Assembly: GCF_002001005.1 (NCBI RefSeq)
Contig: NZ_MUNX01000063.1
Span: 1-64,000, forward strand
Origin: Flavobacterium sp. A45
Lineage (GTDB): Bacteria; Bacteroidota; Bacteroidia; Flavobacteriales; Flavobacteriaceae
DNA: 64,000 nucleotides
Reading direction: 5' to 3'
Shown: positions 1 to 64,000 of the stretch, piece by piece
Layout: every line of letters starts with the position of its first letter
How positions within the stretch are numbered: position 1 is the stretch's first letter
The notes under the pieces: generated by a model
The model's database searches: none
Told to the model about the DNA's origin: nothing
What the model saw: only the letters and a program-made list of their open reading frames with translations
Translations under genes and position numbers: made by a program

Positions 1-28
1 TCATTCATTTAAAGTAAATTATATTGTA

Positions 29-2224
29 ATGAAAACTGCATTCAAAAAAAAAATACTTTCTCTTTTTGTTGTAATAATTTTCAATACGACATTTACAATC
101 AATGATCATAATTCTCCAAAAAAAGAATTTAAAAAAAACTACCTTCAAAACACCTACTTATCTACGTCTATTTTCATAACAGACTCCCCCATAATCAAAG
201 CAACTGGAAATCAAATATATTGTCCCAAATCCAGCATTAAAATAGTCACAGATATAAGTATTAATGACCCTGCAGAGAATAGCATTAACGCAATAAATAT
301 CCAGATATCCTCAGGATACGTAATAGGTGAAGATTTATTAACTCTTACAGGCTCACATCCAAGCATAATATCAAATTGGGATACAGAAACAGGAAAACTA
401 TCCCTTACGAGTTTAAATGGAAATCCACTACCTCATTCAGATTTTATCAAGGCTGCAAAGGATGTCGAATTTAGAAACAGTTCTGCAACACCAAGTGGCA
501 TTCGAAATTTCTCCATAAATTTAGGCAAATCAAATTACCTTCCCTCAACCAACCATTACTATCAATTTGTTTCCAATCCTGGTATTTCATGGGGAAATGC
601 TAAAAGAGCTGCCGAATCAAGTTCTTACTATGGATTAAAAGGATACTTAGCAACTATTACCACATTAGACGAAGCCAAATTTGTGGGAGAGCAACTCTCC
701 GGAAACGGCTGGTTAGCTGGAAGTGACGCTCTAAAAGAAGGAGAATGGAGATGGGAATCTGGACCAGAAACAGGAACAATTTTTTGGAACGGATATGAAG
801 CAGGTTACACCTCAACTTTCGCATATTGGAATAACTATAAAGAACCTAATAATGGAGGAGTTATAAAAGACTTCATAACAGGAATTGAAAATTACACCTA
901 TATAACAGATCCAGACAATGGTAAAAAAGGGACATGGAACGACATAGAACTTTATGGCGTGAAAGACCCAACAAAGTTCAACCATCCAAAAGGATACATT
1001 GTAGAATATGGAGGTATGCCTGGAGATCCCCCACTACAAATGTCAGCCAGCACTACTTTAACAATGCTTGCAATTACCGGCACGACAGCACCTCAAATTT
1101 GCAATTCAGGGAGTAGCAATCTCGAGGCCACAACCTCTGCAGGAACAATCAATTGGTATGACACTGCAATTGGCGGAAATACAATTGCCACTGGTACAAA
1201 TTTCAAAACACCAATCTTAAACACCTTAACAACCTATTATGTAGAGAGCACTATTACCGGTTGCAAAACCCAAAGAACTCCAATTGATGTAATAGTAAAT
1301 TCTGTCCCAAACATAACTTCTGAAACTGTACTTTCTCCTGTTTGTGGTTTAGGTATTTTTTTCTTAAAAGCTACAGCTAATGAAGGAATAATAAATTGGT
1401 TTCCAACAAATTCAGGAGGTACTATTTTAGGAACTGGATTCACTTACATTACGCCACAAGTTTCTACAAGCACCACTTTTTACGCAGAAGCAAACAACAA
1501 TAACTGCATATCATTAACAAGAACACCATTTAAAATTGAGATTTATCCGCTTCCTCCAGTGACAGATCAACAAGTCCCAATATGCATTCCTGGTTCAGTT
1601 GAGTTGAATGCCTCTATTCCCAACATGACTTATCTTTGGAACACCGGTGAAACCTCTCAAACCATTGACGTTTCAACAATTGGAATTTATACAGTAGATG
1701 TAACCAGTCCAGCCCCAGAAAACTGCACTAACACAAAAAAAATTACCGTAGCAGAGAACAACAAACCCGAAATAAAGAATATAAAAGTTAACGAAACAAC
1801 CGTAACCATAGAACTAATAAAAAGTGAAGATTATTTTGAGTATTCAATAGACGGCGTTAATTATCAAAGTTCAAATATTTTTACGAATGCTCCCAGCGGA
1901 TTACAGACTGCTAATGTTCGAGAAATTAATCAATGTAGTTTTGATAGCGAACCTTTCATAGTCATCATTGTGCCAAAATATTTCACTCCAAACAATGACG
2001 GATTTAATGATGTCTGGGAAATAAAAGGATTATTAAACTATCCCTTGGCTGAAGTCACTCTTTTTGATCGTTATGGAAAATTAATTACCAAACTCAATAA
2101 TCGTAATCGAAGCTGGGATGGCACTTTTAACAAAAGTCCCTTACCTGCAACGGATTATTGGTATGTATTAAAATTGGATTCAAATAGCCCAGAAGTCAAA
2201 GGACATTTTTCATTGAAGAGATAA
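29..2224 (+). CDS. T9SS type B cargo protein with C-type lectin-like and Ig-like domains
   Basis: Predicted secreted cell-surface protein of 731 aa. A signal peptide covers about residues 1-23. A C-type lectin-like domain follows at about 174-328, with the SWGNAKRAAES start and a WNDIELYG-type Trp motif near its end. Two copies of the CHU_C-associated Ig-like domain (INWYDTAIGG and INWFPTNSGG motifs) lie at about 353-510, with a further Ig-like stretch to about 590. The last 80 residues begin YFTPNNDGFNDVWEI and end GHFSLKR, which is the gliding-associated type B sorting domain recognised by the type IX secretion system. From the family this predicts export across the outer membrane and surface attachment; the ligand is unknown. 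It converges on folK-dNK with no spacer. Only 28 bases of upstream sequence are in the window, so the promoter cannot be judged. Confidence 0.85.
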   Translation: MKTAFKKKILSLFVVIIFNTTFTINDHNSPKKEFKKNYLQNTYLSTSIFITDSPIIKATGNQIYCPKSSIKIVTDISINDPAENSINAINIQISSGYVIGEDLLTLTGSHPSIISNWDTETGKLSLTSLNGNPLPHSDFIKAAKDVEFRNSSATPSGIRNFSINLGKSNYLPSTNHYYQFVSNPGISWGNAKRAAESSSYYGLKGYLATITTLDEAKFVGEQLSGNGWLAGSDALKEGEWRWESGPETGTIFWNGYEAGYTSTFAYWNNYKEPNNGGVIKDFITGIENYTYITDPDNGKKGTWNDIELYGVKDPTKFNHPKGYIVEYGGMPGDPPLQMSASTTLTMLAITGTTAPQICNSGSSNLEATTSAGTINWYDTAIGGNTIATGTNFKTPILNTLTTYYVESTITGCKTQRTPIDVIVNSVPNITSETVLSPVCGLGIFFLKATANEGIINWFPTNSGGTILGTGFTYITPQVSTSTTFYAEANNNNCISLTRTPFKIEIYPLPPVTDQQVPICIPGSVELNASIPNMTYLWNTGETSQTIDVSTIGIYTVDVTSPAPENCTNTKKITVAENNKPEIKNIKVNETTVTIELIKSEDYFEYSIDGVNYQSSNIFTNAPSGLQTANVREINQCSFDSEPFIVIIVPKYFTPNNDGFNDVWEIKGLLNYPLAEVTLFDRYGKLITKLNNRNRSWDGTFNKSPLPATDYWYVLKLDSNSPEVKGHFSLKR

Positions 2225-3361
2225 TTACAGATTCTTTTTCTCTTGAATTTTATTCAAAATAAAAAGATAGTCTTCTTGATTGTTTACAAAATCACGATCG
2301 GAAACATCTATCACCAAAACATTCAAATCCGTTTGGTTTTTGATGTATTCCAAGTAACCTCTGTTTATTTTTTCCAGATAATCAGCCGTAATATCCTGTT
2401 CATAGCTTCTGCCTCGGTTTTTTATATTTTGTAATAAACGAGTTGTATTTTGATAGAGATAAATATACAAATCAGGCTTTGGCATTTCTTTATAAATAAT
2501 ATCAAATAGTGTTCGATACAATCGAAATTCGTCTTCTTCCAATGTAATTTTAGAAAACAGTAGCGATTTAAAAATATGGTAATCGGCAATAATAAAATCT
2601 TTGAACAAATCAAATTGTGACAAATCATCCGATAACTGCTGGTATCTATCCGCCAAAAAAGACATTTCTAGCGAAAAAGCATATCGCCCTTGATCTTCAT
2701 AAAATTTAGGCAAAAACGGATTATCGGCAAAACGTTCCAAAACTGTTTTCGCATTAAAATCCTGAGCCATTTTTAGTGCCAAAGTTGATTTTCCCGCACC
2801 AATATTACCTTCTATTGCAATGTAATTATACTGGTTCAATATTACTGCATCCAAAGGACATTTCAATTTTTGGACTACTTTACAAATACTGTCATCAGGC
2901 GTAATCAGGATTAACTCTGAAATTGTTTTTTTTAAAACAGGATGTACCCAATCTAATTTCAAATCCTGAAAAGGCAACAGAACAAATTTTCGGTTTTGCA
3001 TTAGCGGATGCGGAATTTTAAGATGCTCAAAATCAAGAATTCCATCATCAAAAGCAATCAAATCTATATCAATAATCCTAGATTGATAGCCCACATTTTC
3101 ATTGCGAATACGACCCAGTTTTTTTTCCACTTGCAAAGCCAACTCCAAGATTTTCTGAGCAGAATAAGCGGTATGCATAACCAAGGCGCAATTATAAAAC
3201 GCCTCACTTTCAAAACCCCAAGAAGGAGTTTCATATAAATTCGAAACTTTTATAATAGTACCGATTTCACGATGAATCAATTCAAGACATAATTCTATGT
3301 TTTTCAAACGATTGCCTTGATTGCTCCCTAGAGATAAAATAACTTGATGCTGTGATTCCAT
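2225..3361 (-). CDS. folK: Fusion of HPPK (FolK) and deoxynucleoside kinase
   Basis: Bifunctional enzyme of 378 aa. The N-terminal 135 residues are 6-hydroxymethyl-7,8-dihydropterin pyrophosphokinase, the folate-pathway step before dihydropteroate synthase: ILSLGSNQGNR at the start, RIIDIDLIAFDD with the metal-binding Asp pair, then IPHPLMQNR. The C-terminal half is a deoxynucleoside kinase. Its P-loop EGNIGAGKST lies near residue 183, followed by LERFADNPFL and the LID-like Arg stretch NIKNRGRSYEQD near 330. I chose the ATG at 3361 over an in-frame GTG nine bases upstream because the GTG adds only three residues. The fusion is typical of Bacteroidota. The stop codon abuts the convergent T9SS gene. 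Confidence 0.92.
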   Translation of the reverse strand: MESQHQVILSLGSNQGNRLKNIELCLELIHREIGTIIKVSNLYETPSWGFESEAFYNCALVMHTAYSAQKILELALQVEKKLGRIRNENVGYQSRIIDIDLIAFDDGILDFEHLKIPHPLMQNRKFVLLPFQDLKLDWVHPVLKKTISELILITPDDSICKVVQKLKCPLDAVILNQYNYIAIEGNIGAGKSTLALKMAQDFNAKTVLERFADNPFLPKFYEDQGRYAFSLEMSFLADRYQQLSDDLSQFDLFKDFIIADYHIFKSLLFSKITLEEDEFRLYRTLFDIIYKEMPKPDLYIYLYQNTTRLLQNIKNRGRSYEQDITADYLEKINRGYLEYIKNQTDLNVLVIDVSDRDFVNNQEDYLFILNKIQEKKNL

Positions 3362-3400
3362 ATTAGGCACAAATTAAGGAAAAGAATTTTATAATAACAG

Positions 3401-3408
3401 TATATTTG
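3401..3408 (+). promoter_or_regulatory. Candidate -7 element TATATTTG upstream of sppA
   Basis: Matches the Bacteroidota sigma-A -7 consensus TAnnTTTG. No convincing TTG -33 element is visible, and the implied leader to the sppA start would be about 75 nt. Pattern match only. Confidence 0.4.
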
Positions 3409-3488
3409 CCCAGAGTGTTTCAATTTATTTTCAGCATTAACTGTAACAAATCAGCACTTTTTACTACTTATTAAAAAAAATATACTAT

Positions 3489-5246
3489 ATGAGATTTTTA
3501 GGAAATGTGATGGCTACCATTATTGGTATTTTTATTTTTTTCATGTTGTCTTTCTTCGGTATAGTTCTCATCGGAACTATTTTTGGAGGAGAATCTGAGG
3601 GGATTGAGGTCAAAAACAATTCGGTTATCGAATTAAACTTAGAGCACATCTCCAATGATTATGCCGGAAAATATAAAGACCCTTGGATGGATGTCTTTTC
3701 AGAGAAAAAAAATATTGGCCTTACCGATATCATCAATGCCATTGCTGCCGCAAAAACAGATAGTGACATTAAAGGTATTTCAATTTTGAATGAAGATTCA
3801 TCATTGGGATTAGCCCAAACCAAAGAGTTAAGAGAAGCTTTGAATGATTTCAAAAAATCAGGAAAGTTTGTTATGGCCTACGCCAATAATTATTCCCAAA
3901 GAGATTACTATTTAAACTCTGTTGCCAACACCATTTACTTAAATCCTGTCGGTGATTTTGATTTTAAAGGACTATCTACAGAAATAATGTTTTTCAAAGA
4001 TTTACAGGAAAAGTCAGGAGTAAAAATGGAAGTTATTCGTCATGGGAAATATAAAAGTGCCGTTGAGCCTTTCCTAGAAAACAAAATGAGTGATGCCAAT
4101 AGAGAGCAGACTACCGCTTTGTTAAATTCTGTTTGGAGTTCAATCCTTAAAGACATCTCAGCAAGTCGTCATATATCCATCGTGCGATTAAATGAAATCG
4201 CAACTGGTTTATTGGCTCGTACTCCGGAAATGGCCAAAGCCAACAAACTTATCGACATTGTCGCTTATGAAGATATGTATCATGATGCCATCAAAAAAGC
4301 TTTGAAAGTTAAAGATGATGAAGATTACAACAAAGTTTCAATAACGGATTATGCACAAAAAGTAGCTACAACATCCCTAATTTCAGACACAGACAATCAA
4401 ATTGCGGTAATTTATGCGCAGGGCGAAATTCAAAGCGGTGAAGGTGATGTCAATGTAATTGGAGAAGGTTCTATGCGACGTTCATTGCAAGAAGCCAGAA
4501 AAAGCAAAGACATAAAAGCCATTGTACTTCGTATTGATAGTCCTGGTGGAAGCGCCTTGACATCTGATTTAATATGGAGAGAAATTGAATTAACTAAAAA
4601 AGTAAAACCAGTTGTAGTATCGATGGGAAATTATGCTGCTTCAGGAGGATATTACATCGCTTGTAATGCCAATACCATTTTTGCAGAAAATAACACCATA
4701 ACAGGTTCAATTGGCGTTTTTGGAGTTTTACCCAACTTTAGCCGCTTGTCTACAAAAATAGGAATCAACACAGAGCAAGTAATGACCAATGAGAATGCTA
4801 ATTACAGCCCATTTGTTCCTTTGAATGAAAAATTCAAAGGCGTAACACTGGAAGGTGTTGAGAGAGTATATAAAACATTTGTAACTCACGTTGCCGAAGG
4901 ACGAAAAATGACATTTGCCCAAGTAGATTCAATTGCTCAAGGACGAGTTTGGACTGGTTCGGAAGCCAAGAAAATTGGATTGGTGGATAAAATTGGAAAT
5001 TTAAATGACGCTCTGAAAGAAGCCGCAACATTAGCAAAAATCAAGGATTATTCCACACAAAACTTCCCGGTTTATGAAAAAGATTTTGCCGATGTTTTTG
5101 CCAATTTCCCTTTTGCAAAATCAAAAGAAGCTTTTATAAAAGAAGAATTAGGAGAAGAAAATTATTTTATTTTGCAACAAATTAAAACAATTCAAATGCA
5201 AAAAGGAATACAAGCTCGAATGCCTTTTGAGATTTCAATCCATTAA
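3489..5246 (+). CDS. sppA: Signal peptide peptidase SppA, 67 kDa type
   Basis: Membrane-anchored serine protease that degrades cleaved signal peptides. At 585 aa it is the long, tandem-domain form. One N-terminal transmembrane segment (about residues 8-32) anchors it, with the catalytic part outside the cytoplasm. The general-base Lys is K189 in HGKYKSAVEPF of the first half. The nucleophile is S385 in NYAASGGYYIACNA of the second half, which is the split Ser/Lys dyad expected for the 67K family. The GSIGVFGVLPN stretch after the Ser is also typical. It stands alone, with its own terminator directly downstream. Confidence 0.95.
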   Translation: MRFLGNVMATIIGIFIFFMLSFFGIVLIGTIFGGESEGIEVKNNSVIELNLEHISNDYAGKYKDPWMDVFSEKKNIGLTDIINAIAAAKTDSDIKGISILNEDSSLGLAQTKELREALNDFKKSGKFVMAYANNYSQRDYYLNSVANTIYLNPVGDFDFKGLSTEIMFFKDLQEKSGVKMEVIRHGKYKSAVEPFLENKMSDANREQTTALLNSVWSSILKDISASRHISIVRLNEIATGLLARTPEMAKANKLIDIVAYEDMYHDAIKKALKVKDDEDYNKVSITDYAQKVATTSLISDTDNQIAVIYAQGEIQSGEGDVNVIGEGSMRRSLQEARKSKDIKAIVLRIDSPGGSALTSDLIWREIELTKKVKPVVVSMGNYAASGGYYIACNANTIFAENNTITGSIGVFGVLPNFSRLSTKIGINTEQVMTNENANYSPFVPLNEKFKGVTLEGVERVYKTFVTHVAEGRKMTFAQVDSIAQGRVWTGSEAKKIGLVDKIGNLNDALKEAATLAKIKDYSTQNFPVYEKDFADVFANFPFAKSKEAFIKEELGEENYFILQQIKTIQMQKGIQARMPFEISIH

Positions 5247-5266
5247 TTTTTTTAATAATAAAACTC

Positions 5267-5304
5267 AAACCCTTTCCGTTTTTGAACTGAAAGGGTTTCT
5301 TTTT
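5267..5304 (+). terminator. Rho-independent terminator after sppA
   Basis: Ten-base arms aaaccctttc (5267-5276) and gaaagggttt (5289-5298) pair perfectly around a 12-base loop and are followed by a T-rich run. Confidence 0.85.
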
Positions 5305-5340
5305 ATGATAATTTTACAAAACAACTAATTAATAAACCTT

Positions 5341-5348
5341 TATTTTTG
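5341..5348 (+). promoter_or_regulatory. Candidate -7 element TATTTTTG upstream of the AsmA gene
   Basis: TAnnTTTG match 29 bases before the ATG at 5378. The -33 region is AT-rich without a clear TTG. Confidence 0.45.
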
Positions 5349-5377
5349 TAAATAATAACCCAAATTACTAAATCTCT

Positions 5378-8008
5378 ATGCTAAAGAAAATTTTAAAAAT
5401 CGTTGGAATTGTATTGGTTGTATTTACAGCTTCCTTATTTGCAATTCCTTATTTCTTTAAAGACCAAATAAAAGCCAAAATCACTGAGGCCATCAACGAA
5501 AAAGTAGATGCTAAAGTTTCTTTTGCAGATGCAGATTTGAGTTTATTCAAAAATTTCCCAAAAGCAACTGTAACCTTAGACAAATTACTGATTATCAATA
5601 AGGCTCCATTTGAAGGAGACACTTTGGTTTCTTTAGGCGAATTGAATTTAAAAATGTCAATCAAAGAATTATTCAAAGGCAAGGAAGAAGCAATGGAAAT
5701 TGAAGGAATAACTTCGAAAAACGGTTTTATCAATATTATTTTCAACAAAGATGGAATCGGAAATTTTGACATTGCCCTGAAAGATAACAAACCAAAAGAA
5801 GAAGGTAAAAGCGAGCCTATGTTGTTGAAAATTCAGAAATATCAAATTGAGAATTTCAAGTTTCAATACTTCGACGAATCTTCACAAATGAGAATGGTCA
5901 TTGACAGCTTGAACCATGAAGGAACCGGAGATTTTAGCAACTCAAAATTGGATTTAGATACCAAGTCAACGGCTAAAGTTTCATTTGACATGGGCAAAAT
6001 CAATTACATGAAGAATGTCGCCTTGTCATTGGATGCTGTTCTTGGAATTGATTTAGAGAAAAGCAAATACACTTTTAAAGAAAACAAAGCCTTAATCAAT
6101 CAATTACCATTGGAGTTTGACGGTTTCATTCAAATGGTCGATGCAGGACAAGTTTATGATTTGAAATTCAAGACACCAACTTCCTCATTCAAGAACTTTT
6201 TGGGGTTGATTCCAGCTGCCTATTCTTCGAGCTTAGATGGTGTGAAAACAACCGGAGATTTTACGGTTAACGGTTTTGCCAAAGGTATGCTTACCGATAC
6301 GACGATTCCAAAATTCAACATCGCTATTGCTTCGAACAACGGTTCGTTCCAATATCCGAGCTTACCGAAATCAGTTCAAAGTATAATAATCGATACCAAA
6401 ATTGTGAACGAAACGGGTATCATGAATGACACTTACGTTAATCTAGACAAACTTTCATTCCGAATAGATCAAGATGTTTTTAATGCAAAAGCTAAAATCA
6501 AAAACATCAGTACCAATGCTTTGGTTGATGCAGCTTTGAAAGGAACCATCAACTTGGCGAATCTTTCTAAGGCATACCCTATCAAACTAGACAAACCGCT
6601 TACCGGAATTTTGAAAGCGGATGTGACAACAAAATTTGATATGGCTTCGGTAGAGAAAAGCCAGTACCAAAACATAAACAATGCGGGGACCATCGGTTTA
6701 ACTGGATTTAATTATGCTGACGCCAATGGCAAGAATATGACCATCAGCAATGCCTTAGTACAATTCAACCCAAGCCAAGTGCATCTGAAACAATTCAATG
6801 CCAAAACAGGAAAAAGTGATCTTAGCGTAACAGGAGTTTTGGATAATTTTTATGGTTTCATGTTCAGAAAACAGGAGTTGAAAGGGAATTTCAATCTGTC
6901 TTCAAACCAACTTGCTGTTAGTGATTTCATGACAACCAGCACTGCTCCAACGGCTACAGGAACAACTGAAGCTACAGCGGCAAAAACAAAGAAATCAGAA
7001 CCATTGAAAATCCCGGCTTTCTTAAATTGTACGCTTACCGCAAAAGCCAATACCGTTTTGTATGACAACTTAACACTGAAAGATGTTTCGGGAAAAATGA
7101 TTATCAAAGACGAGAAAATTACTTTGGAAAATATAAAAACTTCCATTTTTGGAGGAAATATAGGCGCCAGTGGATCTGTTTCCACAAAAGGAAAAACACC
7201 GGTTTTTGACATGAATCTTAATTTAAATCAAGTCGATATTCAACAAAGTTTTACTCAATTGGATATGTTGAAAAAAATAGCGCCAATTGCCGGAATCGTA
7301 AACGGAAAAGTAAACACCACCATCAAATTAAATGGAAATCTTGATGCTACTGAAATGACACCAGATTTGAAAACAATTTCAGGTGATTTGATTGGACAAT
7401 TGCTTTCTACAACCATAAACTCCAACAATTCGACTTTGTTAACAGCATTGACTTCTAATTTGAAATTTATTGATTTAAACAAAGTAAATCTTAATGACAT
7501 CAAAGCAGCCCTTACTTTCAAAGACGGAAAAGTAAACGTAAAACCATTTGAAATCAAATACCAAGACATCAAAGCGGTTGTGGGCGGTTCTCATGGTTTT
7601 GACCAAAATATGGACTACAACATCAAATTTAATGTTCCTGCCAAATACCTTGGCAAAGAAGCCAATGCCTATATCTCAAAAATGTCACCAGCTGATGCTG
7701 CCAAATTTGAGAACATTCCTGTAACAGCATTGATGACCGGAACATTCAGCAATCCAAAAATCTCATCGGATATGAAAACGGCAGTGACTAACTTAACAAT
7801 GCAGTTAGCCAAACAACAATCGGATAAATTGCTTAAAAAGGGAGGCACAGCATTGGATAAATACCTAAATACCAACGCAAAACCAGGCACTGACACCACT
7901 AAAACCAATGCACAAAAAGAAGACATTAAACAGAAAGCCAGCAGTTTAATCAACGGTTTGTTCAAAAAGAAAAAACCCGCGGAACCTACAACACCTGCAA
8001 CACCATAA
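5378..8008 (+). CDS. AsmA family protein
   Basis: Large envelope protein of 876 aa with one N-terminal transmembrane segment (about residues 5-27). The body after it has the AsmA/TamB-like beta-rich pattern: an early VSFADADLSLFKNFPKATVTL segment and a late GGNIGASGSV plus PVFDMNLNLNQVDIQ region of the AsmA C-terminal domain. Known relatives bridge the inner and outer membranes and affect lipid transport; the role here is inferred. The C-terminal 60 residues are low complexity, rich in Lys, Thr and Pro. Alone in its transcription unit, between its own candidate promoter and a hairpin terminator. Confidence 0.82.
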   Translation: MLKKILKIVGIVLVVFTASLFAIPYFFKDQIKAKITEAINEKVDAKVSFADADLSLFKNFPKATVTLDKLLIINKAPFEGDTLVSLGELNLKMSIKELFKGKEEAMEIEGITSKNGFINIIFNKDGIGNFDIALKDNKPKEEGKSEPMLLKIQKYQIENFKFQYFDESSQMRMVIDSLNHEGTGDFSNSKLDLDTKSTAKVSFDMGKINYMKNVALSLDAVLGIDLEKSKYTFKENKALINQLPLEFDGFIQMVDAGQVYDLKFKTPTSSFKNFLGLIPAAYSSSLDGVKTTGDFTVNGFAKGMLTDTTIPKFNIAIASNNGSFQYPSLPKSVQSIIIDTKIVNETGIMNDTYVNLDKLSFRIDQDVFNAKAKIKNISTNALVDAALKGTINLANLSKAYPIKLDKPLTGILKADVTTKFDMASVEKSQYQNINNAGTIGLTGFNYADANGKNMTISNALVQFNPSQVHLKQFNAKTGKSDLSVTGVLDNFYGFMFRKQELKGNFNLSSNQLAVSDFMTTSTAPTATGTTEATAAKTKKSEPLKIPAFLNCTLTAKANTVLYDNLTLKDVSGKMIIKDEKITLENIKTSIFGGNIGASGSVSTKGKTPVFDMNLNLNQVDIQQSFTQLDMLKKIAPIAGIVNGKVNTTIKLNGNLDATEMTPDLKTISGDLIGQLLSTTINSNNSTLLTALTSNLKFIDLNKVNLNDIKAALTFKDGKVNVKPFEIKYQDIKAVVGGSHGFDQNMDYNIKFNVPAKYLGKEANAYISKMSPADAAKFENIPVTALMTGTFSNPKISSDMKTAVTNLTMQLAKQQSDKLLKKGGTALDKYLNTNAKPGTDTTKTNAQKEDIKQKASSLINGLFKKKKPAEPTTPATP

Positions 8009-8031
8009 ATTGTTTTAATCAAAACTATAAG

Positions 8032-8066
8032 CCGCCTACAATTTTTATGTTGTGAGGCGGTTTTTT
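8032..8066 (+). terminator. Rho-independent terminator after the AsmA gene
   Basis: Arms ccgcctacaa (8032-8041) and ttgtgaggcgg (8050-8060), with one bulged G, are followed by six T residues. Confidence 0.85.
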
Positions 8067-8152
8067 ATTAGCCTGATTTTGGACAGAAAGATTTGTTTTT
8101 TTACCATTATCCAACTAAAATTAGGATTAACGCGATTGCAATAATTATTATT

Positions 8153-8160
8153 TATATTTG
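8153..8160 (+). promoter_or_regulatory. Candidate -7 element TATATTTG for the propeller lipoprotein
   Basis: TAnnTTTG match with TTG at 8136-8138 upstream. The spacing is a little short and the implied leader is about 105 nt. Confidence 0.4.
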
Positions 8161-8268
8161 ATATAAGATAAAAGAAACAAACTTTCACCAATCTACCCCA
8201 ATTCTGTGTGTGTATCCGAAGGTTTGTAGAGCATATTTAGGAGTTATCAACAATTATAAGACAACAAT

Positions 8269-9381
8269 ATGACAAACATTGAAAGCAATAAAATATCTAG
8301 AACAAGAAATTTAATTCTAATTGTTTTGTCTTTACAAATATCATCTTGTATTGGACAAGTTAAAGAAAAACCGGTTAATCATACAACAGAAAATGGAATA
8401 AACAATAAACCAATCAATTCAAATCAAAGTACAACCTTTCCGCAAATTCACACCAATTTAAATGGAATGGTAAGGGAGTTTGTAAGGACAATGTATCAAG
8501 ACAAAAAAGGGAACTATTGGTTTGGAACAAATGGAGATGGAATTATACGCTATAATGGACAAATACTTGAAAGAATCACCATTGTTGGAATTAGTCCACA
8601 TTTTAGGGTTTTAGAGATTGTAGAAGATAAAGTAGGTAATATTTGGTTTGGAACATCCGAAGGACTCATAAAATACGATGGTATAAAATTTAAAACATTT
8701 TCATTCAAAGAAGGACTGCCAGGTGTGAATGCGGAAATTTGGGGTTTAACAATTGACAAAAACGGACTTATTTGGGTTGGGGCGACAGGAGGAGTTAGTC
8801 ATTTTAACGGTGAAAAGTTTATACCTTTTTTGTTGCCAGTTTCAAAAGTCGAAAATGCAAAACCAATGCTATCTGACAAATTGGTTTTTAAAATCATAGA
8901 AGACAAGAATGGAAATATGTGGTTTGCTACTGATGGGAATGGGATTTTTAAATATAAAAATGGAGAATTTATTCATTTAACAGCTAAAAATGAACTTACC
9001 GACAATAACGTTGCAGATATTTTAGAAGACAAACAAGGAAATATTTGGATTGGAACTTTTAATGGCGGTGTGAGCAAATTTGATGGTAAAACATATACCA
9101 ACTTCACAAAGGATGAAATTATTGCAGGTGTAGAATCTTATAATTTTTATGAAGATAGCAAAGGGAATATTTGGTTTACGGCTGAAGGTTATGGCGTTTA
9201 CCGTTATAATGGCAATAATTTCAAACAATTCACAACTGAAGATGGCTTGACATCCAATGTCACACAAAGTATTTTCGAAGATAACAAAGGCCAAGTATGG
9301 TTTGGAAGCTGGCAAGGATTAAGTATTTATGATGGAAAAATAATTTTGAATGCTAAAGACAAAGAAACTTGGACGAACTAA
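8269..9381 (+). CDS. Lipoprotein with seven two-component-regulator propeller repeats
   Basis: Predicted lipoprotein of 370 aa. The signal sequence ends in the lipobox ISSC, giving lipidation at C27. The rest is seven Reg_prop-type repeats of the form DkkGNiWfGT...G...y.G..f..f, starting with DKKGNYWFGTNGDG and ending DNKGQVWFGSWQGL. This is enough for one complete seven-bladed beta-propeller. In hybrid two-component systems such propellers form the periplasmic ligand sensor ahead of a kinase. Here no kinase domain follows and no kinase gene is adjacent, so the partner is unknown. It lies in an AT-rich accessory patch and is followed by a long palindromic element. Confidence 0.8.
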   Translation: MTNIESNKISRTRNLILIVLSLQISSCIGQVKEKPVNHTTENGINNKPINSNQSTTFPQIHTNLNGMVREFVRTMYQDKKGNYWFGTNGDGIIRYNGQILERITIVGISPHFRVLEIVEDKVGNIWFGTSEGLIKYDGIKFKTFSFKEGLPGVNAEIWGLTIDKNGLIWVGATGGVSHFNGEKFIPFLLPVSKVENAKPMLSDKLVFKIIEDKNGNMWFATDGNGIFKYKNGEFIHLTAKNELTDNNVADILEDKQGNIWIGTFNGGVSKFDGKTYTNFTKDEIIAGVESYNFYEDSKGNIWFTAEGYGVYRYNGNNFKQFTTEDGLTSNVTQSIFEDNKGQVWFGSWQGLSIYDGKIILNAKDKETWTN

Positions 9382-9384
9382 AAT

Positions 9385-9580
9385 AACTGTTGCTAACAGC
9401 TCTTACAACGGATTTGGTCAATTGACTTAATGAAAAGTAGTTTTTGTATTTGATCTGATTTGCTTCGCCTGTTCGCTATTGCTCGAATGGCAAATCCGAA
9501 AAATAAAGTTTAATTTAGTCCTAAACCCGCTTTAGTACCAGAAACCCTAAAAGAGGCATCGTAAACTAAAAACAACCAGA
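9385..9580 (+). repeat. Long imperfect palindromic intergenic element after the propeller gene
   Basis: Occupies about half of the 405-base gap 9382-9786. Perfect 8-base arms cggatttg (9409-9416) and caaatccg (9491-9498) enclose a nested pair gatttgc (9457-9463) and gcaaatc (9490-9496) with inner ttcg/cgaa. The architecture resembles the large hairpin elements often seen after accessory genes in flavobacterial genomes. It is not a canonical integron attC site. No ORF in the gap looks real; the remainder (9581-9753) is AT-rich and shows nothing else I can name. Confidence 0.5.
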
Positions 9581-9753
9581 AATATAATAGACAATTTACT
9601 GACTAATATTTCGCTGCTTTTTTTTACATCTGCAAAATTTTAATCACATTGACTAAGTGCAATGATTATTCTACTTTTAGCCTTCAAAAAAAAAAATTAC
9701 ATTTATTTACAATCCTTTTACATATTTTTTATACCATTTAAGTATAGAGAAAA

Positions 9754-9761
9754 TAATTTTG
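9754..9761 (+). promoter_or_regulatory. Candidate -7 element TAATTTTG for the DoxX gene
   Basis: TAnnTTTG match 25 bases before the ATG at 9787. No clear -33 TTG. Confidence 0.4.
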
Positions 9762-9786
9762 CTTAATAACAATAAATCAAAAAATA

Positions 9787-10215
9787 ATGAATTCAAAAAT
9801 TTTAACCTCTAAACCTGTTTGGGAAAATGGAATTTCTTTAATACGGATTTGTGCAGGGATAATGATTATAATGTTTGGCAAAGAAATCTTTGATGAAGCA
9901 ACAATGAATGACTACACCAAATTTCTTACTGATGTTGGTTTTTCTTCACCAAGATTTATGCTAACTCTTGCAAAATTAACTGAGTTGATTGGAGGAGCTT
10001 TCCTAATAGTAGGTCTATTTACTCGAATTGTAGTATTCCCACTAATGATGACTATGTCAACAATAGTATGGTATATGTCAGATGGTAATTTCTTTAACGG
10101 AGGAACTGCTTCTACATTTTTTCTTTTGTTCCTTTTGTTTTTGTTTTTTGGTTCAGGAAAATTTAGTTTGGATTATGTTTTTTTTGATAAAGCAAAAATG
10201 AATACAAACAAATAA
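9787..10215 (+). CDS. DoxX family membrane protein
   Basis: Small integral membrane protein of 142 aa with four hydrophobic segments. The SLIRICAGIMIIMFGKEIF start and the ELIGGAFLIVGLFTRIVVFP motif in the middle are typical of DoxX. Family members have been tied to redox or sulfur metabolism, but no specific reaction can be assigned. The next gene starts 35 bases downstream on the same strand and may be co-transcribed. It sits in the accessory patch between two palindromic elements. Confidence 0.8.
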   Translation: MNSKILTSKPVWENGISLIRICAGIMIIMFGKEIFDEATMNDYTKFLTDVGFSSPRFMLTLAKLTELIGGAFLIVGLFTRIVVFPLMMTMSTIVWYMSDGNFFNGGTASTFFLLFLLFLFFGSGKFSLDYVFFDKAKMNTNK

Positions 10216-10250
10216 TTTAGTTAGTGAGAGCTCTAAAAAATAACTGCACA

Positions 10251-11219
10251 ATGACAAAAAGAATTGAAATATTAGTCATCCTATATTTTCTGACTATTGC
10301 TCTATCTAATCAGATTTTCGGACAAAATACCTTGACAAAGGAAATACTTTGGACAACAGATTGGAGTCCTAACGGAAAGCACATTGCAATTGGAGGCAAT
10401 ATTGACACTTTAAAAATCTATAACGAAGGAAGTCTAAAAACATACAAGTCATTTCCAATAAAGAACACTATTACACGTATTAAATGGCATCCGTCAATGA
10501 ACATTATTGCAGTTACAACTCAAATGTCTGACGAAAAATCATTTATTCTCAATTTAGAAACAAATGAGAGAATTGAGTTAAATTACATCTCACCAGACGG
10601 GGCAAGGGGACTAGGTTGGAACTATACAGGTGAATATTTAGGTATTACAGACAATGATGGACAAATATTAATTTATGATATTAAAGGTAAATTAATCAGA
10701 AAATTTGTAAATCAAGTTAACTCAACCAAAGGAATTACAGCACTTGATTGGCATCCTAAAAAAAACATTCTTACAACTGTAACAGACAAAATACGCTTTT
10801 TTGACATTGAAGGAAATTTATTAAAATCAATAAAACATCGACAAGAAGAAGTAATGTTGTTAAGTATCGCTTGGCACAAAACAGGCAAATTTTTTGTAAC
10901 GGGAGATTATGGAGATGAAAAAGACAAATCATTACTACAATATTGGAATGACCAAGGCGAACTTTTAAAAACCATTGACATCAGTCAAGGGGAATATAGA
11001 AATTTGGCTTGGAATCCAAAAGGTGACAGGCTTGCATCGGCAAGTGACGCATTAAGAATTTGGGACACAAAAGGAAACCTTATTTCAGTAGGTAATTCGA
11101 AAGACTATTTATGGGGTGTTTCTTGGAATGAAAAAGGAAACAGAATAATTACATCAAGTTTGGAACAAAGAATAATACTTTGGAATAATAAAGGAGAAAG
11201 AATATTAACAGTGGAATAA
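10251..11219 (+). CDS. Secreted WD40-repeat protein
   Basis: Protein of 322 aa beginning with a signal peptide (MTKRIEILVILYFL to about FGQ). Seven WD40-like repeats follow, each with an aromatic-W-x-P/K-x-G core, for example WTTDWSPNGKHIA, IKWHPSMNIIA, LGWNYTGEYLG, LDWHPKKNILT, IAWHKTGKFFV, LAWNPKGDRLA and VSWNEKGNRII. That is enough for a closed seven-bladed propeller exported from the cytoplasm. I start at the ATG at 10251; an in-frame GTG at 10224 would put nine residues before the signal peptide. Function unknown; propellers of this kind usually bind protein partners. A second long palindrome follows it. Confidence 0.78.
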   Translation: MTKRIEILVILYFLTIALSNQIFGQNTLTKEILWTTDWSPNGKHIAIGGNIDTLKIYNEGSLKTYKSFPIKNTITRIKWHPSMNIIAVTTQMSDEKSFILNLETNERIELNYISPDGARGLGWNYTGEYLGITDNDGQILIYDIKGKLIRKFVNQVNSTKGITALDWHPKKNILTTVTDKIRFFDIEGNLLKSIKHRQEEVMLLSIAWHKTGKFFVTGDYGDEKDKSLLQYWNDQGELLKTIDISQGEYRNLAWNPKGDRLASASDALRIWDTKGNLISVGNSKDYLWGVSWNEKGNRIITSSLEQRIILWNNKGERILTVE

Positions 11220-11231
11220 AAGGGTAGCCAC

Positions 11232-11346
11232 TAATAGCCGTTTTGCCTTAGTGAATGATTCAGCGGAAATACGTTTCTCATAATATTTTCTACAAAGCCG
11301 AAATTGAAAACTTACGAAGTACACTCCATCTCAAAGCGAAACGTTA
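11232..11346 (+). repeat. Long imperfect palindromic element after the WD40 gene
   Basis: Left arm taa (11232-11234) plus cgttttgc (11239-11246) faces gcgaaacg (11336-11343) plus tta (11344-11346), with one wobble and a four-base bulge. This gives a stem-loop with an approximately 90-base head. A 51-codon ORF (11255-11410) runs through the element and is probably fortuitous. Together with the next element it fills the 305-base gap 11220-11524. Confidence 0.5.
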
Positions 11347-11404
11347 TTTTTTATTGGATTTTACCTGTGAAATTATTGAAGAACATATTTTACGCCCTAA
11401 TGCC

Positions 11405-11502
11405 ACGTGAGGGATCACTTCACTATAGATTTATTCTCATAGGAGTTCAGTGAATTTCATTTGAAGCTAGCTACCGGAGTAGCGCGGATAGCCAGACCCC
11501 AA
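11405..11502 (+). repeat. Probable dispersed flavobacterial intergenic element
   Basis: Begins cgtgagggatcac and ends cggatagccagacccc. Inside are paired arms ttcact (11419-11424) and agtgaa (11449-11454) and a perfect small hairpin gctac-cgga-gtagc (11470-11483). The gtgagggat ... gatagcc.gaccc ends match, from memory, a dispersed intergenic element found after genes in many Flavobacterium genomes. Only one copy is visible in this window, so copy number cannot be confirmed here. Confidence 0.4.
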
Positions 11503-11524
11503 AATATTTTTAGAAATTATAGTT

Positions 11525-12319
11525 TTAAATTTCCAACCTCACTACATAACCCTCGAAACTTCGGACATTGAAAACGGTCCCTTCTTCAAAAATGAGGTAT
11601 TGCCCTTTGATCCCTAAGAGCTTCCCTTTGAAATTAGGTTCTTTGTCAAGGTTTAGACTGTTTACTTTTTTGGGATAATTCAATACTGGAAAATGCATTT
11701 GGTAAACGTCATTTTTCTCCAAATGATAAAATTCCTGCACCTCGGCGGGGATTAACTTTTCGAGTTTTAATTTTTCGGCTACTAAATCCACATGAACTAT
11801 GTCGTTTTGGATCATTTTTCGCCAATTGGTTTTATCCGTATAATGGCTTTTGAGCGCTACCTCGGTAATTCCAGCCAAGTAACGATTGGGTACTTCAACA
11901 ATGGAAATGGCCTGGCTCGCGCCTTGATCAATCCATCGTGTGGGTACTTGAGTTTTTCGGGTCACCCCTACTTTTACTTCACTCGACAATGCCAAATAAA
12001 CAATATGGGGTTGCAATTGTACTTGTTCCTCGTAGGCCAAATCACGATCTTCAATCCCAAGATGGGCGGTGCTCAATTCGGGTTTCATAATCCAATCACC
12101 CACTGCTGGACTCGAATAGAAACAATCATAACAGAATCCTTGACGGTATATTTTTTTCTTTTTGCCACAATTCAAACATTGGTATCCCTCGAAGCTGATT
12201 TCCAACTCTTTGTTCAATACTTGATTCATGTTCAAAAAACTATTTTCGAAAACCAAATAATATTGAATAGGATCTCCAAATTCGGTTTGCATTTTAGAAA
12301 GTACGCCTTGGTAAGTCAT
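11525..12319 (-). CDS. DUF2797 family protein
   Basis: Cytoplasmic protein of 264 aa. Four cysteines in CLNCGKKKKIY...FCYDCF near residues 48-66 look like a zinc site. The core PHIVYLALSSEVKVGVTR with the RWIDQGAS stretch is the DUF2797 signature, which resembles a GIY-YIG-like fold. No function is established for the family. The gene has no obvious partner and is divergent from the GH3 gene. Confidence 0.8.
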   Translation of the reverse strand: MTYQGVLSKMQTEFGDPIQYYLVFENSFLNMNQVLNKELEISFEGYQCLNCGKKKKIYRQGFCYDCFYSSPAVGDWIMKPELSTAHLGIEDRDLAYEEQVQLQPHIVYLALSSEVKVGVTRKTQVPTRWIDQGASQAISIVEVPNRYLAGITEVALKSHYTDKTNWRKMIQNDIVHVDLVAEKLKLEKLIPAEVQEFYHLEKNDVYQMHFPVLNYPKKVNSLNLDKEPNFKGKLLGIKGQYLIFEEGTVFNVRSFEGYVVRLEI

Positions 12320-12397
12320 TGAGATTATTGATTGAAGATTAACGATTTTTGATTATTTGATTTCAATTCCTAAATTGGAATCTTTACCACAAATAGA

Positions 12398-12422
12398 AGT
12401 GTTTTTTTTATAAAAAAACACT
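12398..12422. promoter_or_regulatory. Perfect palindrome in the DUF2797/GH3 divergent promoter region
   Basis: Eleven-base arms agtgttttttt (12398-12408) and aaaaaaacact (12412-12422) around a three-base loop. The palindrome overlaps the expected -33 region of the GH3 promoter and touches its -7 element, so it could be an operator. It could also be an AT-rich cruciform or a weak bidirectional terminator. Confidence 0.4.
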
Positions 12423-12429
12423 ATTTTTG
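12422..12429 (+). promoter_or_regulatory. Candidate -7 element TATTTTTG for the GH3 gene
   Basis: TAnnTTTG match directly abutting the palindrome. The leader would be about 70 nt. Confidence 0.45.
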
Positions 12430-12505
12430 GTACTATTGCAAAGTTAGCATTTGTGAATCTATTTTCAAATCTTAAATTGGCAATCATAAATTAAAATCAA
12501 AACCC

Positions 12506-14020
12506 ATGCCTTTATCAATTATCAATTCCATTGCTTCTTGGTTTTTAAAACAAAGAATTCACCAGATTGAACTGTTCCTCAAATATCCCAACGAGGTACA
12601 GGAAGAATTGCTAATGAATTTAATCCGTTCATCGGAAGAAACGGTTATTGGCAAACAATACGATTACTCATCCATAAAATCATACCAAACCTTTACCGAA
12701 AGAATTCCAATTTCGACCTACGAAGATTTGGAGCCATATATAGATCGTACCCGAAAAGGCGAGCAAAATGTACTTTGGGAAACCCCAATAAAATGGTTTG
12801 CCAAATCGAGTGGCACGACCAATGCAAAAAGCAAATTCATACCGGTAAGTAACGAAGCTCTTGAAGATTGCCATTACAAAGGGAGCAAGGATTTGTTGTG
12901 CATGTACTTGAATAATAACGAAGAATCTGAAATGTTTGTAGGCAAAAGCCTTCGTTTGGGAGGAAGTTCTCAAATTTATGAAAACAACAATACTTTTTTT
13001 GGAGACTTGTCGGCTATTTTGATTGAGAATATGCCTATTTGGGCAGAATTCAGCAGTACGCCCAGCAGTAAAATTTCTTTGATGAGCGAATGGGAAACCA
13101 AAATAAGTGCCATTATCAATGAAACCATAAATGAAAATGTAACCAGTTTTGCGGGTGTTCCTTCTTGGATGCTGGTTTTAATGAATAAAGTATTGGAAGA
13201 AACTGGGAAAACAAATCTGATGGAAGTTTGGCCCAACTTGGAGGTGTACTTTCACGGTGGTGTAAGTTTTGATCCTTACAGAGAACAATACCACAAAATA
13301 CTGCCTCACAACCAATTTAAATACTACGAAATTTATAACGCCTCTGAAGGTTTCTTTGCCATTCAGGACTTGAATAATTCCAGTGATTTGTTGCTAATGC
13401 TGGATTACGGAATCTTTTATGAATTTATCCCGATGGATACTTTTGGTACTCCTGAACAAAAAGCTGTTCGATTAGCGGATGTGCAGTTGTTTAAGAATTA
13501 TGCCATGGTGATTACTACCAATGGTGGTTTGTGGAGATACTTAATAGGCGATACCGTTCGATTTACTTCCTTGAATCCGTATCGCATCCGAGTTACAGGA
13601 CGTACCAAACATCACATAAATGTTTTTGGCGAAGAATTAATGGTAGAAAACACCGATCAGGCTATTGCCAAAGCCTGCCAAATCACCCAAACCGAAGTGG
13701 TTGATTATACCGTTGCCCCTATTTTTATGAAAGACAAAGAAAAAGGAGGTCACGAATGGATGATTGAATTTAAAAAAAATCCAAAAGACATTGTCGCTTT
13801 TCAAAAAGCTCTGGACGAAACTTTACAATCTTTAAACTCCGATTACGAAGCCAAGCGTTACAACAACATGACTCTTAATCCACTGGTTATTAACGTGGCA
13901 AGAGAACGATTGTTTTATGACTGGCTTAAAGAAAGTGACAAACTTGGAGGTCAACACAAAATCCCAAGATTATCCAATAAAAGAGATTATCTTGAACAAT
14001 TGAAAAAGATGCAAAATTAA
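12506..14020 (+). CDS. GH3 (auxin-responsive) superfamily acyl-adenylating protein
   Basis: Protein of 504 aa, full length for bacterial GH3 proteins. Plant GH3 enzymes are ANL-type adenylating amido synthetases that join acyl acids to amino acids. The ATP-binding motif KSSGTTNAKSKFIPVS lies near residue 107, the second motif YEIYNASEGFFAIQD in the middle, and VTGRTKHHINVFGEELMVE near 370. Bacterial homologues are common in Bacteroidota, but the substrate is not known, so no reaction is assigned. It is a single gene between a divergent neighbour and a shared terminator. Confidence 0.85.
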   Translation: MPLSIINSIASWFLKQRIHQIELFLKYPNEVQEELLMNLIRSSEETVIGKQYDYSSIKSYQTFTERIPISTYEDLEPYIDRTRKGEQNVLWETPIKWFAKSSGTTNAKSKFIPVSNEALEDCHYKGSKDLLCMYLNNNEESEMFVGKSLRLGGSSQIYENNNTFFGDLSAILIENMPIWAEFSSTPSSKISLMSEWETKISAIINETINENVTSFAGVPSWMLVLMNKVLEETGKTNLMEVWPNLEVYFHGGVSFDPYREQYHKILPHNQFKYYEIYNASEGFFAIQDLNNSSDLLLMLDYGIFYEFIPMDTFGTPEQKAVRLADVQLFKNYAMVITTNGGLWRYLIGDTVRFTSLNPYRIRVTGRTKHHINVFGEELMVENTDQAIAKACQITQTEVVDYTVAPIFMKDKEKGGHEWMIEFKKNPKDIVAFQKALDETLQSLNSDYEAKRYNNMTLNPLVINVARERLFYDWLKESDKLGGQHKIPRLSNKRDYLEQLKKMQN

Positions 14021-14035
14021 ACTGCTTAAAAAAAA

Positions 14036-14074
14036 AATCAATCCTTTGAAAATATCTTCAAAGAATTGATTTAA
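14036..14074. terminator. Bidirectional terminator between GH3 and SRPBCC genes
   Basis: Fifteen-base arms aatcaatcctttgaa (14036-14050) and ttcaaagaattgatt (14057-14071) with one mismatch, flanked by A-run and T-run. It serves converging transcripts. Confidence 0.75.
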
Positions 14075-14123
14075 AGCGATTTTAAATTTTTATTTTAAAA
14101 ACAATTACCTAATAACTGATTGA

Positions 14124-14657
14124 TTACTGATTCTCCAATATCTTTTTTAGGTTTGTCAAATTTTGAGTTTCAGCATCTTCTATAATGTTTATTCCAATGA
14201 AATTCATCAAATTCTTTGGATAAGAAGAGTTTCCATAAAACTCAAAAGTAACTTTTGTCTGATTATCTGAGATAGACTCCAATAAAGTACTGGCCTTATT
14301 ATCCCCTTTCATTGGTCTTTCAAAATGCAAATCGACATCAATTCTCTCTTCAGAAACAGCAGTAATTAGTTGTGAACCTGCTCCAACATTATCATCTTTA
14401 CTATCCCAAGAAGCTTTGAATCCAACAGTTCCATCAACACCTTGATAGTTCATAGTTACATTGGGATCCTCCATCACCCAAATACTGTAATTCTCTTGGT
14501 TTTTGACCATTTTTACATAATCGAAAACCTCTTTCCTTGGCTTGTTGATGGTTGTCGAAACCGAAACAGTATAATCGTTTGGAATAAAAAGTGCTATCAA
14601 TAACAACACAGCTATGAGTCCAACAACCACTATACCTAAAATTTTAAGTATCTTCAT
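14124..14657 (-). CDS. SRPBCC family protein with N-terminal membrane anchor
   Basis: Protein of 177 aa. One hydrophobic segment (about residues 5-27) is followed by a START-like SRPBCC ligand-binding fold beginning VSVSTTINKPRKEVFDYVKMVKN. The family binds hydrophobic ligands or acts as polyketide cyclase-like proteins; no ligand can be named. Last gene of a four-gene minus-strand cluster of SRPBCC and VOC proteins, nine bases after the VOC gene. Confidence 0.82.
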   Translation of the reverse strand: MKILKILGIVVVGLIAVLLLIALFIPNDYTVSVSTTINKPRKEVFDYVKMVKNQENYSIWVMEDPNVTMNYQGVDGTVGFKASWDSKDDNVGAGSQLITAVSEERIDVDLHFERPMKGDNKASTLLESISDNQTKVTFEFYGNSSYPKNLMNFIGINIIEDAETQNLTNLKKILENQ

Positions 14658-14666
14658 AAAATTCGA

Positions 14667-15101
14667 TTATTTATTTGGGGCTTCATCAAAATTAACCATC
14701 CAATGAATCCCGAATTTATCCACAAACATTCCAAAATAAGCTCCCCAAAAGGTTTTACTCATCGGCATATAAGGATTTCCTCCCGCTGAAAGTCCGTTGA
14801 AAATCCTATCGGCTTCATCAGTGCTTTCTGAATTGATTGAAATCGATACATTTGATCCAAAAACAGCTTCTCCGCTAGCATCATTACTGTCGCTTCCCAT
14901 TAACATAGTATCGCCAATCGGCAAACATACATGCATGACTTTATTTGCGTCTGCATCTGACAATTTCGGGCTGTTTCCATCCAAAGGCATATCACTAAAT
15001 TTTCCGATATACGGAAACTCACCTCCAAAAACTGACTTATAAAATAGAAATGCTTCCTCACAATTTCCATTGAAAATTAAATACGGATTTACTGCTGCCA
15101 T
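14667..15101 (-). CDS. VOC family protein (PhnB/glyoxalase-like)
   Basis: Single-domain vicinal-oxygen-chelate protein of 144 aa with the PhnB-type opening VNPYLIFNGNCEEAFLFYKSVFGGEF and closing FWGAYFGMFVDKFGIHWMVNFDE. The DUF1428/PhnB-like subgroup usually has no proven activity. It lies inside the run of SRPBCC genes, which suggests shared induction and perhaps related small-molecule handling. Confidence 0.87.
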   Translation of the reverse strand: MAAVNPYLIFNGNCEEAFLFYKSVFGGEFPYIGKFSDMPLDGNSPKLSDADANKVMHVCLPIGDTMLMGSDSNDASGEAVFGSNVSISINSESTDEADRIFNGLSAGGNPYMPMSKTFWGAYFGMFVDKFGIHWMVNFDEAPNK

Positions 15102-15165
15102 AAATTTTTAAGTTTTAAATTGTTTTTATTTAGTCACTAAGATTCTTAGAGGCTTAGTCTCTAGT

Positions 15166-15606
15166 TTATTTTTTTTCTGAAAGTTCTTTTATTTTTTCAA
15201 ATGCTTTAGGAAAAACTTCCCCAAAGTATTCAATATATTTTTCAACCATATCCATCGTGCCTTCAAGCAAAGTTCCACGTTCAGTAGATGTCAGACGATA
15301 GGTTTCCATGGCATCAGACCATCCTTGTTCAGATGTATCAGCGGGCAATACGTTAAAATCTTTAATCTCTGATAAATGCTTAAAAGCCATATAATCATTT
15401 TCCACTTTCTTAGAAATAACACTGTTCATGCCCATTCCATCTGGTGTCAAAAAAAGAATAACATCCCCTTCGTTCCAATTGCTTTCCGCATAAGTCCCTT
15501 CACAAAAAACATTAGCCCACTCGCGATAGCTTTTGTCATCCCATAAAGTTTGCCAAACTTTTTCTTTTGGAGCATCGATAGTAATTTTAAATTCTAAAGT
15601 TTTCAT
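15166..15606 (-). CDS. SRPBCC domain protein (AHSA1-like)
   Basis: Protein of 146 aa beginning MKTLEFKITIDAPKEKVWQTLWDD, the usual first strand and helix of the AHSA1/SRPBCC fold. I place the start at the ATG at 15606; the longer reading adds twelve polar residues without a domain role. Second gene of the SRPBCC/VOC cluster. Ligand unknown. Confidence 0.83.
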   Translation of the reverse strand: MKTLEFKITIDAPKEKVWQTLWDDKSYREWANVFCEGTYAESNWNEGDVILFLTPDGMGMNSVISKKVENDYMAFKHLSEIKDFNVLPADTSEQGWSDAMETYRLTSTERGTLLEGTMDMVEKYIEYFGEVFPKAFEKIKELSEKK

Positions 15607-15663
15607 GCAGATATATTTATTATTTTTATTGGTAATATGCAATTAGCATCTCTATATTTACAT

Positions 15664-16068
15664 TTAAAGACACTCTGTATACTTTTTGAAATTATCCAAA
15701 ATCGCTTGCCAGCCTGCTCTTTGCATTTCTTCTGAATTTTCATTTTCGGGATCGAAACTCTCAATAATTTCTACTCCATCTTCCAGACCAATAAAGTAAA
15801 CATCTACTTTCCGGCCGTCAGCCAATTTATACTCTATAAATGAATGTGTTTTTATCTCTATATATTCTCCTTCAAAATCGAAACTCATTGTTCCATCTTT
15901 TGAAGCCATAATTGACTTGAATTTTCCGCCAACTCTCAAATCATTTTCAGCATAAGGTGTGTGCCAATCCTCGGATGCATTATTCCATTTTGTAATATGT
16001 TCTGGAGTAGTCCAGAATTTCCAAACTTCTTCAATTGAAGCTTCTACTTTGCATTTAACCGTTATCAT
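15664..16068 (-). CDS. SRPBCC domain protein (AHSA1-like)
   Basis: Protein of 134 aa with the pattern ITVKCKVEASIEEVWKFWTTPEHITKWNNAS, DLRVGGKF and the C-terminal GWQAILDNFKKYTE, all typical of activator-of-Hsp90-like SRPBCC proteins of the YndB/CalC type. First gene of the minus-strand cluster, so any promoter should lie between 16069 and the clpX terminator. Confidence 0.85.
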   Translation of the reverse strand: MITVKCKVEASIEEVWKFWTTPEHITKWNNASEDWHTPYAENDLRVGGKFKSIMASKDGTMSFDFEGEYIEIKTHSFIEYKLADGRKVDVYFIGLEDGVEIIESFDPENENSEEMQRAGWQAILDNFKKYTECL

Positions 16069-16124
16069 AGCAAATTATTTCCCATAAATTTACAAATAAT
16101 CTAAACGAAAACTCTTTTTTAACA

Positions 16125-16158
16125 ATAAAAAAACCTGCTTTATTGACAAAGCAGGTTT
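16125..16158 (-). terminator. Terminator after clpX
   Basis: Arms aaacctgcttt (16131-16141) and aaagcaggttt (16148-16158). Read on the minus strand the hairpin is followed by a T run, so it ends the clpP-clpX transcript. Confidence 0.85.
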
Positions 16159-16182
16159 AGTATTATCTATTTATTATTAAAC

Positions 16183-17415
16183 TTATGAAGCTATCTCCAA
16201 ACGTTTCAATAGATTTTTGTTCAAAGTTTCTTTGGCGTATTCCATATCAATTTCTAATTTTTTATCATCAGAACTTGGTAATTCATACATCGCATCAGTA
16301 AGGATTGCTTCGCATAACGAACGCAGTCCACGGGCTCCTAATTTGTATTCTAAAGCTTTTTCTACAATAAAATCCAAAGCTTCATCAGTAATGGTGAATT
16401 CAACCTCATCCATTAAAAACAACTTTTGATATTGCTTGATTAAAGCATTTTTAGGCTGGGTCAAAATGGCACGCAAAGTTTCTCTGTCCAAAGGATCCAT
16501 ATGTGTCAAAACAGGCAAACGTCCAATGATTTCAGGAATTAATCCAAAATCTTTGATGTCTTTTGGGATAATGTATTGCAACAAATTGTCTTTGTCGATA
16601 TTATCCACATTTTTGGATGTAGAATAACCTACAGCCTGACGGTTCAAACGTTTTGAAATAATACGTTCCACTCCATCAAAAGCACCACCGGCAATAAACA
16701 AAATGTTTTGAGTGTTTACCTCAACAAATTTTTGATCAGGATGCTTACGACCACCTTTTGGCGGCACATTAACCACAGTCCCTTCCAATAATTTCAATAA
16801 AGCTTGTTGCACTCCTTCTCCCGAAACATCACGAGTGATTGAAGGGTTGTCGCTTTTACGTGCAATTTTATCAATTTCATCAATAAAAACGATACCTCTT
16901 TCGGCTTTGGTTACATCATAATCGGCAGCTTGTAAAAGACGAGTTAGAATACTTTCAACATCTTCTCCAACATAACCTGCTTCGGTAAGCACTGTTGCAT
17001 CAACAATAGCAAGTGGTACATCCAACATTTTGGCAATCGTTTTGGCTACCAATGTTTTCCCTGTTCCAGTTTGCCCCACCATGATGATATTGCTTTTTTC
17101 AATCTCTACTTCATCGTCCAATTGCTGTTGCATTAAACGTTTGTAGTGATTGTAAACCGCAACGGACATCACTTTCTTGGTTTGCTCCTGTCCAATAACG
17201 TATTGATCAAGGAAAGCTCTAATTTCTTTTGGTTTCTTTAAAATTAAATCACCAACTAGTTTCGAACCTCTATTCGTTTTTAATTCTTCCAGAACAATTC
17301 CGTGCGCCTGTTCGATACATTTATCACAAATGTGAGCATCGATACCCGCAATCAATAAATTGGTTTCTGGTTTTTTCCTTCCGCAGAAAGAACATTGTAA
17401 TACTTGTTTTGCCAT
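16183..17415 (-). CDS. clpX: ATP-dependent Clp protease ATP-binding subunit ClpX
   Basis: AAA+ unfoldase of 410 aa that delivers substrates to ClpP. The N-terminal zinc-binding domain has C8, C11, C30 and C33. The Walker A motif GQTGTGKT lies near residue 114 and Walker B is [12 protein letters not shown]. The sensor and arginine-finger region ends with [10 protein letters not shown]. Full length for the family. It lies downstream of clpP with an 80-base gap that contains a 14-base tandem repeat, and is closed by a strong terminator. Confidence 0.97.
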
Positions 17416-17421
17416 CTTTTT

Positions 17422-17457
17422 AGATTGCAGATTTCAGATTGCAGATTTCAGATTGCA
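17422..17457. repeat. 14-base tandem repeat in the clpX leader
   Basis: Unit agattgcagatttc repeated 2.6 times between the clpX start and clpP. A closely similar 14-base unit occurs at 23755-23782 in front of the esterase gene. Confidence 0.8.
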
Positions 17458-17495
17458 ATAAACTGCTATCTAAAATCTGTTATCTGTTATCTAAT

Positions 17496-18170
17496 TTAAC
17501 TTCTTCTCAACACTTCATCAATCATTCCGTATTCTTTGGCTTCGTCAGCAATCATCCAATAATCGCGCTCACTGTCTTTGTGTACTCTTTCAAAAGTTTG
17601 TCCTGAATGTTGAGATATAATTTGATATAACTCATCTTTCAATTTCAACATTTCGCGCAAGTTGATTTCCATATCAGTTGCAACTCCTTGAGCACCACCT
17701 GATGGTTGGTGAATCATTACTCTTGAATGAGGCAAAGCCGAACGTTTTCCTGCAGCTCCTGCGCACAAAAGAACTGCTCCCATAGAAGCGGCCATTCCTG
17801 TACAAATTGTAGCTACATCCGGTTTGATGTATTGCATCGTATCATAAATCCCTAAACCTGCATAAACACTTCCTCCAGGTGAATTCAAATAAATCTGAAT
17901 ATCTTTGGAAGCATCAGCACTTTCCAAGAACAATAACTGCGCCTGAACGATGTTTGCAATCTGATCATCAATTCCCGTGCCAAGAAAAATAATTCTGTCC
18001 ATCATTAATCTCGAAAAAACATCCAATTGAGAAATATTCAACTGACGCTCTTCTATAATATAAGGAGTCATATTTTTTGGATTCATCGCAGCCACTATTT
18101 TATCATAGTACATTGCATTTACACCTTGACCCTTAATAGCAAATTTTTTGAATTCTTTTCCGTAGTCCAT
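17496..18170 (-). CDS. clpP: ATP-dependent Clp protease proteolytic subunit ClpP
   Basis: Serine protease of 224 aa that forms the double-heptamer chamber used by ClpX. The catalytic triad is visible: S129 in GMAASMGAVLL, H154 in RVMIHQPSGG and D203 in SERDYWMIADEA, with spacing identical to the E. coli enzyme. The N-terminus is about 30 residues longer than E. coli ClpP, as is usual when a propeptide is present. It lies between tig and clpX in the common order. Confidence 0.97.
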   Translation of the reverse strand: MDYGKEFKKFAIKGQGVNAMYYDKIVAAMNPKNMTPYIIEERQLNISQLDVFSRLMMDRIIFLGTGIDDQIANIVQAQLLFLESADASKDIQIYLNSPGGSVYAGLGIYDTMQYIKPDVATICTGMAASMGAVLLCAGAAGKRSALPHSRVMIHQPSGGAQGVATDMEINLREMLKLKDELYQIISQHSGQTFERVHKDSERDYWMIADEAKEYGMIDEVLRRS

Positions 18171-18304
18171 TTTAAAAAGTTTATATGTTTATAAGGTATA
18201 TTTTTTAATATTTTTCTGTCCAAATGGTAAAGCAAAGGTTGTTCCTTTTTGTTTTTTGTGACAAACTGTCTCGTTTTTCATTATATCAATACCTATTCAA
18301 ACAA

Positions 18305-18338
18305 AAGAGCGTCAAAACAAAAATCTTTTGACGCTCAA
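18305..18338 (-). terminator. Terminator between tig and clpP
   Basis: Perfect 11-base arms gagcgtcaaaa (18307-18317) and ttttgacgctc (18326-18336), followed on the minus strand by a T-rich stretch. Confidence 0.8.
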
Positions 18339-18359
18339 ATATACTTATTTTTTTATAAA

Positions 18360-19685
18360 TTATTCTCCGTAAGAAGCAGCAATAAACTCTTCATAAGTCA
18401 CTTCTTTAGTAGTTGGGTTCGCTTTTTCCTTGAATAATTCAAGTAATTTAGCTGCAACAACTTGGTCAGAAAGTCTTTTTACTTCTTCTTGATTAGACAA
18501 TACTCTTGCTACAATTCCTTGAACTTCTTCGTCAGTTGGATTTGTTTGTCCAAATTGAGCCATTTGCTGTTTGATTGCATTTGTTGTAAATGATTTCAAA
18601 TCTTCAAAAGTAATTTGGATATTGCTTGAAGCCATTGCTTTTCCTTCAATCAATTGGAAACGCAATCCTCTTTCAGATCTTGCATATTCTACGATTGCTT
18701 CTTCTGGAGTCAATTGTTTTTCTCCTACAGTCTGCAACCATTTGATTAAGAATTCAGATGGTAAATCGAATTTTGTGTTTTCAATCAAAAATTCCTGAAC
18801 ATCTGCCAATAATTTTTGGTCAGCTTGCTGTGCAAATTGAGCTTCAGCATCTTCTTTAATTTTTGCTTTTAAATCTTCCAAAGAAGCAACTTTTCCTTCT
18901 CCGAATAATTTGTCGAATAATTCTTGGTTCAATTCAGCTGGCTCTGAAACATTAATAGCGCTGATAGTGAAATCAACATCAATTGCCAAATCATGTACAT
19001 TATCGTGACCTACTTTCAAGTAATCCATCAATTGGTGATCGTCTTGAAATAAACCTTTTGTATTTACTGTTACAACATCTCCAACTTCTTTTCCGATGAA
19101 CAAATCAGCAGTCGCTTTATCTTTAAATACATCTAAAGAGAAAGTCGTTTGGTTATCAATTCCGTTTTCTGTATTTACAAAAGTACCCGCGATATCAGAA
19201 TCTGCAGTAACTTTTTCAACAGGATTTGCATTTCCAAATTGTTTTTGGATACGTGCTACTTGACCATCAATTAATTTATCATCAGCAGTAACAACATATT
19301 TTACGATATCATTTTTAGCTTCAAGATCCAATTCAAAACTTGGCACTAAACCAATTTCGAATTCGAAAACCAATTCTTCAGCATCCCAGTTAAAGTTTTC
19401 GTTAACTTTAGGAAGTGGAGTTCCCAAAAGATTTAATCTTTCAGATTGCACAAAACGCTCTAAAGCCAAATCAACAACTTTCTTTACTTCTTCTTGTTTG
19501 ATAGCCTTACCGTATTGTTTTTCAACAAGGTCTTTAGGCACAGCACCTTTTCTAAAACCTTTTACAGTCGCCAAAGGCATTTTTTCGTTTATTCTTTTTG
19601 CTACTTGTCCTTTGTAATCCATGTGAACAACTGTCATTACAATCGTTTCATTCACAGCGTCTATTGCTACTCTTTTGATATCCAT
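18360..19685 (-). CDS. tig: Trigger factor
   Basis: Ribosome-associated chaperone of 441 aa. The ribosome-binding signature GFRKGAVP is at residues 43-50. The central FKBP-like domain is divergent, as in Bacteroidota, and a Gln/Glu/Lys-rich helical C-terminal chaperone domain follows. Its own promoter lies in a perfect palindrome at 19712-19746 and it has its own terminator, so it can be expressed apart from clpP and clpX. Confidence 0.94.
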   Translation of the reverse strand: MDIKRVAIDAVNETIVMTVVHMDYKGQVAKRINEKMPLATVKGFRKGAVPKDLVEKQYGKAIKQEEVKKVVDLALERFVQSERLNLLGTPLPKVNENFNWDAEELVFEFEIGLVPSFELDLEAKNDIVKYVVTADDKLIDGQVARIQKQFGNANPVEKVTADSDIAGTFVNTENGIDNQTTFSLDVFKDKATADLFIGKEVGDVVTVNTKGLFQDDHQLMDYLKVGHDNVHDLAIDVDFTISAINVSEPAELNQELFDKLFGEGKVASLEDLKAKIKEDAEAQFAQQADQKLLADVQEFLIENTKFDLPSEFLIKWLQTVGEKQLTPEEAIVEYARSERGLRFQLIEGKAMASSNIQITFEDLKSFTTNAIKQQMAQFGQTNPTDEEVQGIVARVLSNQEEVKRLSDQVVAAKLLELFKEKANPTTKEVTYEEFIAASYGE

Positions 19686-19711
19686 CTTCTTCTTTAATTT
19701 ACATTATAAAA

Positions 19712-19746
19712 TTGGGTTGCAAAATTATGAATTTTTTGCAACCCAA
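19712..19746 (-). promoter_or_regulatory. tig promoter embedded in a perfect 13-base palindrome
   Basis: Arms ttgggttgcaaaa (19712-19724) and ttttgcaacccaa (19734-19746) pair perfectly around a 9-base loop. On the minus strand the -7 element TAATTTTG (19727-19720) lies in the second arm, and a TTG (19746-19744) at fitting distance lies in the first. It could be an operator or double as the terminator of the upstream MOSC gene. Confidence 0.5.
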
Positions 19747-19886
19747 ACAAGTATTTTAAGATTTTGAATTTTAGACAATTATTTAATGAAATCAGGAGAA
19801 AATATATCTCTCAACATTGTCAAAAATTAACCGTAAAAGAATCACTAAGCTTTGCGAACATTGCGCTTCCTTTGAACTATCTGCGG

Positions 19887-20714
19887 TTAAATTTTTGAGT
19901 TATAACTTAAAATCCGAACCGTATCACCAACTGAAACAGTCCCTAATCCCAGTCCAATGACATTTTGACCAAATAAAACTTTATTGCCAAAATTTCTATA
20001 CTGAGCCAATGTTTTCAATGGATCTTTTCCAGAAACCATTCCCTTTTCTTGATCCACAGTCGTCATCACACATCGGTCACAAGGCTTTACACCAATAAAA
20101 GAAACACCTCCAATTTTAAATTCTCTCCAAGCATCCTCTTCAAAAGCTTCTCCATTGGTAAAAACAAAATTCGGTCGAAAACGATTCATTGGAACTTTAA
20201 CTTCCAATCGCCCGTTCAAATCATCCAATGAAGACTGTCCAATAATCAAAAAAGGATAGGCATCCGAAAAAGAAGTGATTTCATTACCCGTAATAGCATA
20301 ATCTGGATCTAATTTTCGTTCACTTTCATCCGGCATATACACCAACCGGACCGAAAACCCCAAAAGTTTGGTAAACCAGTCGGTAATCGTTTGACTCACT
20401 TCATAAGCCTCAATCGTATCATCCCAAACTGTAACTTCAATTTTAGAAGCTGCGTCAAAAAAAACAGGTTGCAACTGAATATCTATTGATTCCAAAAGCA
20501 CTCTGTGCGTAATCCTCAAAAAATCTCCTGCAATTTCTGGCTTAAAAAGAGCCAATTCAGGATATTCTCTTTGTGACAAAAACCTTCCGTCATTATCTAC
20601 TAATAACCAGCGGCGGTCCAATTCCAGACCACGATCGGTAACTTTGGATTCCTGCAATGGGATTCCTCCTAATGATTTCACAGGATAAACCCAAATTTCT
20701 GAAAGCTGTAACAT
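19887..20714 (-). CDS. MOSC domain protein (YcbX/mARC-like, without ferredoxin domain)
   Basis: Protein of 275 aa. The MOSC N-terminal beta-barrel opens with LSEIWVYPVKSLGGIPLQES and the MOSC domain carries GVKPCDRCVMTTVD, whose Cys is the predicted molybdenum cofactor ligand. YcbX and mARC reduce N-hydroxylated compounds. E. coli YcbX has an extra 2Fe-2S domain that is absent here, so an external electron donor would be needed. The neighbour upstream is chrA, 36 bases away on the same strand. Confidence 0.86.
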   Translation of the reverse strand: MLQLSEIWVYPVKSLGGIPLQESKVTDRGLELDRRWLLVDNDGRFLSQREYPELALFKPEIAGDFLRITHRVLLESIDIQLQPVFFDAASKIEVTVWDDTIEAYEVSQTITDWFTKLLGFSVRLVYMPDESERKLDPDYAITGNEITSFSDAYPFLIIGQSSLDDLNGRLEVKVPMNRFRPNFVFTNGEAFEEDAWREFKIGGVSFIGVKPCDRCVMTTVDQEKGMVSGKDPLKTLAQYRNFGNKVLFGQNVIGLGLGTVSVGDTVRILSYNSKI

Positions 20715-20750
20715 AACATTATTTTTTTTTCAAATCTACAAATTAAACTT

Positions 20751-21878
20751 CTACACAAGAGTCAATAAATACCCTAAAACAGAACCGCCAATTACGATAA
20801 AACTACTATTGATATTTTTAAAACAAAAAGCAATAGCAAGGCTCGTTAATCCGATACAGATGGTTCTCCAATCTGTAATTGTTGTCACTACCAGATCCAC
20901 ACAGACTGCCAAAATAATTGCTACAGATGCAACATTTACCGCATCCAAGAAAACAGCGAATAGTCTAGAATTCCTCATTTTCTTCACCAACGGATTCAAC
21001 AAAGCAACAAACAAAAACGAAGGCAAAAAGATTCCGACAGTTGCCAGTAAAGCCCCAGTCCAATCATTAATTTGATACCCAATAAAAGTAACGGAAGAAA
21101 ATACCGGGCCAGGCGTAAACTGTCCTACCGCAATCGCATCTATTAATTGATGACGCGATAAAATTCCTGTTGTAACTAATTCGCTATCCAAAAAAGCAAA
21201 CAAAACATAACCACTTCCATAGAGAATGGCTCCAATTTTTAGAAATATTAAAAACAAACTCCAATTGGAAACCGAAGCACTAGGAGAAATTGAAAAAGGA
21301 AAAGCTACAATGGGCAAAAAATTTTGATCAATATTTTGAAATGGTTTATTTTTTATTCCAAACACGAATAAAGCCAAAAACCCAGCACCAAACAATAAGT
21401 ACAATTCGTTAAAATTCAACAATGATAATATCAAAACTAGGATTCCAATTATGTATAGTTCAGCTGTTTTTAATGATTTTTTAGCCAAAGGAAAAATAGC
21501 AAAAAGAATTATCGCAATTATAGCCGGCTTTATTCCATAAATAAACGGCTGAATTTCTGGAAGTTGTCCGTACTTTTTGTACACCCAAGCAAAAAAACCC
21601 GTTATCAATACTGCCGGAAAAATAAAACAAAGTCCGGCAACTATCAATCCTCTCCAACCGGCTTTTTCCTGACCAATATGAATTGCCATTTCGGTACTAT
21701 TGGGACCAGGAATCAAATTGGTAGCGCCTACCAAATCCAAAAAGTGTTGTTCGGTTATCCACTTTTTCTTGGTAACTACTTCCTCTTTCATCATTGCGAT
21801 ATGAACCGCTGGCCCACCAAAACCAATAGTCCCTAATTTTAAAAACAATTGAGCAAGTTCCTTCAAATTATTATTCAT
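20751..21878 (-). CDS. chrA: Chromate transporter ChrA, long two-domain form
   Basis: Integral membrane protein of 375 aa with about ten hydrophobic segments. Two CHR domains are visible, the first opening FLKLGTIGFGGPAVHIAMM with GATNLIPGPNSTEMAIHIG, the second with FLKIGAILYGSGYVLFAFL and AVGQFTPGPVFSSVTFIG. The paired GPN/GPV motifs are the CHR hallmark. Known members export chromate; a different anion is possible. Followed closely by the MOSC gene. Confidence 0.9.
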   Translation of the reverse strand: MNNNLKELAQLFLKLGTIGFGGPAVHIAMMKEEVVTKKKWITEQHFLDLVGATNLIPGPNSTEMAIHIGQEKAGWRGLIVAGLCFIFPAVLITGFFAWVYKKYGQLPEIQPFIYGIKPAIIAIILFAIFPLAKKSLKTAELYIIGILVLILSLLNFNELYLLFGAGFLALFVFGIKNKPFQNIDQNFLPIVAFPFSISPSASVSNWSLFLIFLKIGAILYGSGYVLFAFLDSELVTTGILSRHQLIDAIAVGQFTPGPVFSSVTFIGYQINDWTGALLATVGIFLPSFLFVALLNPLVKKMRNSRLFAVFLDAVNVASVAIILAVCVDLVVTTITDWRTICIGLTSLAIAFCFKNINSSFIVIGGSVLGYLLTLV

Positions 21879-21949
21879 TTACTTTAAAAATACTTATTAC
21901 TACACAGAGACCCTTAAAAACGCATTATACTGTTCATTCCCAAAATTAA

Positions 21950-21981
21950 AACAAAAAAAACAGCCTTATCAAAGGGCTGTT
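21950..21981 (-). terminator. Terminator after the heavy-metal-binding protein gene
   Basis: Arms aacagcc (21959-21965) and ggctgtt (21975-21981). On the minus strand the hairpin is followed by an eight-T run. Confidence 0.8.
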
Positions 21982-22007
21982 AGAAAAATCAATCTTCGAA
22001 ATTTAAT

Positions 22008-22352
22008 TTATTTTTTATCACTCTTCCTTTCGGTCATAGCCATACCACATTTTGGGCACTTACCTGCTTTGTCAGATGCAGATCCATCCATAGTACAAAC
22101 ATATTTGCTTTTTGCGACAGTAGTAGCTTTATTTTCTTTTGCAGTAGTGGCATGTACCGTTTCTTTACTCGCCACCAAATCCATTCCACACTTACTGCAT
22201 TTTCCTTTTTTATCACTCACTACTTTGGGATGCATCGGACAAGTATACATTGTTTTTTGAACTTCTTTTTTAGGGGCTGTAGCAGTCGTTTGAGCTGACG
22301 CGGCTGTCCCCATAGCAAAGAAAGCCATTAAGGCAATAATTAATGTTTTCAT
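22008..22352 (-). CDS. Secreted protein with two heavy-metal-binding domains
   Basis: Small exported protein of 114 aa. A signal peptide (residues 1-20, ending AASAQ) is followed by two copies of the heavy-metal-binding motif: YTCPMHPKVVSDKKGKCSKC and YVCTMDGSASDKAGKCPKC, each with a C...M...CxxCGM arrangement. The same module is found fused to copper efflux proteins, so periplasmic copper or other soft-metal binding is likely. It stands alone between two terminators. Confidence 0.86.
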   Translation of the reverse strand: MKTLIIALMAFFAMGTAASAQTTATAPKKEVQKTMYTCPMHPKVVSDKKGKCSKCGMDLVASKETVHATTAKENKATTVAKSKYVCTMDGSASDKAGKCPKCGMAMTERKSDKK

Positions 22353-22435
22353 GATTTTATTATTATTTTTGATTAAACTTTATTTGAATTACTTTTTTAA
22401 TTGTTAAGTTGAAAATCTTTATCGAATAATAATTA

Positions 22436-22478
22436 TAAAAAAACTGCATTCGGCATTCCATAGAATACTAAATGCAGT
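22436..22478 (-). terminator. Terminator after the small four-helix membrane protein gene
   Basis: Arms actgcatt (22443-22450) and aatgcagt (22471-22478), with a T run following on the minus strand. Confidence 0.75.
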
Positions 22479-22591
22479 CAATATTTATATCAAGAGTTCA
22501 TGTTGTTCATTCTATTAAAATCTTTGAACAAAATTACATTATCCCAACTTCAAAATAAGAAGCAACATTAACAGTTTTAAAAATACCAAAA

Positions 22592-22933
22592 CTATTTATC
22601 ACCAATAATAGAATAAATAATAGACTGGGATAATGACAATATAATACTAAAAAACATAGCGACCCAAAATGTATCGACGGTAAACCCTCCCACAATCTTG
22701 GTGCATAATAAAATAATCAAGGCATTTACCACCAATAAAAACAACCCTAAAGTCACAATTGTAAAGGGCAAAGTCAACAGTACCATTATAGGCTTAATAA
22801 AAATATTAAGCAACCCCAAAACAACAGCAACGACCATTGCTGTGTAGGGCCCAGCTACTTGTACTCCCGGCAAAAAATGAGCAATTCCAAAAACCAATAC
22901 AGCGGTAACAATTATTCTTATAATTAAATTCAT
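22592..22933 (-). CDS. Phage holin family (Phage_holin_4_2-type) membrane protein
   Basis: Protein of 113 aa, almost entirely hydrophobic with four membrane segments, including VVAVVLGLLNIFIKPIMVLLTLPFTIVTLGLFLLVVNA. Trimmed, the core LGLLNIFIKPIM is the family signature. Despite the family name, chromosomal copies are housekeeping membrane proteins of unknown function and no phage genes are nearby. Start set at the ATG at 22933; a TTG six bases upstream is less likely. Confidence 0.8.
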   Translation of the reverse strand: MNLIIRIIVTAVLVFGIAHFLPGVQVAGPYTAMVVAVVLGLLNIFIKPIMVLLTLPFTIVTLGLFLLVVNALIILLCTKIVGGFTVDTFWVAMFFSIILSLSQSIIYSIIGDK

Positions 22934-22988
22934 AATCAAGTCTTTTAAAATTTTAATAAATATAATAAATTTTCAATACTATACTAAT

Positions 22989-23750
22989 TTATTTTAAAAA
23001 ATCACTTGCTAATTCATAAAACATTGTAGGGTTTTCGGCATGCAACCAATGTCCAACATTAGGAATTGTCGCTACTGTAGATACTGGAAAATGTTTTTTA
23101 ATTTCATCAAAATCGCTATCAAGTATATAATTAGAACTTCCTCCACGTATAAAAAGTGTTGGCTTTTCAAAAATCAAATCCGAAGCTAATGCCTTACCGA
23201 TTTCATCAATTTTTTTATTAAAAGCGTTCAAATTAAATCGAAAAGCCAATTGCCCTGGTTCTTGCCAATACAAGCTTTTCATCAAAAATTGACGAGTCCC
23301 AAAATCGGGTATATACTTTTTCATTATTTCCTCAACCTCAGTCCGACTTGGTTTAACTGAAAAATCAACAGCATTCAATCCCGCCAATATATCCTGATGA
23401 TGAGGAGCATAAAACTTGGGACCAATATCAGCAACTATCAATTTATCAACTAAATTAGGATAGGACGTAGCCAAAAGCATGGCCGTTTTCCCTCCCATCG
23501 AATGTCCAATTACATCTATCGATTCAAGACCGTTTTGCTGACAATAATCGAAAACATCTTGAACCATAATTTCATAACTAAATTCATCCGAATGAAAACT
23601 GCGTCCATGATTGCGCATATCCAACAGATGCACCTGAAAACCATCGGCGACAAATTGGACTCCTAATGTTTTCCAATTGTCGGACATTCCGAGAAAACCG
23701 TGAATTATAAGCAAAGCTTTTCCAGAACCTTCAATTTTTGAGTAGAGCAT
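22989..23750 (-). CDS. Alpha/beta hydrolase (YbfF-like esterase)
   Basis: Hydrolase of 253 aa. The oxyanion-hole motif HGFLGMSDNW is near residue 17, the nucleophile is S84 in VIGHSMGGKTAM, and H234 in NVGHWLHAENP completes the triad with an acidic residue between them. Length and motifs fit the YbfF group of acyl-ester hydrolases; the natural substrate is unknown. A 14-base tandem repeat lies directly upstream of its start. Confidence 0.88.
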   Translation of the reverse strand: MLYSKIEGSGKALLIIHGFLGMSDNWKTLGVQFVADGFQVHLLDMRNHGRSFHSDEFSYEIMVQDVFDYCQQNGLESIDVIGHSMGGKTAMLLATSYPNLVDKLIVADIGPKFYAPHHQDILAGLNAVDFSVKPSRTEVEEIMKKYIPDFGTRQFLMKSLYWQEPGQLAFRFNLNAFNKKIDEIGKALASDLIFEKPTLFIRGGSSNYILDSDFDEIKKHFPVSTVATIPNVGHWLHAENPTMFYELASDFLK

Positions 23751-23754
23751 TTTG

Positions 23755-23782
23755 ATTTTAGATTGCAGATTTTAGATTGCAG
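23755..23782. repeat. 14-base tandem repeat upstream of the esterase gene
   Basis: Unit attttagattgcag repeated twice, followed by a partial copy. It shares the agattgcag core with the repeat at 17422-17457, and both sit just before a minus-strand start codon. Confidence 0.75.
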
Positions 23783-23830
23783 ATTGCAGAATTCAAACCC
23801 TACATTTCCGAATCATTAATCTATTAAAAA

Positions 23831-24544
23831 CTATTTTAATTTTTGCAGATACATATTTACCACATTGTCCAAACCAAGATAAATAGCTTCGGAAATAAGG
23901 GCGTGACCAATGGAAACTTCCAATAATCCTGGAATATTTTGTTTAAAAAACTGAACATTATCCAAACTCAAATCATGACCAGCATTAATTCCTAAGCCTA
24001 ATTCGTTTGCCAAAACTGCCGATTTAACATACGAATCAATTCCCTTTTCATTCCCTAAACCGTATTGGTGTGCAAAAGCTTCAGTGTATAATTCGATTCT
24101 ATCGGTTCCTGTTTTTTGGGCACCTTCAATCATTTCAAGAATTGGGTCAACAAAAATGGAGGTTCTAATTCCATTACGTTGAAATTCCTGAATAACTTCC
24201 GATAAATACGACTGATTTTTTATAGTATCCCAGCCTGCAGACGAAGTAATTGCCCCAATAGCATCTGGAACCAAGGTTACTTGATCTGGCTTACACTCTA
24301 AAACTAAATCGATAAAATTATGCTGAGGATTTCCCTCAATATTATATTCAGTGTAAACAATTGCTTTTAAATCTCGTGCATCTTGATAACGAATGTGACG
24401 CTCATCTGGGCGAGGGTGAATCGTAATTCCTTGACCTCCAAATTTCTGAATATCAGCAGCTACTTTTAGCAAATCAGGCACATTTCCTCCACGCGCGTTA
24501 CGCAAAGTGGCAATTTTATTTATATTAACGCTAAGTTTTGTCAT
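23831..24544 (-). CDS. pdxJ: Pyridoxine 5'-phosphate synthase PdxJ
   Basis: Final enzyme of the deoxyxylulose-5-phosphate-dependent vitamin B6 pathway, a TIM-barrel of 237 aa. Family motifs are LSVNINKIATLRNARGGNVP, GITIHPRPDERHIR, the catalytic Glu in NIEGNP and GINAGHDLSLDN. Full length. It is divergent from the CBS gene, with opposed candidate promoters between them. Confidence 0.96.
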   Translation of the reverse strand: MTKLSVNINKIATLRNARGGNVPDLLKVAADIQKFGGQGITIHPRPDERHIRYQDARDLKAIVYTEYNIEGNPQHNFIDLVLECKPDQVTLVPDAIGAITSSAGWDTIKNQSYLSEVIQEFQRNGIRTSIFVDPILEMIEGAQKTGTDRIELYTEAFAHQYGLGNEKGIDSYVKSAVLANELGLGINAGHDLSLDNVQFFKQNIPGLLEVSIGHALISEAIYLGLDNVVNMYLQKLK

Positions 24545-24584
24545 AGAAAAGGTATTAATAGGTATCTAATTATATTTGATAAGA

Positions 24585-24592
24585 CAAAAATA
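24585..24592 (-). promoter_or_regulatory. Candidate -7 element TATTTTTG for pdxJ
   Basis: TAnnTTTG match on the minus strand 41 bases before the pdxJ start. No clear TTG at the -33 position. Confidence 0.4.
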
Positions 24593-24618
24593 CAAAGTAA
24601 AACCTAGCAGATTTTGTA

Positions 24619-24626
24619 TATTTTTG
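24619..24626 (+). promoter_or_regulatory. Candidate -7 element TATTTTTG for the CBS-nadK run
   Basis: TAnnTTTG match 33 bases before the ATG at 24659. A second match, TATATTTG, lies at 24571-24578, so the exact start site is uncertain. Confidence 0.45.
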
Positions 24627-24658
24627 ATTATTTTGCGTCGATTATTGAGGATAGATTT

Positions 24659-25318
24659 ATGACAGATATAAAAGAATACATCACAAACGACTTCAAAGCT
24701 ATTGATTCTCAAAAAACCATTGGAGAAGTTCAAGATTTTTTTGACGAATTAACTTTTTCCCACTTCCCAGTTATTGAGGAAGGCATTTTCGTAGGAAGTA
24801 TTGCAGCTGACGATATTGAAACCTTTGACAGCGATAAAAAAGTTAACGATTATAAGTATGTACTAGAACATTTTTTTGCTAGAACTAATATGATTTGGTT
24901 AGATGTTTTGGAAGTTTTTGCCAAAAACCATACTAATTTAGTTCCTATTTTGGACGAAAACAATAAGTACATTGGATACTATGAAATTGAGGATGTTATT
25001 AAATTTTTTCACGAAACCCCTTTCCTAAAAGAACAAGGAGCCATCATAATAGTGAGCAAAAATACTATCGACTATTCGATGAGTCAAATTGTACAAATTG
25101 TAGAGAGCAACAACGGTAAACTCTTGGGGCTTTTCATTTCAAATTCCGATGTAAATACAATTGAAGTCACTATCAAAATTAGTGTTGGTTCTTTGAATGA
25201 GATTATTCAAACTTTCAGAAGATATAATTATGATATCGTTTCAGAACACAACGAAGACAACTACATCAAAAATTTAAAAGAACGTTCGGATTATTTAGAC
25301 AAATATTTGAACATGTAA
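24659..25318 (+). CDS. CBS-domain protein with ACT-like C-terminus
   Basis: Cytoplasmic protein of 219 aa. Two CBS motifs (about residues 10-60 and 70-120, including LTFSHFPVIEEG and TNLVPILDENNKYIGYYEIEDV) can bind an adenine nucleotide. The C-terminal 85 residues, AIIIVSKNTIDYSMSQIVQI onward, have the beta-alpha-beta look of an ACT regulatory domain. I start at the ATG at 24659; the upstream TTG reading would include the -7 element. It lies 43 bases before nadK and heads the envelope gene run, so a sensing role linked to nucleotide state is possible but unproven. Confidence 0.82.
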   Translation: MTDIKEYITNDFKAIDSQKTIGEVQDFFDELTFSHFPVIEEGIFVGSIAADDIETFDSDKKVNDYKYVLEHFFARTNMIWLDVLEVFAKNHTNLVPILDENNKYIGYYEIEDVIKFFHETPFLKEQGAIIIVSKNTIDYSMSQIVQIVESNNGKLLGLFISNSDVNTIEVTIKISVGSLNEIIQTFRRYNYDIVSEHNEDNYIKNLKERSDYLDKYLNM

Positions 25319-25361
25319 TTATTTGGATTATACCATTTAAAAAATATCAAAACCAAAAGAA

Positions 25362-26246
25362 ATGAAAGTAGCTATTTACGGCCAATATTATTTAGTAAGC
25401 ACAGAACCTATCATCAAAGACATTTTTGTGTTTTTCAACAATAATAATGTAGAAATGGTTATTGAATCTGATTTCTTGAAAATGTTGTATGAAAAAAAAA
25501 TCATTGAAAACGAATACAACACTTTTTCTTCTCATGACGAACTGGATTCCAGTTTTGATATGCTAATTAGCATTGGAGGCGATGGAACAATACTTCGAGC
25601 CGTTACACTAGTTCGTAATTCTGGAGTTCCTATTTTGGGTATAAATGCTGGAAGACTGGGTTTTTTGGCAACAGTACAAAAAGAAAACATAGCCGAGTTC
25701 ATGCAGTTTGTTATTGACAAAAAATATAAAATTTCAAAAAGAACATTATTGAGCTTGACCTGTTCTCCTGAAAACAAAGCCATAGAAGGGCTTAACTTTG
25801 CAATGAATGAAATATCTGTAAGTCGAAAAGAGACAACTTCGATGATTACGATAGACACCTATTTGAACGATGAGTTTTTGAATTCCTATTGGGCAGACGG
25901 GTTAATTATTGCCACACCTACTGGAACAACAGGTTATAATTTAAGTTGTGGAGGCCCTATTTTTACACCCGATGTAAAAAGTCTAGTCATTACTCCTATT
26001 GCTCCTCATAATTTAAACGCAAGACCTCTTGTGATTCCAGATACAACTGAAATTCGTCTCAAAGTCTCTGGAAGAGAAGAACAATATTTAGTATCCTTGG
26101 ACTCTAGAATCACAAGTGTAGCTAATGATTCGATTTTAACCATTAAAAAAACGAATTTCGAAATAAATATGGTGGAGATTCCGGAAGAAACTTTTTTGAA
26201 AACCCTTAGAACAAAATTACTTTGGGGTGAAGACAGAAGGAATTAA
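25362..26246 (+). CDS. nadK: NAD kinase
   Basis: Phosphorylates NAD to NADP using ATP or polyphosphate; 294 aa. The GGDGT motif is at residues 72-76, followed by NAGRLGFLATV, the second substrate motif TPTGTTGYNLSCGGPI and the C-terminal ISPLAPH-equivalent ITPIAPHNLNARPLVIP. Full length. It sits between the CBS gene and the DUF6089 gene on the same strand. Confidence 0.96.
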   Translation: MKVAIYGQYYLVSTEPIIKDIFVFFNNNNVEMVIESDFLKMLYEKKIIENEYNTFSSHDELDSSFDMLISIGGDGTILRAVTLVRNSGVPILGINAGRLGFLATVQKENIAEFMQFVIDKKYKISKRTLLSLTCSPENKAIEGLNFAMNEISVSRKETTSMITIDTYLNDEFLNSYWADGLIIATPTGTTGYNLSCGGPIFTPDVKSLVITPIAPHNLNARPLVIPDTTEIRLKVSGREEQYLVSLDSRITSVANDSILTIKKTNFEINMVEIPEETFLKTLRTKLLWGEDRRN

Positions 26247-26351
26247 AACAGAACCCATACGAATTCTATCTTTTTTATCGTTACTATCAAAAGCTTTGTA
26301 TATCAAAAAAGGGATCTCGTCTAAAAAAAGACAGTATTCCTAATATACGTA

Positions 26352-26380
26352 TTGAATACTATTGATAATTATTATATTTG
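26352..26380 (+). promoter_or_regulatory. Promoter for DUF6089-uppS-bamA
   Basis: TTG (26352-26354) and TATATTTG (26373-26380) at 21-base offset, a good match to the Bacteroidota -33/-7 consensus, 18 bases before the ATG at 26399. Confidence 0.6.
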
Positions 26381-26398
26381 CAGGCAATTTTATAATTT

Positions 26399-27076
26399 AT
26401 GAGTAAACTTTTTATTTCATTTTTATGTTTTTTTACCTTTTCCTCTATTCATTCTCAAATTAATGAAATAGGAGTTTTCCTTGGAGGCAGTAATTATATA
26501 GGAGATGTAGGTTCGACAACTTATATCGCCCCAAACGAACCTGCTTTTGGTATTTTATACAAATGGAATAAAAGTGCAAGACATGCTTATAGATTTTCCT
26601 ACACACAGTCACAAGTTTCAGGAAATGACCATGATTCAAAAGACTCGGGAAGGAACAATAGAGGTTATAGCTTTGTAAACAACATAAAAGAATTATCAGC
26701 TGGATTGGAATTTAACTTTTTTGATTTTAATTTACACGAAGAAAGACCAAAATTCACTCCTTATGTATATTCCGGTTTAAGTTATTTCCTTTACGATGAT
26801 TTATATGTAATTTCTGGGGTTACACGTAAAAACGATACAAAAAGTACTATTGCCATACCGATGACCGTTGGAGTAAAAACAAATTTTTCAAGGCGTTTCG
26901 TTTTAGGTTTAGAAGTTGGAGCTCGATATACTTTTACCGACAATATTGACGGCAGTAATCCAAGTAACAGTAATTTACCAAAATTTGGAAATATAAATAA
27001 TAATGATTGGTATGTATTCACAGGAGCAACATTAACATATACTTTTGGAAACAAACCTTGCTACTGCGCAGATTAA
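26399..27076 (+). CDS. DUF6089 family outer-membrane beta-barrel protein
   Basis: Protein of 225 aa with a signal peptide (to about residue 20, SSIHSQ). The barrel-like sequence opens EIGVFLGGSNYIGDVGSTTYI and ends in strands NDWYVFTGATLTYTFG. The last residues PCYCAD hold two cysteines, a recurring feature of this family. It is always found next to uppS and bamA in Flavobacteriia, which suggests a role in envelope assembly; no activity is known. Six bases separate it from uppS. Confidence 0.83.
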   Translation: MSKLFISFLCFFTFSSIHSQINEIGVFLGGSNYIGDVGSTTYIAPNEPAFGILYKWNKSARHAYRFSYTQSQVSGNDHDSKDSGRNNRGYSFVNNIKELSAGLEFNFFDFNLHEERPKFTPYVYSGLSYFLYDDLYVISGVTRKNDTKSTIAIPMTVGVKTNFSRRFVLGLEVGARYTFTDNIDGSNPSNSNLPKFGNINNNDWYVFTGATLTYTFGNKPCYCAD

Positions 27077-27082
27077 AATAAG

Positions 27083-27820
27083 ATGTTAAGAGACAAAATA
27101 AACACAGATAATATTCCCAAACACCTCGCCATTATCATGGACGGAAATGGTCGTTGGGCAAAACAACAAGGCTTCCTAAGAACACTTGGACATGAAAGCG
27201 GCTCAAAATCTGTAAAAAAAATCATTCAAGAATGTTTAGATTTAGGAGTAGAATACTTAACTCTATATGCTTTTTCAACAGAAAATTGGAACAGACCCAA
27301 GCTTGAGGTAGACACTTTAATGAGAGTTTTAATCAATTCATTAAAGAAAGAGCTAAAAACAATGCAGGAAGGCAACATTAAGATGAACGCTATCGGTAAT
27401 CTAGAAAAATTACCAAGCAAAGCCCAAAAGCAATTATTTGATGTGCTGGACAAAACAAAAGACAATACGAAAATGACACTAACTCTCGCCTTAAGCTACG
27501 GATCTAGGGAAGAATTAGTAAATGTTGTGAAAATAATAAGCGATAAAGTTAAAAATAATATAATTTCAATAGACAGTATTGACGATTCAATTATAAATGA
27601 GCATCTTTACACGCATAATTTACCGGATGTTGATTTATTAATAAGAACTAGTGGAGAACACAGAATAAGTAATTTTTTGCTGTGGCAAATAGCCTATGCA
27701 GAATTGTATTTTACTGATGTATTATGGCCCGACTTTAAAGAACAAGATTTACATGAGGCTATCATTAGTTATCAAAAAAGAGAACGTCGATTTGGAAAAA
27801 CAAGTGAACAAATTAAATAA
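27083..27820 (+). CDS. uppS: Isoprenyl transferase (undecaprenyl diphosphate synthase)
   Basis: Makes the C55 lipid carrier for peptidoglycan and other glycans; 245 aa. D20 in HLAIIMDGNGRWAKQQG is the catalytic Asp. The YLTLYAFSTENWNRP motif and the C-terminal DLLIRTSGEHRISNFLLWQ complete the cis-prenyltransferase signature. The coding end overlaps the most likely bamA start by 17 bases, implying translational coupling. Confidence 0.95.
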   Translation: MLRDKINTDNIPKHLAIIMDGNGRWAKQQGFLRTLGHESGSKSVKKIIQECLDLGVEYLTLYAFSTENWNRPKLEVDTLMRVLINSLKKELKTMQEGNIKMNAIGNLEKLPSKAQKQLFDVLDKTKDNTKMTLTLALSYGSREELVNVVKIISDKVKNNIISIDSIDDSIINEHLYTHNLPDVDLLIRTSGEHRISNFLLWQIAYAELYFTDVLWPDFKEQDLHEAIISYQKRERRFGKTSEQIK

Positions 27821-30497
27821 TTTTTTAGTGTTACATAAAAGCATAAAACTAGTCCTTACCTTTTTAATTTTAGGAACTTTTACTCAAATTAAAGCCCAAG
27901 ACAGAGTACCATTTGACCAAGGTAAAAAATACATATTAGCAGATGTAAAAGTAGTTGGAGATATTAGTTTCAATCCTCAAACTGTAGTTACTTTTGCAGG
28001 ATTGGAAAAAGGACAAGAAATTACAATTCCAGGAGAACAAATCAGTAGTTCTATAAAAAAATTAGGAAAGCTAGGGCTTTTTGATGAAATTTCATTTTAT
28101 GTAAATAGAATAGAAAACGATAGTATCTACCTAGACTTGAATATTAAAGAATTGCCGAAAATCAACGAAGTAAAGTTTGTTGGGGTTTCCAAAAGCAAAA
28201 CCGAATCTTTCATCAAAGACAACGGGCTAACCAATGGCAAAATTGTAACCGAGAACTTAATCACTACGACAAAAAACTACATTGAAAAAAAATACAAAAA
28301 AGATGGTTTTTTCAATGCCAAAGTTTACATAACTACCACTAAAGACACCCTTACTTCTAATGAAGTTAATATGCTTGTAAAAGTTGACATTGGCGACAAA
28401 GTCAAAATCTACAAAATTGATTTTGAAGGAAATAAAGAAATCCCAAGCAAGAAACTGCTTAGCTCTATGAAAAACACAAAAGTTAAAAACTCAATTAACT
28501 TTTTGAAGAGATCAAAATACATTGAAGACAAATACCAAGAAGATTTAGAAAAAATAGTTAACGACTACAAAAAAATCGGATACCGAGATGCACGTATTAT
28601 AGGTGATTCTGTTGCTTATGATAAAGAAAAAAATGCAATTTATATCAAAATCAAAGTTGAAGAAGGGCTTAAATATTATTTTGGAAACATTAAATTTATC
28701 GGAAACACTGTTTACTCTGATGAAGGTTTAAGTAGTATGCTTGGTCTTCGTAAAGGTGATGTATATAATGGTGTACTCCTACAGGAAAGAATTGCTGACA
28801 AATCAAAACCAGACGGAGATGACATCACCAATCTATACCAAAATAACGGATACTTGTTTTCAAACATAAATGCTGTAGAAACTAAAACTACAGACAACGT
28901 AATTGATTTTGAAATCCGTGTTACTGAAGGTCCAATTGCGTATTTTAACAAAATTACCGTTGTTGGAAACGACAAAACAAACGATGAAGTTATCTACAGA
29001 GAGTTAAGAACAAAACCTGGAGAAAAATACAACAAAGCAGAGTTGGTGAGAACCATCAGAGAGATCGGTCAATTAGGCTTTTTTGACCCTGAAAAGATCG
29101 ACCCTCAATTCAAAAATGTTGATTCAGGTGCAGGAACTGTAGATATCGAATACCACGTAGTAGAAAAAGGAGCCAGCCAAATCGAACTTCAAGGAGGTTA
29201 TGGTGGTGGTGGTTTCGTAGGAACTTTGGGACTGTCTTTCAATAACTTTTCGGTAAGAAATATATTCAACAAAGAGGCATATCGTCCGCTTCCTATGGGA
29301 GATGGACAAAAAGTAGCTTTACGTCTTCAGGCAAGTTCTTACTACAGAACCTATAGCTTATCATTTTCTGAGCCTTGGTTTGGAGGAAAAAAACCTATAC
29401 AATTTAGCAGCTCATTTGCTTTTAGCCAACAATACAGTGCGAACTATCAATTGCAAAACGTAGATAAATCAAGGTACATTAACATCACCTCTTTATCTGT
29501 AGGAATGGCAAAAAGATTAACTGTACCTGATGATTTCTTCACGCTTTCACAATCCATTAGTTATCAACAATACGATTTGAACAATTACCTTTATGGATTG
29601 TTTACATTTGCAAATGGAACATCTAGAAATTTATCCTATTCTGTTGGCTTAACAAGAAACAGTAAAGGTTTCAACCCTATATTTCCAACTTATGGAGCTG
29701 AATTTGGAATAACCGGTGAATTCACACTTCCTTACTCTGCATTTACCAATATAGATTATGCCACATTAGGAGAACAACAAAAATATAAATATATTTATGC
29801 GGGAACTTCTTATGTAGATAATAACGACAGAGTTGTAAATGCTGGAGATTATCTTGACAAATTACCAAATTCTGGAGGAGGCGTTCCAAATAAAGTAGAT
29901 AATTATCAAGATGGTGTTGCCGATCCTGCAAAAGTAGATCAGGAAAAATACAAGTGGTTAGAATATTATAAAGTACAAGTAACAGGAGACTGGTTTACTA
30001 CTTTGTATAAAAAATTAGTATTACGCACACTAATGCAATTTGGATTTTTAGGTGCATACAATCAAGACCGAGGTGTTATTCCATTTGAAAGATACTATTT
30101 AGGTGGAGACGGTATGGCCGGAAGTTCAATTGACGGAAGACAAAACATCCAGTTAAGAGGATATGAAAATGGAGCTTTGACACCTGCAAGTTCAACTGGA
30201 GATGCTTATGGAGCCACTATTTACAATAAATTTTCATTAGAATTACGCTATCCAATTACGTTGAAAGCTTCAGCATCCATTTATGCTCTTGCATTTGCAG
30301 AAGCAGGTCAATCATACGAATCCTTATCAGATTACCAACCGTTTAACTTAGCGCGTTCATCAGGTGTTGGTTTAAGGGTTTTTATGCCAGCTTTTGGTCT
30401 ATTGGGTATTGATTTTGGTTATGGGTTTGATGCTGTTCCTGGAGCGATACAGCCAAGTGGATGGCAAACGCATTTCATCATAGGTCAGCAGTTTTAA
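27804..30497 (+). CDS. bamA: Outer-membrane protein assembly factor BamA
   Basis: Omp85-family insertase of about 897 aa. After a signal peptide ending TQIKAQ there are five POTRA domains (to about residue 430), then a 16-strand barrel. The VRGF-type latch is read as QLRGYENG, and the protein ends in the aromatic strand WQTHFIIGQQF. No ATG is available. GTG at 27804 (overlapping uppS) and GTG at 27828 both give a plausible signal peptide; I use the first. The long insertion with Asp/Gly-rich loops (about 645-720) is surface-exposed. Upstream in-frame ATGs lie inside uppS and would destroy the signal peptide. Confidence 0.92.
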   Translation: MNKLNNFLVLHKSIKLVLTFLILGTFTQIKAQDRVPFDQGKKYILADVKVVGDISFNPQTVVTFAGLEKGQEITIPGEQISSSIKKLGKLGLFDEISFYVNRIENDSIYLDLNIKELPKINEVKFVGVSKSKTESFIKDNGLTNGKIVTENLITTTKNYIEKKYKKDGFFNAKVYITTTKDTLTSNEVNMLVKVDIGDKVKIYKIDFEGNKEIPSKKLLSSMKNTKVKNSINFLKRSKYIEDKYQEDLEKIVNDYKKIGYRDARIIGDSVAYDKEKNAIYIKIKVEEGLKYYFGNIKFIGNTVYSDEGLSSMLGLRKGDVYNGVLLQERIADKSKPDGDDITNLYQNNGYLFSNINAVETKTTDNVIDFEIRVTEGPIAYFNKITVVGNDKTNDEVIYRELRTKPGEKYNKAELVRTIREIGQLGFFDPEKIDPQFKNVDSGAGTVDIEYHVVEKGASQIELQGGYGGGGFVGTLGLSFNNFSVRNIFNKEAYRPLPMGDGQKVALRLQASSYYRTYSLSFSEPWFGGKKPIQFSSSFAFSQQYSANYQLQNVDKSRYINITSLSVGMAKRLTVPDDFFTLSQSISYQQYDLNNYLYGLFTFANGTSRNLSYSVGLTRNSKGFNPIFPTYGAEFGITGEFTLPYSAFTNIDYATLGEQQKYKYIYAGTSYVDNNDRVVNAGDYLDKLPNSGGGVPNKVDNYQDGVADPAKVDQEKYKWLEYYKVQVTGDWFTTLYKKLVLRTLMQFGFLGAYNQDRGVIPFERYYLGGDGMAGSSIDGRQNIQLRGYENGALTPASSTGDAYGATIYNKFSLELRYPITLKASASIYALAFAEAGQSYESLSDYQPFNLARSSGVGLRVFMPAFGLLGIDFGYGFDAVPGAIQPSGWQTHFIIGQQF

Positions 30498-30532
30498 ATG
30501 AATTTGGTTTAAAATTTCTAAAATTAAAAATT

Positions 30533-31573
30533 ATGAGAAAAGAATTTTTATTTATAATTTTATCCTTTATTGTTGCAACGACAATAAACGCTCAAACCAA
30601 AGGAAATAAAGTAGGTTACATTGATATGGAATACATATTGCAAAATGTACCCGACTATATCGAAGCTAAAGCTCAATTAGAGCAAAAAGCACAGAAATGG
30701 AAACAAGAAATTGAAGATAAAAAATTAGAAATAAATAAATTGACTGAGGCTTTAAAAGCCGAAAAACCGCTATTAACCGCAGAATTAATTGAAGAAAGAG
30801 AAACCGAAATAAAGTTCCTTGAGTCTGAAAAATTAGATTATCAACAAAAAAGATTTGGACCTAATGGTGATTTAATAATACTAAAATCAGGATTAGTTAA
30901 GCCGATTCAAGACCAAGTTTTTACAGCTGTTCAAGACATCGCTGAAGCTAAAAAATATGACTTTATATTTGATAAATCCTCACATTTGACTATTCTTTTT
31001 GCAGCAAAAAGATTTGATATCAGTGATCAGGTGATTCGGGTATTAAATCGAACGGAAAAAAGGGAACAATTAACCAAAAAACAGCAAAAAGAAGAAGAAG
31101 CTAAAGAGAATAAAGAAGACGAATTGGACGAAAACCCAGTTTTAGCGGAAAGAGAAAAGGCATTATTAGATAAAAAAGCCGCAAGGGAAAAATTAGTAGC
31201 CGATAAAAAAGCAGCTCAAGAAGAAGCCCGTAAACAGTACGAAGAAAAAAGAAAACAATTACTGGCCGAAAGGGAAGCAAAAAAAAATGGCACAGTTGTT
31301 GCTCCAGCTAAAACAGTAACCGAAAACACATCTACTACCGGCAGCACAACAGAAAAAACGAGTACAGCAACAGAAGCAAAGACAACAACAACCGAAGAGG
31401 TTAAGCCAAACATACAGGAAGAACGTAAAAAAGCTTTAGAAGAAAAAAGAAAAAAAATACTTGAAGAAAGAGAAGCTACAAAAAAAGCAGCTGAAGAAAA
31501 AAGATTAAAAGAAATTCAAGAAAGAGAAGCTTTGAAAAAAGCTAATGAAGAAAAATTAAAAGAGAAAAACTAA
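30533..31573 (+). CDS. OmpH/Skp family periplasmic chaperone with long charged tail
   Basis: Protein of 346 aa. The signal peptide (ending NAQT) is followed by a Skp-like domain: KVGYIDMEYILQNVPDYIEA, two long coiled-coil arms, and closing YDFIFDKSSHLTILFAA. Beyond about residue 180 it carries a further 165-residue tail of alternating Lys/Glu/Ala repeats (for example EERKKALEEKRKKILEER) interrupted by a Thr-rich linker. Skp binds unfolded outer-membrane proteins for delivery to BamA, encoded directly upstream. The tail is not part of the standard chaperone and may make extended coiled coil. The ATG at 30533 is 35 bases after bamA. Confidence 0.85.
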   Translation: MRKEFLFIILSFIVATTINAQTKGNKVGYIDMEYILQNVPDYIEAKAQLEQKAQKWKQEIEDKKLEINKLTEALKAEKPLLTAELIEERETEIKFLESEKLDYQQKRFGPNGDLIILKSGLVKPIQDQVFTAVQDIAEAKKYDFIFDKSSHLTILFAAKRFDISDQVIRVLNRTEKREQLTKKQQKEEEAKENKEDELDENPVLAEREKALLDKKAAREKLVADKKAAQEEARKQYEEKRKQLLAEREAKKNGTVVAPAKTVTENTSTTGSTTEKTSTATEAKTTTTEEVKPNIQEERKKALEEKRKKILEEREATKKAAEEKRLKEIQEREALKKANEEKLKEKN

Positions 31574-31604
31574 ACAAATTCTAATTATTAAATATTTTAA
31601 AACA

Positions 31605-32105
31605 ATGAAACAATTCAAAACTTTACTAATTGCTGCGATACTATTTATTGGTGCAACTCAAATTTCAAATGCTCAAACAAAAGTAGCTCACGTTGATGTA
31701 AATGAAATCATGTCTAAATTGCCAGCTATGCTTGATGCTCAAAAACAATTAGAGAAATTGAGCGGTACTTATGATGCAGATTACAAAAAGATGGTTGATG
31801 AATATCAAGCAAAATTAAAAAAGTATGAAGCTGAATCTGCAACAGTTACTGAAGCTGTAAATCAAGAGCGTTCTAAAGAAGTTCAAGATATGCAAAAAAG
31901 AATTGTTGATTTCAGAGACAATGCTCAAAAAGAATTACAAACAAAACAAGAAGAAATCGTTAAACCAATTATGGAAAAAGTAAGAGCTTCTATCCAAAAA
32001 GTTGGTAAAGCTAAAGGATTTCAATATGTTCTTGACGGATCTACACTTTTACTTGCTGATGGAACAAACATCACTGTTGACGTAAAAAAAGACTTAGGTT
32101 TTTAA
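31605..32105 (+). CDS. OmpH/Skp family periplasmic chaperone
   Basis: Standard-length Skp-like protein of 166 aa. The signal peptide (to SNAQT) is followed by KVAHVDVNEIMSKLPAMLDAQ, a helical hairpin rich in Lys and Glu, and GFQYVLDGSTLLLADGTNIT. It lies 31 bases after the long paralogue and is closed by a terminator. Expected to hold unfolded outer-membrane proteins for BamA. Confidence 0.9.
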   Translation: MKQFKTLLIAAILFIGATQISNAQTKVAHVDVNEIMSKLPAMLDAQKQLEKLSGTYDADYKKMVDEYQAKLKKYEAESATVTEAVNQERSKEVQDMQKRIVDFRDNAQKELQTKQEEIVKPIMEKVRASIQKVGKAKGFQYVLDGSTLLLADGTNITVDVKKDLGF

Positions 32106-32124
32106 TCTAAAATAAATCAATTGC

Positions 32125-32165
32125 AAACTGCTCCTCCAAAATTACTGGTTGAGCAGTTTTTTTTT
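32125..32165 (+). terminator. Terminator after the bamA-skp-skp run
   Basis: Arms aaactgctc (32125-32133) and gagcagttt (32151-32159), followed by nine T residues. Confidence 0.87.
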
Positions 32166-32201
32166 ACAAAAAAAATTATAGTATATTTAAACTATAGCTT
32201 T

Positions 32202-32209
32202 TAAATTTG
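32202..32209 (+). promoter_or_regulatory. Candidate -7 element TAAATTTG for murI
   Basis: TAnnTTTG match ending only five bases before the ATG at 32215, which would give a leaderless or nearly leaderless transcript. Confidence 0.45.
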
Positions 32210-32214
32210 CAACC

Positions 32215-32991
32215 ATGACAAACGACAGACCAATTGGTGTTTTTGACTCGGGAATTGGAGGGACTTCCATCTGGAAAGCCATTCATGATTTACTGCCAAA
32301 TGAACAAACAATATACCTTGCTGACAGCAAAAATGCTCCGTATGGGCAAAAATCAAAAGCTGAAATCATTGCCTTAAGCATGAAAAACACAGACTTGTTG
32401 ATTGAAATGGGTTGCAAGCTAATTGTAGTAGCCTGCAATACCGCAACAACCAATGCTATCCAAGAATTAAGGGATAAATACAGCATTCCGTTTATTGGCA
32501 TAGAACCTGCCATAAAACCTGCTGCAACACACTCTAAAACTCAAACAATAGGAATCCTAGCCACAAAAGGAACTTTAAACAGTGAGCTTTTCAATAAGAC
32601 TACCGAGAAATATCAAGACATCAAAATCATTGAACAAATTGGTCATGGATTAGTTCAATTAATCGAAGAAGGTCAAATCAATTCTCCCGAAATGACCGAA
32701 TTGCTTAATTCCTATCTCACTCCTATGATTGAAGCCAACATTGACTATCTCGTATTGGGCTGCAGTCATTATCCCTATTTAATTCCGCAAATAAAAAAAA
32801 TTCTTCCTGAACACATTCATATCATTGATTCTGGAGAAGCTGTTGCCAAACAAACCCAAAACATACTTAGAGACAAGGTTGGCTTTTCGACCGCAAAAAG
32901 CAGTAATCCAATTTTCTATACAAACACTAACCCAAAAGTTTTAAAAGAAATTTTAGAAAACAAATACAGCGTTGAAGAAAAAAATTTCTAG
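32215..32991 (+). CDS. murI: Glutamate racemase
   Basis: Supplies D-glutamate for peptidoglycan; 258 aa. The two catalytic cysteines are C74 in VVACNTATTNA and C183 in LGCSHYPYLIP. The N-terminal GVFDSGIGG and APYGQKS motifs are also present. The gene has its own promoter candidate after the bamA-skp terminator. Its stop codon lies one base from that of the convergent outer-membrane protein gene. Confidence 0.95.
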   Translation: MTNDRPIGVFDSGIGGTSIWKAIHDLLPNEQTIYLADSKNAPYGQKSKAEIIALSMKNTDLLIEMGCKLIVVACNTATTNAIQELRDKYSIPFIGIEPAIKPAATHSKTQTIGILATKGTLNSELFNKTTEKYQDIKIIEQIGHGLVQLIEEGQINSPEMTELLNSYLTPMIEANIDYLVLGCSHYPYLIPQIKKILPEHIHIIDSGEAVAKQTQNILRDKVGFSTAKSSNPIFYTNTNPKVLKEILENKYSVEEKNF

Positions 32992-32992
32992 G

Positions 32993-34231
32993 CTATTCAA
33001 GCTTTTTTCTAACAAACCAAATTCCGTCTAAATTGAGATTCAATGTTAATTTATGATAGTTCTCTTGAACTAATGAATTTGTTATTTGACCTTTTTGTCC
33101 ATAGGTATAAGAAATAAACAAAGCTGAAGATAGATGATCCAAGGGCAATGAAGCTCCAATTGAAAAACTTTTATCCTCAATTTTTTTATTGTCCACTTCT
33201 AAGTAACCTGTATCGTAATTAATGCCAGTAGCATATTTTATTCTGTCAAAATATATTCTAGATGTTTTTGCTTTTTGATAAGAAAAACCCAATGCAAACT
33301 TTTCTTGATTTGAAAAATCACCATACATATCGGATTGATTGGTAGCATCCCAAAAGTTTTTTTCATAGTCAAAAGTTACATTAAGTTTATTTTTAAAGGC
33401 TTTATTGAAACCTATACCAATCTCCAAAGGCAAATAAAAATCATCTGTATTTGATTTTTCATCTGTCTCCAAATTAGCGGTACCAGTTCCGTTTTCAACA
33501 GTTACAGACTGGGTTTTGGTTGCATTAACACGAGTTGGAGATTTTACATTTAACCCAAAAGTTAGCGATGGATTCATTTTAAATTGCGAAGCCAGAATAG
33601 GACGAATTCCGCTATAACTCACTTTTTTATCTATAGTCGTGACGGAGTTATTGATTGCATAAGTTCTTTCATCGGTAGTGTTCCCAAAAAGGACGGAAGC
33701 AGATAAACCCAATGATAATTTGTTAGTCAGTTTATAGGCATATGAAAAATCCAAATTATTCAATCCACCAGTACCTATTACGTCCAAATAATAATATTCA
33801 TTACCACTATCGATTACAGGAATTTTTAAGCCAGATATTTTAAAAGAAGAACTGGAATAAGGCATCATAGCGACACTAACTGCCGATTTAGTTGTAATCG
33901 GAAAGGCAAAAGCAAAATGGGAAAACTGAAAATTATTTCGATTTTCTTTTTTCAGATTATCTTCAAAAGAGGATTGAATGCCTTTACCTCCTATTTCAAA
34001 AAAGAAATTATTCTGCTGAATATTCACAAGTGAAGCTGCATTTTTATTATTAATAAAACTATCCGAAGGCAATGCTATACTAGCAGTACCAAGAGATGGA
34101 ATCAATCCAAAATTAGCCTCATACAAGCTTCCCAATCCATAAAGTGAATACGGTGAAGTCGCAATACTTTGAGAGAAGGCAATAAAAGAAGTAAAAAAAA
34201 CTAAAACCAAAAAAGGACTACTCTTTTTCAT
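32993..34231 (-). CDS. Outer-membrane beta-barrel protein paired with DUF4270
   Basis: Protein of 412 aa with signal peptide (to about residue 23, AFSQSIATSPYSLYGLGSLY follows). The opening and the alternating aromatic strands resemble FadL/PorV-type barrels of Bacteroidota. It starts at the base after the DUF4270 stop codon, so the two are co-translated. Substrate unknown; a surface complex with the DUF4270 lipoprotein is the simplest reading. Convergent with murI. Confidence 0.72.
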   Translation of the reverse strand: MKKSSPFLVLVFFTSFIAFSQSIATSPYSLYGLGSLYEANFGLIPSLGTASIALPSDSFINNKNAASLVNIQQNNFFFEIGGKGIQSSFEDNLKKENRNNFQFSHFAFAFPITTKSAVSVAMMPYSSSSFKISGLKIPVIDSGNEYYYLDVIGTGGLNNLDFSYAYKLTNKLSLGLSASVLFGNTTDERTYAINNSVTTIDKKVSYSGIRPILASQFKMNPSLTFGLNVKSPTRVNATKTQSVTVENGTGTANLETDEKSNTDDFYLPLEIGIGFNKAFKNKLNVTFDYEKNFWDATNQSDMYGDFSNQEKFALGFSYQKAKTSRIYFDRIKYATGINYDTGYLEVDNKKIEDKSFSIGASLPLDHLSSALFISYTYGQKGQITNSLVQENYHKLTLNLNLDGIWFVRKKLE

Positions 34232-35554
34232 TTAATACGTTATATAATAGATTTGTAATTTCATTTCGCTTTCCTTATTCGTCTGGTCACCCAATACAAC
34301 TCTATCTACAACTTTAGATAAAATAGGCAACGTAAAAACTAAACCACTCTCTGAATCCGACTCTTTCAGTATTTCTTTTTGCAAAAAAGCACCCAAGGAT
34401 AGTTGATAACTTACACTTTCATCAAATTCATCATTCTCATTATTCAGAGTGGCAACTAAACTCTCACCGCTGGAATCTGTGAGTGTTGTTTTTATCCGAT
34501 TCAATCTATCAACTACATAAACACTTAATTTTTCAGGTAATGGAAACATTTTCGAGTATGAATTCTTCGCGGGTTTCATTATTAACCTTGCATCGACTAT
34601 GGCACCTTTATCAGAGAGATATTTTAGTTGCTTTATATTCGGAAAATCCACTCGACACACTATTCCTGTACCTGATTGAATAAATCCTTTATTTCCGGTG
34701 TACGAACTGGATAGATTAATTTTAGATAATGGCAAATCTTGAATTAAAGTTCCTGCCCGATCTGAAGAAACAGAGTTAAACTGTTTAGCCACATCCGAAA
34801 TGGTAAATTCTTTTTCGTAAAAATCTTCAGTATCTCCTTTCCCTTTAGAATAATACAATCGAAGTACGCTTGACAAATTGAATCCAATCACACTACCGGA
34901 AGTATTGGAATCAGATTTCAATACAAACCCTTTTAAATAATCTGTAAACTCACTTGTTGTGGAGATTTCATTATTCTTGAACTTATTAAAAAGTTCCAAT
35001 CCAAATTCGTTATCCAATTTTATATTGATACTGTCTTTACCAATTGGCTTTGGCTTATATGTTATCGTTCCTAAACTCGCAGAATTATAATCTAAAGCAG
35101 AATTATTATAAAAACTATCATCATCTACATTGGGTTTGAACTTTTTGGTTACCCTATGTATGTTTAAAGTCTGAACTTTGGTAGTATCAGCATAATAATA
35201 ATCATCATACCTTAAAATCATGGCTATTGAATCAAAAACATATCCAGTAGCATCTGTATCCGAATTTTCACTGTAAAGATTGAATGAAGAGGTAGAAACC
35301 TGAAAATAACTATCCGCCTTTACTTTTCCAAAAAGAGGATCGTCATAATTCCCTACCAAAATTCTACTTTCGCTGGAAGTAACCAAGGAATCCAGCTTTA
35401 TGGTAGAAACATTAATTGTCACGGTGTCTATGGAGATAACTTTATTTTTTATCGCCAGATAATCAGCACCTACAATAAATTCACCAGCATCAACATCGGA
35501 ATCACAGGAGAACATCAATAAGCCAAAAAACATCAAAATCAAAAACTTGTACAT
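34232..35554 (-). CDS. DUF4270 family lipoprotein, probably surface exposed
   Basis: Lipoprotein of 440 aa. The signal sequence is followed by C17, and the CDSDVDAG stretch after it is acidic, as in the lipoprotein export signal that sends proteins to the cell surface in Flavobacterium and Capnocytophaga. The body is beta-rich with the family motif SRILVGNYDDPLFGKVKADS. I choose the ATG at 35554 because the longer reading puts 18 residues before the signal sequence. DUF4270 function is unknown. It is coupled to the barrel gene that follows. Confidence 0.82.
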   Translation of the reverse strand: MYKFLILMFFGLLMFSCDSDVDAGEFIVGADYLAIKNKVISIDTVTINVSTIKLDSLVTSSESRILVGNYDDPLFGKVKADSYFQVSTSSFNLYSENSDTDATGYVFDSIAMILRYDDYYYADTTKVQTLNIHRVTKKFKPNVDDDSFYNNSALDYNSASLGTITYKPKPIGKDSINIKLDNEFGLELFNKFKNNEISTTSEFTDYLKGFVLKSDSNTSGSVIGFNLSSVLRLYYSKGKGDTEDFYEKEFTISDVAKQFNSVSSDRAGTLIQDLPLSKINLSSSYTGNKGFIQSGTGIVCRVDFPNIKQLKYLSDKGAIVDARLIMKPAKNSYSKMFPLPEKLSVYVVDRLNRIKTTLTDSSGESLVATLNNENDEFDESVSYQLSLGAFLQKEILKESDSESGLVFTLPILSKVVDRVVLGDQTNKESEMKLQIYYITY

Positions 35555-35737
35555 ACCTAATTTTTTGAGCAAATATAGAAGCCCTCGTTGCTGCAGTCCT
35601 AACAACATATACTGTTCGGGTCTTTCAATCTATAAAAAGTGATAAACTGTCTATTACTCAGTATTTAGTTTCAAATCCAGGTTCAGCCATAATAATAGCC
35701 CGTTTGTCTATAGAATAAACCCATGCATATATATTCT

Positions 35738-35768
35738 TTTTTATTCATTGGCAACACAACTACTTTTG
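35738..35768 (+). promoter_or_regulatory. Promoter of the barrel-kelch-DUF4907-LytS-LytTR unit
   Basis: TTG (35738-35740) and TACTTTTG (35761-35768) fit the Bacteroidota consensus, 16 bases before the ATG at 35785. Confidence 0.55.
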
Positions 35769-35784
35769 AGCCAATAATTAAATA

Positions 35785-36648
35785 ATGAGAATAAACAACT
35801 TTATAAAGCTTTTGATTCTGATTCCAATATTTAGTGTTAGTGCACAAAAAGGATTCACAATTGATTTGAACATAAAAACAGAACCCATAGAAAATGGTTC
35901 CATAAAGCAAACTGGAATTGGGGTGTTATTTTTTAAAGACATTGGAACTAAAAACAAATTGACAAATACTTTTAAATACAAAAGCACAACAGTTACTGAT
36001 GAAATTGAAACCTATCTATTAAAAAATTATGTTACAAATTATAGCAGCACTCACTTTAATAGTTTTGAGAATAATTTTGAATTTTCTCATCAATTAACAG
36101 AAAAAACAAAGTTGAAAATAGCAATAGAACCAACAGCCAATTATGAAAGTAATTTTAAAATTTCGGATGTAATTGTTTTAGGAGGAATTGAGCTTAGTCA
36201 ATCTTTAAACAAAAATAACAGTATTGATTTGGGAATAAAAAGGATGACCATTTTTGGCAAACCCGAAATATTGCCAACATTCTCCTTCAATCATCAATTC
36301 AACAAAGAAGCATATTTAAAATTAGGATTCCCAAATTCGGAACTATCCTATTCCAATTCCATTCGGAATAAATTTAGCTTAAACAATGACTTTAGCGGAA
36401 GCAGTTACAATCTAAATTCCCCAATTATAACAGAGGATTTAAGCACTATGACGAAAGTAGGATTCTCACAAATGGAAACCACTTTACAATTTGAAAGAAA
36501 TATGGACACGTCTTGGTACATAAGCCTCAAAGGAGGATATTCATCGAACAAAGAATTTAAATTTTCTGATGAAAATAAAACCAAAGAAATGAATCGAACT
36601 TTAAAAAACGGAGGCATCTTTTCTGTTAGCATAAAATACAAACTTTAA
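35785..36648 (+). CDS. DUF6268-like outer-membrane beta-barrel protein
   Basis: Protein of 287 aa with a signal peptide ending SVSAQ. The rest alternates polar and aromatic residues in strand-length blocks, such as LTNTFKYKSTTV, TKLKIAIEPTANYES and the final IFSVSIKYKL, whose terminal aromatic-x-Leu is a barrel insertion signal. It resembles the DUF6268 barrel family; ligand unknown. First of five closely spaced genes, eight bases before the kelch gene. Confidence 0.68.
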   Translation: MRINNFIKLLILIPIFSVSAQKGFTIDLNIKTEPIENGSIKQTGIGVLFFKDIGTKNKLTNTFKYKSTTVTDEIETYLLKNYVTNYSSTHFNSFENNFEFSHQLTEKTKLKIAIEPTANYESNFKISDVIVLGGIELSQSLNKNNSIDLGIKRMTIFGKPEILPTFSFNHQFNKEAYLKLGFPNSELSYSNSIRNKFSLNNDFSGSSYNLNSPIITEDLSTMTKVGFSQMETTLQFERNMDTSWYISLKGGYSSNKEFKFSDENKTKEMNRTLKNGGIFSVSIKYKL

Positions 36649-36665
36649 TAAACACCATGCACATT

Positions 36666-37661
36666 ATGAAACATTTAAAAAAAGGAATATTTCTTAGCAC
36701 TTTACTTATCAGTCTAATTTCAATCAGTTGCAGCAATGATGATGAAGAAGACAAACTAGGAAACTGGATAAAAAAATCAGCATTTGATGGACCGGCACGA
36801 TCAAGTGCTACAAGCTTCGTGATAGGAACATATGTTTATGTTACAACTGGTTATACTGGAGATGAATATCTAAATGACTTATGGGCTTACAATTCTGATG
36901 GAGATTATTGGGAACAAAAATCCGATTTTATTGGTATTGCAAGAAGTTCGGGATCAGGATTTGAATTGAACGGAAAAGGATATGTAGGTCTGGGTTATGA
37001 CGGAACCAATAAATTAAAAGATTTCTTTGAATACAACCCAGATACCAATATTTGGGCACAAAAAGCAGATTTTGCTGGAACTGCCAGATATGGAGCCGTT
37101 GGTTTTCAAGTGGGAGGAAAAGCCTTTATGGGGACAGGATATGATGGTAATTATCTAAAAGATTTTTACCAATATAATGCAACGGATAATTCATGGACAC
37201 AAGTCAATGGTTTTAGCGGCAACAAAAGAAGAAATGCTACCGTTTTTGTAATTGACGACATTGCCTATTTAGGAACAGGAATAAACAGCGGGGTGAATCA
37301 AGCTGATTTTTGGGCATTTGATCCAAGCACTGATGTTTGGACAAGAAAAAGAGATTTGGATGATGATGAGAGTGATCATGATACCTACTCCATTAAAAGA
37401 GCCAATGCCACTAGTTTTTCAATTAATGGTTTAGGATATGTTACTTGTGGTGAAAGTGGAAATACCATTTGGGAATACAATCCAAAAACAGACATTTGGA
37501 AAGAAAAAACACCTCTGGAAGGCTCTGGAAGATCTGATGCAATAGGAGTAACAATTGGTGAACAGAGAGGCTTTGTCATGTTAGGAAAAGCTGGAACATC
37601 TTACTTTGATGATGTGTGGGAATTTAAACCAAACGAGGAACAAAATGACGACGACAACTAA
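36666..37661 (+). CDS. Kelch-repeat lipoprotein
   Basis: Protein of 331 aa. The signal sequence ends at C22, followed by SNDDEED, an acidic run like the flavobacterial surface-export signal. Six kelch-type blades follow, each with a Gly pair and a DlW.Y....W block (LNDLWAYNSDGDYWEQ, LKDFFEYNPDTNIWAQ, LKDFYQYNATDNSWTQ and so on), which predicts a six-bladed propeller on the cell surface. An alternative ATG nine bases upstream is possible. Its end overlaps the DUF4907 gene by 17 bases. Confidence 0.82.
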   Translation: MKHLKKGIFLSTLLISLISISCSNDDEEDKLGNWIKKSAFDGPARSSATSFVIGTYVYVTTGYTGDEYLNDLWAYNSDGDYWEQKSDFIGIARSSGSGFELNGKGYVGLGYDGTNKLKDFFEYNPDTNIWAQKADFAGTARYGAVGFQVGGKAFMGTGYDGNYLKDFYQYNATDNSWTQVNGFSGNKRRNATVFVIDDIAYLGTGINSGVNQADFWAFDPSTDVWTRKRDLDDDESDHDTYSIKRANATSFSINGLGYVTCGESGNTIWEYNPKTDIWKEKTPLEGSGRSDAIGVTIGEQRGFVMLGKAGTSYFDDVWEFKPNEEQNDDDN

Positions 37662-38010
37662 CCGCAAAAGCAAATTTTTCCGGAAGAAACTCCGGAAGAA
37701 TTTGTCTTCTGTTTTTAATTTATCCATAATTCTATTTGTAATAGCCCTCTTAATTTTTATTTTTTGTCAAAAGGAAAAAAGTTTAAACGTACAGACCCTA
37801 AAGATAAATCAAGGTTGGGGATACACTATTACAAACAATAATCGGGTAATTATAAAGCAAACAGTTATCCCCGTTATTAGTGAACAAAAAAGTTTCCAAA
37901 CCGAGAAAGAAGCTATGACTGTAGGGCAATTGGTAATAAAAAAATTGAACGCCAATAAATCGCCAACTATTACAAAAAATGAATTAATTTTATTAAAAAT
38001 AAGACTCTAG
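37645..38010 (+). CDS. DUF4907 family membrane protein
   Basis: Protein of 121 aa. A basic N-terminus (NRKSKFFRKKLRKN) leads into one membrane segment (LSIILFVIALLIFIF). A small extracytoplasmic domain follows with NQGWGYTITNNNRVIIKQTV, the DUF4907 signature. It overlaps the kelch gene by 17 bases, and its stop codon is followed directly by the kinase ATG, so it is embedded in the operon. A relay between the surface kelch protein and the kinase is an inference. Confidence 0.75.
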   Translation: MTTTTNRKSKFFRKKLRKNLSSVFNLSIILFVIALLIFIFCQKEKSLNVQTLKINQGWGYTITNNNRVIIKQTVIPVISEQKSFQTEKEAMTVGQLVIKKLNANKSPTITKNELILLKIRL

Positions 38011-39132
38011 ATGGATATTGTATCTATAAAAAATACCGACTCAAATAAAATACTTATTCACAGTATCATTTGGTGTTTTTTTATCAGTACTTCACTAATT
38101 CAATTCTATGAAAGTCCATCGCATATCAACACCGATTTTTATATACAATGGATAACTGGAATACTACTATTTTACCTCAACTATATCTATTTTGTTCCCC
38201 ATTTACTTTTGCAAAAAAAATACGGATATTACTTTGCCGTTCTACTTGTTCTTATAGTTATTTTCATGTACTGCAGGTTTCAGTTTTTCATGCCTGAATT
38301 TCGGGAAATGAAACCACCTAATGGCATGAATTATCCTAAAATATCTCTCACAGATAAAAATATAGAGCAGAGAATCCACAAAAGAGAACAACCTTTATTC
38401 TTCAAGTTTGTGCCTTCATTCTTCTATATTTTAATAGTTGCCATTAGCACTATAATCAAAATATTATCAGAGTTTTACAATGATCAACAAAACAAATTAA
38501 TTGCCGAAAGTCAAAGAGCTTCAACTGAGTTAAACTATTTGAGAAAGCAAACCAATCCCCATTTTTTATTCAATTCACTTAATAGTATCTACTCGCTGGC
38601 ACATAAAAAATCAGATTTAGTACCGGATGCCATTGTAACTTTGTCTGAAATGATGCGGTATATGCTTTATGAAACGGACAATAAAACCGTTTTATTAGAA
38701 AAAGAAATTGACTATATTAAAAACTATATTGAATTACAAAAATTAAGACTCAACAATATTGAAAACATTTATATAAATGTTCATGGCGACACCAAAAATA
38801 AGCTTATAGAACCCATGTTACTGATTTCATTTATTGAAAATGCATTCAAATATGGAACCGATTATAAAGGAACCGCTTATGTAAAAATCAAAATAACCAT
38901 CGAAGGAAATATTTTGGATTTTAGAGTAGAGAATAAGATAGAAAACAACAAAAAAGACCCTGTAAACTCAGGAATTGGGTTGTCTAATATTAAAAATAGA
39001 CTTAATTTGCTTTACGCAAATGCACATGAGTTAAATCTAACGGCTACAGATACAATGTATACGGTACATTTGATTCTACAATTGGACCAAATTCAACTAC
39101 AAGCAAATCCAGCTTTTATACCAACATCATAA
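38011..39132 (+). CDS. LytS-type sensor histidine kinase
   Basis: Membrane kinase of 373 aa. Three to four hydrophobic segments span residues about 10-155. The His_kinase domain then has the phospho-acceptor H184 in QTNPHFLFNSLNSIYSLA, and the ATPase domain carries LISFIENAFKYG and GIGLSNIKNRLNLLY. There is no large sensory domain outside the membrane, so input may come from a partner protein. Partner regulator encoded 11 bases downstream. Confidence 0.92.
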   Translation: MDIVSIKNTDSNKILIHSIIWCFFISTSLIQFYESPSHINTDFYIQWITGILLFYLNYIYFVPHLLLQKKYGYYFAVLLVLIVIFMYCRFQFFMPEFREMKPPNGMNYPKISLTDKNIEQRIHKREQPLFFKFVPSFFYILIVAISTIIKILSEFYNDQQNKLIAESQRASTELNYLRKQTNPHFLFNSLNSIYSLAHKKSDLVPDAIVTLSEMMRYMLYETDNKTVLLEKEIDYIKNYIELQKLRLNNIENIYINVHGDTKNKLIEPMLLISFIENAFKYGTDYKGTAYVKIKITIEGNILDFRVENKIENNKKDPVNSGIGLSNIKNRLNLLYANAHELNLTATDTMYTVHLILQLDQIQLQANPAFIPTS

Positions 39133-39143
39133 ATTAAGAACAG

Positions 39144-39857
39144 ATGAAATGTGTCATTATAGACGACGAACCATTAGCGGTAGATTTATTGGTAGAATTT
39201 GTCGGAAGAGTCGATTCGCTCGAACTGGTTACCACATTTACGAATGCTATTGATGCCATATCGATAATTAACCAATCCCAGATTGACTTGATTTTTTTGG
39301 ACATCGAAATGCCTCATTTTTCAGGAATTGATTTCATCAATGCCATTGAAAAAAAACCGTTAATCATTTTCACAACTGCTTATTCAAATTATGCTGTCGA
39401 AGGTTTTAATCTTGGTGCAGTGGATTATTTGGTAAAACCCATTCCTTTTAACCGTTTTCTAAAATCTGTTTTAAGAGCACAACAAATCTTTGCGCCAAAA
39501 AACCTACCAATAGAAACTCCAGCAACAAATACGCCCGAAATTGAACATGATTTTATGTTTGTCCGAGCAGAATATGAAAATGTAAAAATCAATTTTGCAG
39601 ATATTTTATTTATCGAAGGATTGAAAGATTATGTCAAAATACACACTACCGACAATAAATACACACTAACCTTAATTAGTTTAATAAAACTGGAAAACCT
39701 ATTGTCTTCCAAAGGCTTTGCTAGAATTCATCGTTCGTACATAATCAATATCAAACATGTGAAATCCATCCAAAAAAATAAAGTTTTAATGGCTGAAAAA
39801 AGAATTCCAATCAGCGAAAGCTATAAAACTTCATTCTTTGAAAAAATAAACATTTGA
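39144..39857 (+). CDS. LytTR family response regulator
   Basis: Protein of 237 aa. The receiver domain has acidic residues D7 and D8, phospho-acceptor D53 in IFLDIEMPHFSG and the conserved Lys in YLVKPI. The C-terminal LytTR DNA-binding domain includes DILFIEGLKDYVKIH and FARIHRSYIINIKHVKSI. It pairs with the LytS kinase just upstream and ends the five-gene unit. The target genes are not known; autoregulation of this operon would be typical. Confidence 0.93.
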   Translation: MKCVIIDDEPLAVDLLVEFVGRVDSLELVTTFTNAIDAISIINQSQIDLIFLDIEMPHFSGIDFINAIEKKPLIIFTTAYSNYAVEGFNLGAVDYLVKPIPFNRFLKSVLRAQQIFAPKNLPIETPATNTPEIEHDFMFVRAEYENVKINFADILFIEGLKDYVKIHTTDNKYTLTLISLIKLENLLSSKGFARIHRSYIINIKHVKSIQKNKVLMAEKRIPISESYKTSFFEKINI

Positions 39858-39883
39858 TTTTAAACACTTGATTTAGGAAAAAA

Positions 39884-40399
39884 CTATTCCTCTTTAAACC
39901 AGCTCGAATACATTACGTAATTATTGGAAATACGTTCTATTTCACCAGCAAAATTAGACTGGTCAATATCTTTAACTTTTTTGGCAGGAACACCCGCCCA
40001 AATAGTCCCCGATTCTACTACTGTATTTTGTGTAATCACTGCACCAGCTCCAATAATTGAATTACTCTCAATAACGCAATTATCCATAACAATGGCACCC
40101 ATTCCTATTAATACATTGTCATGGATTGTACAACCATGCACAATCGCATTATGACCAATGGAAACATTGTTCCCAATAATGGTTGGATGTTTTTGATACG
40201 TACAATGCACAATCGCTCCATCTTGAATGTTTACTTTATTACCAATTGTAATAAAATGAACATCTCCGCGAATAACGGCATTGAACCATACGCTACATTC
40301 TGAACCAAAAGTAACATCTCCCACAATGGTAGCGTTCTCGGCTACATAACAATCTTCTGGAATAGCCGGTGATTTTCCGTTTACAGCCTTTAATATCAT
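39884..40399 (-). CDS. Gamma-carbonic anhydrase family hexapeptide protein
   Basis: Left-handed beta-helix protein of 171 aa, built from hexapeptide repeats. H65, H83 and H88 (in DGAIVHC and IGHNAIVHG) match the zinc-ligand pattern of the gamma-carbonic anhydrase/PaaY/YrdA group. Whether it is an active anhydrase is unclear, since many members are not. It is convergent with the LytTR gene and 13 bases downstream of the PorP/SprF gene. Confidence 0.88.
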   Translation of the reverse strand: MILKAVNGKSPAIPEDCYVAENATIVGDVTFGSECSVWFNAVIRGDVHFITIGNKVNIQDGAIVHCTYQKHPTIIGNNVSIGHNAIVHGCTIHDNVLIGMGAIVMDNCVIESNSIIGAGAVITQNTVVESGTIWAGVPAKKVKDIDQSNFAGEIERISNNYVMYSSWFKEE

Positions 40400-40412
40400 T
40401 ATCTTTTTATTA

Positions 40413-41408
40413 TTAATTAATCGCAGGACAATTGCATTCGTATTTTTCAGGTTTACACAAAAAGTTAATTCCTAAAGTAAGTTGATGAAATCCTGAGCTC
40501 TCATACTGAACATCACCCAATAAATGAGTATAAGTGTAAGCAAACATAAAACTTTTATAATTAAACCCTAAAACTGGTGTAATATATTGTAATTTTTGAC
40601 TATTGGTACCGCTGCCATTACTGAATTCAGCTCCATCAAAACTCCTTCTGTAAGATAAACCACCCCACAATTGTCCCATATCTAAGTTTTTATAGACTTT
40701 CATATTCATGTCCAACGCACTCTCCTTCGTTTTATCCACATATTGATACAAAAGTGAAGGTTCCCATAAAATTTTGTCGGCATTACCAAAAACATATCCT
40801 CCACTTACAATAAATTTTCGCAAATTATCACTTTCATATTCGGTATAAAGTTCCTGCCTAGTCTCCAAAACATTTTTTACAACAGCATTAAAACTAAAAT
40901 CAAGTAGATTATAGGAAGCTCCTATATCCAAATTAAAATAAGATGCTTGTTGCACTATATTACCCAAAGCAGGATCATAATCCCCCGAATTCATAAAATC
41001 GGTTTCATCCAATTGACTTTGATTGACTCCAACATTAACACCAAATGACAACTGATTCAAATCGACAGCATCTCTGGAAAACATAATGTGATGTGCATAC
41101 GTAGCCTTGAAACCAAATTGGGAGTGATAGCCATTGACATCATTGAAAACAATAGCTCCAACTCCAGACTTTTCCCCAACTCTTCCATTGTAACTTAAGG
41201 TTTGCAGTGCAGGCGCATCCGTTTGGTCAAACCACTGTTTTCTTGCAGTCAGTCTTAATTTATGACAATTGGAAGCTCCAGCCATCGAAGGAAAAATCAA
41301 ATAATAATTATCCGATAAATAATCAGAATATACCGGAATTCCTTCTTGAGAAAAAGCAAATGAACTTATAAAAAATAACGCAATTATAGACTTAATTTTA
41401 AAACACAT
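40413..41408 (-). CDS. PorP/SprF family type IX secretion outer-membrane protein
   Basis: Protein of 331 aa from the ATG at 41408, which gives a standard signal peptide (MCFKIKSIIALFFISSFAFS). The mature start QEGIPVYSDYLSDNYYLIFPSMAG is the PorP/SprF signature. Barrel strands and a Cys-rich end (KYECNCPAIN) follow. SprF-type proteins help secrete or anchor T9SS type B cargo and are usually encoded beside a large adhesin; here no adhesin gene is adjacent. A longer reading from 41465 is possible but would begin at the predicted transcription start. Confidence 0.86.
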   Translation of the reverse strand: MCFKIKSIIALFFISSFAFSQEGIPVYSDYLSDNYYLIFPSMAGASNCHKLRLTARKQWFDQTDAPALQTLSYNGRVGEKSGVGAIVFNDVNGYHSQFGFKATYAHHIMFSRDAVDLNQLSFGVNVGVNQSQLDETDFMNSGDYDPALGNIVQQASYFNLDIGASYNLLDFSFNAVVKNVLETRQELYTEYESDNLRKFIVSGGYVFGNADKILWEPSLLYQYVDKTKESALDMNMKVYKNLDMGQLWGGLSYRRSFDGAEFSNGSGTNSQKLQYITPVLGFNYKSFMFAYTYTHLLGDVQYESSGFHQLTLGINFLCKPEKYECNCPAIN

Positions 41409-41473
41409 GGAAGTATCTTTTATGAAATTAGGGAGAACAAAAAAACCATTTGTTAATTTATTCATTAAAATAC

Positions 41474-41481
41474 CAAATATA
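41474..41481 (-). promoter_or_regulatory. Candidate -7 element TATATTTG for the PorP/SprF gene
   Basis: TAnnTTTG match on the minus strand, about 65 bases before the ATG at 41408. Confidence 0.5.
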
Positions 41482-41505
41482 GTTAATCGTGGAAAATAAC
41501 TTTAG

Positions 41506-41513
41506 TAAATTTG
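41506..41513 (+). promoter_or_regulatory. Candidate -7 element TAAATTTG for the NifU gene
   Basis: TAnnTTTG match 17 bases before the ATG at 41531. Confidence 0.5.
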
Positions 41514-41530
41514 CATAAAATCACAAAATC

Positions 41531-42424
41531 ATGACTAAAATAACAATAAAAGAAACGCAAAACCCAACCATAATAAAATTTGAATTTCCAGATTTTATCA
41601 CTCAAAATGAGAATTTTGAATTTAAAAATATAGATGAAGCCAAATCATCTCCTCTTGCCCAACAACTTTTTTATTTACCATTTGTAAAAACGGTTTATAT
41701 CTCTGGAAATTTTATTGCTGTTGAAAGATTCAGCATTGTGGAATGGGATGATGTAAAAGAAGCCGTAGCCGAGCAAATTGAAGCTTATGTAAACAAAGGA
41801 GGCGTTATAATCACTGTTGATGAAAATAAAACCAAAAAAAAGCCAATTACCGTTTATGGTGAATCAACTCCAAATCCTGCAGCACTAAAATTTGTTATCA
41901 ATAAAATGATTACAAAAAATGCTGTTGAATTCAAAAACATAGATCAAAGCGCGCCATCTCCATTGGCAACCGAATTATTTAAATTCCCTTATGTAAAAGA
42001 AATCTTTATTGATGAAAATTATATTTCGGTAACTAAATATGACATCAATGAATGGCAGGATATTACGATGGAATTAAGAACTTTTATCAAACAATTTATT
42101 GAAAACGGAGGAACTGTCCTGGATGAGGATTTAATTCAAACCATCGTTAAAGACGAAAAAACCAAAGACGAATCATTTGACTCACTTGACGAAACGTCTC
42201 AAAAAATCATTAACATTTTGGAAGAATACGTTAAACCGGCTGTAGCTGCAGACGGCGGTAATATTCTTTTTGATTCCTACGATAGTTCATCAAAAACAGT
42301 AAAAGTAATTATGCAAGGAGCCTGTAATGGATGTCCGTCATCAACTTTCACTTTAAAAAGCGGCATTGAAAACATGTTAAAAAGTATGTTGAATGATGAA
42401 GGGATTAAAGTTGAAGCTGTTTAA
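41531..42424 (+). CDS. NifU-type iron-sulfur scaffold with two Nfu N-terminal domains
   Basis: Protein of 297 aa. Two tandem Nfu N-terminal domains (about residues 1-95 and 100-195) each contain a xTPNPxxxKF-like start and a SPLAxxLFxxPxVK block. A C-terminal NifU domain follows, whose CxxC (QGACNGCPSS) holds a 4Fe-4S cluster for transfer to apo-proteins. The first N-domain has lost the usual Pro-Asn spacing. It is monocistronic, with a strong terminator. Confidence 0.9.
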   Translation: MTKITIKETQNPTIIKFEFPDFITQNENFEFKNIDEAKSSPLAQQLFYLPFVKTVYISGNFIAVERFSIVEWDDVKEAVAEQIEAYVNKGGVIITVDENKTKKKPITVYGESTPNPAALKFVINKMITKNAVEFKNIDQSAPSPLATELFKFPYVKEIFIDENYISVTKYDINEWQDITMELRTFIKQFIENGGTVLDEDLIQTIVKDEKTKDESFDSLDETSQKIINILEEYVKPAVAADGGNILFDSYDSSSKTVKVIMQGACNGCPSSTFTLKSGIENMLKSMLNDEGIKVEAV

Positions 42425-42454
42425 TTTAAACATTACCAAATTTAAATTTTCTTG

Positions 42455-42486
42455 AAAAGCGTTTCCAATATGGAAACGCTTTTTTA
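42455..42486 (+). terminator. Terminator after the NifU gene
   Basis: Perfect 12-base arms aaaagcgtttcc (42455-42466) and ggaaacgctttt (42472-42483) followed by T residues. Confidence 0.9.
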
Positions 42487-42619
42487 TTTCCCAAAAAAGA
42501 ACTCTTTTGGCAACAACCCTTTTCAGAAAATAATCTACTTCCGTATCCAAAATCATACAAAAACTATTGATTATCAATAATTTAAAAATTATTCCATTTA
42601 AAATTCACAAAAAAAAGAT

Positions 42620-42627
42620 TACTTTTG
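42620..42627 (+). promoter_or_regulatory. Candidate -7 element TACTTTTG for the helical repeat protein
   Basis: TAnnTTTG match 24 bases before the ATG at 42652. Confidence 0.45.
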
Positions 42628-42651
42628 ATTACATAACTAAAAACATAAACT

Positions 42652-43038
42652 ATGGGACTATCCTCATTTTTCAAGAACTTATTTGGCTCTGCCAAAGAAA
42701 CCGCAAACGAAGTTGTAGACCAAGCAGAATCTGCTATTGAAGAAACCAAAATAACTGCTCAGCCTTATTTAGAAAAAGCAGAAACTTTTCTGGAAGAAAC
42801 TGTAACCAAAGCCAAAGAAACAGCAACTCCTCACATCGAAAAAGCCGAAGCATTTGTAGAAGATGCAGTCGCCAAAGCTAAAGAAGTAGCAACACCATAT
42901 ATCGAAAAAGCGGAATCAATAATAGAAGATGTCCAAGCAAAAGGTACTGAAGTCATAAACAACCTGAAAGATAAAACAAATTCCTCTGACTCAAAAAAAC
43001 TTGAAAACCCAAATAAAAAAGAAGAAGATTCCGAATAG
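42652..43038 (+). CDS. Small helical protein with proline-phased 22-residue repeats
   Basis: Protein of 128 aa with no signal peptide and no membrane segment. After MGLSSFFKNLFGSAKE it consists of amphipathic helices rich in Ala, Glu and Lys. Prolines at 38, 60 and 82 are exactly 22 residues apart, each followed by aromatic/His-hydrophobic-Glu-Lys-Ala-Glu (PYLEKAE, PHIEKAE, PYIEKAE). The tail is Lys/Glu/Ser-rich. The pattern is like apolipoprotein-type 22-mers and YtxH or LEA-like stress proteins. Function unknown; membrane-surface binding is an inference. It lies ahead of mscS. Confidence 0.7.
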   Translation: MGLSSFFKNLFGSAKETANEVVDQAESAIEETKITAQPYLEKAETFLEETVTKAKETATPHIEKAEAFVEDAVAKAKEVATPYIEKAESIIEDVQAKGTEVINNLKDKTNSSDSKKLENPNKKEEDSE

Positions 43039-43042
43039 CTTT

Positions 43043-43071
43043 TTGTAAAAAATATTAAATCCGTATTTTTG
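43043..43071 (+). promoter_or_regulatory. mscS promoter
   Basis: TTG (43043-43045) and TATTTTTG (43064-43071) at the same 21-base offset as the DUF6089 promoter. The predicted start at about 43077 leaves a 45-base leader that includes a hairpin and a two-codon ORF, ATG-AAT-TAA at 43111-43119. Confidence 0.55.
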
Positions 43072-43084
43072 CAATTCAACTTAC

Positions 43085-43110
43085 AACCTTCTCTATCGAG
43101 AAGGTTTTTT
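43085..43110 (+). terminator. Terminator or attenuator hairpin in the mscS leader
   Basis: Perfect 9-base arms aaccttctc (43085-43093) and gagaaggtt (43098-43106) with a four-base loop and T run. It lies between the mscS promoter and its ATG, so it may end readthrough from the repeat-protein gene or attenuate mscS. Confidence 0.8.
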
Positions 43111-43122
43111 ATGAATTAAAAC

Positions 43123-43947
43123 ATGACTTTAGATCCAAATTACATTGCAGGCTACGCTAATACATTTATAGAAACACTCATAGAGTATTCCCCAAAAGTT
43201 GTTTCTGCGCTTATCATTTTATTTATCGGACTATATGCCATTCGAATAATCAACAGACTCATTCGAAAAATAATGGTTAAAAGAGACTTAGACCCAACCC
43301 TAACCAAGTTTCTGGCAGATATTTTACTTTGGGTTTTGAGAGTATTATTGTTTGTGACTTTCATCGACAAATTAGGAATAGGAACATCCTCATTTGTTGC
43401 TATTTTAGGAGCAATGGGACTTGCCGTTGGTTTGTCTTTGCAGGGCTCATTATCGAATTTTGCAGGAGGAATGCTGATTATTCTTTTCAAACCGTTCAAA
43501 GTGGGAGATACGATAGAGGCTCAAGGTGTTATAGCAACGGTCCAGGAAATTCAAATTTTTGTAACTAAATTAATCACTTCGAATAATCAAACCATTTTTG
43601 TCCCTAATGGCGCTTTATCCAATGGAACCATTATCAATTATTCCATGCAGGGAACCAGAAGAGCAGATTTAACCATTGCCATTTCTTACGGTACTGACCT
43701 TAAAAAAGCAAAAGACATCATAACCAAAGTTTTGGCAAACAATCCAAAAGTATTAACCTCTCCAGTTGCGGAAGTATCAGTTAAAAACCTAACTGACAAT
43801 GCCATTCAACTGGCAGTAAGACCTTGGTCAAAAATTGATGATTATGGGCTTGTAGTTGCAGATACTTTGGAAAACTGCAAATTGGCCTTTGATGCTGAAG
43901 GAATTACTTTCCAACCATTTATTTCCGAGTTATCCAATAATAAATAG
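43123..43947 (+). CDS. Small-conductance mechanosensitive channel (MscS family)
   Basis: Channel of 274 aa that opens on membrane tension to release solutes. Three hydrophobic segments lie in the first 125 residues. The pore helix GAMGLAVGLSLQGSLSNFAGG has the Gly/Ala packing of MscS TM3, and the beta domain follows with FKPFKVGDTIEAQG and VPNGALSNGTIINYS. Full length and close to E. coli MscS. Confidence 0.93.
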   Translation: MTLDPNYIAGYANTFIETLIEYSPKVVSALIILFIGLYAIRIINRLIRKIMVKRDLDPTLTKFLADILLWVLRVLLFVTFIDKLGIGTSSFVAILGAMGLAVGLSLQGSLSNFAGGMLIILFKPFKVGDTIEAQGVIATVQEIQIFVTKLITSNNQTIFVPNGALSNGTIINYSMQGTRRADLTIAISYGTDLKKAKDIITKVLANNPKVLTSPVAEVSVKNLTDNAIQLAVRPWSKIDDYGLVVADTLENCKLAFDAEGITFQPFISELSNNK

Positions 43948-43966
43948 TAACAATAAAGAAAGCGGA

Positions 43967-44635
43967 TTATTTTTTCGGAGTAGTCATTAAAAAATCTTTC
44001 AAATAATAAGGTTCAAAATAGGCGACATCAACAGTGTCGCTTTTTTTGTATTTATCAAAACTCAAAGCACTCATTTCATTAGCTGATGGATATTTAATAT
44101 CATCCAAAAACACAAAATTATCTTTTGTTAAAACACTTTTGCATTTTTCATTACAGTCACCAATAAAATAAACCGTTTCTTCTATATCCTCAAAAGAACT
44201 TTCGGTAATAACTTCAGCTAAGACTTCCCGTTTTTTTTCTAAAGAAGCAAAAAAAACAGCACTATACACTTCCATTCTGCGAGCGTCAATCATAGGCACA
44301 ATTAAACCCTTATCAATTTTAACTTTTGAAGCTAAGGCCTGTAAAGTGTCCACTGCAATCAAAGGAATATTCAAAGCATAACACAAACCTTTGGCAGCCG
44401 AAACTCCTATACGCAAGCCAGTATAGGATCCTGGACCTTGACTTACGGCAATAGCGTTGAGCTCTTTCATACCAATTCCAGCTTCATTGATAATTTCTTC
44501 AATAAAAACATGTAAACGTTCCGCATGAGAATAGCCTTCCTCAGCTATTTCTTTGCATAATATTGTTTTCCCTTCTTTTGCCAAGGCAACAGAACAATTT
44601 TTGGTAGCGGTTTCAATGTTGAGAATATAGGACAC
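43967..44635 (-). CDS. tsaB: tRNA threonylcarbamoyladenosine biosynthesis protein TsaB
   Basis: Protein of 222 aa, the non-catalytic partner of TsaD in making t6A at tRNA position 37. ASKHA-fold motifs NIETATKNCSVAL and AVSQGPGSYTGLRIG are present. It is convergent with mscS and downstream of the export operon, from which it is separated by a terminator. Confidence 0.93.
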   Translation of the reverse strand: MSYILNIETATKNCSVALAKEGKTILCKEIAEEGYSHAERLHVFIEEIINEAGIGMKELNAIAVSQGPGSYTGLRIGVSAAKGLCYALNIPLIAVDTLQALASKVKIDKGLIVPMIDARRMEVYSAVFFASLEKKREVLAEVITESSFEDIEETVYFIGDCNEKCKSVLTKDNFVFLDDIKYPSANEMSALSFDKYKKSDTVDVAYFEPYYLKDFLMTTPKK

Positions 44636-44700
44636 TTTTTTAGGTTTTAGAATTTATAATGCAAGTTTTAGATTTATAAATCTATAATTTATTGCGCTTG

Positions 44701-44708
44701 CAAATTTA
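44701..44708 (-). promoter_or_regulatory. Candidate -7 element TAAATTTG for tsaB
   Basis: TAnnTTTG match on the minus strand, giving a leader of about 60 nt. No clear -33 TTG. Confidence 0.4.
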
Positions 44709-44734
44709 CATCGAATTTTGAAATATCTTTTATA

Positions 44735-44775
44735 AAAAAGAAACACGTCCTGAAAACTTCAAGACGTGTTTTTAT
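44735..44775 (-). terminator. Terminator after the export operon
   Basis: Arms aaacacgtc (44741-44749) and gacgtgttt (44763-44771), with additional tgaa/ttca pairing inside, and a T run on the minus strand. Confidence 0.85.
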
Positions 44776-44809
44776 TTATTTGGAAATAAAATATGGATTT
44801 AATCAAAAA

Positions 44810-46105
44810 TTACTTTTTCTTAACTTCTTCTGATTGAACAAAAACCATATCACCAGAATTCAAATCTTTAGCAACTGTTGTGTATGGCCCAGTAATCACC
44901 ACATCTCCTTTTTTCAAACCAGACATCACTTCAATATTTGTATCATCTTGTATGCCTGTTTTGATGATTCGGATTTTGGCTTTATTACCTACTTTCACAA
45001 AAACACATTCCAGTTTTTTATCACTTTTAATGGCTGGTTTTTTATTTTCAGAATCTGGACCTTCAACTTGACCGATTTTTACCGCTGTCGTATCCGATTT
45101 CACAACAACTGAACTGATTGGAACGTAAACCACATTTGTTTTGGTTGTGGTAATAATATCTACAGTAGCAGTCATCCCTGGTCGGAATGGAGAATATGAA
45201 AGTGGTTTCCCTGCAATCAAATCCTGATAAGAATCTTTAAGAATTCGAACTTTTACTTTAAAATTTGTCACCTGATCGGCAGTTAAGGCCGTACTCGCAG
45301 AATTAGAAATACTGGTAACAACACCTTTAAACTGTTTTTTCAAATAAGCATCTACTTCAACATTGGCCAAATCTCCTACTTTTATTTTTACAATATCATT
45401 TTCGTTAACATCTACTTCAACCTCCATATTGTTTAAGTTGGCAACTCTTAAAAGTTCGGTACCAGCCATTTGCTGTGTCCCCAAAACTCTCTCACCAAGT
45501 TCAACATTCAAAACAGATATTGTCCCATCCGCTGGAGCATAAATCACTGTTCTTCCTAAATTATCTTTAGCTTCATTTACAGTTGCCGAGGCACTTTGCA
45601 CATTATAATAAGCCGATTGTTTACTAGCTTTTGCCACTTCAAAAGCAGAAACAGCCTTGTCCCAATCTGATTTAGAAATAATTCCTTTCTCAAACAATGT
45701 CTTATTTCGCTCATAATTAGCCTTAGCCTCATTAAACGATGCATCAGACTGACTTAAACCTGCTTTAGAGCCTGACAAATTAGCTACACTTCTATTCAAT
45801 CCAGATGTATATAAATCGGGATTTATCTTAACCAACAAATCTCCTTTTTTTACTACTTGTCCTTCTTTTATTGGCAAATCTATAATCTCCCCCGAAACCA
45901 TAGAGGCAATTTTAACCTCTATTTCGGGTTGGATTTTACCCGTTGCCGAAACGGTCTCCACTACTGTACCAGTTTCAACATTGGCAATTTCAACTTCTTT
46001 GCCTTTATCTTTACTCCCTAAAACTCCTGCTTTTGAAAGCCCTATTAATAGTCCAATAATTACTACTGCAGATCCTATTATAATGTAAATTGTTTTTTTT
46101 GACAT
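44810..46105 (-). CDS. Periplasmic adaptor (MacA/HlyD type), second copy in operon
   Basis: Membrane-fusion protein of 431 aa. One N-terminal anchor helix (ending GLSKAGVLG) is followed by the lipoyl-like motif VSGEIIDLPIKEGQVVKKGDLL, a coiled-coil hairpin with repeated Asn/Ala/Lys and a closing beta-barrel. It would link the ABC permeases to the TolC channel. Last gene of a six-gene minus-strand operon, 4 bases after the TolC gene. It differs clearly from the first adaptor (47564-48682). Confidence 0.88.
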   Translation of the reverse strand: MSKKTIYIIIGSAVVIIGLLIGLSKAGVLGSKDKGKEVEIANVETGTVVETVSATGKIQPEIEVKIASMVSGEIIDLPIKEGQVVKKGDLLVKINPDLYTSGLNRSVANLSGSKAGLSQSDASFNEAKANYERNKTLFEKGIISKSDWDKAVSAFEVAKASKQSAYYNVQSASATVNEAKDNLGRTVIYAPADGTISVLNVELGERVLGTQQMAGTELLRVANLNNMEVEVDVNENDIVKIKVGDLANVEVDAYLKKQFKGVVTSISNSASTALTADQVTNFKVKVRILKDSYQDLIAGKPLSYSPFRPGMTATVDIITTTKTNVVYVPISSVVVKSDTTAVKIGQVEGPDSENKKPAIKSDKKLECVFVKVGNKAKIRIIKTGIQDDTNIEVMSGLKKGDVVITGPYTTVAKDLNSGDMVFVQSEEVKKK

Positions 46106-46109
46106 GGTC

Positions 46110-47489
46110 TTATTTTTTCATGATTTGGTCAATTGGAATTCCAAAATAAAATTCTAAAATTTTAATTTTGAAAATATAATCGTATTTGGTTCTTATTACT
46201 TCTGATTGTGCATTGGTCAGTAAAGTTTGCGATTGATTGAAATCGAAAGAATTCATTAAGCCTACTGCATATTTTTCTTTTGAATAATTATAAGCTTCCT
46301 CCCTGTTTTCTAATGCAACGATGGCTGATTCATGAGCATTCATAGCTCCTTTTGCATCGGTAAAAGCAGTATAAACATTTCGTTGCAAATCTAGGTCTTC
46401 TTTCTCTAGTGCAATTTTAGACTTTTCTAAATTAACTTTATTACGATCTACATTATTTCTAACAGACCACCCATTAAAAACAGGAACATTCAATTGCAGT
46501 CCAAAATTCTGACCTTTGTTATCATTCAATTGCGTCCCAAAAGAATCTGCGGGTTTTGTCCCTATTGGCATCCCAGTGTCATCAAAAGCAACAACATCAG
46601 CATAAGAAACTCTTGAATTAAAACCATAAAAAGCTGTTAAAGTTGGCTGAAAAGCACCTTTTGCAATTGCAACATCTTTCTCAGCAATTTCTAAATTTGC
46701 TTGGGCAATTTTCAACTCAGTTCTGCTTTCTTTTGCTTTGGCATATATATCAATCGGTTTAACCGACATAATATTGTTTTCGTCATTAATATTGGTGTCA
46801 TCAATTACATCGAAATCCCAAAATTCTTTTAACTGAAGTAATTGCGCTAAACTCAATTTAGAAATCAACAAGGCATTTTCAGCATTGATAACATTTTGCT
46901 TATTGGTAGCCACCGTTGCTTTTACATCCAATAAATCACCACGGGGAATAGAACCTGCTTTGACCAATTCTTCAGAACGTTTGAATTGCTTTTCGTTAAT
47001 TGCCAATTGCTCATTTTGTACTTTTAGATTTTCTTTATTAAAAAGTACCTGCAAAAATGCATTCGCAACATTCAATGCAATATCTTCCTGCATTTTTACT
47101 AATCTGTATTTGGAGGCAACTATCGAGAGTTTGGCTCTTCGCATGATGTTTTGATTTTGCAATCCTTTGTAAATATCCACCCCAACATTGGCTCCAATAC
47201 CTGTTTGTTGAGTAGTCTGATTTCTCAAGAGACCAGTGGTGATATCTTGGTTCAAACCAATATTCCATGAATGACTTGCATTTAAATTAGCACTTGGCAA
47301 AAAATTACCAAAAGCATCTCTCTTATCAATATTGGATGATATTGTATCCAGTTCCGTATTTTTTATGGAAATATTATTTTTTATGGCATATCTCACACAT
47401 TCTTCCAAAGTCCATGCCTTGGTTTGCGCTTGAGCCGAAAGTCCGATCAGGAAAACAAAAGCGATACTTATATAATTTATTTTTCTCAT
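46110..47489 (-). CDS. TolC family outer-membrane efflux protein
   Basis: Protein of 459 aa from the ATG at 47489. Its signal peptide ends SAQAQ; the two outer-membrane efflux repeats that follow start TKAWTLEECVRYAIKNNISI and contain long helices with Asn/Lys heptads. It makes the exit duct of the tripartite exporter. I rejected an upstream start because it would precede the signal peptide by ten residues. Confidence 0.9.
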   Translation of the reverse strand: MRKINYISIAFVFLIGLSAQAQTKAWTLEECVRYAIKNNISIKNTELDTISSNIDKRDAFGNFLPSANLNASHSWNIGLNQDITTGLLRNQTTQQTGIGANVGVDIYKGLQNQNIMRRAKLSIVASKYRLVKMQEDIALNVANAFLQVLFNKENLKVQNEQLAINEKQFKRSEELVKAGSIPRGDLLDVKATVATNKQNVINAENALLISKLSLAQLLQLKEFWDFDVIDDTNINDENNIMSVKPIDIYAKAKESRTELKIAQANLEIAEKDVAIAKGAFQPTLTAFYGFNSRVSYADVVAFDDTGMPIGTKPADSFGTQLNDNKGQNFGLQLNVPVFNGWSVRNNVDRNKVNLEKSKIALEKEDLDLQRNVYTAFTDAKGAMNAHESAIVALENREEAYNYSKEKYAVGLMNSFDFNQSQTLLTNAQSEVIRTKYDYIFKIKILEFYFGIPIDQIMKK

Positions 47490-47563
47490 TTGTAATGGAA
47501 TAAAACGCAGCAAATACACTGCATATATTTAACTTAATTTGCTTTTCGAAAATACTTCAGTGA

Positions 47564-48682
47564 TTAATTTGGTTTTGCTTCCTCAGTTTTCAATCCTTGA
47601 TTCCAAACTTTTATTTTGTCTGAAGCTTTAAGACCGCTTTTTACTTCTACATAAATTCCGTCACTAACACCCAATGTGATGTCTTTTCTTTGAAACTTTT
47701 GTGGTCCTGTTTGAATTTCTACATATGGTTTTAATGTTTTTTTATCAAATTGAACTAACGATTCTTTTAAAGCTTGTACTTTATCCGCTTTTTCCAGAAT
47801 GATAGAAGCATTGGCACTTAAACCTGCTCTAATAAAAGTATTATCTCTATTGGTTAAAGTCGCCTTAATTTCAAATTGGATAGCTCCGTTTTCTGTTTTC
47901 CCTTTTGGTGCTATATCGGTCAAGACAGCAGTAAATTTTTTGTTTTCAATGGCTCCAACAGTAATTTCGATAGGCATATTTAACTTAATTTTCCCTACTT
48001 CAGATTCATCCACTTTACCTACAAAAATCATTCTACCTACATCAGCAACACTTGCAATTGTTGTTCCTTCATTAAAATTATTACTTTCAATTACTTGGTT
48101 CCCCACTTTTACTGGAACATCTAACACCATCCCATTTACAGTAGAACGAATCAAAGTATTGGCATAATTTCCTAATCCGGAAGCTGTCCCTGTTTTTACG
48201 ATATCAAATCCTTGTGTCGATGCATAATAATTTTGTTTAGCCTGATTATATGCTAATTGTGCTGCATCAAAATCATTGGCAGAAATTACTCCTTTATCAA
48301 ACAACGTTTTTTGTCTTTGAAATAATTTTTCTTGGTTATCCAATTCAATTTTTGCAGTTTTCACTTGATTTTGTGAATTGTTCAAACTTGAAACATTGGC
48401 AACCACTTTAATTTTGGCAATCATATCGCCAGCTTTTACTGATTCTCCAGCTTTGATATATACAGCTTCAATAATTCCGGAAATATTTGGCTTGATTAAA
48501 ACCTCCTCGTCTGGGACAATATTCCCTGTCGCTAATGTACTTTTTACAATAGTTTTCACTTCTACTTTATCGGTTTCAAAAACGATAGGCGATTCTTGGT
48601 TTTTGGCATATAAATAATATAGTGCCCCGAAAAAAACTATTGCAATTAAAATCAATATGGTTATGGTTACTCCTTTTTTCAT
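47564..48682 (-). CDS. Periplasmic adaptor (MacA/HlyD type), first copy in operon
   Basis: Membrane-fusion protein of 372 aa with one N-terminal membrane helix, the lipoyl motif ISGIIEAVYIKAGESVKAGDMI, a coiled-coil hairpin (about 100-150) and beta-barrel. Pairs with the ABC permeases upstream. A second adaptor lies two genes downstream, so the operon encodes two different ones. Confidence 0.9.
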   Translation of the reverse strand: MKKGVTITILILIAIVFFGALYYLYAKNQESPIVFETDKVEVKTIVKSTLATGNIVPDEEVLIKPNISGIIEAVYIKAGESVKAGDMIAKIKVVANVSSLNNSQNQVKTAKIELDNQEKLFQRQKTLFDKGVISANDFDAAQLAYNQAKQNYYASTQGFDIVKTGTASGLGNYANTLIRSTVNGMVLDVPVKVGNQVIESNNFNEGTTIASVADVGRMIFVGKVDESEVGKIKLNMPIEITVGAIENKKFTAVLTDIAPKGKTENGAIQFEIKATLTNRDNTFIRAGLSANASIILEKADKVQALKESLVQFDKKTLKPYVEIQTGPQKFQRKDITLGVSDGIYVEVKSGLKASDKIKVWNQGLKTEEAKPN

Positions 48683-48728
48683 TTTGTATTGTTTTTTATT
48701 CGATTATTATTGTTTTTTGATTGAGTTA

Positions 48729-49991
48729 TTATTCAGCTCTTAGAGCATCAACAGGTTTAATATTTATGGCTGTCTGTGCCGGGATGAATCCAGCCAATAG
48801 TCCAGAGCCCACTAAAATTAGTAAAGCAATAAAAACAACCACTAAATCTACGCTTGGATTAATAAACATCATCCCTTCTGTAGGCATCGTTGACAAAATC
48901 ATATTCAGTATGGCCAGCAAGCCAGTTGCTATTGCGATACCAAACATTCCCGCAATTATGGTTAAAAAAATTGCTTCTAATAATATCTGGGATCGAATGG
49001 CTCCAGGAGTTGCTCCTAGCGCTCGTCTAATTCCTATTTCATTTGTTCGTTCTTTTACAACAATCAGCATAATATTAGAAATCCCGATAATACCCGATAA
49101 CAGAACCAAAGTTCCAACAAAATAGGCAATGAATTTAAGAACATTAAACAAATCCTGCACCTTTTGAAATTCGGCAAATAAATCAAAATTACCAACTGCT
49201 CTTTCATCATCCGGATGAATAGAATGTCTTTCTCTCATGAATGCCAAAATACCAGGTCTAAGTTCAGTAATTGAGGCATCATCATTTGCAGTAAGAGCCA
49301 TCCAGCCTACTTTATCTCCAAAATTAAACGCTTGCTGAAAAGCGGTGAAAGGGATGAAAATGTTTTTTTGTGCTTGTTCTGCATTTCCATTATTGCCTTT
49401 ACTTTTGTAAACACCAACCACCATAAAATTGACACCGTTTATTTTGATGTAAGATCCTATGACTTCTTCAGCACTTACATACAATTCTTTGATAACGCCA
49501 CTGCCTATAATTGCTACTTTTCGTCTTGCCAATATATCCTGATGATTCACAAAACGCCCCTTAACAATATCCATTTGCTCTTGTTTTACTAATTCTGGAT
49601 AATCTCCATAAATAGTATAAGCCCCTGTTTTTATTCCTCTTACTACATTACTCACACCATTGAAGTCACCCAATTGGTTACGCGGAGATACATATAATAA
49701 ATCTGGGAATTTTTGTTTTAAGGCATCTACATCACTGTTTCTAAAATCATATCGGCGTGTTTTTGGTAATCCTTTATACGCTTTTGAGGTAGTTTGAGTC
49801 CACATAAACATGGTATTTGTTGCAATACCGTCAAATCCTTTTCTGATGCCATTTTCAAGACCATTTGATGCGGCCAATAAAATCACCAAAATAAATATAC
49901 CCCAAAACACTCCAAAAGCCGTAAGCAGCGTTCGGAAGGTATTGGCAGTTAATGCCTCTAAAATTTCATTCCATTTTTCTCTATCAAACAT
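48729..49991 (-). CDS. MacB-type ABC transporter permease, second copy
   Basis: Protein of 420 aa with an N-terminal membrane helix, a large periplasmic MacB_PCD domain (about 45-255) and a C-terminal FtsX-like unit of three helices with the signature VVKERTNEIGIRRALGATPG. Unlike E. coli MacB, the ATPase is a separate protein. The end PVDALRAE is typical. Two bases separate it from the first permease. Confidence 0.92.
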   Translation of the reverse strand: MFDREKWNEILEALTANTFRTLLTAFGVFWGIFILVILLAASNGLENGIRKGFDGIATNTMFMWTQTTSKAYKGLPKTRRYDFRNSDVDALKQKFPDLLYVSPRNQLGDFNGVSNVVRGIKTGAYTIYGDYPELVKQEQMDIVKGRFVNHQDILARRKVAIIGSGVIKELYVSAEEVIGSYIKINGVNFMVVGVYKSKGNNGNAEQAQKNIFIPFTAFQQAFNFGDKVGWMALTANDDASITELRPGILAFMRERHSIHPDDERAVGNFDLFAEFQKVQDLFNVLKFIAYFVGTLVLLSGIIGISNIMLIVVKERTNEIGIRRALGATPGAIRSQILLEAIFLTIIAGMFGIAIATGLLAILNMILSTMPTEGMMFINPSVDLVVVFIALLILVGSGLLAGFIPAQTAINIKPVDALRAE

Positions 49992-49993
49992 AA

Positions 49994-51238
49994 TTATTCG
50001 TCTCTAAGTGCTACAATAGGTCTAATTTTGGCCGCTCTAAAAGCTGGTATAAATCCAGCCAAAGCACCTGCCACTACCAAAACGATTAAGGTTGATATCG
50101 CCACCGTAAAATCTACTTGCGGATTCACAAAATATTCACTTTGGGCATGGGGTCCAATTAATTCTAAAAGTGATAATCCTGTTAATAAACCTAGAAAACC
50201 TGATATAGTGGTAATAAAAATAGATTCATGCAAAATCATTATAATAATTGAAATCGGAGAAGCTCCTAACGCTTTTCGAATTCCAATTTCCTTGGTTCTT
50301 TCTTTTACAATAATCATCATAATATTACTTACCCCAACAACACCAGCTATAATGGTACAGATTCCTACCCACCAAAAAAACAATCGAATATAAAGGTTCA
50401 AATCATAAAATTTCTTGGCTTCGACAGTGGTGTTAAAAATACCTATAGCACTTTCATCATCAGGAGCAACTCCGTTTTTGGCCCTTAAAAGCTGTGCTAA
50501 ACCTGAAGTGAATTTTTCTCCTTCAGCCAAAGCTTCTTCATAGGTATCTTTCTTCTTAAGAGTATAAAACATATTGTTGATTTTATCTCCTCCGCCATAC
50601 ACCTTTTGCGCAGTGGTCAAAGGCAAAAATGCTCTTGCTTCTTCTCTTTCTCCTCCTGGATCGGTAAAAACCCCAATCACTTTGAAATTAATATTATTAA
50701 TCACAATCTGTTCTCCTATGGGATTTTTTTCTTTGAATAGATCCAACTTTAATTTCATCCCAATTACTGCAACTTTTTCGTCATTTGAAAGGTCATTTGC
50801 ATTTATGAATCTACCTTGAACTACCGTAGCATTTTCAATACCTTGATAATCTGGATTTACGCCTCGATATTGGTAGTTCCCAGACTCTTTACCATAACTC
50901 ATGGTTATACCCCAAGCATTATAAGTCGATGTGTTTTTATCAAATTTATCTCCATATTTTTGAACCGAAATATCGTAATCGCTATTTCTAAACTGTATTT
51001 GCCTTCCAGGGTTCATCCCTTTATACGCTTTTGTAGTTGCCCCCGACCAAACTTCTATAATTCCGGCAGCATCACGTTCAAATTGCTTTTCAATTCCATT
51101 TTGCAGTCCTTTACCAACTCCAAGAAGAATCACCAAAATAAAAATCCCTGAAGCCACAGAAACTCCCGTAAGAAAGGTTCTCAGTTTATTCTTGGAGATT
51201 GCCTCAAATATTTCTTGCCAGCGTTCTATATTAAACAT
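49994..51238 (-). CDS. MacB-type ABC transporter permease, first copy
   Basis: Protein of 414 aa with the same plan as its neighbour: N-terminal helix, MacB_PCD domain and FtsX unit with VVKERTKEIGIRKALGASPI. The two permeases are paralogues and could form a heterodimer. Its start overlaps the ATPase gene by eight bases, indicating translational coupling. Confidence 0.92.
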   Translation of the reverse strand: MFNIERWQEIFEAISKNKLRTFLTGVSVASGIFILVILLGVGKGLQNGIEKQFERDAAGIIEVWSGATTKAYKGMNPGRQIQFRNSDYDISVQKYGDKFDKNTSTYNAWGITMSYGKESGNYQYRGVNPDYQGIENATVVQGRFINANDLSNDEKVAVIGMKLKLDLFKEKNPIGEQIVINNINFKVIGVFTDPGGEREEARAFLPLTTAQKVYGGGDKINNMFYTLKKKDTYEEALAEGEKFTSGLAQLLRAKNGVAPDDESAIGIFNTTVEAKKFYDLNLYIRLFFWWVGICTIIAGVVGVSNIMMIIVKERTKEIGIRKALGASPISIIIMILHESIFITTISGFLGLLTGLSLLELIGPHAQSEYFVNPQVDFTVAISTLIVLVVAGALAGFIPAFRAAKIRPIVALRDE

Positions 51239-51932
51239 AAGAAGAAGCTCTAACTTGTTCTACCATTTTATCGTCAATGATTAGTCCGTCTTTCAAGACT
51301 ACATTTCTTTTGCACATTGCGGCAATATCAGGCTCGTGTGTTACTATCAAAATAGTTTTACCTTCATCATTAATCCCTTGAATCAACTCCATTACTTCAT
51401 AAGAAGTCAATGTATCTAATGCTCCCGTAGGTTCATCGGCCAATAACACTTTTGGGTTGGAGGCCAAAGCTCTGGCAATTGCCACACGCTGTTTTTGTCC
51501 TCCGGAAAGTTCATTTGGTAAATGGTGTGAATGAGAAGCTAGACCAACTTTCTCAAGATATTTCATTGCAATCTCATTGCGTTCTTTCCTTTTTACACCT
51601 TGATAATACAACGGCAAAGCCACATTATCCAATGCACTTTTGTAATTAATCAAGTTGAAAGATTGAAAAACAAAACCAAGAAATTGGTTTCTATATTTTG
51701 AAGCAAGAGTTTCATTTAATTTTTTGATGGGCACATTGTCCAATGTATAAAGTCCCGAATCGGCTTCATCAAGAATTCCTAGAATATTCAATAAAGTAGA
51801 TTTTCCTGATCCGGACGAACCCATAATAGCAACCAATTCCCCTTCTTTTATACTGAAATTAATTCCTTTTAGCACATGCAACTCGGAATGTCCCATTTTG
51901 TATGATTTGTGTAAGTCTTTAATTTCAATCAT
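51231..51932 (-). CDS. ABC transporter ATP-binding protein (MacB/LolD type)
   Basis: ATPase of 233 aa with Walker A GSSGSGKST, the Q-loop in FVFQSFNLI, signature LSGGQKQRVAIARAL, Walker B VLLADEPTGALD and switch His in VTHEPD. First gene of the export operon. Energises the two permeases that follow. The substrate could be a peptide, lipid or drug; sequence alone does not say. Confidence 0.94.
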   Translation of the reverse strand: MIEIKDLHKSYKMGHSELHVLKGINFSIKEGELVAIMGSSGSGKSTLLNILGILDEADSGLYTLDNVPIKKLNETLASKYRNQFLGFVFQSFNLINYKSALDNVALPLYYQGVKRKERNEIAMKYLEKVGLASHSHHLPNELSGGQKQRVAIARALASNPKVLLADEPTGALDTLTSYEVMELIQGINDEGKTILIVTHEPDIAAMCKRNVVLKDGLIIDDKMVEQVRASSYV

Positions 51933-52147
51933 GATTTCGTTTTTTGATGCAATAGTATTTATCTTCTAAAAATAGTACTAAGAAAAATGGATTATAAAAT
52001 TACTAATTAAATCTACAGACCTTTTTATTTATTTTATAATTGGCCGCATAATTCGCAAATCATTAGTACTTCTTCCAACCAATTATTTCTTAAGCACATT
52101 TCATAAGACTTATATCCCATTAAAATGTTACACCCTTTACGAAAAAA

Positions 52148-52169
52148 TATATTTGATTTGTTAAGTTTG
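52148..52169 (+). promoter_or_regulatory. Two candidate -7 elements for the DUF4403 gene
   Basis: TATATTTG (52148-52155) and TAAGTTTG (52162-52169) both match TAnnTTTG, 20-35 bases before the ATG at 52189. The 256-base gap to the divergent ABC operon holds nothing else I recognise. Confidence 0.45.
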
Positions 52170-52188
52170 TACTCAAAACACCATACAA

Positions 52189-53604
52189 ATGCTAAAACAA
52201 CTAACTATTCTAATTATTTTCTTATCAGGATTAGCACTAACAACTAGCTGTTCCTCAACTTCCCAAAAATTAGAAGCCTTAAAACCCGAACCGGACGATG
52301 CGGTGCCACTTACCTACACAAATGTACCCTCGTACATCAACTTACCTGTAAATATTAAACTAAAAGATATTGAAAACCAGACCAACATTTTACTGAATGG
52401 TTTAATCTATGAAGACAACACTATTGAAGATGACAATATCGAAATTAAAGTATGGAAACAGGCTCCAATAACAATTACCAATGACCATGGAAAAGAAGGC
52501 GAAAAAATAAAAACCGTTTTGCCTTTAAAAGTTTGGGTAAAATACAGAATTGGAACAAAAACCATGGGAGTTGATTTGTATAAAACTCAAGAATTCAATC
52601 TAAACGGAGTAGTCACTTTATTAAGTAGCGTAAGTTTAAACAACTGGAGATTAAGCTCAAAAACAACTTTAAAATCACTTGATTGGGTTGAAAGTCCAAC
52701 AATGACTGTTTTTGGAAAAAATATGCCCGTAACCTATCTTATCAATCCTGCTGTAGGTCTTTTTAAATCAAAAATTGAAAATAACATTGACAAAGCAATC
52801 GAAAATTCGATGGATTTCAAACCCAATGTAATGGAAGCGCTATCCAAGATATGTACCCCTCTTGAAATGAGTGCCGAATATAAAAGCTGGCTCAGAATCG
52901 TTCCGATAGAAGTATATTCGACCAATGCTAAACTAAAGAATGATTCTTTTTTACTCAATATGGGTATGAAATGCAACATGGAAACTTCGATTGGTAAAAA
53001 ACCCGAATCAAAATTTGAAGCCAATAAAATTGCGCTAAAAGCAGTAGAAAAAATCCCAGAACAAATTTCGGCTAATATCGCAGCTGTTTCAACCTATCAA
53101 GAGGCTTCAAAAATAATGACTTCCAATTTTGCCGGGCAAGAATTTGGAACTGGAAGCAAAAAAGTAACAGTGAAAAATGTGGCACTTTGGCACAAAAACG
53201 GAAAATTAGTAATCGCATTGGATCTTTTAGGTTCTGTAAACGGAATAATTTATCTGAATGGAGTTCCGCAGTACAATGACACAACAAAAGAAATTTATTT
53301 TGACAAATTGGATTATGTATTGGACACCAAAAGCCGATTAATGCGAACCGCAAACTGGCTGGCACAGGGAATTATTTTGAAGAAAATTGAAGAAAATTGC
53401 CGCTATTCGATTAAACAAAACCTAGACGAAGCCAAACAAAATATGATGATTTATCTTAAAAACTATTCACCTATGCCCGGCGTTTTCATTAATGGAAAAA
53501 TGGAAGACATTCAATTTCAAAAAATAGAGCTAACCAACCAAGCAATGATTGCTTTTATAAAAGTAAACGGAAACATAAACATTGCAATCGATGGACTGAA
53601 ATAA
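52189..53604 (+). CDS. DUF4403 family lipoprotein
   Basis: Lipoprotein of 471 aa with signal sequence and C21 (LTTSCSS). The long beta-rich body opens SYINLPVNIKLKDIENQTN and matches DUF4403, whose fold is thought to resemble tubular lipid-binding (TULIP-like) proteins. Function not known. It is convergent with the cytochrome oxidase assembly operon through a shared terminator. Confidence 0.8.
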   Translation: MLKQLTILIIFLSGLALTTSCSSTSQKLEALKPEPDDAVPLTYTNVPSYINLPVNIKLKDIENQTNILLNGLIYEDNTIEDDNIEIKVWKQAPITITNDHGKEGEKIKTVLPLKVWVKYRIGTKTMGVDLYKTQEFNLNGVVTLLSSVSLNNWRLSSKTTLKSLDWVESPTMTVFGKNMPVTYLINPAVGLFKSKIENNIDKAIENSMDFKPNVMEALSKICTPLEMSAEYKSWLRIVPIEVYSTNAKLKNDSFLLNMGMKCNMETSIGKKPESKFEANKIALKAVEKIPEQISANIAAVSTYQEASKIMTSNFAGQEFGTGSKKVTVKNVALWHKNGKLVIALDLLGSVNGIIYLNGVPQYNDTTKEIYFDKLDYVLDTKSRLMRTANWLAQGIILKKIEENCRYSIKQNLDEAKQNMMIYLKNYSPMPGVFINGKMEDIQFQKIELTNQAMIAFIKVNGNINIAIDGLK

Positions 53605-53637
53605 GAGTAAACAGTTTTCAGTATTTAGTAGCCAGTA

Positions 53638-53680
53638 AAAAAGTCAGTCTCGAATAATGTTTTCAAGACTGACTTTTTTA
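53638..53680. terminator. Bidirectional terminator between DUF4403 and the oxidase operon
   Basis: Perfect 13-base arms aaaaagtcagtct (53638-53650) and agactgacttttt (53666-53678). Confidence 0.88.
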
Positions 53681-53703
53681 TTGTGATTGCAATTGATATT
53701 AAT

Positions 53704-53940
53704 CTACTGTTTCTTCTTTTTCATTCTATAAATATAATAACCAAGCGCTCCAACAAGCACATAAGGTATCACCATAAGATAAACGATTCCATCATTAACC
53801 GCAGCAGCTTGATTTTTGTTTTCATCGCCAGTTAAAGCTGCACGGCACATAGCACATTGCGCATTAGACGAAATCCCAATAAAGAAAAAACAAATTCCAA
53901 AAAGAACGGTCTTGATTTTGTGATTTACTTTTTTAAACAT
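53704..53940 (-). CDS. Small membrane protein with exported CxxC motif
   Basis: Protein of 78 aa. A signal sequence or first membrane helix ends SSNAQ, then CAMC (C29, C32) just beyond the membrane, a short loop and a second membrane helix (VYLMVIPYVLVGALGYYIY) before a Lys-rich end. It overlaps the DUF420 gene by eight bases and ends the oxidase operon. The CxxC facing the periplasm and the neighbouring SCO gene suggest copper or thiol chemistry in oxidase assembly, by inference only. Confidence 0.72.
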   Translation of the reverse strand: MFKKVNHKIKTVLFGICFFFIGISSNAQCAMCRAALTGDENKNQAAAVNDGIVYLMVIPYVLVGALGYYIYRMKKKKQ

Positions 53941-54472
53941 AATAAGGCGAAATCATTAAATACACAATTACTCCGGTAACGGCAACATACAACCAAATTG
54001 GAAAAGTAATTTTGGCAATTTTTTTATGTTTATCAAATTTACTGGCCAAGGCACGAACGTAAGTTATCAAAACCAATGGTATTATGGCAATTGATAAAAT
54101 AATATGAGTAATCAAAATAAAGAAATATACATATTTCAAAACTCCTTCTCCACCGTATTTTGTCGAATCTGCAGTCATGTGATAAGCAACATACATTACC
54201 AAAAAAGCAACTGAACATCCAATAGCCATCTTCATCAATAGCTCGTGACGCTTTCTATTTCCGTTTTTAATAGCCAATACCGCAGCAACCAACAACACAG
54301 CAGTTATTCCATTTACAGTGGCGTAAATAGGCGGTAAAAACGACAGAGGCGCAACATCAATTCCAAAATCTTTTAGTTTCACTTTAAATAGAACTGCAAC
54401 TGCAAGAGGAATTACAATTGACAGCAACACAATCCATTTATTATACTTCTTTTCTATAGTATTATCTTCCAT
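53933..54472 (-). CDS. DUF420 family membrane protein
   Basis: Integral membrane protein of 179 aa with about five hydrophobic segments and the family motifs SFLPPIYATVNGITAVLL and the His-bearing KRHELLMKMAI and AYHMTADSTKYGG. DUF420 is regularly next to cytochrome oxidase assembly genes and resembles CtaM-type assembly factors. The exact role is unproven. Confidence 0.85.
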   Translation of the reverse strand: MEDNTIEKKYNKWIVLLSIVIPLAVAVLFKVKLKDFGIDVAPLSFLPPIYATVNGITAVLLVAAVLAIKNGNRKRHELLMKMAIGCSVAFLVMYVAYHMTADSTKYGGEGVLKYVYFFILITHIILSIAIIPLVLITYVRALASKFDKHKKIAKITFPIWLYVAVTGVIVYLMISPYYV

Positions 54473-54533
54473 TCTATTTTATCAATCTTTTTTTCTAATT
54501 TCTATGTTCTAAATTCTATTCTGCAACCTATCT

Positions 54534-55220
54534 TTATTCCTTTAGCAAAGCTTGAATATCTTGCTGAATATCTCTTATTCCTTTTTTCTCCAAACCGTCA
54601 TAATACAAAATCGGATTACCATATTCATCTTTTCTGCATCGGATGTTTCCGTTTTTATCAATCAAAGCAAAAAGCCCTGAATGCTCAAAACCTCCAGCAA
54701 CCTTATTGTTTTCTCCAACATAAATATTGAAACCTTTATTGGATAAACTATAGATATACTCTTTATCCCCTGTAAGGAAATTCCAATTAGACGATTTTAC
54801 TCCCAACACTTTGGCATGCTCTTTTAAAACAGCTGGCGTATCATGGGCAGGATCGATTGTTATTGAAACAATTCCAAAATTTGGATTTCCAAAAAAAGCA
54901 TTTTGAAGTGTCAACATATTGGCATTCATTTTAGGACAAATAGAAGGACAAGTCGCGAAGAAAAACTCCAAAACATATACTTTACCTTTGTAGAAATCAT
55001 TAGAGATTTTCACATTGTCCTGATTTGTTAGTTCAAATTTTGGAGCAGGTCCAATTTTAACTAATTTATCATTCTCTTCAACAGAACCGCTTACCTTATC
55101 CAAACGATCTCCTTGAATCACACTGTCATTCTGCATTCTATCAACAATTTTAGGAACAGCATATATTCCAAAAACAAGTATCACAAAAGAAATTCCTATA
55201 TATGATTTATTTTTAAGCAT
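54534..55220 (-). CDS. SCO family copper chaperone/thiol reductase
   Basis: Membrane-anchored thioredoxin-fold protein of 228 aa that helps load the CuA site of cytochrome oxidase subunit II. The copper ligands are all present: C91 and C95 in FFATCPSICPKMN, and H180 in GGFEHSGLFALID. One N-terminal membrane helix anchors it. It lies two bases after a related but cysteine-free gene. Confidence 0.92.
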   Translation of the reverse strand: MLKNKSYIGISFVILVFGIYAVPKIVDRMQNDSVIQGDRLDKVSGSVEENDKLVKIGPAPKFELTNQDNVKISNDFYKGKVYVLEFFFATCPSICPKMNANMLTLQNAFFGNPNFGIVSITIDPAHDTPAVLKEHAKVLGVKSSNWNFLTGDKEYIYSLSNKGFNIYVGENNKVAGGFEHSGLFALIDKNGNIRCRKDEYGNPILYYDGLEKKGIRDIQQDIQALLKE

Positions 55221-55222
55221 TT

Positions 55223-55864
55223 TTATAATCGTTTTGTTGCGTTATGATTCTTTTTTAGAGCGGCACGGTATTCATAAAGTATAATCTTGAAATCATCCAA
55301 CATCTCATTGCTTAATTCTGCCGGATGAAAAGTATTATAACCTTCTTTATAGTCTTTCCTTTCTTTTCGTCCCCTCAAGTTTCTTTCTTTGTCAACTATA
55401 TAAACATTAGGAGTACCAAAATCAGGATTCAATTTCCCTTTTAATTGTAGCTGACCAAAATACGTCATAATTTCTTCTGGATTTGCGAATACAAAATGCC
55501 ATTGGCTTACATCGGTAAATGCACCTAAAGCATCAACAACAGATTTAACATCATTTTCGGTCCCCAAGGGAGCAACAACAACAAACTGTAAATCTTTGAA
55601 ATCATGATAGCGCTGATAAATTTTTTGATTTAAGTTGAAATAATTTCCTCTATTTTTAAGAATCTCAGTACCCGAAAAACCAAGTATAGTAATTTTATTG
55701 TCCAAACTTACTTTTTCACCATTTAAGGATTTCCATTCTCCAAGATCAGAAATCTTTGGAGTTATAACCGGTAGCTTTGTAAAGCTATTAACCCCGGATG
55801 CAAAAAACAAATAAGCAACAATAGGCAATATAAATAATACAAAAAGAACAATATTTTTTTTCAT
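55223..55864 (-). CDS. Cysteine-free SCO/thioredoxin-fold protein
   Basis: Membrane-anchored protein of 213 aa. After one N-terminal helix the sequence follows a thioredoxin-like plan: KITILGFSGTEILKNRGNYF, DLQFVVVAPLGTENDV, WHFVFANPEEIMTYF, TPNVYIVDKERNLRGR. No cysteine occurs anywhere in the protein, and GTEILK stands where SCO has CPxxC. It cannot bind copper or do thiol exchange in the SCO manner. It is probably a structural or regulatory paralogue of the next gene. The assignment to this fold is by pattern and moderately sure. Confidence 0.7.
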   Translation of the reverse strand: MKKNIVLFVLFILPIVAYLFFASGVNSFTKLPVITPKISDLGEWKSLNGEKVSLDNKITILGFSGTEILKNRGNYFNLNQKIYQRYHDFKDLQFVVVAPLGTENDVKSVVDALGAFTDVSQWHFVFANPEEIMTYFGQLQLKGKLNPDFGTPNVYIVDKERNLRGRKERKDYKEGYNTFHPAELSNEMLDDFKIILYEYRAALKKNHNATKRL

Positions 55865-55892
55865 TAGAACTTTATAAAATTTAGTGTATTAA

Positions 55893-55929
55893 AATAAAAA
55901 AAGGCATCCGTCTAGACGGATACCTTTTT
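55893..55929 (-). terminator. Hairpin after the oxidase subunit IV gene
   Basis: Arms aaaggcatccgtct (55900-55913) and agacggatacctt (55914-55926) form a near-perfect palindrome with a single mismatch. A T run follows on the minus strand. It may attenuate expression of the four downstream assembly genes. Confidence 0.75.
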
Positions 55930-55947
55930 CATTGAATTAATATCTTG

Positions 55948-56298
55948 TTAAAAATTCCATTTAATCGTAGAATTTTTAAAAACCTCAAATACATAGTCTC
56001 CCTCTGTCAATAAAATAAAAAGCAAATAACAAACTAAGAATATTAAAGGATAAACAACAGCATTACGCAATACTCTTTTTTCTCCTTCCATGTGCATAAA
56101 TGCCCATACAATGTAATATGCTTTAACTATTGTTAGTATAATAAACAACCAGTTTAACAAACTCATAGTTAAAAAAGTATTCATCGCTAAGGCATCAGGT
56201 TTTACGATACCGAAAGCAACTTCAACAGTTGTGATTAAAGATAATAGACCAAAAACAGTCCAAATTCTTTTTGTATTAGAAACATGTTCGTGTGACAT
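55948..56298 (-). CDS. Cytochrome c oxidase subunit IV family protein
   Basis: Protein of 116 aa with three hydrophobic segments and the motif VKAYYIVWAFMHMEGEKRVLRNAVV, typical of the small CyoD/COX4-like subunit. Follows the second cox3 gene by 16 bases. Stabilises the heme-copper oxidase. Confidence 0.88.
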   Translation of the reverse strand: MSHEHVSNTKRIWTVFGLLSLITTVEVAFGIVKPDALAMNTFLTMSLLNWLFIILTIVKAYYIVWAFMHMEGEKRVLRNAVVYPLIFLVCYLLFILLTEGDYVFEVFKNSTIKWNF

Positions 56299-56314
56299 AA
56301 TGATAAATCTAAAA

Positions 56315-57289
56315 TTAAACTAAATAGAAGAATGTGAAAACAAATACCCAAACTAAATCAACAAAGTGCCAGTATAACCCCACTTTTTCAACCATTTCGT
56401 AACTACCCCTTTTCTCATAAGTCCCCAAAAGAACATTAAAAAAGATAATAATATTGATTACTATACCTGAAAAAACGTGAAACCCGTGAAATCCTGTGAT
56501 AAAGAAAAAGAAATCAGCAAAAAGCTTACTTCCGTATTCATTATGAGTCAGATTAGCTCCTTCTATAACTATCTTGGCTTGATCTAAACGCACAAGAGAT
56601 TCTTCTCTAGAAAGTACAATTTTCTCTTTGTCTTTATTTAAAGTTTCAATTCTCACTAAAACATCTGGATGTGCTTTGAATCCAGCTTGAACTTCAGCCA
56701 CTGTGTAAGTAGGAATAGCAGATTCACTCATGAACCATTTTGCTTTATCTCTTGACAATTGCTCTCTTTCTACAGGCAATTTTGCAGCAAAATCTGCCAA
56801 GGCAACACGATGACCTTCTTTGTCAACAAACTGAAGTAAACTACCACCAGTTGTTTCAACTGCACCATATTCTCCTTTGATAAAGTTTTTCCATTCCCAA
56901 GCTTGAGAACCAACGAAGATCAAACCTCCAATGATTGTTAGAAACATATAAAGGGCTACTTTATCCTTTTTCATTTGATGCCCTGCATCAACAGCCAAAA
57001 CCATTGTTACAGATGAGAAAATCAAAATAAAAGTCATTAATGCCACATAATACATTGGAGCAGATACTCCATGTAAAAACGGAAAGTGTGTAAACACCTC
57101 ATCGGCTAATGGCCATGTTTCAATAAATTTAAATCTAGAAAACCCGTAAGCTGCTAAAAATCCAGAGAACGTTAAGGCATCTGATACGATAAAAAACCAC
57201 ATCATCAATTTACCATAACTTGCTCCCATTGGCTCATTGCCGCCTCCCCAAGTTTTTTCACTATTTGCAGTAGTAACTGTCGCTTCCAT
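56315..57289 (-). CDS. Cytochrome c oxidase subunit III with large insertion
   Basis: Membrane protein of 324 aa. Subunit III motifs are at both ends: GKLMMWFFIVSDALTFSGFL, GSQAWEWKNF, FFFITGFHGFHVFSGI and YWHFVDLVWVFVFTFFYLV. Between about residues 140 and 255 a hydrophilic block of roughly 115 residues, rich in Lys, Glu and Asp, interrupts the usual short loop. Similar long forms occur in Bacteroidota. The block probably lies outside the membrane; its role is unknown. It follows the other cox3 paralogue. Confidence 0.9.
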   Translation of the reverse strand: MEATVTTANSEKTWGGGNEPMGASYGKLMMWFFIVSDALTFSGFLAAYGFSRFKFIETWPLADEVFTHFPFLHGVSAPMYYVALMTFILIFSSVTMVLAVDAGHQMKKDKVALYMFLTIIGGLIFVGSQAWEWKNFIKGEYGAVETTGGSLLQFVDKEGHRVALADFAAKLPVEREQLSRDKAKWFMSESAIPTYTVAEVQAGFKAHPDVLVRIETLNKDKEKIVLSREESLVRLDQAKIVIEGANLTHNEYGSKLFADFFFFITGFHGFHVFSGIVINIIIFFNVLLGTYEKRGSYEMVEKVGLYWHFVDLVWVFVFTFFYLV

Positions 57290-57331
57290 AAAAGTTATTC
57301 GTTAAAAAGTTTCCAAATTTACGTTTTTTTC

Positions 57332-57919
57332 TTATTTAAAGAAATATAAAAATAAAAATAAATAAACCCATAAGAAGTCCAAAAAGTGCCAATACATTGC
57401 ACCTAGTTCTATTCCAAGAGTTTGAGTTGAATTATATTTTTGTTTAAAATGATTATAAATAATAATTAATAATGATATCATACCTCCAGCAAGGTGCAAT
57501 AAATGAACCAGTACCACAATATATAAAAATGTTGTTGTGATAGAGCTGGCACTTCCAGTAAAATAATATCCATTCTCCACTATTTGTCCAAAGCCAACAA
57601 ACTGCAATACTACAAATCCAATCCCCAAAGCCAATGTTGCCAAAAGCAAAGAAGTTGTCTTGCTTTGATTGTCTTTTTGAATTGCTTTTTTTGCCAAATG
57701 AAAAGTTACACTACATCCCAAAATAGCAATAGTGCTATAATAAAAAGCAGATGGTAATTCAAAATTCTTCAACCAATCTGCTCTTGATTGACTCACTACA
57801 TAAGCACTTGTTAGACCTGCAAACATCATTGTCATGCTCACCATAGCAAACAATAAAATCAATTTATAAGATCTTGCCGTTCTCAATTTATGATCTTCGG
57901 CTGTCATTGTCATTTCCAT
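57332..57919 (-). CDS. Cytochrome c oxidase subunit III (short paralogue)
   Basis: Membrane protein of 195 aa with five hydrophobic segments, GMISLLIIIYNHFKQ and the ending MYWHFLDFLWVYLFLFLYFF of subunit III. The length is that of the compact CoxO/CyoC-type. It begins two bases after cyoE and lies ahead of a longer paralogue, a tandem arrangement seen in flavobacterial caa3/cbb-type clusters. The subunit I and II genes are not in the window. Confidence 0.9.
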   Translation of the reverse strand: MEMTMTAEDHKLRTARSYKLILLFAMVSMTMMFAGLTSAYVVSQSRADWLKNFELPSAFYYSTIAILGCSVTFHLAKKAIQKDNQSKTTSLLLATLALGIGFVVLQFVGFGQIVENGYYFTGSASSITTTFLYIVVLVHLLHLAGGMISLLIIIYNHFKQKYNSTQTLGIELGAMYWHFLDFLWVYLFLFLYFFK

Positions 57920-57921
57920 AA

Positions 57922-58824
57922 TTATCTCAAAAATTTATCCAAAATATACACTAATTGTAATAACGTTATATAAGAAACACTTACAAGCATTAATGCTCTT
58001 GCCGCTTTTGCTGTTTTTAATTGATACAAACGAACCGCATAAAACAACATCCAAAGTCCAAGACACAACACTAAAATCGATGCAACCGGCGTAATAAACA
58101 AACGTCCAGTATACCCTAATGCAGGCAAAAGTGACGCAATGATTAACCAGATGGTATACAATATAATTTGCAAAGAAGTCCCTTTATCCTTTTTGCCCGT
58201 AGGCAACATAAAAAAACCAGCTTTCTCATAATCTTCATACAAAAACCAACCAATAGCCCAAAAATGAGGGAATTGCCAAAAAAACTGAATCAAGAACAAA
58301 GTTCCAGCTTCAATCCCAAATTCACCCGTTGCAGCAACCCACCCTAACATAAAAGGAATAGCTCCCGGAAATGCACCCACAAAAACAGACAATGAAGTTA
58401 CAGTCTTTAGCGGCGTATAAATACTCGTATATAAGAAAATTGAGATTGCGCCAAACATGGCCGTTTTTGGATTTATTGTATAAAGCAAAACCAACCCCAA
58501 AACAGTAAGCAAACTCGCCACTATTAAAGCTAAACGAGGAGACATTCTTCCAGAGGCAACAGGACGATTCTTGGTTCGATCCATCAATGCGTCCAAATCT
58601 TTTTCTATTACCTGATTGTAAGCATTGGAAGCACCAACCATGCAATATCCTCCAACCGCCAGTTTTAACAGAACCAACCAACTAAAAGAGTATGTAGAAT
58701 CAAAACCTAGTACATATCCCGCAATTGAAGAAAAAACAACACTAATTGCCAAACCGGCTTTAGTAATTGCTTTAAAATCAAGATAAATAGATTTAATCGA
58801 AGTGGGATTTGATGTTGTACTCAA
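57922..58824 (-). CDS. cyoE: Heme O synthase (protoheme IX farnesyltransferase)
   Basis: Integral membrane prenyltransferase of about 300 aa that adds a farnesyl tail to heme B. The Asp-rich motif is read as NAYNQVIEKDLDALMDRTKNR with PVASGRMS after it; eight or nine membrane helices follow. Start uncertain: no ATG exists near the N-terminus. The longest reading starts with TTG at 58863 but overlaps the predicted promoter, so I favour the TTG at 58824. First gene of the oxidase assembly operon. Confidence 0.9.
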   Translation of the reverse strand: MSTTSNPTSIKSIYLDFKAITKAGLAISVVFSSIAGYVLGFDSTYSFSWLVLLKLAVGGYCMVGASNAYNQVIEKDLDALMDRTKNRPVASGRMSPRLALIVASLLTVLGLVLLYTINPKTAMFGAISIFLYTSIYTPLKTVTSLSVFVGAFPGAIPFMLGWVAATGEFGIEAGTLFLIQFFWQFPHFWAIGWFLYEDYEKAGFFMLPTGKKDKGTSLQIILYTIWLIIASLLPALGYTGRLFITPVASILVLCLGLWMLFYAVRLYQLKTAKAARALMLVSVSYITLLQLVYILDKFLR

Positions 58825-58860
58825 TGCAGATAAAATTGGAATATTTTTTGAAAACTGGTG

Positions 58861-58868
58861 CAAATATA
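58861..58868 (-). promoter_or_regulatory. Candidate -7 element TATATTTG for the oxidase operon
   Basis: TAnnTTTG match on the minus strand, overlapping the longest possible cyoE start codon. It supports a start further in at 58824. Confidence 0.5.
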
Positions 58869-59031
58869 CAAATTAGATTCAAAAATGGTCAATCTAAATT
58901 GAAATTGAAAAATTAGTTATTTCATTAGTCGGTTTTTACTGTTTAAAAGACCTTGATGAAAAACAGTATTTCAAAACAGACTTACTATAAAACCATAACC
59001 TATTTGATCAAGCCACATCAAATCAAAACTA

Positions 59032-60117
59032 CTATTTCGTTTTTAGTTCATAAATAGCATTTACCATACCATTCCTAGTAGCATCCAAACCTAGTTCCCA
59101 AAACATAATACCGCCTAATTTCTTTTTTATTACATACAAAGTTTTAGCTTTAACAGAGGCAATATCATCACTTGTTGCAAACATTTTTTCTTTCTGATTA
59201 TACCAATAAGGAGCATTTGCTTTTTTATCCCAAAAATATTTCCACCCTTTTTCCTCGGTCAATGTGTTTTTAAAATCTTTAAAACTCACACCTCCTGTAT
59301 GTACACCAGACTGATACAATCCATTATTTACGTTCTCAACATTTTTCCATGTTCTGGTATAAAACGCCGAACCAATAACCAATTTATGAGATGGGATTCC
59401 TAATTTCAATAAATACTCAACTGCCTTATCCGTAGATTCCTCCTCTTTATTAGTGCTAAAAAGTGGTGTGTGATGCCCTGTAACTTTCGAATATCCATTT
59501 ACCAAATCATAACTCATAATATTTACACGATCCAAAAGAGGCATTATCTGCTCCCACTCCACCGACTCGTCCAAAAATTTCTTAAATCCACCTGCAGCAA
59601 AACTCAATTCGTTCGAGTTCCCCAATTCATCTCTCAAAACTTTTACTAATTCTGTGAAATTTTTCTTGTCTGCCTGTTGGTATAAATGCCCCGGATGACC
59701 TTCAATAGTCGGATACTCCCAATCCAAATCCAGCCCATCTGTTTTAAAATAATCATTAACTTCTTTTACAGATTTAGCAAAAACAGCTCTTCCTGATGCT
59801 GTTGAAAAAGCTGCTGAGCAGTTTTCGCAACCGCCCCAACCCCCTAAAGACAACATTATTTTGAGCTGTGGATGTTTGGATTTCAACGAAACCAAATGTT
59901 TAATTGCAATAGAATCTTTGGCATTATCTACATTTAATTTTCCGTCTTTAAGATGACAAAAACTATAAATTATATGAGTTAATTTTTCAACCTCAAAATC
60001 ATTTATCTGTTTGTCATCACCCGTATAATAAGCCAAAACTGAGAAGCTTTTATTATTTTGAGCTTGTAAACTTAGACATGCTATCACCAAAAGAAAAGTC
60101 ATTATATATTTTCTCAT
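59032..60117 (-). CDS. Secreted glycoside hydrolase family 18 protein
   Basis: Chitinase-like enzyme of 361 aa. A signal peptide (residues 1-20, ending LQAQ) is followed by a TIM barrel. The GH18 catalytic motif DxxDxDxE is intact as DGLDLDWEYP (D127, D130, D132, E134), and SLGGWGG is the second conserved motif. No chitin-binding module and no T9SS sorting domain are visible, so it is probably periplasmic or lipid-free secreted by another route. Substrate likely a beta-1,4-GlcNAc polymer, by family. Confidence 0.92.
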   Translation of the reverse strand: MRKYIMTFLLVIACLSLQAQNNKSFSVLAYYTGDDKQINDFEVEKLTHIIYSFCHLKDGKLNVDNAKDSIAIKHLVSLKSKHPQLKIMLSLGGWGGCENCSAAFSTASGRAVFAKSVKEVNDYFKTDGLDLDWEYPTIEGHPGHLYQQADKKNFTELVKVLRDELGNSNELSFAAGGFKKFLDESVEWEQIMPLLDRVNIMSYDLVNGYSKVTGHHTPLFSTNKEEESTDKAVEYLLKLGIPSHKLVIGSAFYTRTWKNVENVNNGLYQSGVHTGGVSFKDFKNTLTEEKGWKYFWDKKANAPYWYNQKEKMFATSDDIASVKAKTLYVIKKKLGGIMFWELGLDATRNGMVNAIYELKTK

Positions 60118-60165
60118 CGTATTAATTTTAAATTAATTCTAAAAATTATTTTTTATATAAAATCA

Positions 60166-62280
60166 TTAATAATCTAAATACCAATTAAATACATCTGACC
60201 TAAAACCGACAGTAAACCAAGTTGTTTGTTCTTTAAATACAGTTGACGTATTTGTTGTAGGATCAAAATTTCGATATAAAAAATTACCGAAAAATTTCAA
60301 ATTAGTAGCTGGATTCACTAGATAGCCCACCTGAATTTCTGTAATGAAAAGACTTGTTTTATTTCCTTGTCCAACTTTCACATCTTTGTCATACGGCCTG
60401 TTTTCATCGTAGTCTTTATATATGTTTTGTCCATAGTTAAGTTTATTATCGGCTGTGTCAAAATCAAGACCTCGGGTTCCTAAAGTAAATTTAGCATTCG
60501 AATAAAAACGATCTTTATGATAATAACCTAACAAAACTAACTCCTGAAAATTCCCTCCCCATTGATGGCCCAAACTTTGGTTGTTATGTCCATAATTGGT
60601 AATCGGTTCACTATGTGAGTACACATAAGGTCGAACATGATTGAATTCCAATTGCAATAGCAAATTATCGACATGAAAAGCGTTGAAATATTTTGCTCCT
60701 ATTTGATAACCCAATTTATTTTTCCAACTGTTATCACCGGCAGCTATATCACTTGTAGAAAATTCATCGATAAGAAATTGACCATAAAGATTTACCTGAT
60801 TGTTCCATTTGTACTTATAACTCAATCCCAAAACCGCATTACCGCTTCTCGAAGAAGAAGAAAACTCAACTGCTCTATAAAACACTATTGGGTTTATAAA
60901 ATTCGCATCAAAACCTCGGCCATTAGTATTTGTCCAAATAACCGATTCAAAAAAACCTAAATTCAATTTATTTGAAACATTCCAACTCAAATAGTGGCTC
61001 ACCATATATTTGGATGCATAGGTTCTATCAACGGTAACTTCTGGTCGAACATCCTTTAGCCACATATAATTTACAGAATATTTGATTTTCCAAAAATTGG
61101 CATCAATCTTAAAAAAAGGATAGGGACTGGCCCCATCTCCCAAAAACAAGGAACGATAACCATCTCCGATAAAATTTTTCCCATATCCCAATTGCAAATC
61201 CAAAAATTTTGCAGCATTATAGGAAATATTGGCATCCGCCATAGGAAAGTCATAGGCGTCCGAATTATACGATTTTGCAATACCAATTCCTGGAATAATT
61301 GCAGGATTCCCGCCAGATGGCTTTATCGAATTGGCATAAGCATTATAGTAATCGGCAAAACGGCCTTGACTCTCATAAAAAGTGGTGGTGAAATTCAAAT
61401 GCTTACCAAGGCCTCCTTTAAAATTAAGTGCTCTTGTATTGACAAATGTATAATCTGACTTACTTGGATTGGAGATTCCTCCTTGAACATTAAACAAAAA
61501 ATTCAAAGCAAACCAATATCCTTCGCCTTTAATTTCGGCCAAATTTTCATTCCATACTTTACGACCCCACCAACCTGATTTATTTTTCATAAGGCCGGTA
61601 TTGACTTTCTGAAAATTATAATACTTTTCAACCTCGGCATAAGTATATGGTTTCGAAGCGGTATGATTATTACTTCCTACCTGGTTTATTTGACCATCAA
61701 ATTGGGCATAATAACTGTGCGAAAAAGGAATCGCCAGATGGCTTGAAAATTGAGGATTATCAAAACGTTTATAAACAATACTGTCCAACTCTGTCAAACC
61801 CTGATTTAAGTTGATGTTTTCTTTTTTTGCCAATGTTGAAGCCGCAATTTGCTCAGGAGACTGCAATGGAATATCAATACTTATATTAAACTTGGAATAG
61901 GTAGGATTTCCGGCATAAGTAGGCGGATCAATTTTAGGAAAACCAGTAAAAACCCTTTTGGTTTCAGCAATGAGCTCTTCATTATTGGAATTCACATACA
62001 GCACTTTAAACGTTCCCGTAACATCAACTTCAAAAAGCACTTTTACAAGTCCTTTGTAATTATTCTGCTGCAATTTTTCAGGAACTTTAAAATTATGATA
62101 TACGAATTGTTGCACTTCGTTATAGAAGCAATTTTTTAAATCTTCTCCCTGCAAATTTTGACAATTTGAAAAAACAGGAAAACGCTCATCGGAAGATTCC
62201 AACTGATTTGAAGTTGGAGTTTGTGCATTTCCGACTAATGCATTAAAAAGTAAAATAAAAAAAATAAAGTTTTTAATCAT
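60166..62280 (-). CDS. remB: RemB-like gliding motility outer-membrane protein
   Basis: Protein of 704 aa from the ATG at 62280, which gives a signal peptide ending VGNAQ. Residues about 60-145 read like a TonB C-terminal domain (GLVKVLFEVDVTGTFKVLYV and FNISIDIPL). The rest is a long barrel-like region with many aromatic strands. It resembles RemB of Flavobacterium johnsoniae, which is needed for normal gliding; I name it from memory of that family, so the symbol is moderately sure. Encoded directly after deoC, 17 bases apart. Confidence 0.65.
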   Translation of the reverse strand: MIKNFIFFILLFNALVGNAQTPTSNQLESSDERFPVFSNCQNLQGEDLKNCFYNEVQQFVYHNFKVPEKLQQNNYKGLVKVLFEVDVTGTFKVLYVNSNNEELIAETKRVFTGFPKIDPPTYAGNPTYSKFNISIDIPLQSPEQIAASTLAKKENINLNQGLTELDSIVYKRFDNPQFSSHLAIPFSHSYYAQFDGQINQVGSNNHTASKPYTYAEVEKYYNFQKVNTGLMKNKSGWWGRKVWNENLAEIKGEGYWFALNFLFNVQGGISNPSKSDYTFVNTRALNFKGGLGKHLNFTTTFYESQGRFADYYNAYANSIKPSGGNPAIIPGIGIAKSYNSDAYDFPMADANISYNAAKFLDLQLGYGKNFIGDGYRSLFLGDGASPYPFFKIDANFWKIKYSVNYMWLKDVRPEVTVDRTYASKYMVSHYLSWNVSNKLNLGFFESVIWTNTNGRGFDANFINPIVFYRAVEFSSSSRSGNAVLGLSYKYKWNNQVNLYGQFLIDEFSTSDIAAGDNSWKNKLGYQIGAKYFNAFHVDNLLLQLEFNHVRPYVYSHSEPITNYGHNNQSLGHQWGGNFQELVLLGYYHKDRFYSNAKFTLGTRGLDFDTADNKLNYGQNIYKDYDENRPYDKDVKVGQGNKTSLFITEIQVGYLVNPATNLKFFGNFLYRNFDPTTNTSTVFKEQTTWFTVGFRSDVFNWYLDY

Positions 62281-62297
62281 TTGAATTTTATATCTAA

Positions 62298-63041
62298 TCA
62301 ATACTGAGAAGAAGTCTCTTCCCCATTTGCAATCGCTTTAGCACCCGAAGTTCCAATGCGTTTTACACCGAGCTCAATCATTTGTAGTGCTTCGTTATAA
62401 GTTCTCACACCACCCGCCGCTTTAACAGGAAGCGGTGATGCATTTTCAAGCATAATTTTAACAGAAGAAACCGTTGCACCATTGGGCAAATTATTCTCTG
62501 TTTTATAAAAACCAGTTGATGATTTCACAAAGACAGAGCTAAATGCATCTTCCTCAAAATTTGAAATTATCACGTTTTTAATCAATGCTGATAATTGAGT
62601 AATTTGTAATTCATTGAGAGCAGCCACTTCAATAATCCATTTTACGGTTTTATTGTGGCTCAATCCTAATTGTGTTCCTTTTAGAATTTCTTCTTTTACC
62701 AAGTCAATATCACCTGCTTTGAACGCTTCATAATTACAGACAAAGTCCAAATCATCGGCACCGTTTTGAATACATTCAAGTGCTTCATCCAATTTTTTTC
62801 TCAAAGACGACTTCCCTTCCGGAAAGTCAATTACGGTTCCAACCAACACTTTCGATTGTGCTGCAACAATCATTTTCTTTGCCAAAGAAACTCTATTAGG
62901 GCGAATCATTATCAATTTAAAACCTTCGTCTATTGCCTCCTGAATAAAACCCTGAGCCACAGCTATATTTTCGTTTTCGCTCAAACTAGCTTGAACATCT
63001 GTTTTTAAATAAGTTGAATCCAAATAATTCCTAATGTTCAT
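62298..63041 (-). CDS. deoC: Deoxyribose-phosphate aldolase
   Basis: TIM-barrel aldolase of 247 aa that cleaves 2-deoxyribose 5-phosphate to acetaldehyde and glyceraldehyde 3-phosphate. The Schiff-base Lys is K173 in VFVKSSTGFY, and the second active-site Lys is in PVKAAGGVRTYNEA. Full length. Precedes the RemB-like gene on the same strand. Confidence 0.94.
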   Translation of the reverse strand: MNIRNYLDSTYLKTDVQASLSENENIAVAQGFIQEAIDEGFKLIMIRPNRVSLAKKMIVAAQSKVLVGTVIDFPEGKSSLRKKLDEALECIQNGADDLDFVCNYEAFKAGDIDLVKEEILKGTQLGLSHNKTVKWIIEVAALNELQITQLSALIKNVIISNFEEDAFSSVFVKSSTGFYKTENNLPNGATVSSVKIMLENASPLPVKAAGGVRTYNEALQMIELGVKRIGTSGAKAIANGEETSSQY

Positions 63042-63118
63042 CTTTAGAATTTAAGAAGTTAAACGCCGTAAAATTACGTTATTCGAACGATATCCCCTCA
63101 ATGGAATATCATACAAAA

Positions 63119-63141
63119 TAAAAAAACCCACCGAAGTGGGT
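63119..63141 (-). terminator. Terminator with UUCG-type tetraloop after the VanZ gene
   Basis: Arms acccac and gtgggt (63126-63141); read on the minus strand the loop is C-TTCG-G, followed by seven T residues. Lies directly after the stop codon. Confidence 0.9.
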
Positions 63142-63142
63142 A

Positions 63143-63535
63143 TTATTTTTTTAAAATTAAATTTAAAATATTGAATTTATTACAAATCACTATAACAAAA
63201 ACAGCCAATATCGTTCCAACTGAATTGGCTACAATGTCGAAAACATCTGCGTTTCTCGAAGTGGTTATTAAATTTTGCAATATTTCTATTATTATTCCAA
63301 AAACAAATGAAAACACAACCGAATACACCAAAGGTTTAACTATGCTATCTATTTGTAAATGTTTATTAAAAAACAAAAACCAAACAAAAGTAAACACTAA
63401 ATGAAAAAAAGTATGAATACATTTATCAAGGTTTGGAATGTTTATAACTGGAATTTCATTTGAATTAACTAAACAAAAATAACTCACAATCCCTGTCCAC
63501 AACAAAGCAACCAAAAACAAAAGATATTTAGGCAC
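63143..63535 (-). CDS. VanZ-like family membrane protein
   Basis: Membrane protein of 130 aa with four hydrophobic segments and the motif [19 protein letters not shown] typical of VanZ-like proteins. Starts with GTG inside the end of gcvH (eight-base overlap), which indicates coupled translation. Family function is poorly known; some members affect antibiotic tolerance. Confidence 0.83.
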
Positions 63536-63908
63536 CTATAAGTTCTTTATACGCTTCACTTGAAAGTAACTCCTCTACTTCTGACAGATTAGAAACTTTT
63601 ATTTTAATCATCCATCCAGCACCATAAGGATCCGCATTAACACTTTCTGGATTGCTTTCTAAAGCATCATTGAATGCAATAATTTCACCAGACAAAGGAA
63701 GAAACAAATCAGATACTGTTTTTACTGCTTCAACAGTTCCAAAAACCTCATCTTTATCCAAAGTTTGATCCAAAGTTTCTACTTCAACATAAACAATATC
63801 TCCTAATTCCTTTTGTGCAAAATGAGTGATTCCCACTGTAGCAACATCTCCTTCAAGACTAACCCATTCGTGATCTTTTGTGTACTTTAAATTTGCTGGT
63901 ATGCTCAT
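63528..63908 (-). CDS. gcvH: Glycine cleavage system H protein
   Basis: Lipoyl carrier of 126 aa that shuttles the aminomethyl group between the P, T and L proteins. The lipoylated Lys is K63 in [15 protein letters not shown]. Full length, with the YTKDHEW start. The genes for the other subunits are not in the window. First gene of a two-gene unit with vanZ. Confidence 0.95.
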
Positions 63909-63944
63909 AAAATTATAATTGAAAATTAATACTTATTTTTTGTA

Positions 63945-63952
63945 CAAATGTA
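63945..63952 (-). promoter_or_regulatory. Candidate -7 element TACATTTG for gcvH-vanZ
   Basis: TAnnTTTG match on the minus strand, 37 bases before the gcvH start. Confidence 0.45.
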
Positions 63953-64000
63953 ACAATCTTATACACAATTATGGTTTAGATATTCAAAATTAATTTCCAA

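Follow-up and report, generated by a model that had tools for sequence, protein, structure and literature searches.

Does the two-component pair that follows genes for an outer-membrane barrel, a kelch-propeller lipoprotein and a DUF4907 protein in Flavobacterium sp. A45 serve a surface sensor, or does it belong to something else? Within the window (the whole 64,000-nucleotide stretch analysed), an initial annotation made from the sequence described a five-gene signalling unit in which the barrel and kelch proteins detect a surface ligand or contact and DUF4907 relays it to the kinase. All five genes are present on one strand, at 35785-36648, 36657 or 36666-37661, 37645-38010, 38011-39132 and 39144-39857, separated as annotated by 8 or 17, -17, 0 and 11 bases, and Pfam bears out the product classes (DUF6268, kelch repeats, DUF4907, His_kinase, and Response_reg with LytTR). 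The conservation of the unit with its LytS/LytTR pair stood; its five-gene extent did not, as the locus has seven genes and a divergent pair at 32993-35608 had been missed. The five genes are thus half of a conserved seven-gene locus, in which the DUF6268/kelch/DUF4907/LytS/LytTR half and the divergent bamG2-bamH2 pair make one divergent unit, and these neighbours point to outer-membrane protein assembly over ligand sensing alone.

The divergent pair bamG2-bamH2

The names BamG2 and BamH2 date from 2025, when the two were described as core BAM paralogues; the excerpted text assigns them no role. In B. thetaiotaomicron they are the adjacent genes Bt1785/Bt1786, with homologues in F. johnsoniae, and BamH2 is ~100 residues shorter than BamH (PMC12578637, cited throughout from excerpts, as is PMC12611786). 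A DUF4270 annotation has been given at BT1785-86 (PMC10434189). The Bacteroidota BAM complex contains a FadL-family BamG with a threaded N-terminal tail and the surface lipoprotein BamH (canonical copy here of the DUF4270 family), as the locus likewise does, joined by BamM in F. johnsoniae or BamI-K in B. thetaiotaomicron and P. gingivalis. The locus differs from canonical BAM in the adjacency of bamG2 and bamH2, in the shorter BamH2 and in the linked two-component pair; judged by published descriptions, Bt1785/Bt1786 and their F. johnsoniae homologues are the same kind of adjacent paralogue pair.

The bamG2 gene (32993..34231, reverse strand) encodes a FadL-family barrel, residues 12-411 of which align to residues 11-408 of the solved BamG 9n2d_B over the full barrel (phmmer, 6.9e-26; profile, 1e-71). 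Its score against 9n2d_B is 94.6 bits, compared with 441 for the canonical BamG of the same genome (G000:C158), which is encoded elsewhere beside coaX- and lptC-like genes (neighbours named by eye); by sequence, bamG2 is a BamG paralogue and not the canonical copy. A BamG tree of 13 canonical, 1 unassigned (L231) and 24 kelch-linked rows (22 chosen from 60, plus L127 and L130) agrees, with one branch (support 87/82) splitting the 24 kelch-linked from the 13 canonical BamGs. A PYS..G.G-type tail motif near the N-terminus is kept in 59/60 BamG2 sequences and is visible, itself or as a variant, in the canonical alignment rows, and a WF..RK-like C-terminus occurs in 54/60 by a loose pattern. These ends bear on the sensor reading in its revised form, that BamG2, BamH2 and kelch are a stand-alone receptor, no longer working with BamA, which passes a ligand or contact signal through DUF4907 to the kinase. 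We consider this reading unlikely, in part because BamG2 keeps canonical-like motifs in the end parts with which BamG is reported to touch BamA and BamD (PMC12611786).

The bamH2 gene (34232..35608, reverse strand; likely start 35554, with Met19 nearly invariant among relatives) encodes a DUF4270 surface-type lipoprotein (Pfam, 8.2e-32). A lipobox-like Cys is present in 61/62 BamH2 sequences, with at least two acidic residues among the next seven in 52/61. Its sequence profile matches nothing in the PDB up to E 10; the solved BamHs are reached by fold search only, where the AlphaFold model has as its top matches the three BamH chains 9n2d_C (1.1e-21), 9his_G and 9hjm_G, at 1.1e-21 to 9.8e-19, the next match standing at 3e-4. 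The canonical BamH of the same genome scores 415 bits against 9n2d_C, shares the DUF4270 Pfam family with BamH2, and is encoded next to genes that, judged by eye, resemble panC and glmS. From the common family and the BamH-like predicted fold, bamH2 is best described as a paralogue of BamH.

Duplication of DUF4270 tracks the locus. Within one family, two DUF4270 matches occur in 32/39 genomes with DUF4907 and in 3/210 without it (Fisher 4e-30), and the seven DUF4907-bearing genomes with a single match all have a BamH2 relative in the locus. In the stretch inspected in each of two further genomes with two matches (G299, G403), a single DUF4270-region gene, of 397 aa, precedes a BamG relative and kelch is absent; both genomes were therefore counted as having canonical genes with split matches.

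Kelch, DUF4907 and the optional barrel

The kelch propeller lipoprotein (36666..37661, forward strand; Pfam kelch repeats, six by eye) carries, as annotated, a lipobox Cys followed by the acidic export-type signal SNDDEED. Searched by sequence against the PDB, it finds no BAM chain among the 60 matches listed of 78. It has kelch repeats in common with NanM-type mutarotases; we rejected such a function since its scores do not reach the curated cut-offs (38.7 vs 45 bits for Pfam NANM; 44.8 vs 243, and lower, for NCBIfam). The DUF4907 protein (37645..38010, forward strand; PF16250 1.7e-24, 85.8 bits against a cut-off of 25) is modelled with pLDDT 89 as one long helix, a putative membrane anchor, and a small beta-beta-beta-alpha domain, matching the single helix and small domain first described. 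A fold search of the PDB with this model returns nothing at E 0.001 (best E 0.69), and no mention of DUF4907 was found in the literature searched.

A gene-neighbourhood search finds kelch and DUF4907 linked in many genomes, not in a few, and far beyond chance. Among 66 loci picked by DUF4907, a kelch relative is present in all 66 (directly adjacent in 65, with one gene between in L063), BamH2 in 62, BamG2 in 60 and an adjacent LytS-type kinase in 54. The kelch count is conditional on DUF4907 because of how the loci were picked; five loci with BamH2 and no DUF4907 provide an independent check, and all five keep kelch. Gene order is kept in 79/80 named BamG2 loci (5 without the barrel), the remaining one lying at a contig end. 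In one genome (G584) BamH2 and kelch are present with no BamG2 found beside them.

Part of this pattern suits the receptor. Ligand binding is known elsewhere for kelch propellers and for FadL barrels, kelch and DUF4907 stay together even in the four loci without BamH2 (L111, L114, L117, L118), and a lipobox-like Cys is present in 21/66 DUF4907 proteins and absent in the other 45. Against it, three of the five loci without DUF4907 have the kinase pair after kelch and a fourth has such a pair a few kb away; DUF4907 is thus not an obligatory relay.

The barrel as half of a sensing pair was not supported. The DUF6268 gene (35785..36648, forward strand; PF19783 1.5e-10) is optional, occurring in 27/66 loci, to which profile iteration added no further ones, and was rejected as a core partner. 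A Dioxygenase_C lipoprotein gene has relatives in 40/80 named loci. Either of these products could be the single same-locus client in a further reading, in which BamG2H2 and kelch build or export that one client under the same regulator. The presence of the DUF6268 barrel within the operon and the recurrence of the dioxygenase-like gene speak for such a client, but outside the genus the barrel is found in 13/51 loci and the dioxygenase-like gene in 2/51, while BamH2 and kelch are near-universal, and we regard dedicated assembly of this kind as quite improbable.

The kinase pair and the divergent promoter region

The LytS-type histidine kinase (38011..39132, forward strand; Pfam His_kinase 4.8e-25) and the LytTR response regulator (39144..39857, forward strand; Pfam Response_reg and LytTR) form an adjacent two-component pair with intact residues: His184 and Asn277 are each kept in 54/54 aligned kinase relatives and Asp53 in 54/55 regulators. 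Among 19 genus genomes, close kinases occur only at the module and not elsewhere with unrelated neighbours: those 66-100% identical to this one are found there in 7 of the 8 genomes having the module, the eighth has a 165-bit kinase at its module, and in the 11 genomes that lack it no kinase match exceeds 172 bits. The kinase has no Pfam sensor domain, in line with the initial annotation, and this too would suit an external receptor. The surface proteins nevertheless persist at loci without an adjacent kinase (12/66, and also G572), which argues against a receptor that works through it. Downstream of DUF4907 in two such loci lie a peptidase M1 gene (L098) or genes for GTPase Obg and peptidase S46 (L116); these looked unrelated, others being judged by eye.

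LytTR regulators bind 9-11 nt direct repeats separated by an 11-13 nt spacer (PMC4847170). Between the divergent promoters lies a direct repeat, CTAY-N17-CTAY (35630..35654, forward strand), with a period of 21 bp. It is found in 76/79 named loci and in 13/15 genus loci (0.31 expected for 14 of them; the 15 include L121 of G526, where it is absent), counts that are not independent since genus loci share ancestry. Outside the genus the CTAY form occurs in just 8/44 loci, and 6-mers repeated at period 21 are present in 13/38 kinase-bearing regions (2.0 in shuffles of 39); a period-21 repeat occurs in 15/39 regions versus 7/111 control gaps. The conserved repeats have the geometry of LytTR sites and are a candidate site for the regulator. 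They also occur in 4/6 loci where no kinase is adjacent (L098, L108, L109 and L116, the last a tandem heptamer array), and so are not tied to the kinase pair. In common with other LytS/LytTR systems, the locus has the His_kinase and Response_reg-LytTR architecture and direct repeats of ~21-bp period; it differs in the linkage of the pair to outer-membrane assembly paralogues and in the position of the repeat between divergent promoters.

Both promoters are recognisable by the Bacteroidetes -7 consensus, TAnnTTTG. The element of the five-gene operon (35761..35768, forward strand) is present in 78/79 named loci, and across the 79 intergenic regions of named genomes 70 occurrences sit 25-26 nt upstream of the first start codon. 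On the bamH2 side, a TAnnTTTG-type element (35570..35577, reverse strand) is present in 66/79, with 57 occurrences 216-217 nt before the start of the other operon. A generic sigma-70 scan gave no promoter excess (15 observed vs 22.6 in shuffles), and an element at ~35703 (TTT[GA]GTCTAY) was set aside as inconsistent (38/79).

A possible inducible BAM module

We favour the reading that the locus is an inducible second accessory BAM module, made up of BamG2, BamH2 and the kelch propeller and controlled by its own LytS/LytTR pair, and put its chances at about even. BamG2 would dock beside BamA, as BamG does, and BamH2, a surface lipoprotein, would sit on BamG2. The kelch lipoprotein would join BamH2 outside the cell as a BAM subunit, taking the position that BamI occupies beside BamH in B. 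thetaiotaomicron. The BamI propeller lipoprotein contacts BamH (PMC12578637) and stands next to it in P. gingivalis as well; the locus propeller is of the kelch type and is likened to BamI by position. The kinase may sense the state of the envelope, possibly via DUF4907, and the LytTR regulator would bind the 21-bp-period repeat between the divergent promoters, turning on both halves together. The two BAM papers on BamG2 and BamH2 make no mention of kelch, LytTR, a two-component system or a response regulator.

Published work on the pair invites a different reading, that bamG2H2 are leftover copies, silent and redundant, with neighbours kept by inertia. In rich medium, BamG2 and BamH2 are not appreciably expressed (PMC12611786). 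In B. thetaiotaomicron, the excerpted proteomics of Silale et al. contain neither protein, even minus bamH, a bamH bamH2 double deletion behaves like the bamH deletion with no extra phenotype described there, and the authors argue against an alternative complex rescuing the bamH mutant (PMC12578637). This work weighs against the favoured module too, as do the 12 loci and G572 that have no kinase alongside, the four loci lacking BamH2, G584 with no BamG2 found, and the repeat, which occurs apart from the pair and in its CTAY form is scarce outside the genus. Synteny across several families, the fixed promoter architecture and intact catalytic residues all speak against leftovers, which makes this reading very improbable.

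Taken one step further, the module may act as a signal-dependent second machine: on a cue read by LytS/LytTR, BamA would exchange the housekeeping canopy for BamG2, BamH2 and kelch, and the set of surface complexes that the cell assembles would change. We advance this tentatively, as a possibility somewhat short of probable. We know of no BAM complex with accessory subunits swapped by its own two-component system. Having its own sensor and switch could explain why the second version of BAM has looked silent in the laboratory. From the linkage come kelch as a candidate third component and a candidate regulator together with its putative site; these offer a direct means of inducing the genes and finding out what they assemble. 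If the reading is true, a signal can remodel extracellular assembly at the outer membrane.

Gene neighbourhood of DUF4907

The initial annotation described a unit of five same-strand genes at 35738-39857; all five are present in the window with the coordinates and spacings it gave, and Pfam matches to DUF6268, kelch, DUF4907, His_kinase and Response_reg/LytTR bear out its family assignments. The kelch product is, as proposed, a propeller lipoprotein, with six repeats (counted by eye) and an export-type lipoprotein signal. The predicted structure of DUF4907 (mean pLDDT 89) opens with one long helix, after which come three strands and two helices; a PDB search with this model returned no matches at E 0.001. 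A lipobox-like Cys occurs in 21 of 66 DUF4907 relatives and is absent from the other 45, including the window copy. Among aligned relatives, the phospho-accepting His is intact in all 54 kinases and the phospho-accepting Asp in 54 of 55 regulators. Barely inside the start of DUF4907 (37670-37705) sits a hairpin of 15 pairs with a T-rich tail behind it, which could tune expression of the downstream genes or be due to chance.

Searches with PF16250 (DUF4907) were positive in 39 of 249 genomes of a family set and 32 of 392 genomes of a phylum set; the sets overlap, leaving 66 distinct positive genomes including that of the window, which were represented by 65 fetched regions (9.4 to 12.2 kb each) and the window itself. 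A kelch relative is present at the DUF4907 locus in all 66 genomes and directly adjoins DUF4907 in 65, with one intervening gene in locus L063 and reversed order in L117 and L118. The kinase lies downstream in 54 loci, the regulator in 55, and the DUF6268 barrel upstream in 27. Clustering of neighbours identified two more near-constant families, identified below as BamH2 (62/66 loci; 34232-35608 in the window) and BamG2 (60/66; 32993-34231), both encoded on the reverse strand here. The initial annotation missed these two conserved neighbours of its five-gene unit. The bamH2 family is divergent from the kelch operon in 59 loci and co-directional with it in L106, L113 and L119.

Several loci depart from this arrangement. 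In L111 (2341-5914) DUF4907 is preceded by three tandem kelch genes and BamG2/BamH2 are missing, which places kelch and DUF4907 together in a second setting. At a distance of a few kb from the module, L071, L081, L082, L088 and L127 have another kinase-regulator pair of the same type, and in two other loci the usual pair is absent after DUF4907 and another LytS-type kinase and regulator are found beyond bamG2 (L109:1-1701) or before kelch (L113:7692-9555). In five loci of the genus (L095, L101, L103, L104, L105) the kinase and regulator genes are separated by one for a lipoprotein carrying Dioxygenase_C (PF00775, from a scan of two copies; e.g. L095:7386-8099, L063:6434-7138), and in L063 such a gene separates kelch from DUF4907. 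Relatives occur in 40 of 80 BamG2 loci from named genomes; the lipoprotein could be a client or hint at the signal.

The divergent BamG2 and BamH2 genes

The product of 32993-34231 has matches to F. johnsoniae BamG, solved as part of the BAM complex (9n2d_B, 6.9e-26), and to outer-membrane chains 9hiv_F and 9hjm_F, the latter from an entry titled as the P. gingivalis BAM complex. With a profile built on 23 relatives, the match to 9n2d_B improves to 1e-71. A second, closer BamG (G000:C158, 441 bits to 9n2d_B) is encoded elsewhere in the genome, with neighbours that resemble coaX and lptC by eye, so the window gene is a BamG paralogue. One branch of the BamG tree (support 87/82) separates 24 kelch-linked from 13 canonical sequences. 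BamG2 keeps an N-terminal tail motif in 59 of 60 sequences and, by a loose pattern, a C-terminus similar to that of BamG in 54 of 60.

The 34232-35608 product is a DUF4270 protein whose sequence profile matched none of the solved chains. A fold search with its AlphaFold model (pLDDT 85) ranks three BamH chains first, from F. johnsoniae at 1.1e-21, B. thetaiotaomicron at 9.3e-19 and P. gingivalis at 9.8e-19, with the fourth match falling to 3e-4. It shares a Pfam family with G000:C22, this genome's canonical BamH (415 bits to 9n2d_C), whose 538 residues exceed the length of BamH2 by 80-98, according to which start the latter is given.

Whether the linkage follows merely from choosing loci by DUF4907 was checked as well. 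In the family set, two DUF4270 matches occur in 32 of 39 DUF4907-positive vs 3 of 210 negative genomes (Fisher 4e-30); within the window's own genus in the phylum set, all 15 positives have two and all 11 negatives have one. Five genomes carry a second DUF4270 gene without a PF16250 match (G045, G103, G146 in the family set; G572, G584 in the phylum set), and a kelch relative adjoins BamH2 in all five, so that kelch is its steadiest partner and DUF4907 may be missing from a locus. In G045, G103 and G146 the kinase pair comes after kelch; G584 has a pair of this kind a few kb off, with no BamG2 found beside BamH2, and G572 has BamG2 and no kinase.

Of the 26 genomes of the genus, 19 were searched for kelch and the kinase: 8 that carry the module and 11 that lack it. 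Kelch was found in 8/8 and 1/11, respectively, the latter being partial. The kinase was recovered at the module locus with 66-100% identity in seven of the eight (165 bits in the eighth, G526), and the best match in genomes without the module was 172 bits. A scan for BamG2 in named genomes, in which 80 of 385 relatives were kept (77 titled Flavobacterium), found all seven genes in order in 74 loci; five lack only the DUF6268 barrel, and one ends at a contig edge.

G299 and G403, of another family, are also listed with two DUF4270 matches, but each stretch (L243:5337-7819, L244:5353-7835) proved to hold a single DUF4270-region gene followed directly by a BamG relative, without kelch. A BamH-BamG gene pair may be an old arrangement.

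The intergenic region

In the window, the gap separating bamH2 from the five-gene operon holds a TAnnTTTG-type element for each direction, with a CTAT-N17-CTAT repeat at 35630 between the two elements. CTAY pairs with a period of 21 occur in 13 of the 15 regions from the genus and in 8 of the other 44; shuffles gave 0.31 for 14 of the former and 0.36 for the 45 regions left. One of the 8, L116, is an artefact of tandem heptamers, and three of them (L090, L098, L116) have no kinase next to DUF4907. Among named loci, 76 of 79 have the pair, mostly at 156-157 nt upstream of the first ATG (shuffles 2.04). In a motif-free test, exact 6-mers repeat at 21 bp in 13 of 38 non-genus regions with a kinase, and also in 4 of 6 without an adjacent one (one being the L116 artefact). 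The figure of 13 exceeds that of every other period from 12 to 35 (next best 5; shuffles, run on 39 regions, 2.0), and such repeats occur in 15 of 39 regions vs 7 of 111 other gaps in the same loci. The sites bound by LytTR regulators consist of two repeats of 9-11 nt, set 11-13 nt apart, and have no sequence in common (PMC4847170); the spacer is mostly 12 bp according to PMC6193735. The 21 bp period fits this geometry, making the repeat a candidate LytTR site. An element, TTTGTCTAT, lies at 35703-35711 between the candidate site and the operon's -7 element, and a T-rich tract is found near the -7 element in 78 of 79 named loci.

Published work and a possible role

BamG2 (Bt1785) and BamH2 (Bt1786) were named by Silale et al. 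(2025) as a putative operon, with BamH2 ~100 residues shorter than BamH; neither was detected by proteomics, even without bamH, deleting bamH2 together with bamH had the same outcome as deleting bamH alone, and the authors argue against an alternative complex rescuing the bamH mutant (PMC12578637). Liu et al. (2025) report F. johnsoniae homologues that show no appreciable expression in rich medium and can be deleted, and judge BamH2 unlikely to bind BamM (PMC12611786); BT1785-86 are tabulated elsewhere as hypothetical, DUF4270 (PMC10434189). None of these three texts mentions kelch or LytTR. Our literature search, whose scope excluded preprints and most subscription papers, found no paper for DUF4907, for kelch with LytTR, Bacteroidetes and histidine kinase, or for kelch with lipoprotein, Flavobacterium and outer membrane, and returned only PMC12578637 and PMC12611786 for BamG, BamH and Bacteroidota.

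We suggest that the LytTR regulator switches both divergent transcripts, in which case BamG2, BamH2 and the kelch lipoprotein would be made together. Both ends of BamG touch BamA and BamD (PMC12611786), and because BamG2 keeps the N-terminal motif and a similar C-terminus, its docking on BamA is plausible from sequence. BamI, which has a six-bladed propeller, contacts BamH (PMC12578637); by analogy, the kelch propeller may sit beside BamH2. DUF4907 might couple envelope state to the kinase, a role made uncertain by three loci that keep the kinase pair without it. The observation behind the initial annotation is confirmed, and its interpretation, a kelch-barrel sensor relayed through DUF4907 to LytS/LytTR, is supported in part. 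That no rescue was seen in published work fits a specialised or uninduced module, but it speaks directly against a role as a simple backup. BamG2 and BamH2 themselves are already known; no report of how widely they are coupled to a kelch lipoprotein, to DUF4907 and to a LytS/LytTR pair turned up in the literature searched.
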